Source of the DNA: a virus
IMG/VR virus record: IMGVR_UViG_3300046009_014071
Location: 1-31,238 of that record
Reading direction: 5' to 3' (one strand)
Length of the DNA stretch: 31,238 nt
Notes under the pieces: generated by a model
The model's database searches: none
What the model was told of the DNA's origin: nothing
What the model saw: the letters and a program-made list of their open reading frames with translations, nothing else
Position numbers and translations under genes: made by a program
Shown: positions 1 through 31,238 of the stretch, one piece after another
Position numbering within the stretch: the stretch's first letter is position 1
Layout of the letters: each line of letters begins with the position of its first letter

Positions 1-169
1 ACCAACACTTATAGACATTTTCTATGTAATTCACCTCCAAATTGTGTTTATTTCTTCCGTCATCACATACGGGGCAGTTGAAAGAAATTTGTCCTCTATT
101 TGGGTAGTGAAGTCCATGATCACCAAGAACTTCTTCTAATAACTCAACTAATGCTTCATTTTCATCCAT
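1..169 (-). CDS. DNA primase, DnaG-type, N-terminal zinc-finger fragment (cut by window edge)
   Basis: The first 56 codons of a leftward gene are visible; the rest lies outside the window. The translation begins MDENEALVELLEEVL and contains NCPVCDDGRNKHNLEV followed by VYKCW, so Cys32, Cys35 and Cys55 are spaced as in the zinc-binding (CHC2-type) domain that opens bacterial and phage DnaG-like primases. His42 may be a further ligand. In that family the finger helps read the template so that the primase can lay down RNA primers for the replisome. The ATG at 169 is preceded by AAGGG with almost no spacing, so the ribosome site is not typical. The gene diverges from the plus-strand fibre genes starting at 253. 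The family call rests only on the finger; another zinc-ribbon replication protein is possible. Confidence 0.72.
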   Translation of the reverse strand, partial: MDENEALVELLEEVLGDHGLHYPNRGQISFNCPVCDDGRNKHNLEVNYIENVYKCW

Positions 170-252
170 CCCTTATAATATAAACTAATAAAGTAAGTTT
201 ATCAACTTCACAAGTTTTCTATTACAACTATATTTATAAAAATAAAATATCT
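170..252. promoter_or_regulatory. Divergent intergenic region between primase and fibre genes
   Basis: These 83 bases separate two genes that start in opposite directions, so promoters for both are expected here. The stretch is very AT-rich. It contains a TATAAT-like hexamer at 174-179 and a TATTTATA octamer at 231-238. No matching -35 element and no Bacteroidota-type TAnnTTTG box is evident, so no transcription start can be assigned. Promoter content is inferred from gene orientation. Confidence 0.4.
231..238 (+). promoter_or_regulatory. TATTTATA gene-start motif
   Basis: This exact TATTTATA lies 14 bases before the ATG at 253 and is on the same strand as that gene. The same octamer, oriented with the gene, precedes several minus-strand genes in this window. 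It could be a promoter element or a translation-initiation signal; the sequence alone does not decide. Confidence 0.35.
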
Positions 253-474
253 ATGCCAAACCAAGTAACAGTTTCTACTATAACAGGTACACCACCATAC
301 AGCATATATGTGTGTAATCAGTTATTTACCGCTTGTTTTTATGTCACAACAATTGGTTCAGGTAGTATACCATATACTTTTAATGTACCATTTATTTATT
401 CTAATTTTTCAACTGTGGGTATTAAAATAGTAGATGCGGATGGTTGCATAATAACTCAAACAGTAACGTTCTAA
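253..474 (+). CDS. Small single-domain tail/adhesin-like protein (73 aa)
   Basis: This 73-residue protein is rich in Ser, Thr, Val and aromatic residues. Its pattern is V-x-V-x-x-I, then Pro, CN, Cys and ending DADGCIITQTVTF. The same order occurs in the 100-residue protein at 10868-11170 (CN, Cys, P-x-x-F, K-x-x-D-x-x-GC-x-x-T-x-T), so the two look like diverged copies of one beta-rich domain. The closing D-x-x-GC strand resembles the end of SprB-type repeats. There is no signal peptide or membrane segment. Its stop overlaps the ATG of the next gene as TAATG, implying translational coupling with the 764-residue adhesin-like protein. A tail-tip or fibre accessory role is inferred from this context; the function is unknown. 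Confidence 0.7.
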   Translation: MPNQVTVSTITGTPPYSIYVCNQLFTACFYVTTIGSGSIPYTFNVPFIYSNFSTVGIKIVDADGCIITQTVTF

Positions 475-2768
475 TGCCAGCATGTAATAATTTAGGAAAT
501 TGGTCTTACGGTACAACAGCAAGTGGTGCATGTAATTCAATGTCAACCATAACAATTTATGGTGATAGTTTTAATGTTGGAGAAACATTATATTCGGGTT
601 CTCTATGTAATCCAATTGATGAAATTTCAAATGGTTATTATTCAAATGGTATTGTTGCATTTAGATATTTAGGTGGGTTTAGATTTTTTGTTTCTTGTTA
701 TTGTGAAGACGATTACTGTGTTTTCGATACCATTTTATTTGATGATACTTATGAAGTAGCCGGAACATACGATAATAATGTTTATTTCTCAGGTCTTTCA
801 ACATCATATGTAATTTATTACTCAACAGTACAAACTCAATGGTGTTTATCATCAAGTTTAGGTGGAGTATGTGATCTATGGGGACCTATGGGTTCAACTT
901 CACAGTGTCCTGACTTAGATGCGAGTCTATTCTATTCCGGTGTTTGTCAAACAATAATAACAAGTACGGATCCTTGTGCTGTGTTTGATTTTAACGCAGT
1001 TTTTGATTGTTTTAGTATTCCACCTCCACCACCTCCTTCGGCATCACCAACACCAACACCTACACCTACACCAACACCTACACCAACAAATCCTTGTGGT
1101 GGTTTTGTTGCGTCAATAACAGGACTTGGTGTCACACCAACACCAAGTGTTACCGCATCACCAACACCCAGTGCAACACCTGATGTAACAAGACCTTGTA
1201 ATTTCAGTGGGACAGCAATTTTTAATGGTATTTCAGAAAGAATAATTTGTGGAGATAGTAAAAAATTCAAAGATTGTTTCACAGGGTTTGATTACTACAC
1301 GACTCAACCATTATTAGATCCAATAGGTAATCCTTTAAGTGAGGGTTATGTTTATCAAGTTGTGGTAAATGGTGTTCAGTTATGTGCAATATATGAAGGT
1401 TTAAATCAGAATATAAGTGGAGTTGATAATATACAAATTGTCGGTGTAATTGGTGATTCTGCACAAGGTGCTTGTTTACAATGTATACCATCAACACCTG
1501 AACCAATTTATGATTGTTTAGTTGTTCATTCTGAATGTGCAGGTGGTAGTGGAGCCATTAATGTAAACCCCGGAACGGTAATAAATGGTAGATTTTCATA
1601 TTCATTTAACTTTCCACTAAATATAAATTTCTCATCATATACATATACAATATATTGGGATGATATAAACGTAAGGTGGGTAGTTGCCGATTCAACTAAT
1701 AATCTTGCAGGTATGTATTTAAATCTTGACATACCAATGCCTATTGGTTCTACCTCAGAATGGGTTTCTGTTCCACCACCACTTTCACCATCCTTAGCTT
1801 GTATTACAATGAGTGCTGGATTCTATACGACTAACACCGGAATACCTTGTCCTACACCAACAATAACACCAACTCCAACAGTAACACCGGGACTACCTCC
1901 ACCACCTCCTTCGGCATCACCAACACCCACACCAACTCCAACACCTTCTCCAAGTGCTGGTTGTTGTATACCATCTACTAATTTGAAGTTACCTGGAGGT
2001 AATGTATTTTTGAACGGGGTGACCTTAAGTTTTTCATCGACACAACCCGCTGGACTATCAATTTTTACACTTCCTAATATAATGTCACCTGCGTGTCTTC
2101 CACAACAACAACTAATTAATTGTTTGTTTACAGCACCTAATAGTTTTCAAGATTGGAACTATACAATAAATTTCAGTCAACCTGTAAATAATGTAAAAAT
2201 ACAAATTATAAATTATAGTTCAAGTTCCGCATCCGACACTCAAGAAAAAATTACTTTTACCACAAATACAAATGTTCCTACAATATTTAATTGTGATGGG
2301 TGTAATGTCTTAGTACAAAATAATTCTATAATATCTAATCCAGTACCACCCGGTGGTCTTAGTAACGGTAGTGGTGCGTTCATTATTTCCACAACCACAC
2401 CTTTCAACTCTCTCACACTAACACCTAGTATGTTAGGAACCAACCCTCAAGGTTATAAAGTGTCTGTATTTATCAGAATTTGTAATTTGACACCAACAGA
2501 ATTTGAGTGGACTAGTGGTAACGAATGGTATTCAGATGAAGTTATTGCATGTTCTAACTATATTTCATTTGGTGGTGGTTCATGGACTACAGATACTTCA
2601 GTCCCAACAGTTTCACATGATTTAATTGATGATAGTACAGGTTTACCTGTTACAGGTCAGGGGGGTACTTGGATATCGATATCGAGTATAAGTAATCCTG
2701 GTATTGTAATTTACGCAGTTCAAGTGGATTCAAATGGTGAAATTATTGATGTCGTAGTCTGTCCATAA
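474..2768 (+). CDS. Modular fibre/adhesin-like protein with Pro/Thr-rich linkers (764 aa)
   Basis: The start is taken as the ATG at 474, which overlaps the preceding stop (TAATG); an upstream in-frame start at 444 would read back into the previous gene. The protein is a chain of Cys-containing, beta-rich domains joined by low-complexity linkers. The linkers are at about residues 183-206 (PPPPPP, then SPTPTPTPTP), 220-240 and 459-494. One domain at about residues 346-447 has the core YTIYWDDINVRWVV, and a weaker copy lies at about 93-158 (YVIYYSTVQTQWCL). Similar cores occur in the 682- and 1114-residue proteins of the minus-strand cluster. No catalytic motif is recognisable. A receptor-binding or decoration role on the virion is inferred from architecture. 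The gene and its small upstream partner are the only plus-strand genes in the window, facing the resolvase across a duplicated terminator. Confidence 0.75.
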   Translation: MPACNNLGNWSYGTTASGACNSMSTITIYGDSFNVGETLYSGSLCNPIDEISNGYYSNGIVAFRYLGGFRFFVSCYCEDDYCVFDTILFDDTYEVAGTYDNNVYFSGLSTSYVIYYSTVQTQWCLSSSLGGVCDLWGPMGSTSQCPDLDASLFYSGVCQTIITSTDPCAVFDFNAVFDCFSIPPPPPPSASPTPTPTPTPTPTPTNPCGGFVASITGLGVTPTPSVTASPTPSATPDVTRPCNFSGTAIFNGISERIICGDSKKFKDCFTGFDYYTTQPLLDPIGNPLSEGYVYQVVVNGVQLCAIYEGLNQNISGVDNIQIVGVIGDSAQGACLQCIPSTPEPIYDCLVVHSECAGGSGAINVNPGTVINGRFSYSFNFPLNINFSSYTYTIYWDDINVRWVVADSTNNLAGMYLNLDIPMPIGSTSEWVSVPPPLSPSLACITMSAGFYTTNTGIPCPTPTITPTPTVTPGLPPPPPSASPTPTPTPTPSPSAGCCIPSTNLKLPGGNVFLNGVTLSFSSTQPAGLSIFTLPNIMSPACLPQQQLINCLFTAPNSFQDWNYTINFSQPVNNVKIQIINYSSSSASDTQEKITFTTNTNVPTIFNCDGCNVLVQNNSIISNPVPPGGLSNGSGAFIISTTTPFNSLTLTPSMLGTNPQGYKVSVFIRICNLTPTEFEWTSGNEWYSDEVIACSNYISFGGGSWTTDTSVPTVSHDLIDDSTGLPVTGQGGTWISISSISNPGIVIYAVQVDSNGEIIDVVVCP
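1022..1054 (+). repeat. 33-bp direct repeat, copy 1
   Basis: This copy is identical over 33 bases to 1895-1927 and encodes PPPPPSASPTP. The two copies lie 873 bases apart, an exact multiple of three, inside the same reading frame of the 764-residue protein. Each copy opens a Pro/Thr-rich linker. Confidence 0.85.
1043..1089 (+). repeat. Imperfect hexamer repeat encoding a Thr-Pro linker
   Basis: A run of alternating ACCAAC and ACCTAC-type hexamers encodes the Pro-Thr stretch of the first linker of the 764-residue protein. Unit-by-unit gain or loss here would change linker length without changing frame. Confidence 0.75.
1895..1927 (+). repeat. 33-bp direct repeat, copy 2
   Basis: This is the second exact copy of the 1022-1054 element. 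It opens the last Pro/Thr-rich linker (about residues 474-494) of the 764-residue protein. Confidence 0.85.
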
Positions 2769-2797
2769 TCACTTATCGTGTTTTTGTTATAAAAAAA

Positions 2798-2817
2798 TAT
2801 CGGTCATAAAACCGATA
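2798..2817 (-). terminator. Terminator hairpin, copy nearer the fibre gene
   Basis: A 7-bp stem (TATCGGT with ACCGATA) closes a 6-base loop. The run of seven A on its left becomes a T-tract on the minus strand, so it fits an intrinsic terminator for leftward transcription coming from the resolvase gene. It is the second hairpin that leftward transcription meets. Confidence 0.75.
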
Positions 2818-2822
2818 AAAAA

Positions 2823-2848
2823 AAATATCGGTCATAAAACCGATATTT
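2823..2848 (-). terminator. Terminator hairpin, copy nearer the resolvase gene
   Basis: A 10-bp stem (AAATATCGGT with ACCGATATTT) closes the same 6-base loop as the hairpin at 2798-2817. Preceding A residues give a T-tract on the minus strand. The two hairpins are a 28-bp tandem repeat. This one also ends in ATTT on the plus strand, so weak bidirectional use between the convergent genes is possible. Confidence 0.78.
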
Positions 2849-2872
2849 CTCATTATAAACTAACTTTATTAA

Positions 2873-3478
2873 TTATTTCCAAATTTCTTTAAATCTCATA
2901 AAACCTAATACACAAGTATAAGCATCTGTTTGATCAAAATTTTCTTTTTTAAGTGTGTTGTTTTTAGTATAGTGCCAAGTAATTTGTGGTTCTCTTTTTG
3001 CGACTTTTTCCCAAATTATCATTTTTTTATCTATGTCTTTTGGTAGACCACCAAATAACACAAATTTCTTTTTATCATTTTCTTGTACTAAATCAGGAAA
3101 AGCAAATTTTCTTGAGTTATATGTTGAGATAAACTCAGGTATTATTCCTAAAATGTTATAAATCTCTTTAAATACAAAACTATTAAATCTTAACAATGTT
3201 TGAATTGTATAAATATTATTAGAGTTCAATAACGGTTCTTCAATTACAACTCTTACAATACCTAAGTCTTTATACTGTTTTAGTTTTTCCGCAAATATTT
3301 CAGATTTTAAGATCAACTCTTTTAGTTTATCATCATCATTTCCCATTTTTGGTCTTGGTGAAATATGAGTAAGTTCTAATAATTCTTGAGTTTGTATATC
3401 AAACAAAGCCCATCCGATAGTTTTGGTAGAAATGTCCAAACCTAACACTTTTGGTGAGTTTTTTAAATTTTTTGCCAT
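2873..3478 (-). CDS. RuvC-like Holliday junction resolvase (201 aa)
   Basis: The protein has the RNase H-fold signature of RuvC-type resolvases. The first strand carries VLGLDISTKTIGWAL with Asp15, a middle strand carries VVIEEPLL with Glu80/Glu81, and the C-terminal helix carries DQTDAYTCVLG with Asp182 and Asp185. These acidic residues bind the metal ions that cut branched DNA in the family. Its length is close to that of bacterial RuvC. In a phage it would resolve recombination or replication branches before packaging. The gene starts 49 bases after the stop of the 1114-residue fibre gene and is followed by a duplicated terminator, so it closes the leftward transcription unit. A different RNase H-like nuclease of the RuvC superfamily is the main alternative. 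Confidence 0.82.
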   Translation of the reverse strand: MAKNLKNSPKVLGLDISTKTIGWALFDIQTQELLELTHISPRPKMGNDDDKLKELILKSEIFAEKLKQYKDLGIVRVVIEEPLLNSNNIYTIQTLLRFNSFVFKEIYNILGIIPEFISTYNSRKFAFPDLVQENDKKKFVLFGGLPKDIDKKMIIWEKVAKREPQITWHYTKNNTLKKENFDQTDAYTCVLGFMRFKEIWK

Positions 3479-3527
3479 AAATGCTTTTTTATAGTATAGT
3501 AAGAATTAATTAAACCTGAAGTTTATT

Positions 3528-6500
3528 TTATAAATCAAGTTTAACGACGTACTGTTGGATACCTTGTCTTAAGGTTGGTGATTGTAATTTAGATACAACT
3601 AACAAATCTTTATTCTCATCAAATAATCCAATTTCAGTTATGTACGAAGGTGTTCCTGGTACCCAACTTGGGTTTTGTGATACTAAAAATTCTACTTGAC
3701 CCAAATTAACTTTATACTTCATCTCATAAATTGTTGCCTGTATATCAGTTTCAATATTACCATAAAAATAATACTCATCACCAAAATTTAGTTTTGGTCC
3801 GTTATCACCAGTAGGTACTAAATTAATATAATCATTTAATTTATAATATGGTGCGGCATCGTAATTTTGAGGTGTAATAATAAATGTAGATCCTGTTAAT
3901 GATTTTTCAGTTACATATCCATTTATAAATTGTGATTGTATCTGAGGTGTAAAATCAATTATCTTCCAAGATGAAGGATCTGGTCGTTGACCTGTAACAA
4001 CTTTTTGAGCTAAGATCTTAAACTTAGTTGCCCAAAAACCTGTTTCAATATTACAAACAGGACAAGCGGTAGTCGTAGTTGTTACCTGAGAAATATTAAC
4101 ATTTCCAAAATTATAATTAGTTGGGTTGTTATTCGTGACGTTACTTGTACTTAATGCAATTGCCGAGTTTAATAAACCTGTTGTACAATTTTGAGTACAA
4201 GCACCAACCGTTACAGATCCACTACCTAAATTATAATTATTATTTGCAACACATACATCAATACTCTCACCACTTAATAAATTTTGGGAATTAATTAGTC
4301 CATTACAGTCCATCCAATTAACTTGAGCATCATCTTGTGCGGTAAAAGTAATACAAGTACAACTTGGTGGACATTCTCCTCGTATTGAATCTATAGAATC
4401 ATAAGTACTAGTAACCCAAGATCCGATTGGTAATTCAGTTTGTGTAACTCCTGTTAAATTTCCAACTAAGGTGTTAGAAATTTCTAAAGCCCAATAATCA
4501 TTTGAATTATCATAGTAAATAACTGAGTTATTATTAGTTGATAAATAAACAATACTTGCTCCACTAATAACTTGAACATAAGAGCTCTCGTAACAACTCG
4601 ATGGTGTCGGACAAATAGTTAAACAAAGATCATTTGAGAAGCCACAAGATGTAAATCCACTGAAAGTTATTGCTCCGGCAGCAGAGAAATCACCAATAGG
4701 TGACTCAGTTGTGAAAATTGTTGTTGGTATTTCAGGTGATTCTAATTCTATGAAAACCCATTCATTACCTGTCCAATATATGTTAGAAGCGTAAGGATCA
4801 TCTAATGTAGTAACAAACACGGGTTGACCATTCATAATCATTCCTGAGTTATAATAATAAAGTTGTGTTGATGTGTCATTAACATCGTCAACAATATTTA
4901 ATTGGAATCCGTTTTCCCAACAAGGAGGATTTAAAGTTGTAGTTGTCGTTGTATTTGATGTTGTTGTAGTTGTTGTTGGTATGTATCCAGGTTGATTTAA
5001 ACAAGGAAACTCAGGTCCAAATCTAACCGCCACGTTTTTACTAACATCAGGATTACAATTGTTATCATTTCCAACTACTTTAGAATAGTAATTACTATGT
5101 AACCAATTAGTAAAACAGAAATCATTTTCTAATTGATATGTTATGTACATAGTTTCAGTATTACCTGTTAAAATACCATCTGAAGATGTTGAATTATCAC
5201 AAACATTTGGTGTTATCAAAGAAACTTGTGGTGCCGGTAAAGTAAAATTTCTATTTGACTTATACGACATTGCCGCAACAATTTCTTCGTCATCTATAAT
5301 AACTAATTGAGAATCAGGGAAAACTTTACCAACTCTGTTTGGAATTCCATTGGCGTTTGGATATGTGTCCCAAAGATTGTAATATCTTAATCCCGGTTGA
5401 TTCATATCACTATTCTTAGTTGACTTAATATATTGAACTTTAAATAATTCTTTATCGTCAAATCCTGGAGGGTCTACCCAAAAAGTAACCCCAAAACAAC
5501 ATTGTCTGTTTTTATGCCACATAAGCCAAGGGATATGTAACTTAAAGTTTCTCGCTTGTCCTGTAGTATCACTTGGGTTTGTTGGGTCATATGGTTCTAA
5601 TGCAAATTTCTCACCATAGAAAAAGTCTATTGTTTGATTTGTATAATGTATAATTGCAATTGCCTTTTGTTCCTCAGGTGTTACTATAATTTTATCCCCT
5701 AATGAATTATAATAATATACATCGTCAGTTGCAGTTTGACCACTTGACGAGTTATAACCAAAATATTCTTTACTTCCTATGTAATCGATGGATCCGAACT
5801 TGTTATAACCTTGATATAATGTTGGTATTAAACCGGCAGGATTTTCAGTCCAAGGGATATTCATATTCCATATTTTAACATTGAACTGATCTATATCACA
5901 AATAGATTCAAAATCAATTACCGAATCAGCCCAATGTGGTCTTGGTGTATAACTATCGTATTGTGTTGTCATATTTGGCGGATACACAATAACTCTTGCG
6001 CAACAATCAGGAGAAATATCACAATAATCAGGTGTATTTCTATCTAATGTTATAAGGTTATCACATACATCAATAATTCTATATGTTAAAATCAAATAAC
6101 AACTATTCATTGACATATAACACTCAGGAAGTGGTGTTGGTGGACACGCAGGTCTTGGTGAAGGACTAACACAAGGTGTTTGGGTTAATGTTGGTGTTGG
6201 TGTAGGGCTAGCACAATTTATGGTACCTACCGTCGCACTTGGGGTTGGGGTTGGTGTAACCTGTCCTGTTGAATTTGGGGTTGGGGTTGGTGTAGGAGTT
6301 GGTAAATTATCACAATAACAATTACTACAACCGTTTCCATCAAAATATATGGTTATAAAATCACCAACACTTGGTTTTCTTGTGTTGGTGTAATTACAAA
6401 TAGAACTTTCTAATAAAATTTTATTATCACCAACAAACTGATTCATTGGTACCTCGTAATTTGCGGTTACAACATAATAATCACCAGTTAAAACTCTCCA

Positions 6501-6872
6501 ACTTATTGGTGAACCTGAAGTAACACCATCAAAGAAACCTCTCATTGCTGCTCTATTATAAACAGATTCAATTGTTGAGTCCATGTAAGGAATTCCATAT
6601 GTATTAGTTTCTCCTTGATCAACCAAATATGGATATTTTACATATTGTTTATTTGATTGTGGAACACCTGAACTATTTTGGGCATTGAATTGTGGTTCTA
6701 AAACAAAACTATTCGCTTGGTTATATGTGTTTGGTAATTTATCATATGAAACTTCACTATCTCCAACTTGGAAATAAGAGATTTTAAAATTACCTTGTGA
6801 TAATTTTTGTCTCCCTGTATCGGTTATTCTTGTGTTTACAAGACCTGAAGTATTTTTTATTATGTAACCCAT
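3528..6872 (-). CDS. Collar-type tail fibre protein with inserted adhesin cassettes (1114 aa)
   Basis: The N-terminus (TRITDTGRQKLSQGNFKIS, then FQVGDSEV, residues about 14-41) and the C-terminus (YITEIGLFDENKDLLVVSKL, about 1077-1096) resemble the two ends of the tail-collar/tail-fibre attachment domain of P2-like and other phages. Between them the chain is interrupted by a Pro/Thr-rich linker with Cys (about 190-249) and by a segment of about 300 residues bracketed by Thr runs (TTTTTTSNTTTTTT at about 632-646 and VTTTTT ending at residue 935). That segment contains two IYW/W-type domains (NIYWTGNEWVF and VIYYDNSNDYWAL). The region 250-625 is a further conserved-looking body. No enzymatic motif is seen. 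Its position at the end of the tail cluster fits a fibre or adhesin attached to the baseplate. The exact family name needs a profile search. Confidence 0.72.
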   Translation of the reverse strand: MGYIIKNTSGLVNTRITDTGRQKLSQGNFKISYFQVGDSEVSYDKLPNTYNQANSFVLEPQFNAQNSSGVPQSNKQYVKYPYLVDQGETNTYGIPYMDSTIESVYNRAAMRGFFDGVTSGSPISWRVLTGDYYVVTANYEVPMNQFVGDNKILLESSICNYTNTRKPSVGDFITIYFDGNGCSNCYCDNLPTPTPTPTPNSTGQVTPTPTPSATVGTINCASPTPTPTLTQTPCVSPSPRPACPPTPLPECYMSMNSCYLILTYRIIDVCDNLITLDRNTPDYCDISPDCCARVIVYPPNMTTQYDSYTPRPHWADSVIDFESICDIDQFNVKIWNMNIPWTENPAGLIPTLYQGYNKFGSIDYIGSKEYFGYNSSSGQTATDDVYYYNSLGDKIIVTPEEQKAIAIIHYTNQTIDFFYGEKFALEPYDPTNPSDTTGQARNFKLHIPWLMWHKNRQCCFGVTFWVDPPGFDDKELFKVQYIKSTKNSDMNQPGLRYYNLWDTYPNANGIPNRVGKVFPDSQLVIIDDEEIVAAMSYKSNRNFTLPAPQVSLITPNVCDNSTSSDGILTGNTETMYITYQLENDFCFTNWLHSNYYSKVVGNDNNCNPDVSKNVAVRFGPEFPCLNQPGYIPTTTTTTSNTTTTTTLNPPCWENGFQLNIVDDVNDTSTQLYYYNSGMIMNGQPVFVTTLDDPYASNIYWTGNEWVFIELESPEIPTTIFTTESPIGDFSAAGAITFSGFTSCGFSNDLCLTICPTPSSCYESSYVQVISGASIVYLSTNNNSVIYYDNSNDYWALEISNTLVGNLTGVTQTELPIGSWVTSTYDSIDSIRGECPPSCTCITFTAQDDAQVNWMDCNGLINSQNLLSGESIDVCVANNNYNLGSGSVTVGACTQNCTTGLLNSAIALSTSNVTNNNPTNYNFGNVNISQVTTTTTACPVCNIETGFWATKFKILAQKVVTGQRPDPSSWKIIDFTPQIQSQFINGYVTEKSLTGSTFIITPQNYDAAPYYKLNDYINLVPTGDNGPKLNFGDEYYFYGNIETDIQATIYEMKYKVNLGQVEFLVSQNPSWVPGTPSYITEIGLFDENKDLLVVSKLQSPTLRQGIQQYVVKLDL

Positions 6873-6877
6873 TTAGT

Positions 6878-6885
6878 TATAAATA
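6878..6885 (-). promoter_or_regulatory. TATTTATA gene-start motif
   Basis: Minus-strand TATTTATA lies 5 bases before the ATG of the 1114-residue fibre gene. That is too close for a promoter with a normal leader, unless the transcript is leaderless. Confidence 0.35.
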
Positions 6886-6894
6886 TTAGTTTTA

Positions 6895-8943
6895 TTAAAT
6901 TCCTACCACCTCAACCGCACAACAAACACAATTATTTATTTGAACATTTGTCAATTGTATTTGATAACTACCAGCAGCATTAGAACAGTTTGCTGTAGGT
7001 GTATTTATTATTTGATTAGTAACAGTGCCATTTATACTTTGTCCACTTGTTAATGTTATGGTTGAGAAATATGCGGTGTTAATTTGATTTTGAATTAATG
7101 GTGAGTAAACTTGAGCACAAGGTCCTCCTATATTAGAAAAACTTGTTATCGTGTTATACAAAGATAATGGTCCAATACCCGTAATTGTTGCTATATTATT
7201 ATATGATGGTATTGGTGTCACTGTATTTGGGTAGTAATTAAATACATTTGTGTGGACCACATCAAAGGTTATTGAAGCCCCTGGCGGTAAAGTAGGTGCG
7301 GTAACTGAGAATGTATTATTTGAGTAACTCGCACCAAAAGCCAATTGATATACTGTTTGTGGAGTACCCGCAACATTAACTAACGTTAAACTACTAACTC
7401 CATTAGTATCAGAAACTTGTACACTATAATTTCCCGGTGACAATCCTGGAAAATATGGACTTGTCGAAAAAGTTGTCCCATTGTCTATTGAATATAAATA
7501 AGGTGGTGTTCCTCCGTATGCCGTAATTATTATACTGCCATTTTGATTACATTGAGCAACATTGGTAGCAACCGTAAATCCAACTGATGTGGTTGCGGAA
7601 CAAGATCCGCTAAAAATTGAGAATGTATCAATTGTTGCGTCACCATACACCTGCCAGTTAGAAAGTGGTGGTGCTGAAGGATTATTACTTGCGACCAAAC
7701 TTGTCGGTGATCCTGCATATCCTGTCATTACCCATTGATTTGGTGTTGATCCCGTACTCCAATATAAATCATACGCAGTATCTGATGATTGCCAACTTGG
7801 TTGTCCATTTACAGTACCATTATAACTCATTGTTACAAAAATTTGTTGGTTAGGAAGATCAGGATCATTACTTCTTAATAAGTAAAACGCACATAATGTA
7901 GGATAAGTAATTGGAGTAACTGGTGGATTACAAGGACCAATATAAGAGTCCAAAATAGTATATCCAGTGCTTGTTCCTGCAGACCAAGAGTATGCGCCAT
8001 AAGTAGCAGGATATAGTTCATCATCATTATCTAAACTATTGTAGAATCCGTTTGTTCCACAAGTAAAATCTTGACAAAATACCCAAACACCTAACAATTC
8101 ATCCCAAAACACAACCCCATATGATATTATACCATTTGATACAACATAATAAGGTTTTGTGTTTTTTATACCAGCAAAATTAATGGTTAAATATTGATCA
8201 GGGTTTGAATCAATTACAAAACACATACCTGAGTATGTTGGTGTTTCCGCAGTTAAAATACAAGTTGTATTAATAACAAAATCACCATAGTAGTCATTAA
8301 TAGTCGCCGAATATTCTCCAGGTCCTAAATTAGTTAAAGCCGGTGCATAACTACCTATATCCCAATAAATTGTATATGGTGGTGTTCCTCCTGTGACATA
8401 TAATTGGACTGACCCATCAAAACTTCTATCATCTGTTGGGTTTATCGTGATACATTCCGCATCCATTGGGAATATTGTTAAAACATCACATTCGTTTCTA
8501 TTTCTAACTGTTGGGAACGTTGATGGACAATTACCATCAATACAATCACCCTTTGAAACCACTTTAGTCCCTCCTGATATTTCAAAAACAGGATATATTT
8601 TTGAACAGAAATTTGAGGTTTGTCCTGTTTGGAAATTTTCTAAAACTAATTCATTATTGTTGTTTACGTATGTTGTTGTAACGACTTTATCATCATATGT
8701 GATAAAATAACAATAGTTTTGACAATCACAAGTAATATCAGGATCTAAAACTGTCGTATAAACAACAGGACAATCTATAGGTCCTAAATCAAAAACATAA
8801 TAACACTGTGGGTCAACTTCTATTGGGTCAATTACTCGTATTGACGCAAAATTACCAGCGTAACCACTAAGACTTTGGTCATTTGAGATTATTGGTGGTA
8901 AATCACTTTTACCACAAGAATATAGAATATAACAATTTTCCAT
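6895..8943 (-). CDS. Adhesin-like structural protein with SprB-type repeats (682 aa)
   Basis: At least two segments match the SprB repeat pattern of Bacteroidota gliding adhesins: GSVQLYVTGGTPPYTIYWD at about residues 178-215, and GSIIITAYGGTPPYLYSID followed by LSPGNYSVQVSDTNG at about 468-525. Two further segments (about 239-295 and 350-446) carry the VVFW...VWVF and YDLYWSTG...QWVM cores shared with the 764- and 1114-residue proteins. The N-terminal 170 residues are Cys-rich (CDCQNYCYF, CIDGNC) and ordinary membrane or signal sequences are absent. It starts with MENCYILYSCG at the ATG at 8943. A surface-exposed fibre or baseplate-decorating adhesin is inferred. Its neighbours are the collar-type fibre downstream and a glycosyltransferase-like gene upstream. 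Confidence 0.72.
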   Translation of the reverse strand: MENCYILYSCGKSDLPPIISNDQSLSGYAGNFASIRVIDPIEVDPQCYYVFDLGPIDCPVVYTTVLDPDITCDCQNYCYFITYDDKVVTTTYVNNNNELVLENFQTGQTSNFCSKIYPVFEISGGTKVVSKGDCIDGNCPSTFPTVRNRNECDVLTIFPMDAECITINPTDDRSFDGSVQLYVTGGTPPYTIYWDIGSYAPALTNLGPGEYSATINDYYGDFVINTTCILTAETPTYSGMCFVIDSNPDQYLTINFAGIKNTKPYYVVSNGIISYGVVFWDELLGVWVFCQDFTCGTNGFYNSLDNDDELYPATYGAYSWSAGTSTGYTILDSYIGPCNPPVTPITYPTLCAFYLLRSNDPDLPNQQIFVTMSYNGTVNGQPSWQSSDTAYDLYWSTGSTPNQWVMTGYAGSPTSLVASNNPSAPPLSNWQVYGDATIDTFSIFSGSCSATTSVGFTVATNVAQCNQNGSIIITAYGGTPPYLYSIDNGTTFSTSPYFPGLSPGNYSVQVSDTNGVSSLTLVNVAGTPQTVYQLAFGASYSNNTFSVTAPTLPPGASITFDVVHTNVFNYYPNTVTPIPSYNNIATITGIGPLSLYNTITSFSNIGGPCAQVYSPLIQNQINTAYFSTITLTSGQSINGTVTNQIINTPTANCSNAAGSYQIQLTNVQINNCVCCAVEVVGI

Positions 8944-8950
8944 TACTTAT

Positions 8951-8958
8951 AATAAATA
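8951..8958 (-). promoter_or_regulatory. TATTTATT, near-match to the gene-start motif
   Basis: One mismatch from TATTTATA on the minus strand, 7 bases before the ATG of the 682-residue adhesin gene. Confidence 0.25.
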
Positions 8959-8959
8959 A

Positions 8960-9940
8960 TCATTGATTTGTTTTTTGGATATATGATCTCATATTCTCAA
9001 TATATTTTATTGTTGCACTTTTTGGGTCTATGTAGTTAAAATAATTTTCATCGTTTTTTAATAACTCTATGGGATTTCTATCTATGAATTCACCCTTATA
9101 AAATTTATTATGTTTCATAATTTCTGTTACTCCTGCCATATGTAAGATTGGTTTTTTATAAAAATTATCAATAGTATCTGTCGCCCAAGAAAAATCTAAT
9201 TCATCAATAATTTTTGTTTCTTTTTTTGTTTTCCATAAATTCCATAAAAGTGACCACATCTCTGCGGTCCAAAATTGTACTTTATTATTCCTTATTGGAA
9301 ATTTTTTTTGGAAGATCATCATGGTTGAGTACATAATGAATGAGTCTTCGTAAACTTTCTTCCAAAACTCTTTGTCAGTATTTTTTATAATGTACTGTCC
9401 TCCGCCGGAATTATTTTGATTATTAATTATCATTTCTTTATCTATTGGAATAACTTTACACATTTCATTTATTAATTGTTCTTTTTCACAATTTTTAAAT
9501 TCTCTTTCATAATTTAATGACGCCGATTTTAAATAATTGTATCCGATATAATTTTTAGTATCGGACAAATAGATAATTTCATCTTGTATGAATTTTTCTA
9601 AATTTGGTAATTCATTCCAAATTATATCGGAATCATGTAAAAAAAACATTTTACCATATTCGGGTTTTTTTTCTAACCATTTATAGATCAGATATGGTTT
9701 TATACTTGGGATATAATTTTTTCTTTCTCTTTCATCTTTAAAATGTGAAATATTAACCCCTAATTTAATTAAATCTAAAGATTCATCAGATGGTTTATTT
9801 TTTTCTTGATCATAAGAAAAAATAATATGTATTTGTTTTGGATTTATTCCTTTTTGAATAAAATTATGAACATACAATTTTATTTGCCAAATGAAATAAG
9901 GGACATCAGGTTGTGCCGAAACAAATAATATATTTTCCAT
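8960..9940 (-). CDS. Glycosyltransferase-like protein, GT-A type (326 aa)
   Basis: The N-terminus ILFVSAQPDVPYFIWQIKLYVHNF resembles the first strand and helix of GT-A sugar transferases. FLHDSDIIW at residues 100-108 supplies a DxD motif (Asp103, Asp105), which in these enzymes binds the metal and nucleotide-sugar. GGGQYIIK (179-186), FWTAEMWSLLW (223-233) and LHMAG with His267 follow in the order seen in DxD transferases, where a late His often completes the metal site. The protein is Lys- and Ile-rich, unlike the Ser/Thr/Gly-rich fibre proteins on both sides. Its placement inside the fibre cluster suggests that it glycosylates a fibre or a host surface glycan; donor and acceptor are unknown. 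It begins at the ATG at 9940, after a 44-base gap. Confidence 0.68.
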   Translation of the reverse strand: MENILFVSAQPDVPYFIWQIKLYVHNFIQKGINPKQIHIIFSYDQEKNKPSDESLDLIKLGVNISHFKDERERKNYIPSIKPYLIYKWLEKKPEYGKMFFLHDSDIIWNELPNLEKFIQDEIIYLSDTKNYIGYNYLKSASLNYEREFKNCEKEQLINEMCKVIPIDKEMIINNQNNSGGGQYIIKNTDKEFWKKVYEDSFIMYSTMMIFQKKFPIRNNKVQFWTAEMWSLLWNLWKTKKETKIIDELDFSWATDTIDNFYKKPILHMAGVTEIMKHNKFYKGEFIDRNPIELLKNDENYFNYIDPKSATIKYIENMRSYIQKTNQ

Positions 9941-9981
9941 ATAGGAAAATTAAGTTGTATTTTTCTAAAGTGAATTAAACT

Positions 9982-9989
9982 TATTTATA
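9982..9989 (-). promoter_or_regulatory. TATAAATA, T4-late-promoter-like octamer
   Basis: On the minus strand this reads TATAAATA, the T4 late promoter consensus, about 41 bases before the glycosyltransferase-like ATG and overlapping the stop of the collagen-like gene. It is in the opposite sense to the other gene-start octamers. It may be chance in AT-rich DNA. Confidence 0.22.
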
Positions 9990-10851
9990 CTTGAGTTACC
10001 GTCACAATTACAGAAGGAATAGCGGGTCTAGTTGGGCTAATTTGAGGTCCATCATAAGCAAATCCTAATCTAACATCACTAACTCTAAATTTTAACTCCA
10101 TGTAGTCACCAGCATTTAATGGTTCTACAAAGTTCCATGCCGCAACATTTCTACCATTATTAGAATTACCAACAACTTGTGTATTTGAATTTGCAACATT
10201 ATTTCCATTTATTGCTAACCATATATCCATAGTTTGAGTGGATCCTCCACCCGTTGACTCCAATTGGCTAGAAAATTGTAAATTATATGTTCCCGCACTT
10301 GCAACAACAAATTGTGTATCCGCAGAAACAGTAACACCATTACCTGACGTTTGTGTTGCCGCACTCATTGAATATGCGGTGGTAGTACTTACCACATATT
10401 GACTAACAGTAGAAACAAAAGCTCCCCACGCAGCACCTCCACTTGTCCCGTTAGTTCCTGATGTCCCATTAGCTCCACTTGTTCCATTAGTACCGTTAGT
10501 TCCTGATGTCCCATTAGCTCCACTTGTCCCGTTAGTTCCATTTGTTCCTGATGTCCCATTATCACCACTTGTTCCATTTGTTCCTGACGTTCCATTAGCT
10601 CCACTTGTCCCGTTAGTTCCATTTGTTCCTGACGTTCCATTAGTACCACTAGTTCCTGAACCTGAAGTACCTGAAGTACCATTTGTTCCTGATGTACCAG
10701 TTGATCCAGTTATTAAATTTATTACTTGTTTTATTGACGCCTTATAAGAAGATCCGTCAGCACTCTGAGAAGTATCACCAGTTACAACTACGTGAATTAA
10801 ATCGGTTAAAGATACTCCGGTTACATATGTTCTATCTGTTAATCTTGACAT
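9985..10851 (-). CDS. Collagen-like tail fibre protein (288 aa)
   Basis: The start is set at the ATG at 10851 (MSRLTDRTYVTG), preceded by a TATTTATA motif; the open frame extends to 10983 but only through the neighbouring 100-residue gene. Residues 1-48 form an N-terminal segment (SLTDLIHVVVTGDTSQSADG) that looks like a fibre attachment domain. Residues 49-137 are about 29 Gly-x-y triplets, nearly all GTS, GTN or GAN, with one GS interruption. Residues 138-288 form a beta-rich C-terminal head (GTYNLQFSSQLES, MDIWLAINGN, YMELKFRV) similar in layout to C1q/TNF-like knobs. Trimeric fibre stalk plus receptor-binding tip is the expected role. The Thr- and Asn-rich triplets could be sugar acceptors; the next gene in the transcription direction is glycosyltransferase-like. 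Confidence 0.78.
   Translation of the reverse strand: MSRLTDRTYVTGVSLTDLIHVVVTGDTSQSADGSSYKASIKQVINLITGSTGTSGTNGTSGTSGSGTSGTNGTSGTNGTNGTSGANGTSGTNGTSGDNGTSGTNGTNGTSGANGTSGTNGTNGTSGANGTSGTNGTSGGAAWGAFVSTVSQYVVSTTTAYSMSAATQTSGNGVTVSADTQFVVASAGTYNLQFSSQLESTGGGSTQTMDIWLAINGNNVANSNTQVVGNSNNGRNVAAWNFVEPLNAGDYMELKFRVSDVRLGFAYDGPQISPTRPAIPSVIVTVTQV
10441..10707 (-). repeat. Collagen-like Gly-x-y coding repeat
   Basis: This is a 9-bp-based repeat encoding about 29 Gly-x-y triplets. A higher-order unit of five triplets (GTN GTN GTS GAN GTS, 45 bp) recurs imperfectly, and third-position differences (gatgtcccatt versus gacgttccatt) show that the copies have begun to diverge. It has no spacers and lies in frame, so it is not a CRISPR array. 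Confidence 0.85.
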
Positions 10852-10857
10852 TTCAAT

Positions 10858-10865
10858 TATAAATA
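10858..10865 (-). promoter_or_regulatory. TATTTATA gene-start motif
   Basis: Minus-strand TATTTATA lies 6 bases before the chosen ATG of the collagen-like fibre gene and just after the stop of the 100-residue gene. It supports the start at 10851 over the longer open frame. Confidence 0.35.
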
Positions 10866-10867
10866 CT

Positions 10868-11170
10868 TTAGAATTCGAATTGATATGGTTCTGAATCCAT
10901 AAAAACAAAATATTCAAAATTTTGAAATTGTTTGTATGAAGAAACAACATTCGGTGTACAATATAATGTGTGGGTAACCTCACACCCTGTCGAATCTTTA
11001 AGTGTCAAATTGAAAGCTGGTGCGGTGTCAAATTGTGATGGTAAAGTAAATAAAAATGGTAAGTCTGTTGCTTCACCCAAATAACCACAATCATTACCAT
11101 AAACGTTACAAGCGGTTCCACTAAATGGTAATGTAAAATTAGATATATTTGTTACTAATACTTTAGTCAT
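10868..11170 (-). CDS. Small single-domain tail/adhesin-like protein (100 aa)
   Basis: The start is the ATG at 11170 (MTKVLVTNISNF), two bases after the TGA of the 727-residue gene; a TTG two codons earlier overlaps that stop and is less likely. The first 70 residues share the pattern of the 73-residue plus-strand protein: paired CN and Cys, P-x-x-F, then LKDSTGCEVTHTLYC. The last 30 residues (VVSSYKQFQNFEYFVFMDSEPYQFEF) are aromatic-rich and absent from the shorter copy. There is no signal peptide or membrane segment. Location between the SprB-repeat protein and the collagen-like fibre suggests a structural or tip role. The function is not known. Confidence 0.68.
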   Translation of the reverse strand: MTKVLVTNISNFTLPFSGTACNVYGNDCGYLGEATDLPFLFTLPSQFDTAPAFNLTLKDSTGCEVTHTLYCTPNVVSSYKQFQNFEYFVFMDSEPYQFEF

Positions 11171-11172
11171 TA

Positions 11173-13356
11173 TCAATTACATTGTACACAAGATATATCA
11201 TAAAGAATTTTTAAATTAACAATTACAAGTTCATCTTGTAATAAATTTAAAATTTCTTTCTCACAATTTTTTGGGTAATTAGTACAACCTGCAATAATTT
11301 TAATTCTATTTTGTACCAAATCTATAGATACATCATCAATACCAACATAAGATTTAAGAGTGTCAATTATTGTTTCAGCCCATAGTATATCGTTAGGATA
11401 ATCATTAAAACTTGTTGAGGTATAAAAATTAACTTCTTTAGTTTCATCACCAATACTTGTTTGTAATATAAAATCGGCAGAATTTATAATACAATTTGTA
11501 TCTCCACTTGTTAAATCAAAAAACCCTTCCCAATACATCTGTCTTATACCTCGTTTAGTTATCGTATTAGTTGGTTGAAACTGTTGTTCACAAATTGTGT
11601 AGATCTCATAGTTTTGTACTTTTTTTGTACCATATAAACTTATACTTTTTGTTAAAGTACATCCACTCTTATCCGTTAGTTGTAATGTATAATCACCACT
11701 TGTCAACCCTGTGAGTGATGCTCCCGTCTGTCCAGATACATTTCCACTCCAACTATACGTAAAAGGAGGTATACCACTCGTAATTAAAACTGATATTGAT
11801 CCATCATACCCAAATAAAGGTTGTATTGGATACAAATCAAAATAAACACCGCTTGATGGTGCAATGTATACAGGTATTTCTTGATAACAAGCAGGACTAC
11901 TACTATCTGTAACTCTTAAAGTAAATGTGCCCGATTGTAATCCCGTATAATACCCTAAATTATTACTTAAAACATCTAATGACGAATTAGGTCCTATTAA
12001 ATCGTAGGAATATGGTAGTGTTCCTCCAGTTGAGACGAATATCTCACAAATACCATTATCTAAACCACAAGTTGTTCCCGTGGTATTTGCCGTTATTGAA
12101 AATAAATCAACGTTACTTACTGTTGTGTATCCCGAAAAAGTACACCCATTAACATCTGTTACTGTTACCAAATAATCCCCCGTTTCAATACCATTCCAAA
12201 TTTGATTAGCAGGTCCCGATACGACACTATTATAGTATCCATTATCACCTGATAATACGAATGTATATGTGCTTAATGGTGGTAATCCGTTATCTATTAG
12301 TACTTGAACTGATCCATTTGTTGATGAGCATGTTGAATTAGTAACGTTAATACCGACAGTTGAAAAACTGTTAGGTGTTTGTACATTTACAAGTCCTGTG
12401 GTGATACATAATCCTGCATCTGTGACTTGTACTGAAAATGGTCCACTACTTACACCAGTGAAAGTGTATGAGGTACCAAAAGAAATTGCGACCTCACCTG
12501 TTGATCCACTATAATAAAAAGGGGCAGTACCTCCAGTAACAATTACCTCAACCTCACCGTCGTCTTGAAAACAGGTTGGTGGTGATGTGACAAAAATTGT
12601 ACCCACAGATAACGTTGGTACATTTCCAACATTTATAAATTCAGTTGATGTACAACCTAAAGGGTTTGTTATTTCTACTATGTAAGTATTTTCAGTTAAT
12701 CCTGTTATTGTTGTACCTGTCTGACCATTAACATCGGTTAACCAATTTATTGTATATGCACTTGACGGTGTAAGTCCTGTTATGAATATTTTACCAGCAC
12801 CCTCGTCAAAACAACTTGAATCGGGAACTACATAATACCCAAAAGTAAAAGGTACTGAAGGTGTGATAAGAGCTGTTGCGGACATGCCGTCACATCCTCC
12901 CCCATCATTTGCAATAACATAATATGTATCAGCACTTAATCCTTGGAATGTATATGATGTGGTAACGGTTGATGCGGTTTGCATTAAATTACCAAAAATA
13001 TCATATAGTTCATATGTCGCTAAACCATAGACATTAGTTGTCGAAGCCTCGATTTGTCCATTATTAAAACCACAAGTTGTTCCTGTGGTCGATAAAGTTA
13101 TTGATGTGCCTGACGAAATATAAAATGGTATCAATCGGGAATCACCTCCAGAATCTTGTACCTCAAGTACATAATAATCGGCCGGTAAGTTATTCACTTC
13201 ATAAATTGATGTTACCGCAGATGTAGGTAAATTACCTGTTGTTGTTACTTCAGAAAAAGTCCAAGATGGGCTAGATCCTGTAACCTCAATAAAGATTGAT
13301 CCGTTACTTCCTCCCCCACAATCACCTGTTATACTAATTTGACTTATCTGTATCAT
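11173..13356 (-). CDS. SprB-type repeat tail protein (727 aa)
   Basis: About seven tandem repeats of 70-85 residues fill residues 1-580. Each follows the pattern C-x-x-x-x-G-x-I/V, a Gly/Pro turn (TGGTAPFYYSG, TGGTLPYSYDL, TSGIPPFTYSW), then GL/SGxYTLxVTDxxGC. This is the SprB repeat, found in the cell-surface gliding adhesin SprB of flavobacteria and in other Bacteroidota surface proteins. Residues 580-727 are a separate globular domain with several Cys (YEIYTICEQQF, QMYWEGFFDLTSGDTNC, ending SCVQCN) that may anchor the repeats to the tail. No signal peptide is present, as expected for a virion protein. The ATG overlaps the stop of the 996-residue gene (TAATG), so the two are probably made together. 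A long flexible receptor-contacting fibre is inferred. Confidence 0.78.
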   Translation of the reverse strand: MIQISQISITGDCGGGSNGSIFIEVTGSSPSWTFSEVTTTGNLPTSAVTSIYEVNNLPADYYVLEVQDSGGDSRLIPFYISSGTSITLSTTGTTCGFNNGQIEASTTNVYGLATYELYDIFGNLMQTASTVTTSYTFQGLSADTYYVIANDGGGCDGMSATALITPSVPFTFGYYVVPDSSCFDEGAGKIFITGLTPSSAYTINWLTDVNGQTGTTITGLTENTYIVEITNPLGCTSTEFINVGNVPTLSVGTIFVTSPPTCFQDDGEVEVIVTGGTAPFYYSGSTGEVAISFGTSYTFTGVSSGPFSVQVTDAGLCITTGLVNVQTPNSFSTVGINVTNSTCSSTNGSVQVLIDNGLPPLSTYTFVLSGDNGYYNSVVSGPANQIWNGIETGDYLVTVTDVNGCTFSGYTTVSNVDLFSITANTTGTTCGLDNGICEIFVSTGGTLPYSYDLIGPNSSLDVLSNNLGYYTGLQSGTFTLRVTDSSSPACYQEIPVYIAPSSGVYFDLYPIQPLFGYDGSISVLITSGIPPFTYSWSGNVSGQTGASLTGLTSGDYTLQLTDKSGCTLTKSISLYGTKKVQNYEIYTICEQQFQPTNTITKRGIRQMYWEGFFDLTSGDTNCIINSADFILQTSIGDETKEVNFYTSTSFNDYPNDILWAETIIDTLKSYVGIDDVSIDLVQNRIKIIAGCTNYPKNCEKEILNLLQDELVIVNLKILYDISCVQCN

Positions 13357-16346
13357 TATCCATTACATAGTACTTGGAAACTAATTCCAACATTTATTGA
13401 TATATCATCATTGCTTGGTACACAATTATTATTATAAATAAGAACTGTCTCATCTTGTGTATTCATAACATAACTATATCCCAATGTTTGTAAACTTAAT
13501 AAAGTAGTATCTAAAGCGTCTACCCAATCACCCGTGGTTGGTACCCCTGCGGGTCCTGAACCACTGAAAAAGTAATCTTGTGCTATTGGAACTCCGTTAA
13601 CTCTAATATCCACATACCAATTAGTTAATATTGTTAAACCTAAACAATCATTAAAGTTTATATTTTCAGAAAGATAATATTGTTGTAACAAGTTTGACAA
13701 TAAAACACCAAAAGATGTTACAGTAGGATCTGAATTCCACGGATATAACCCACATTCAATATATTGACCCGGACAATCATAAACAAATGCTTGAGTTGTA
13801 ATTCCACAAGGTTTACAAAGTGGTGGTAATATTTTACAAACAGTTTGTCTTCTCCATCCGAATTTTTGTCTATGGAAAATTGAATTTTCTAACTTCATTC
13901 CTGTTGTCCAAATGGTTGTCGCAGGAATCATCTGTTCAATTAATCTTATCCAATAGGTACCCAAACCATTAACATAATCGATCATTGTTTGATATGTAAA
14001 ATTGCCGTTTTCAACTCCGATAAGTTGTTGGGATTCTAAATACTTCCAATAAATTGATTGTAAAGTAGGGTATCCACCAGTCTTACCATCAGTAATGAAT
14101 TGTCTATTTCTAACATTAATCATATTATGCCAAAAAGTTTGAGCAAACTCAAAGAAAGTTTTTTGTTTTGGTTTTGGTACAATTTCAGTCCAATCAATAC
14201 CTCCTCTTTTTGGGTAAGGGTTTGGTATATCACATGGAGATGGTGGTACATAATTTAAACCTTGTTCAGGTATTGGGAAATTATATTCTCTTGACATAGA
14301 CCAAACATCATATATTAACCCTTGTGCCGGATTCATAAATATGTCGACGTTTTTGACGTTCAACACTAAACATTCTTCATTAGCAACGTAGTAGGCGTTT
14401 AAATTAGCATCAAAACTATTTCGTAATATTTGTTGTGAGTCAATCCAACTTTTCTTGTTATCGGATATTTTTCTTAAAGTATATCCCAAATTCATATATG
14501 GGAAATATCTATATCTATTTAGATATTCTTCCCCATAATTAAATGGTAACAATTTTGTTTGATAATCGGGATTATTACCTGTGAAAACGCTATTTGTTAA
14601 ATTAACCTGCTCAGGCATTCTGTGTTGAGGTGTTGATTCAAACCAACCCCCTCCTATTTGGAAAAAAAAGTCATCTGATGTTGCTGGCATTTGTGGACAT
14701 CCAATTAAATCAACAGGGTAGTCTTCTCTTGTCGTTGTGACAGGAACTGTAATACTTGAGGTAGTAAAACCTGTTGCGGGGTTTCCTAATATACTGTATA
14801 CATTATTTGTTTGTAATACAGGAAATTGTTGTGTGAATGATCCACCTGTAATTTGTAAGAATTGTTGTTGGAAATTCGACATATCAATTCTTTGATCGGC
14901 AACATAAACGTATTCATTAAATTCCACTAAAGCATCTGGTGCCCCAATCAATCTTAATAAACACTCAATAGATTTTCTCGTACCTTTCGATTTAAATAAG
15001 TAAGCAGAATTTAAAACTAAATTTCTATAATATTGATAGTTTAATTCTTCAGGTGTTTGACCTTTAGATAAACCAGGAAATAAATTTGTTGTTGGTGAAA
15101 AAACATTCTGTAATAATTGTTCATTAGATATTGGGGAAATGTTTACCTTCCACCCTAATGTTTCAGCAAGGTTTTTTAATAACTGTGATGGTATGTCATT
15201 TTTTACAACATAATTAACATTGGTCATATTGGCCAATGCGGTTATGAAAGTTTTTGTTTGGTCAAAACTTCTACCATAAATTTGTAATACTTTTTCGAAC
15301 TTTTGATCTGGAGTATCAAATTCTTTAAGAGCTCCCGTAGTTAAAAATCTTGAGATCAAGTTTGTTTTGTACTCATCTAAGTTAGTACTAAATTCACTTA
15401 ATTTTTGAAGATAAATCTCAAAGTTCTGTGACTCAATATCTAAATTCCATAGACCTGATAATGGGAAAGTTACGTTTTGTGTTGTAAAAACATAATTACC
15501 GTTATCCATTTCTTTTGGTGTTCTAAAACTTGCGGTATAAATAGGAACTACATTTCTATTTAGTAAGAAATTTTCAACAGGATCGAGGTTTTGTTGGAAT
15601 ACCGAGTTAACTTCACTATTATTTGGTCTGATCACTAAATAATCATATGATATCTGAGATCCTGAAAATGGATTACCCTCAACAATTATGGTAAATGTAG
15701 TTGAGTTATCATTTGTAGGATAGATGTAATTTACTGGATACTCATTTCCTTGTACGTATAGACTATATTTTTTAAAATTTGCAGTCATATCTCTCAAAGG
15801 AGATACCTCAACTTCTTTTAATAGGATGTTACGAGCTGCGTTTTCAGAAAAATCAATATCAAAAGGATTTCTAATTGACGATATGTAAATTTCAAGTGAA
15901 GTTTCATTATCAACCGCATCATACGCACAATTAAAAGCTGTGGTTTGTGTTATAAACTTTGCAGTATTTTGAGCGACTTCTAAAGCACCAGGGAAAAAGT
16001 TGATAATTCTTGTTACTGAAGTTGAGATTCTTTTAGTTAAAGACCCATACTCCGTAAAGTTCGTAATTTGACTTAAATCATAATTTGGATATACTTGAAA
16101 GTTCTTAGAAAGAATTGCTTGTGATTCTATTAAATTTTCAATATTTAAACTATCTAAATTGATTGGGTCAGAAAACGACCCTATATCAAAATTTCTGTTT
16201 TGTTTTTCACTTATTGATGTTGTGAACTCAAAATTTGCCTGCGTAAAACCCCCACCCGCAATTAATTGTAATCCTACAATATTATCGGAAAAAGTTCCTT
16301 GACCGCTAGCTGGTGTTGGTGGACAGGTAAATTTTTGTGTAGCCAT
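13356..16346 (-). CDS. Baseplate/tail protein with gpI-like segment (996 aa)
   Basis: Residues about 385-475 include LAETLGWKVNISPIS, then LNYQYYRNLVLNSAYLFKSK and GTRKSIECLLRLIGAP. The string of a folded helical region with 'KGT-x-x-x-I-x-x-LL' resembles the P2 gpI-type tail protein, which links baseplate and fibres in contractile phages. The long regions on both sides (1-380 and 480-996) are unrecognised and rich in aromatic and Asn residues. The C-terminal 150 residues contain a Cys-rich stretch (ILPPLCKPCGITTQ, YDCPGQYIECG). The start overlaps the stop of the 302-residue gene (TAATG) and the stop overlaps the start of the SprB-repeat gene, so it sits in a tightly coupled run. A baseplate-to-fibre adaptor is the favoured role; this is an inference from one segment and from position. 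Confidence 0.58.
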   Translation of the reverse strand: MATQKFTCPPTPASGQGTFSDNIVGLQLIAGGGFTQANFEFTTSISEKQNRNFDIGSFSDPINLDSLNIENLIESQAILSKNFQVYPNYDLSQITNFTEYGSLTKRISTSVTRIINFFPGALEVAQNTAKFITQTTAFNCAYDAVDNETSLEIYISSIRNPFDIDFSENAARNILLKEVEVSPLRDMTANFKKYSLYVQGNEYPVNYIYPTNDNSTTFTIIVEGNPFSGSQISYDYLVIRPNNSEVNSVFQQNLDPVENFLLNRNVVPIYTASFRTPKEMDNGNYVFTTQNVTFPLSGLWNLDIESQNFEIYLQKLSEFSTNLDEYKTNLISRFLTTGALKEFDTPDQKFEKVLQIYGRSFDQTKTFITALANMTNVNYVVKNDIPSQLLKNLAETLGWKVNISPISNEQLLQNVFSPTTNLFPGLSKGQTPEELNYQYYRNLVLNSAYLFKSKGTRKSIECLLRLIGAPDALVEFNEYVYVADQRIDMSNFQQQFLQITGGSFTQQFPVLQTNNVYSILGNPATGFTTSSITVPVTTTREDYPVDLIGCPQMPATSDDFFFQIGGGWFESTPQHRMPEQVNLTNSVFTGNNPDYQTKLLPFNYGEEYLNRYRYFPYMNLGYTLRKISDNKKSWIDSQQILRNSFDANLNAYYVANEECLVLNVKNVDIFMNPAQGLIYDVWSMSREYNFPIPEQGLNYVPPSPCDIPNPYPKRGGIDWTEIVPKPKQKTFFEFAQTFWHNMINVRNRQFITDGKTGGYPTLQSIYWKYLESQQLIGVENGNFTYQTMIDYVNGLGTYWIRLIEQMIPATTIWTTGMKLENSIFHRQKFGWRRQTVCKILPPLCKPCGITTQAFVYDCPGQYIECGLYPWNSDPTVTSFGVLLSNLLQQYYLSENINFNDCLGLTILTNWYVDIRVNGVPIAQDYFFSGSGPAGVPTTGDWVDALDTTLLSLQTLGYSYVMNTQDETVLIYNNNCVPSNDDISINVGISFQVLCNG

Positions 16347-17254
16347 TATCCTGTTATATTAGAAAAACTTTTACTAAAATCTATGTTTATACCTCTATCT
16401 TGTCTTACTTCGTATAACAAATTATTAAATTGGTCTTTAATTTCATACAAGTTGTATTGTTTGTAGATATTGTTATTAGAATCGTAAATAGTGTAGATAC
16501 CATCATCAATTGATTTGGTTTGGTTACCATAAAGTGCAATTGCTAATGTTGATATATCTTGATCAACAATTTCAATTTCAGTTGTAATTGGGTTAAAGAA
16601 TGTATTTGTTATAATAATATTTTGGTTTGGTTGCCCAATATATGGAGTGGCATTTGGTTTGTTGGTTGGTGAAGATGAGGGTGATAATGTACAAAACATT
16701 AAGTTTGTTGCTCCCTCTACATACCTATATCTAATCGATTTTTGAATTGTGTTTGTTAAATTTTGTACAACAGGTTCACAATAAAAAGATGATGTTATTA
16801 TTCTGAAAAAATTAGGTATTTTAGTTCCGTCAGGATTCAAATATTCAACTCTGAACCCTACTAAACCTTGATTCACAAATTTATTTCTATATTCAGATGG
16901 TACTTGATTTATATCAATAACAATTCCTTTTACGTTTGGTAATGCCGATAACACACCACAATCATTTATTGTAGTTCTGATCTCAGCAGGTCTAATTAGT
17001 AGAGTATAAATCCCTAACTTATTGAATGTGGTTGCAGGTAATTTTAAATTATAAAGTCCACCTAATATTTCCACACCAGAATTTCCACCTGTATCTGAAT
17101 TATGAAAATATGGTCTTAATATGTCTTGAGCATTAAGAGATGTAAGAAGATAATTATTTGTATCATCTCGTGATGGTGTATATGTCATTATTATCTCTAC
17201 ATCCTCAGGACTTACGTCCGCTCCTCTAATAGTACCGTAGTTACCAGTTGCCAT
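16346..17254 (-). CDS. Unrecognised structural protein of the tail cluster (302 aa)
   Basis: I do not recognise a family. The protein starts MATGNYGTIRGADVSPEDVEI and is mostly beta-type, with no membrane segment, signal peptide or coiled coil. Residues about 100-160 (VKGIVIDINQVPSEYRNKFVN, LVGFRVEYLNPDG) look like a compact folded domain, and the final 60 residues (DDGIYTIYDSNNNIYKQYN, LYEVRQDRG) are another. It overlaps the start of the gpI-like gene by one base (TAATG), so its product is probably needed in step with that protein. A TATTTATA motif precedes its ATG by 12 bases. Baseplate-associated is the best guess from neighbours only. Confidence 0.62.
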   Translation of the reverse strand: MATGNYGTIRGADVSPEDVEIIMTYTPSRDDTNNYLLTSLNAQDILRPYFHNSDTGGNSGVEILGGLYNLKLPATTFNKLGIYTLLIRPAEIRTTINDCGVLSALPNVKGIVIDINQVPSEYRNKFVNQGLVGFRVEYLNPDGTKIPNFFRIITSSFYCEPVVQNLTNTIQKSIRYRYVEGATNLMFCTLSPSSSPTNKPNATPYIGQPNQNIIITNTFFNPITTEIEIVDQDISTLAIALYGNQTKSIDDGIYTIYDSNNNIYKQYNLYEIKDQFNNLLYEVRQDRGINIDFSKSFSNITG

Positions 17255-17266
17255 GCGTTTTTATTT

Positions 17267-17274
17267 TATAAATA
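17267..17274 (-). promoter_or_regulatory. TATTTATA gene-start motif
   Basis: Minus-strand TATTTATA lies 12 bases before the ATG of the 302-residue gene and immediately after the stop of the 391-residue gene. It is followed by AAAATAAAA, much like the plus-strand copy at 231-238. Confidence 0.38.
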
Positions 17275-17275
17275 G

Positions 17276-18451
17276 TTATGTTGGTTCTTTTACAACATTA
17301 AAAAATTTGTATCCGTATTTTTCCAAGTCACCCAAATTGTCAACTTCACCTAAACGCATCACACTTTCTAAAGGTGCATATTTACCTCTTTCAACATAAA
17401 CATTAGTTAATATTTGTGGTTGGTCAATGACATTTAATAATACTTCATTTTTTGTTATTGCAGATAGAATTAAATCATTCTGTGTATATCCCGAAGATTG
17501 GACTAAATAAACCGTATAATCTCTATAATCAAGATAAGTAATATCATTTATTGTGTATGCGGTATATTCATTATTAGGACCAAAACCTAAAAATTCACCA
17601 ACAACACCAGTCGATCCTGTAACTGGACCAAATTTAAACTTACCTCCAATCAAGTTAGTCGCAGGACCATACTGTATCAAATCGCTTAGAGTTGAGGTTG
17701 TATAACCTGAAACAGGAAATGGGATTGAAGTAAAGTTGTAAGAATAAAAATCATTAATATTCCAATTAGAGTCTCCACTAAAAATAAAGTCGTAACTAAT
17801 TGGAGTTCCGCTACAAATACCGGCAGGTACAAAAGTCGCAACTCCATTTGGGTTTGGTATTGTTGTACCTGTAAATGGTACTACAACGTCTTTTTCAACA
17901 TATGAAATACCCCAAGGTGAATTTGCGGTTAATTTTACCGTATAAACCCCATATCCCGATGGGAAAGTATGTTGTAATGGTGAAGGGGAAATTAAAGGTT
18001 GACTAAACCCATCACCCCAATCAACAGAAAAGTTAACTAATGATAAAAATTTAACTAATTCAGTATCTGAAGTGTTATAGAATAGAAAAGTATACCCCAA
18101 AGGATCTGTTATAGTATCTGCACTAACAATGAAATTTGTGATAACATCTTTTTGTAGTACCGCACCATCAAAAACCGAGTAATATCCAATATCTACCGCA
18201 GTTTGTTGGAAAAATAGGTTGATTGACAAACACTCCAATAGTGAACTACCGTTAGTACCTCCACTTAACACCATATTCATAGGGAGATAATAACCTGTCG
18301 TACCTGTTAATGTGGTAATTGTTTGTGCGGTAATAGGACAACAAGGATCAATATACGTTGAGATATCAGTTTCCCCTGTGAATGGGACCGTGATCAAATC
18401 ACCTTTTATATTTTCAGGTGATATTCTAAATTTATAGTATTGTTGTTCCAT
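17276..18451 (-). CDS. Structural protein with PKD-like domain (391 aa)
   Basis: Residues about 138-187 read VNFSVDWGDGFSQPL, then HTFPSGYGVYTVKLTANSPWG and VEKDVVVPF. This is the WDG/WGDG...H-x-F...G-x-Y-x-V-x-L pattern of PKD (polycystic kidney disease) Ig-like domains, which are used as spacers or binding modules in surface proteins. The N-terminal part (YYKFRISPENIKGDLITVPF, CCPITAQ) and the C-terminal part (NVYVERGKYAPLESVMRLGE) are not recognised; the C-terminus looks like a conserved assembly contact. The ATG overlaps the stop of the 269-residue gene (TAATG). A peripheral baseplate or fibre-network protein is inferred from the domain and the location. Confidence 0.66.
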   Translation of the reverse strand: MEQQYYKFRISPENIKGDLITVPFTGETDISTYIDPCCPITAQTITTLTGTTGYYLPMNMVLSGGTNGSSLLECLSINLFFQQTAVDIGYYSVFDGAVLQKDVITNFIVSADTITDPLGYTFLFYNTSDTELVKFLSLVNFSVDWGDGFSQPLISPSPLQHTFPSGYGVYTVKLTANSPWGISYVEKDVVVPFTGTTIPNPNGVATFVPAGICSGTPISYDFIFSGDSNWNINDFYSYNFTSIPFPVSGYTTSTLSDLIQYGPATNLIGGKFKFGPVTGSTGVVGEFLGFGPNNEYTAYTINDITYLDYRDYTVYLVQSSGYTQNDLILSAITKNEVLLNVIDQPQILTNVYVERGKYAPLESVMRLGEVDNLGDLEKYGYKFFNVVKEPT

Positions 18452-19260
18452 TATGGGTTTACATATTCATACCATTTTATGGGTTGTGATGCAGTTCCAA
18501 CCCTAATTAAGTTTAAAATATCATTCACTTTGTATGTGAAAGTTGGGTAATCTAACTTAACTCTATAATAGAAATAGTCCGCATTATTAAATGTAAATCT
18601 GTCGGGTAATAATAAAACTTGAACTCTATTTGTCATTCTAACAAATGACCCAATTCTGGCATCAAAGAATTTCGCACTCATATAAAAAGTATCAATATCA
18701 ATGTAATCTCGTTCTCGTAACCAATAAATGAAGAAACCTTCTTTGTCACCTAAAAAATCCAATTTAAAGTATGGAGCTCTTACATCGATCAAAGGACTAA
18801 AAGGATTTAATTGTGCTGTTTGGAATAAACCTTGTTGTACAGGTAAAATTATGGTAAAATAATTTTTTTGTGTCTTTTCATCCGTTGTGTCATAAAAGTC
18901 TAATTTAAAAAATGATTTGGTAAATGGGTTTGTGTAATAATATAGTTCAGATACTGTGAACCCAGCATTAAAATAAGTCGGACCCCAATTTGTAACGTTA
19001 GCATTTTGTGATGATATTGGTTGTGCAAAATCATAAAAATTAAATTCATAATTTATATCAGTATCTCCACCCTTTATTGGTGAGTGATAAAATCTTATGA
19101 TTTCAAAATCTTTTGCAATACCGACAACTTCCTTGATCATTTCATTTTCATAGTCTGAAATTGCCTCATCTCTACCGGTGAAATCCCAAGTCATCTCAAC
19201 AGGTATGTTTACATACTTGTTGAGTTCATTTTTTAATATTGTAAATTTATTCACACTCAT
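18451..19260 (-). CDS. Unrecognised structural protein of the tail cluster (269 aa)
   Basis: I do not recognise this family. The product is rich in Phe, Tyr and Asp, with short beta-like stretches (FFKLDFYDTTDEK, YFKLDFLGDKEGFFIYWLRER, NRVQVLLLPDRF) and no membrane segment, signal or repeat. The start at 19260 lies inside the end of the 599-residue gene, a 14-base overlap, and the stop overlaps the next ATG as TAATG, so it is embedded in a coupled run of tail genes. The opening segment (TILKNELNKYVNIPVEMTWDF) is probably helical. A baseplate component is inferred from context only. Confidence 0.62.
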   Translation of the reverse strand: MSVNKFTILKNELNKYVNIPVEMTWDFTGRDEAISDYENEMIKEVVGIAKDFEIIRFYHSPIKGGDTDINYEFNFYDFAQPISSQNANVTNWGPTYFNAGFTVSELYYYTNPFTKSFFKLDFYDTTDEKTQKNYFTIILPVQQGLFQTAQLNPFSPLIDVRAPYFKLDFLGDKEGFFIYWLRERDYIDIDTFYMSAKFFDARIGSFVRMTNRVQVLLLPDRFTFNNADYFYYRVKLDYPTFTYKVNDILNLIRVGTASQPIKWYEYVNP

Positions 19261-21046
19261 CGATTACCGGATCTGTTATAGTTGTTATGTTAGGACCAAT
19301 ACTACCTTGAGTATAAGGTGAAATTATGTTAAAGTTTTCAGGAGTTATTCTAAATATAGTGTTCACATATGGGTAATGTTTTCCATTCAAGAACGGATAG
19401 TTAACCCCAATACCTTCTTCATCTGAATACCCATATGGGTAAATATCTCTCCATCTAAAACTATTAGACAGTTTAGAGAAATAAGCGTAGTCAGGGATGT
19501 CTACAACAATAGAAGCACTTCCTTCTTCAACGTAGTTCGAAAACTCTCTTATTTGTATAGGGGCGTGTGGTGAATAAAAATAACCGTATTGGTTTGTTGG
19601 TGGTATGTAATTAGTTATTAAAGAAAACCAATTTCCGTTAAATTTTATTTTATGAACGTAGTCTGAAATAATTCTTTCGTTTTGATCATAATTGTTCCAC
19701 TCACAATAGTCCCCATCAAGTGTATCACCCGAAACTAAAGTCTCATTATAATAAAAAGGTCCTGCGTTCCCGACGTTATATGATAATTGATTTATGTCGT
19801 TGTTAATTGAAGATAGGGGGTTTGATTGGTCCCACCAAGGTTGTGGTGCCGCATTTGGTCTTAAATAAGTATTAAAATACCAACCTTGTTTCATATTTCT
19901 TGTCCAACCAAAAAATCCTCTCCATATTGTTGTAAAAAATAACTGAGTTAATGGTCTTTTTTGATTATCTCTATACAAACTTATATCTATATCACAATTA
20001 AATGAAAGGTTATATGATTGACTATTTTCTTTAACTGAAGACCTATCTTGTTGTAATGGAGTTAAAGCACCAATTTCAAATTTTGGGTTTGAGTTAAATA
20101 TATTCTGTTCAAATCCTGCATTTGTTAATACTGAACATTGTGGATTTGTGATAATTTTGTGTCTTCTAACATAATATTCACTTCTTGTTTCATTTATGTT
20201 ATTTATATTAATAACTCTTTTAAATGTGCCCTGTACGTTGGTATTAAAAGTGTTTCCAACAAATCCAACATTTGCAATATTAAATATAAACTCATCAGAC
20301 CCATAACCATTATCCCCTAAACTTGAGACTTGGAATAAATTGTTTTGATTATAATTAAATGATAATTCAACATATTCACCTGCCGTTAATCCGTGTGGCA
20401 TAGGACATTTAAATCTTATTACTCTTGTATTTTGGTTCGATCCAACAGTTATAATAAATGGAATACCTTGAGATGCAATCCAAGACCAATTCACATTTGA
20501 ATTTGGTAAGTAGGTATTCATAGTTCTATTGTATATGTTTTCAAAAGGATAACTTATGTAATGAAACCAATTATACGTACTAGCGCTAGCGTTTTTAAAG
20601 TCAATGTGTGCGTTTGGTGGTTGTGTATAACCAACAACATTATTATCTGTTCTAATAAAATCAAATTCAAAATATTGTGGAAATCCTTGCCAAGCACTTT
20701 GTAATGGTGGAAATGGAGGTGCCGCACCTATGTTTCCACCAGGAAACGCTGTTATCGTGTTTTGAAGTTCGTTTGTATAATACAGATTGTTTCTAAAAGG
20801 AGTATATGTTGTTGATCCTGTTAGGGCATTTGAAAACAGTATTGTATATTTTGTTACAGGTCTAAATATTGTTGAACTTTGTTGTTCCTCGTCAAATAAA
20901 TCTTCTAAATTTAAATCAACAGAACGATCATATTCAGTAAGTAATTTAGTACTTTGGTCAACAGGAAGACTTACAAATGTATCAACATTAATAGCCCCTT
21001 TAAATCTATCTCGACCTAATATTATTTTAGTTGATTCATCAGACAT
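19247..21046 (-). CDS. Unrecognised structural protein of the tail cluster (599 aa)
   Basis: No family is recognised. The N-terminus (STKIILGRDRFKGAINVDTF, then SVDLNLEDLFDEEQQS) is charged and could be a docking tail. The rest is Asn-, Phe- and Tyr-rich and probably beta-structured, with several Trp-rich loops (FFTTIWRGFFGWTRNMKQGW, PQPWWDQSN). There is no signal peptide or membrane segment. Its ATG overlaps the stop of the 1972-residue gene (TAATG). Together with that protein and the 269- and 391-residue products it seems to form one assembly unit downstream of the gp6- and gp25-like wedge genes. Aromatic, Asn-rich sequence fits a carbohydrate-contacting surface, but no direct evidence shows this. 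Confidence 0.64.
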   Translation of the reverse strand: MSDESTKIILGRDRFKGAINVDTFVSLPVDQSTKLLTEYDRSVDLNLEDLFDEEQQSSTIFRPVTKYTILFSNALTGSTTYTPFRNNLYYTNELQNTITAFPGGNIGAAPPFPPLQSAWQGFPQYFEFDFIRTDNNVVGYTQPPNAHIDFKNASASTYNWFHYISYPFENIYNRTMNTYLPNSNVNWSWIASQGIPFIITVGSNQNTRVIRFKCPMPHGLTAGEYVELSFNYNQNNLFQVSSLGDNGYGSDEFIFNIANVGFVGNTFNTNVQGTFKRVININNINETRSEYYVRRHKIITNPQCSVLTNAGFEQNIFNSNPKFEIGALTPLQQDRSSVKENSQSYNLSFNCDIDISLYRDNQKRPLTQLFFTTIWRGFFGWTRNMKQGWYFNTYLRPNAAPQPWWDQSNPLSSINNDINQLSYNVGNAGPFYYNETLVSGDTLDGDYCEWNNYDQNERIISDYVHKIKFNGNWFSLITNYIPPTNQYGYFYSPHAPIQIREFSNYVEEGSASIVVDIPDYAYFSKLSNSFRWRDIYPYGYSDEEGIGVNYPFLNGKHYPYVNTIFRITPENFNIISPYTQGSIGPNITTITDPVIDECE

Positions 21047-24000
21047 TAGAATTCAGGAACATAAAGTTTATAGAATCTATCTATTGCGGTTTTACCATTA
21101 AATAATCCAAAGTAGAAATGGTAAGGAGCTCCCACAACAACACCTTGTGATGGTACTGCAGGGTTTGTTACGTTTGGTGAAAAGAAGTTAACAGGTTGTC
21201 CTTGAATAACTCCTGATGTACCCAAAGGAGGGTATTGGAAATTAGGTTCAGGTAAAGGCGGCACTACTGTTGAATCAAAGTTTGTTATAAACCCAAACCC
21301 ACCTTGTGATTGATTGTATTGTGTAATATACTTTTCACCTAACGTAAAGAAATCCAAATTTTGATATTCTTTTTTGAAGAATCCTACAGGTATTGTATTT
21401 GTATACCAGTTATTATTTTCGGTTCCAAATATTGAGTTTGACTTAAACAATACCCATTTGTAGTGAGGAACAACCTGTGATTTAGGATAACCAAATACGT
21501 CTTGTATCAATGGTGTTTGGTTATAAGTTTCAATACCAGGTGCCATTATCTTTCTATATCTTAATTCTGAGGTACTTGAAGAGAAGAATACCCCAAATAC
21601 AGGTTTTGATGGAACCGCACCTAAGTTTCCTTCGGTACCTAAGAAAATATATGAATTAGTGTTTGTTGTAGGTAAGTTTTCTGTAATAAATGGTGAAACC
21701 TTCCATTCAGAATTTATTGATAACATTTGAGCAATGTCACCATCAATACGGTATCCTTTTCTTGTACTATCAAAGAATTGATCGATTGAGGTACCGGCTT
21801 GGAAACTGTTACCTACTGATGTTGGTTGTATGTTTGAGGCAACATTAGTATTGAGTAATCTTGATAGGAAAGATAATAAAAGTAAGTTTGAGTTATCTTG
21901 GTATGAAGTGGTATCTACTTGATCAACATAATAACTACCAAATGCAGGGTTTGAGCAAATTTCTTTAATAAAACTATCTCTTGGTCCTAAATCAACTACT
22001 GTTGTTGGGAATTGTATTTGTTTAAAGTTATAAGCCGCCCCCGGGAAATTTAACAATGAAGACGGAAATGATGAAGTTGCTGGTGAATTTTTACCAATAA
22101 ATTCATTAATTGTATCACTCCAAGGTGAACTTCTGTAATAGAAATTATTAGATATATCATTATAAACTATAACGTCATCACAATAAGCCTTGTAAAATTT
22201 AGTGTTGTATAAAGGTTGAGTTGGGTCTAAACCAAATATCTTTCTCGTATTAAAAGAAAACATATACAAAGCTCCATTAACCCAATTGTTTTGGAATACT
22301 TGAGCAAAAACTCCTCTACATAATGCGAAATTCATTGTAAATCTAACCTTCCATTCTAATAGTAATTTTAAATCATTATCAAAAGCAAAATTAAATAGAT
22401 ATTTTTTTTGTCCTCCAAGTAATGTAGGATTAAGTAAACAATAACATCCATTAATAACTCTACCTTCAGGTACTGAACATTTAGAAGGTCCATTATAAGG
22501 AATAATACCCCAAGTATGTCCATCACCACTATAACAAGATAAAGGTACTATACCCTCACATTGTAGTGTTTCGGTTAATGCTGTTATTGCTGGTGGTTCA
22601 TCATAAGATCCACCATTAATTAATTCTAAACCTATTTGTATTTGTATTGGCGGTTCTTGACCTTGAGCATTATAGAATGTAAAATTGTTGTTTTGATGTA
22701 ATCCATACCCAGTTTTAGATCCTGTACCATTTTCAGTTTTTGTTGATGTTGGTATTCTATCACTTCTCATAACCAAATAATTTCTACTATTAAAATTAAT
22801 TGGACTTGGGTTGAAACTTCTATAATAAGCCGCTGAATACAAGAAATTTAAATATCTAAAATTATAACTTGGGTTATTTGGTGGTGAAAAATAATAATAT
22901 TGTAAAATCTCACAAGCACTATTACAGTTAACCCCTTGAGTGTTGTTTAGAAAATAGTTTAATGCGGTTTGAGAATTAAAAACTAAATTATTAAATCCGT
23001 AACTACCATTAGATCCTATAAAAGTACCTCCTCCAAAATAAAAGTTTACCGTTGCTTGTGGGGGTGGATTATAAGGCACTAAATAATTAGTATTTGAAAC
23101 TATGTACATATTCGCAGCCATATTGATAGTTGGAAATCCTGGAAGTGGTGTTGGTACATAAGATGTATAAGTACCTGCAGCTGCCGTTGTATTATCGTCA
23201 GTTGCTAAATAGTAAAATGGTAAGTTAGAGGTAAATGCTGTAAAGTTTGGATTTGATGGTGTAGGTCCCGTAATTGATAAAGAAAATGAAGGAAAATATA
23301 GATTATGTCCTTGATTATTTGAGGTTAAATGTGATATTGGGTGTGCGGGTTGTGTAGCGTTGGCGTTTATTGGGTACCCCTGAATTGGTACGTTCATATG
23401 GTATTTACCTGTTGCAACTACGGTATTAGGGGTTAAATGACCATAAATTCTTGATAAATCATACTCAATAGTTTGTTTCTGAGTATGTGGGTCAACCCCT
23501 CTTGTACAAATTATTATTTCATAATTTTGATAATTAAACATTGTTTGTAGTGCGGATGTTGGTACTGTGTAGACATCAAATATGTTTGCAGGGGTACCAT
23601 TAACTAAATCACAACCAGGTCTTAAGAATTTTATTTTATGTAATAGATAACCAGCAGGAAATAAGTTTTGGTTTGTTAAATTTGCTAACTGTAAAAAATT
23701 ACCAACAGTTAAACCTGTAATTGCCTGAAAATACTCAACGTCTGTTGGGTATTTTAAAAACGATTCTTCATATCCATTTACCCCTAAAGTTGTTGGTCCA
23801 TTATTTGCAGTGGAAAGTATTTGAGTAAGAGAAGTTGCGGTGAGTATAATATTTGCAGATAAAAAACCTCCTGAATTCAAAGACGATGGATCCGCATAGT
23901 TTATTGTAACACCAGTTTGTCCTGTAAAAGTAACACCTGTTATAGAATTTAAATTAAATTGGTTAAGTGTCCCACCTGTCAAATTAACTCGTCTATTAGT

Positions 24001-26964
24001 TGAATATTGGTCGTAATAATTTGGATTTTGGAATGAAAATAAGGTCCCTGGTGTTAATGAAGCCATTGTGCCAGGGTTTGCTAACATAACAAAAACTTGA
24101 TCTTCATATGGTTGTGATCCAACAAATTGAGGGTTTACTGTAACACCTACTCTATTTGGTGCGTTAACACCAAAATACTTATCTCTAGTGTTAAATTCAT
24201 TTAATCTTTGTGGGTATGTTGAGGTAATTGGAAATGCAAACCATCTATCATCAGGACCAGTATTTTTTTTAGCCGCAAACAAAAATGGTTGTGGTGCATG
24301 TAATAAATCTTTTTCATTTGGTGTAAGTTTAATTGGTGTAGATGAACTTAATACATCATATCCTGAAAATAATCTAATAAAATCTTGATTTGCTCTCGCA
24401 ACTACAGATCCATCAATGTCATTATTATTAACTAGATATTCAAACGATTGATATTGATTTGAACTATTACAATCAAATGGTCCGTTATTAACATTGGTAC
24501 TACCTTGTGGATTTTGATATAAATTAGGGTGTCCTATGTCATAGGCACCTGATGAATTAACAGGGGCTAAAAATCCTAACGGTTGAGCCAAAACTAAATC
24601 ACCATTATTAGGTGAGTTTTGGACTTGGTCATTAATATCAGACAATAAATCATCAAGATTAAGAACACTTGTGATTTCAACACTTCCACAGTCACAATCA
24701 CAAGCCTGACAATCAGGATAGTTTATCATTGGTAAACCTAATCTAGGTATATTTGGTTTAACAAATATTAAAGCCGCTAATGCACCTAAGGCCAATACAC
24801 CGTAAACAAAAGTGGTTAAAATTGAGGTCACTAATAAACTTTGAGCATCAATTACTTGTTGACCATATAGGGCGAAACATGCGATATCAACAACAGGTAT
24901 TCCACCTACGTTTGCCGAAGTACAAGATAATAATACACTTTGGGCGGCATTGAACGCACTCGCGGCCTGTATTGTTGCTTGTACACTTTGTACTGTAAAA
25001 TAAGCTAATAATAAAGTTGCCAATCCCATTATAAGTGGCCAACCCCACATAACAAAGTGGGATAACCACAAAATTATGATAACAGGTAATGTCAAAATAT
25101 TCATTAATAGATTGAAGACAAAAAATATTGGGTCAAAGTTTTTTATAACGTCATTAACAGGGAATGTATTATTTGTTGTTTTACAAGTTCTATTGTCAAT
25201 TTCTTTAATACCTAAATGTCTTGCTCTTCCGATACCATTTTTATATCTGTCGATGAATAGAGCGGTAGTATAAACTTTATTATAATTAAATTGATAGAAT
25301 GTATCTTCACAATCTATTGCCGATTGTATATCTACATAATCATCCCAATCAAGTGAAAACGCATATGATCGATATAAATCAAATTTTTGTTGTGGTATTT
25401 CATTAAAGGTAAATACTTGTGGATTGTTACCAACCGGAGTTCCTTGTATGTAAATCTGAGAACCTGCCGGTAAATATATCGATTCAACTCCACCGTAATA
25501 TGGTTGGAATCCTTGACCCGTACCATAATCTATGAAAATTTGGAATGATTGGTTGTTTAATGCTTGTACAAATTGCCAACCGACATTCACACCAATAAGA
25601 AGTGTTGGTCCTGTTTGTGCGGGATATGGGGTTGGAGAACCTGCAGGTGGTGCAGGTATTGTATAAGTTGTTGTTTGACTAGGTAGACTTAAAGGATCTA
25701 AACTTGAGCTTATCCAACCGTGTTCTTTTATATTTGGTACTAAAAAACCAGCTCTTTGAAAACTACCTGAGTATTCATCGTCTGATAAACCAATTTCTGT
25801 TGAAAATTTTGTAATGGATTGTTGGAACCTGTTTATTGATATTGTTTTCTCTTTATTAATCCATCTAAACTTAAATCTATATTTCCCTTTTGTTGGTATT
25901 CCTTTACTTGGGTCATTAGATAAAATTTGTTCACCAAATTCGTTAGTAGTAATGTAATCTAAATTCATAGGTACACTAGCAACAAACGTACCATTGTCAT
26001 CAATAATTTTTCCTTGATCAGGTAATTGATACTGTTCTAAAACAGGTCTACCTTCGGTATCGGCAAAAATAGTTTGTCTAATCGCTAAAACTTGTCCAGG
26101 ACCTGTTATTAATTCACATAAATTTCCCGTATCATTTTTTGGCCTACATTGTATACTTAAAGCATCATCATCCGTTGTTGATAATATTGACCCCATAAAT
26201 ACAGCATATGGTTCAATTACGATGTTTGCAAGTTTTGTTAAGTCAAAATCTAATCTGTTAATTCCGACTTGACATATATCAGTATCCCCCCAAAGAGGTC
26301 TCACATCAATATTATAACTAAAACTTTGAATTTGAGGCAGTGAATCTAAGTTTGTTGAGGTCTTGAATTGTGCTCCGTCGACTTGTGCTTCAGTTGCAAT
26401 TCCTTGTTGAAGTAGATCTTGTGGTGATAGTGAAAAACATCCTATATCTGAAAGGTCAACATCCATAACAATAGTTTGTTCACCAACAGGAACACCAAAA
26501 ATCATAAAGTCACCACTTTCGTTAGTTTTTACGGTAAATCTATAATATTTGTCATATACCTCTACATAAGATGAATCCATTAAAACATCTGCTCTTGTGG
26601 GAAAAGTTCCTGTGGCTTGATGTCCTAAATACGATGGTTCTTTTGGTAGTAGATTATATCTATACCCTTCTTCGTTTCTAGAAGTTAAATTTTGATAAGG
26701 GTATAATTCTGAAATTACGGGGTTATCAACATCTCCTTCTTCTAATGGTATGAAAACTGAAACTCTAGCATTTGGTACTCCATATCCATTGTTGACGGTA
26801 ACTCTACCCACAACAACACCATAATCTGAACAGAATCTGGTATACACATCATTAGATAATATTTTTAGTGAAAGTATTTCTAAAAATTCAAAATCTTGGT
26901 CTAATTCTACATTGATATACTTATCGACACCAACTTCCGTTCTAATTCTATATGATTTGGGCAT
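21046..26964 (-). CDS. Giant baseplate-region protein with internal hydrophobic segments (1972 aa)
   Basis: This is the largest protein here and is not assigned to a named family. Residues about 46-180 contain GRVTVNNGYGVPNARVSVFI and, later, FTVKTNESGDFMIFGVPVGE, the layout of a carboxypeptidase-regulatory-like (transthyretin-type) beta sandwich. Residues about 612-655 (FFVFNLLMNILTLPVIIILW, then WPLIMGLATLLLAYF) and about 708-735 (SLLVTSILTTFVYGVLALG, AALIFV) are strongly hydrophobic and long enough to span a membrane three or more times. They are followed by a Cys cluster, CQACDCDC, at about 751-758. The remaining 1200 residues are Asn/Gly/Tyr-rich beta-type sequence. Position right after the gp6-like gene suggests a baseplate hub or periphery protein that may contact or enter the cell envelope; a tape-measure role seems less likely because coiled coils are lacking. 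Confidence 0.62.
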   Translation of the reverse strand: MPKSYRIRTEVGVDKYINVELDQDFEFLEILSLKILSNDVYTRFCSDYGVVVGRVTVNNGYGVPNARVSVFIPLEEGDVDNPVISELYPYQNLTSRNEEGYRYNLLPKEPSYLGHQATGTFPTRADVLMDSSYVEVYDKYYRFTVKTNESGDFMIFGVPVGEQTIVMDVDLSDIGCFSLSPQDLLQQGIATEAQVDGAQFKTSTNLDSLPQIQSFSYNIDVRPLWGDTDICQVGINRLDFDLTKLANIVIEPYAVFMGSILSTTDDDALSIQCRPKNDTGNLCELITGPGQVLAIRQTIFADTEGRPVLEQYQLPDQGKIIDDNGTFVASVPMNLDYITTNEFGEQILSNDPSKGIPTKGKYRFKFRWINKEKTISINRFQQSITKFSTEIGLSDDEYSGSFQRAGFLVPNIKEHGWISSSLDPLSLPSQTTTYTIPAPPAGSPTPYPAQTGPTLLIGVNVGWQFVQALNNQSFQIFIDYGTGQGFQPYYGGVESIYLPAGSQIYIQGTPVGNNPQVFTFNEIPQQKFDLYRSYAFSLDWDDYVDIQSAIDCEDTFYQFNYNKVYTTALFIDRYKNGIGRARHLGIKEIDNRTCKTTNNTFPVNDVIKNFDPIFFVFNLLMNILTLPVIIILWLSHFVMWGWPLIMGLATLLLAYFTVQSVQATIQAASAFNAAQSVLLSCTSANVGGIPVVDIACFALYGQQVIDAQSLLVTSILTTFVYGVLALGALAALIFVKPNIPRLGLPMINYPDCQACDCDCGSVEITSVLNLDDLLSDINDQVQNSPNNGDLVLAQPLGFLAPVNSSGAYDIGHPNLYQNPQGSTNVNNGPFDCNSSNQYQSFEYLVNNNDIDGSVVARANQDFIRLFSGYDVLSSSTPIKLTPNEKDLLHAPQPFLFAAKKNTGPDDRWFAFPITSTYPQRLNEFNTRDKYFGVNAPNRVGVTVNPQFVGSQPYEDQVFVMLANPGTMASLTPGTLFSFQNPNYYDQYSTNRRVNLTGGTLNQFNLNSITGVTFTGQTGVTINYADPSSLNSGGFLSANIILTATSLTQILSTANNGPTTLGVNGYEESFLKYPTDVEYFQAITGLTVGNFLQLANLTNQNLFPAGYLLHKIKFLRPGCDLVNGTPANIFDVYTVPTSALQTMFNYQNYEIIICTRGVDPHTQKQTIEYDLSRIYGHLTPNTVVATGKYHMNVPIQGYPINANATQPAHPISHLTSNNQGHNLYFPSFSLSITGPTPSNPNFTAFTSNLPFYYLATDDNTTAAAGTYTSYVPTPLPGFPTINMAANMYIVSNTNYLVPYNPPPQATVNFYFGGGTFIGSNGSYGFNNLVFNSQTALNYFLNNTQGVNCNSACEILQYYYFSPPNNPSYNFRYLNFLYSAAYYRSFNPSPINFNSRNYLVMRSDRIPTSTKTENGTGSKTGYGLHQNNNFTFYNAQGQEPPIQIQIGLELINGGSYDEPPAITALTETLQCEGIVPLSCYSGDGHTWGIIPYNGPSKCSVPEGRVINGCYCLLNPTLLGGQKKYLFNFAFDNDLKLLLEWKVRFTMNFALCRGVFAQVFQNNWVNGALYMFSFNTRKIFGLDPTQPLYNTKFYKAYCDDVIVYNDISNNFYYRSSPWSDTINEFIGKNSPATSSFPSSLLNFPGAAYNFKQIQFPTTVVDLGPRDSFIKEICSNPAFGSYYVDQVDTTSYQDNSNLLLLSFLSRLLNTNVASNIQPTSVGNSFQAGTSIDQFFDSTRKGYRIDGDIAQMLSINSEWKVSPFITENLPTTNTNSYIFLGTEGNLGAVPSKPVFGVFFSSSTSELRYRKIMAPGIETYNQTPLIQDVFGYPKSQVVPHYKWVLFKSNSIFGTENNNWYTNTIPVGFFKKEYQNLDFFTLGEKYITQYNQSQGGFGFITNFDSTVVPPLPEPNFQYPPLGTSGVIQGQPVNFFSPNVTNPAVPSQGVVVGAPYHFYFGLFNGKTAIDRFYKLYVPEF

Positions 26965-26980
26965 TAAATTTTCTTTTTTT

Positions 26981-26988
26981 GATAAATA
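26981..26988 (-). promoter_or_regulatory. TATTTATC, near-match to the gene-start motif
   Basis: One mismatch from TATTTATA on the minus strand, 16 bases before the ATG of the 1972-residue gene, followed by an A-rich leader. It lies in the 75-base gap after the gp6-like gene. Confidence 0.3.
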
Positions 26989-27039
26989 GTTTATTTCCTA
27001 TTTTCAAAAAAATAAGACCTAATAGAAAAAAATAAATCT

Positions 27040-28881
27040 CTATGAGAAACTTACTGTGTTAAGATTGAGAACTCTTACATTAATATCCCTATTTTGATAT
27101 CTAATTTGGTAAATTTGTGAAGGTTCTGCGTAAATAGTATCGGCATATAATTGTATTTGTCTTGTAACACTATTTGAGTAAGCTTGAGATGTTTCAAATG
27201 ATGAATATTGACCACCAACTAAGTTATAAAACTTCATATCCGATATACTAATTACACCGTTTTGTGATTGTATCAATCTTCTTAACTCAGATACAACAAC
27301 ATTTTGACCTAATTGTCTTGTCAAAGGATTAAAATAATTTGAGATTATTTCAATTATTTTTGCAACAACCGCACCTTGTGTTTGTGAATTATCTAAAACA
27401 ACATCACAATCTACCGCCAAATCAATAGGTTCCGCACTTTCGATTGAAATGTAGTCATTTATCATTCGATAGTTTGAGAGGTAATTTGCCACATTTTGTT
27501 TTAATGTGTTGGATATTACATCCGTCAAATTTCCACTTGTATCATAAGATAACATCTTAATTTTAACCTTATTATTTTCTTCAACAACACCAACTTTTGC
27601 AGGTGCCCCAAAAATCGAAGGCATATTTCTTATTACTGATTCGTAGTCGTTAACTGTGACCGCTCTATTCTGAGCTGCAAAATTAAATGATACCATCTGT
27701 CTAACATCTTCCGTTGTTGGTGCGTTTGCCCCACCAATAGCGGCTGTAACATTATTACATCTTAAACTATTAATTACGGCTCTGTTTACAGTGTCTGATG
27801 GACCATTAACAGAAAACGAAACCGTACCAATTTGATTAATCGCATTTACACCAATGTTAGATCCTACACCACCACCAATTCTATATTGTATAAACAAAGT
27901 ACTATTTGATTTCAAAGCAGCACCTAACCCTAAATTATTTGAGTATCTTGCAATGTCAAAACCTTTACCATCTCTCGCAAATTCTCTTAATTGTTCTTCT
28001 GCCGATACATTACCACCACCAAAAGTCATTTTAAGAAATCCTTCAGGTGTGTATTCAGTTATGAATTTTTCAGATGTAGATATGTACTTACCTACTTTAA
28101 TACCAGGTTGATCAGATGGTTTTGTCGGGTCTTCAACAAAAACTCTGTCTTCAACCAACGCTTTAACTTCAAACCATCTATCAGGACCTAATGTTATAAA
28201 ATCTTGAGGTTCAGGTATTGTTGAGTATTGTGTACCATCTTTTAATAAAACACTTGTAATCCCTAAAACATTCTTTTCAGGTAAGAATAATTGAAAATAT
28301 GGTACAACGTCATTTGGTGTTATTACTCTTTTGAAGACTTTTGTAACACCGTTAACCACTACTTCTCTTTTTGTTATCGTGTAATTTAAAAGATTTCCGT
28401 TTGCATCAAAATTAGGGATTTTTAATCTGTTTGGTGTTCCTTCGGCGTTTATTGGGGACGCAAAATCAATATCATAAACAGTTTCAAATGGTTGTCCACC
28501 ACCATTAACCAAAGATCCTCTTCTTAATATACCACAATATCTTAAGTCTTCTCTATCCCCAAAAGCAGGTACTGTAATTGAGAAATCAACTAAAGCAACT
28601 GACGGTCTTTGACCAGGTATTTTTAATCCATAAGTTCTAGCAATATTATAAATTGATCCTTTTTGTTGTGCAAATTGTAAGACAGTTTCCTGTATACTTC
28701 TATCAATTTGAAATTGTAAGTTATCCGTTACGGCAGCATTCAAATCTAACATAACCGAGAATATCCCAGCATCATTAAAGTTCTGTACTAAGTCAGGATA
28801 ATAAGTTCTTGTGAAATTAATTAATTCGGTTCTTATTCCTTGAAAGTCCCTTGTTGTGTACGATATTTTTTTCTCTGCCAT
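27040..28881 (-). CDS. Baseplate wedge protein, gp6 / baseplate J-like (613 aa)
   Basis: The N-terminus (ISYTTRDFQGIRTELINFTR, FNDAGIFSVMLDLNAAVTDN) is typical of T4 gp6 and related baseplate J/gp47 proteins, and the length is close to T4 gp6 (660 residues). Further support comes from the middle and C-terminal region: TTEDVRQMVSFNFAAQNRAV, then VNDYESVIRNMPSIFGAPAK (about 380-420), and late SELRRLIQSQNGVISISD. In T4, gp6 joins wedges into the inner iris of the baseplate and controls its change of shape. It lies directly downstream of the gp25-like gene, the conserved wedge order of contractile phages. The start is the ATG at 28881, six bases from the gp25 stop, with an A-rich leader. Confidence 0.86.
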   Translation of the reverse strand: MAEKKISYTTRDFQGIRTELINFTRTYYPDLVQNFNDAGIFSVMLDLNAAVTDNLQFQIDRSIQETVLQFAQQKGSIYNIARTYGLKIPGQRPSVALVDFSITVPAFGDREDLRYCGILRRGSLVNGGGQPFETVYDIDFASPINAEGTPNRLKIPNFDANGNLLNYTITKREVVVNGVTKVFKRVITPNDVVPYFQLFLPEKNVLGITSVLLKDGTQYSTIPEPQDFITLGPDRWFEVKALVEDRVFVEDPTKPSDQPGIKVGKYISTSEKFITEYTPEGFLKMTFGGGNVSAEEQLREFARDGKGFDIARYSNNLGLGAALKSNSTLFIQYRIGGGVGSNIGVNAINQIGTVSFSVNGPSDTVNRAVINSLRCNNVTAAIGGANAPTTEDVRQMVSFNFAAQNRAVTVNDYESVIRNMPSIFGAPAKVGVVEENNKVKIKMLSYDTSGNLTDVISNTLKQNVANYLSNYRMINDYISIESAEPIDLAVDCDVVLDNSQTQGAVVAKIIEIISNYFNPLTRQLGQNVVVSELRRLIQSQNGVISISDMKFYNLVGGQYSSFETSQAYSNSVTRQIQLYADTIYAEPSQIYQIRYQNRDINVRVLNLNTVSFS

Positions 28882-28886
28882 TTTTT

Positions 28887-28894
28887 ATTAAATA
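28887..28894 (-). promoter_or_regulatory. TATTTAAT, near-match to the gene-start motif
   Basis: A related A/T octamer 5 bases before the ATG of the gp6-like gene, overlapping the stop codon of the gp25-like gene. The overlap with coding sequence makes it weak evidence. Confidence 0.2.
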
Positions 28895-29346
28895 TTTATT
28901 ATGACAAAATCACTTGCTTCAAACGCCTGATTTGTTATTCTATAGTTTATTGTGATTTTAGCGGTATGTTCTAAATCTGAAATACCAGGAACTCTAAATT
29001 CCCTCTCATCATATTCATTAATCGTGTAACCTTTATCTTCCTTACCCATAGAAGCATCTTCTATTTTTACTTCAGTAACTATTAAGTTAGGTAAAAAATC
29101 ACCAATAGATTGTCTTATGTCAGCTTCAATGTCTGAAAATGTTGGTCCGTCTAATGGTTCAAAAATATACTCGTATAATCTTGTACCAAAAGTTGGTAAA
29201 TAATATCTTGACCCTTTTCTTGTTAATAATAAATGTATTAAACAATTTCTTATTTCCTCTTGGTTTGTATTAGACACATCTAAGTATCTACCAACAAACG
29301 AGTCTCTAAAAGGAAAACTTATACCATACGAAATACCTGTTGCCAT
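28888..29346 (-). CDS. Baseplate wedge protein, gp25-like (152 aa)
   Basis: The sequence FRDSFVGRYLDVSNTNQEEI, then LLLTRKGSRYYLPTFGTRLY and IFEPLDGPTFSDIEADIRQS, fits the gp25 / GPW_gp25 family (T4 gp25, P2 gpW, TssE), small baseplate wedge proteins that nucleate sheath assembly. The length of 152 compares with 132 in T4. The EPR motif conserved in many members is here EPL (residues 63-65), which may be a variant. It is the first gene after the ribonucleotide reductase terminator, so a promoter for the tail unit probably lies just upstream. It is followed immediately by the gp6-like gene. Confidence 0.88.
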   Translation of the reverse strand: MATGISYGISFPFRDSFVGRYLDVSNTNQEEIRNCLIHLLLTRKGSRYYLPTFGTRLYEYIFEPLDGPTFSDIEADIRQSIGDFLPNLIVTEVKIEDASMGKEDKGYTINEYDEREFRVPGISDLEHTAKITINYRITNQAFEASDFVIINI

Positions 29347-29352
29347 ATCACA

Positions 29353-29360
29353 TATAAATA
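29353..29360 (-). promoter_or_regulatory. TATTTATA gene-start motif before the tail unit
   Basis: Minus-strand TATTTATA lies 6 bases before the gp25-like ATG and about 20 bases downstream of a terminator. Transcription of the tail genes should start close to here, which makes this copy the best candidate for a promoter role. Confidence 0.38.
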
Positions 29361-29381
29361 TAAGTCATAGAATTTTTAAGT

Positions 29382-29410
29382 AAAAAAAAATCACGACCTA
29401 AGTCGTGATT
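29382..29410 (-). terminator. Intrinsic terminator after the ribonucleotide reductase gene
   Basis: A 9-bp stem (AATCACGAC with GTCGTGATT) closes a CTAA loop. The minus strand continues into a tract of at least seven T. It begins seven bases after the reductase stop codon, so it separates the nucleotide-metabolism unit from the tail unit that starts at 29346. On the plus strand there is no comparable T-tract. Confidence 0.88.
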
Positions 29411-29417
29411 CTTAATT

Positions 29418-31238
29418 TTAAGATGAACATCCAAAACATTCAAAGTCAGAGTTCTCAGGTCTTGGTGGTAAATTCAAGTTAGAATAATCAACCTTTGGTG
29501 GTTCAGGAGTAGCCTTTGGTCTTTCTTTTTTTGAAATGTCCATTGCCAAGTGTTTTGCTCCTGTTGAGATTGCTTTGGTTCTAACATAATAACAAAGTGT
29601 TTTCAACCCACTATCCCAAGAGTGGAAGTGTGATGAGGTAATCTTTGATAATGTTGGGTTAGACATATAGATATTCATTGACTGTGATTGATCAATAAAT
29701 GGTGCTCTATCTGCCGCCATATCAATAAGTTGTTTTTGTGAAATCTCCCAAATTGTTTTGTATTTAGGAATTAAATGTTCAATTCGTTTCACTTTCTTAT
29801 TGTAATTTTTATCTTCAGGATCCAAATAATTATTGAAGTTAATATTTTGGATCGATCCTTCATTAAATATGATTTCATTTTTCAAATCCTCACACCAAAT
29901 ACCAATCTTCTCAAAGTCATTGATTAGGTATTTGTTAACGATCATAATTTCACCACCAACAACTCGTCTGTTAAAGATTGCCGAGTGTGCCGGTTCTGTC
30001 ATTTCATATGAACCTGTGATTTTGGCCGAAGACGCCACAGGCATTTGAGCGGTAAACAATGAATTACAAACACCGTGAGATTTAACATTTTCTTTTAATT
30101 TATCCCAATCCCACATTCCTGAAAGTTGTGTTTCATCAATATCCCACATATCAAATTGGAAAATTCCTTGTGACATAGGTGACCCATTAAAGAAGTCGTA
30201 AGCCGTGTATTTACCGTCAATACACAACTGATTACTTTCATAAATAGCTGCGTAATAGATGGTTTCAAAAATATCTTTATTTAATTTTCTCGCCTCTTCA
30301 GATGTGAAGATATAATCCATTAAATAAAATACATCCGCTAATCCTTGTGTTCCGATTGCAATTGCTCTTTGTTCTAATCCACCTTTTCTACCTTTTTCTG
30401 TTGAGTAGTTATTAATTTCCACAACTTTATTAAGTGATCTCACAACTTTTCTAACCTCAGTGAATAAAAGTTCAAAATCAAACTTACCTGACTTAATAAA
30501 GTTTTTTAATACCATAGACGATAACGTACAAATTGCGGTTGTATCCTCATCTGTATATTGATAAATCTCGTTACAAAGATTTGATTGTTTAATCACACCT
30601 ATGTTTTGATGATTAGTTTTCTTATTTGCATTGTCTTTAGAACATAAATAAGGAACACCGGTTTCAACTTGGGATTCGATGACTTTAGTCCAAATATCTT
30701 GAGCCTTAACTTTCTTACCAAGTCCCATAGATACCGCATTACTATAAACTTCTTCATATTCATCACCATAACATTCTTGTAATGGTTTTAAACCAGCTTT
30801 CTTAATATCATTAGGACAAAACAAATACCAATCACTATTTTCTCTTACCGCCCTCATGAAGTTATCAGGAATCCAAAGCGCTGTAAATAAATCACGAGCT
30901 CTCAACTCTTCAGCACCTGTGTTCTTTTTAATATCTAAAAGATCAAAAATATCTTTATGCCAAGGCTCAAGATAGATAGCTGCGGAACCTGGTCTACGAC
31001 CTTGTTGATTAAAGAATCTGAGTGATTCATTAACAATCTTAAGGTATTTTAACAAACCACCAGCGTATCCACCTGAACTAGAAATTCTACTTTCTTTACT
31101 ACGAATGTTAGACATAGAAAGTCCAATACCCGCTGCGTCTGATGAGAATGTAGAAATATCTGTTAAAGTATCTAACAAACCTTTTCTTGAGTCAGCATCA
31201 TTATAATGAAGTACACAAGACGCCAATTGAGGAACTTT
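29418..31238 (-). CDS. nrdA: Ribonucleoside-diphosphate reductase, class I large subunit, C-terminal 606 residues (cut by window edge)
   Basis: The reading frame is open to the right edge, and the first visible codons (KVPQLASCVLHYND) are inside the catalytic domain, so the TTG at 31226 is not the start. Class I hallmarks are all present: the first redox Cys in QLASC (codon 31215-31217), NLCNEI with the thiyl-radical Cys (codon 30573-30575) and flanking Asn and Glu, the partner Cys in TAICTLSSM, the radical-relay Tyr pair in LCYYVRTK (codons 29586-29591), and a C-terminal CFGC tail that is re-reduced by thioredoxin or glutaredoxin. The enzyme turns ribonucleotides into deoxyribonucleotides, raising dNTP supply for phage DNA synthesis. 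The radical-generating small subunit is not in the window and is expected upstream or in the host. A terminator follows directly. Confidence 0.93.
   Translation of the reverse strand, partial: KVPQLASCVLHYNDADSRKGLLDTLTDISTFSSDAAGIGLSMSNIRSKESRISSSGGYAGGLLKYLKIVNESLRFFNQQGRRPGSAAIYLEPWHKDIFDLLDIKKNTGAEELRARDLFTALWIPDNFMRAVRENSDWYLFCPNDIKKAGLKPLQECYGDEYEEVYSNAVSMGLGKKVKAQDIWTKVIESQVETGVPYLCSKDNANKKTNHQNIGVIKQSNLCNEIYQYTDEDTTAICTLSSMVLKNFIKSGKFDFELLFTEVRKVVRSLNKVVEINNYSTEKGRKGGLEQRAIAIGTQGLADVFYLMDYIFTSEEARKLNKDIFETIYYAAIYESNQLCIDGKYTAYDFFNGSPMSQGIFQFDMWDIDETQLSGMWDWDKLKENVKSHGVCNSLFTAQMPVASSAKITGSYEMTEPAHSAIFNRRVVGGEIMIVNKYLINDFEKIGIWCEDLKNEIIFNEGSIQNINFNNYLDPEDKNYNKKVKRIEHLIPKYKTIWEISQKQLIDMAADRAPFIDQSQSMNIYMSNPTLSKITSSHFHSWDSGLKTLCYYVRTKAISTGAKHLAMDISKKERPKATPEPPKVDYSNLNLPPRPENSDFECFGCSS

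Follow-up and report, generated by a model that had tools for sequence, protein, structure and literature searches.

Tandem arrays of a Bacteroidota surface domain adjoining tail genes were previously described for crAss-like phages, whose tail-associated proteins harbor BACON domains (PF13004); in the portions of that study dealing with these arrays, each array position formed its own clade and the order of the domains was stable (PMC6949934). A different surface module, the SprB repeat (PF13573), belongs to SprB of Flavobacterium, a very long cell-surface adhesin that is a type B substrate of the type IX secretion system (T9SS) and is carried on the gliding track by SprF (PMC12635249). Gliding mutants of Cellulophaga and Flavobacterium were found to resist some phages, and SprB and RemA were proposed as their receptors (PMC13288928; PMC7345892). 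The literature retrieved with "SprB repeat" and "phage" comprised unrelated work only, and SprB was absent from the huge-phage paper (PMC7162821). The closest viral protein was A0A6J5LD72 (BFVD), a 714-aa "SprB repeat" protein of an uncultured Caudovirales, which is known as a database name and on which no study was found in the literature. It was the best viral match to the model of the protein characterized here, P0001, shared 28% identity with it over the full length (E=1.1e-49), and very probably belongs to the same protein family, as judged from this alignment.

P0001 is encoded in the window, i.e., the whole stretch of DNA analysed, a 31-kb virus record (31,238 nucleotides), and its features and neighbouring genes are listed in Table 1.

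Table 1. Coordinates of P0001, its domains and the neighbouring genes in the window.
Feature	Position	Strand	Remarks
P0001, 727 aa, seven SprB-type Ig-like repeats and C-terminal alpha/beta domain	11173..13356	-	ATG 13356, stop 11173-11175
P0001 repeat R1, aa 1-82	13111..13356	-	first Cys only
P0001 repeat R2, aa 83-166	12859..13110	-	C95 and C155 in 18/18 homologues
P0001 repeat R3, aa 167-245	12622..12858	-	C182 and C235 in 18/18 homologues
P0001 repeat R4, aa 246-327	12376..12621	-	strongest single-repeat Pfam SprB match, 2.7e-8
P0001 repeat R5, aa 328-415	12112..12375	-	
P0001 repeat R6, aa 416-501	11854..12111	-	
P0001 repeat R7, aa 502-575	11632..11853	-	second Cys only
P0001 C-terminal domain, aa 604-727, beta-beta-alpha-beta-beta-beta	11176..11547	-	homologous to P0005 C-terminus
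P0005, 996 aa, conserved tail-module protein	13356..16346	-	directly upstream of P0001; C-terminal domain like that of P0001 at ~13359-13763
P0002, 682 aa	6895..8943	-	two further SprB repeats at ~8284-8424 and ~7372-7575
100-aa protein	10868..11170	-	directly downstream of P0001, ATG 11170
Collagen-like tail-fibre protein, 288 aa	9985..10851	-	start likely ATG 10851, not GTG 10983
P0011, baseplate J / gp6-like baseplate wedge	27040..28881	-	
P0012, gp25-like baseplate wedge	28888..29346	-	

The original prediction of about seven SprB-like tandem repeats in P0001 was borne out with exactly seven, which occupy residues 1-575 and measure 74-88 aa each. The Pfam SprB family was matched above its curated cut-off (E=2e-15, 56.5 bits against 28), rather than generic Ig or PKD families only, and PF13573 was also recognized in 17 of 18 P0001 homologues, while two composition shuffles of P0001 gave no Pfam SprB match. 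When the repeats were scored singly, R4 alone exceeded the cut-off; R7 (27.5 bits, 2.4e-6) and R1 (2.3e-4) were significant yet below it, and R2, R3, R5 and R6 were weak or silent. A profile HMM built from 122 repeats of bacterial SprB-repeat proteins detected all seven units in order (190 bits, E=1e-59), with a top score of 3.8 bits on 50 shuffles of P0001, although its independence is not full, since the bacterial repeats were excised by means of an HMM of phage repeats, and most of the loci that they came from had been detected by PF13573. The P0001 units fit the full ~75-85-aa motif C..NG.I..GGT.PY..W..GL.AG.Y.VTD.GC, a consensus common to the bacterial repeats, and the motif Cys pair fell in the same alignment columns in both sets (110 and 108 of 126 phage repeats; 104 and 109 of 122 bacterial ones). 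A generic Ig domain miscalled as SprB was rejected in view of the fit of the bacterial-only HMM to all seven repeats and of the common Cys pair. The additional copies foreseen in the 682-residue protein were located at residues 174-220 and 457-524 of P0002 (Pfam SprB, 2.6e-9), and the "unique" C-terminal domain of P0001 proved to be real, spanning residues 604-727.

Outside Bacteroidota, PF13573 was also detected above the cut-off in the Wac fibritin of coliphage RB43 (6.9e-11), which scored 77 bits with the bacterial-repeat HMM. The matches lie in three C-terminal Ig-like domains of the wac gene (locus L139, 1-2253), which differ from the P0001 repeats in lacking Cys and in also matching Ig_3/I-set; moreover, this protein belongs to the neck and not to the baseplate, is annotated as aiding long-tail-fibre attachment, and comes from a phage with enterobacterial hosts. 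The RB43 case shows that the boundary between SprB repeats and phage Ig-like domains is soft.

The history of the array was approached by comparing repeats within and between proteins. Repeats within the phage proteins shared 24% identity on average, whereas most bacterial arrays reached 31-70%, and in 1996 of 2142 comparisons the best partner of a repeat in another phage was the one at the corresponding position. In a FastTree phylogeny of 261 phage and bacterial repeats, R1, R2, R4, R5 and R7 formed exact clades, R3 included one foreign tip and R6 gathered 15 of its 17 tips, the support of these groups ranging from 0.78 to 0.99; phage and bacterial repeats were not cleanly apart in this tree, with which one or several original transfers in either direction would be compatible. 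Since the repeats pair and group by position, the array was assembled before these phages diverged and was retained thereafter, and a recent capture of repeats from a host was rejected on the basis of the position-specific tree. The P0001 array thus resembles the crAssphage BACON arrays in its stable order and in having each position as its own clade (near-exact for R3 and R6), as well as in being a Bacteroidota surface domain next to tail genes, but a different family is involved, and neither a common C-terminal domain nor a swappable tail module is described for the BACON proteins in the corresponding portions of that work (PMC6949934).

Relatives were collected by scans with P0001, P0005 and a profile of P0006, which gave 2, 34 and 80 loci, respectively (116 viral loci, some of them on one contig), and the marker gene was confirmed in at least 554 IMG/VR stretches. 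The gene order P0010-P0009-P0008-P0007-P0006-P0005-P0001 was conserved, and the P0001 homologue came immediately after that of P0005 wherever the locus extended far enough; the one exception was the distant L036, where a 1760-aa ORF bore one SprB-like stretch below the cut-off. Repeats and C-terminal domain were found together in 86 copies, 84 of which cover the whole seven-repeat profile; the remaining two represent a single split gene, counted twice from one contig, and the repeat number is fixed at seven in all 84 unsplit copies. A scan of genome contigs returned a single MAG. When named phages were searched by tblastn with P0001, P0005 and P0006, one weak match (LR756502) or none was obtained, and hence no cultured relative was found. 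An ORF similar in size to the 100-aa protein also follows the P0001 homologue in L001, L010 and L012. The motif FQDxDxFxFQD, possibly an assembly tag, ends several SprB proteins (L001 7995-10523, L010, L029 and L102) and, in L001, also the 100-aa protein that follows.

The gene neighbourhood of P0001 includes P0012 and P0011 upstream, and the collagen-like fibre and P0002/P0003 downstream. The tail-sheath family PF04984 was matched in all ten larger relatives (E<=3e-6; seven above the family cut-off), and phrog_26672, a "virion structural protein", matched 10 of 18 P0001 homologues. By annotation, a tail setting of P0001 is supported by the gp25 and baseplate-J genes together with the sheath in larger relatives. 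The designation "phage tail protein" rests on gene order. Other genes of the window were also noted: P0004 (326 aa, 8960-9940, minus strand) matches phrog_4417 of unknown function, is kept amid fibre genes in many relatives and looks glycosyltransferase-like by eye; a ribonucleotide reductase large subunit gene (29418-31238, minus strand) adjoins the baseplate genes; and P0014 (774 aa, 444-2768, plus strand) contains PT-rich linkers, is encoded in the opposite orientation to the tail genes and is conserved in part in relatives.

The C-terminal domain of P0001 was aligned with the end of P0005 by hhalign (E=2.6e-5, 75%) and by hmmsearch (down to 5e-7), and the predicted strand order was equal in both models; by these profile and model comparisons, the two domains are distant homologues. 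In 37 of the 86 copies, the protein extends beyond this domain by 95-692 aa, often via PT-rich linkers, and the added modules differ between relatives, including DUF285/BspA-type repeats (2.6e-134), Fib_succ_major (7.6e-26), LRR and a weak CBM_4_9; the copy in the window's phage has no tip extension. AlphaFold predicted seven beta-sandwiches followed by the alpha/beta domain (mean pLDDT 78.6), with a low pTM of 0.33 that leaves the relative placement of the domains undefined in the model, whereas the centre of the P0005 model failed (pLDDT 46.5). The top solved-structure match of the sandwich chain was the grappling hook protein GhpA of Aureispira (PDB 9flp and 9flw; E=3.2e-20), with TM-scores of 0.14-0.22 that indicate a likeness as a chain of domains only; GhpA gave no profile sequence match to P0001 and is a bacterial surface hook, whereas P0001 is encoded in a phage tail module. 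A sequence search of the PDB with P0001 alone retrieved nothing, and the P0001 profile retrieved only two phage Ig-like domains, one belonging to a neck whisker and the other to a decoration protein.

Rare Shine-Dalgarno motifs are usual in Bacteroidota. The window has a GC content of 0.327 and a Shine-Dalgarno-like motif at 1 of 14 gene starts, and both traits, along with a signal domain for type IX secretion encoded by one relative, were counted toward a Bacteroidota host, which is probably that of the window's phage. On contig IMGVR_UViG_3300031857_024884, which comes from a relative of the window's phage and also carries L102, three small proteins with signal-like starts are encoded in a row (L144, 3122-4921), one of them ending in a CHU_C domain; CHU_C was sought in 34 other family contigs and found in none. 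A 642-kb phage record, LR756502.1, encodes beside phage topoisomerase II genes a 1670-aa protein (514378-519390; L037 18474-23486) with 14 SprB repeats, a signal-like start, a CHU_C type IX secretion domain (5.1e-14) and PKD; it has the look of a surface protein that the phage encodes and the host T9SS would export; two more CHU_C matches occur elsewhere in this record.

Taken together, we consider it likely that P0001 is a structural tail-module protein of a large contractile-tailed Bacteroidota phage, consisting of an SprB spacer and a C-terminal dock, with swappable tips in relatives. This fibre-stalk or adaptor reading is favoured mainly because a constant stalk is combined with a variable end, as in tail fibres and adaptors. 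Glycan binding is a role often ascribed to the Ig-like arrays of phages, and the repeats could instead act as a receptor- or glycan-binding surface gripping exopolysaccharide or capsule, much as SprB sticks to surfaces, before other fibres engage, which we regard as rather improbable: the repeats keep the bacterial consensus and the neighbouring tips are adhesin-type modules, but the variable part is the C-terminal tail and not the repeats, whose positions are kept across the family, with mean identities to P0001 of 37-55%, and whose fixed number fits structure rather than host-driven variation. No binding motif was found in the P0001 repeats, and they may bind polysaccharide directly. The BACON arrays of crAss-like tails are likewise read as possible host-binding parts where that study discusses them (PMC6949934). 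It is very unlikely that P0001 is a host-surface or moron product outside the virion, for which the LR756502 protein would be the precedent, since P0001 lacks CHU_C, is embedded among the clustered tail genes in all relatives and has a domain in common with P0005.

The original prediction had also raised the idea that the virion mimics SprB or uses the gliding tracks. That it imitates SprB, binds its ligands or partners and rides the gliding machinery is hardly credible, even though the P0001 repeats are genuine SprB-family units with the two-Cys motif of Flavobacterium SprB, and despite the phage resistance of gliding mutants and the proposed SprB/RemA receptors (PMC13288928; PMC7345892). SprB joins the track via SprF as a T9SS type B substrate (PMC12635249), whereas P0001, with 727 aa and diverged repeats, showed no CHU_C/PF13585 sorting domain in Pfam (E<=10) or NCBIfam (E<=1), the same library detecting CHU_C in LR756502, and no hydrophobic leader was seen by eye in its start MIQISQISITGDC. 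In addition, PF13573 was found in many proteins of one Bacteroidota MAG and passed the cut-off in 15 of 80 Bacteroidota genomes, often in many proteins, some with dozens of copies. Because it occurs both in RB43 Wac and in many bacterial proteins, PF13573 is a general extracellular Ig-like module and no mark of gliding; the enterobacterial hosts of RB43 are not known to glide with SprB. The phage repeats are also unlike recently acquired host copies, because each is specific to its position and their divergence predates the diversification of these phages. Some flavobacterial phages do depend on gliding genes, but the presence of the repeat is not in itself an argument for mimicry. The related proposal, in which the SprB-type array lets the virion engage host SprB filaments or ligands, so that, prior to infection, gliding cells carry the bound phage through a biofilm or along the surface, appears highly doubtful.

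In the favoured stalk or adaptor arrangement, the seven SprB-family domains would form a string of fixed length, a spacer or adaptor setting reach, in which weak glycan contacts are possible, and the C-terminal domain common to P0005 would dock P0001 in the baseplate or fibre assembly. We infer that P0001 belongs to the virion, as we do its orientation and docking role. The modules placed behind the C-terminal domain suggest that this end is distal, whereas the sharing of the domain with P0005 suggests, on the contrary, that it docks. In many relatives, the swappable module behind this domain is probably receptor-binding, and in this phage the tips are probably on separate fibre proteins encoded downstream.

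These findings show that, in a widespread group of contractile-tailed phages, the repeat of the SprB gliding adhesin makes up a tail-module part with a constant number of seven domains, so that BACON is joined by a second Bacteroidota surface domain turned into tail architecture. An SprB label in a phage should not be taken as a sign of gliding, given that the family also occurs in a coliphage fibritin, and the swappable tips offer clues to which receptors are used by uncultured phages of Bacteroidota.
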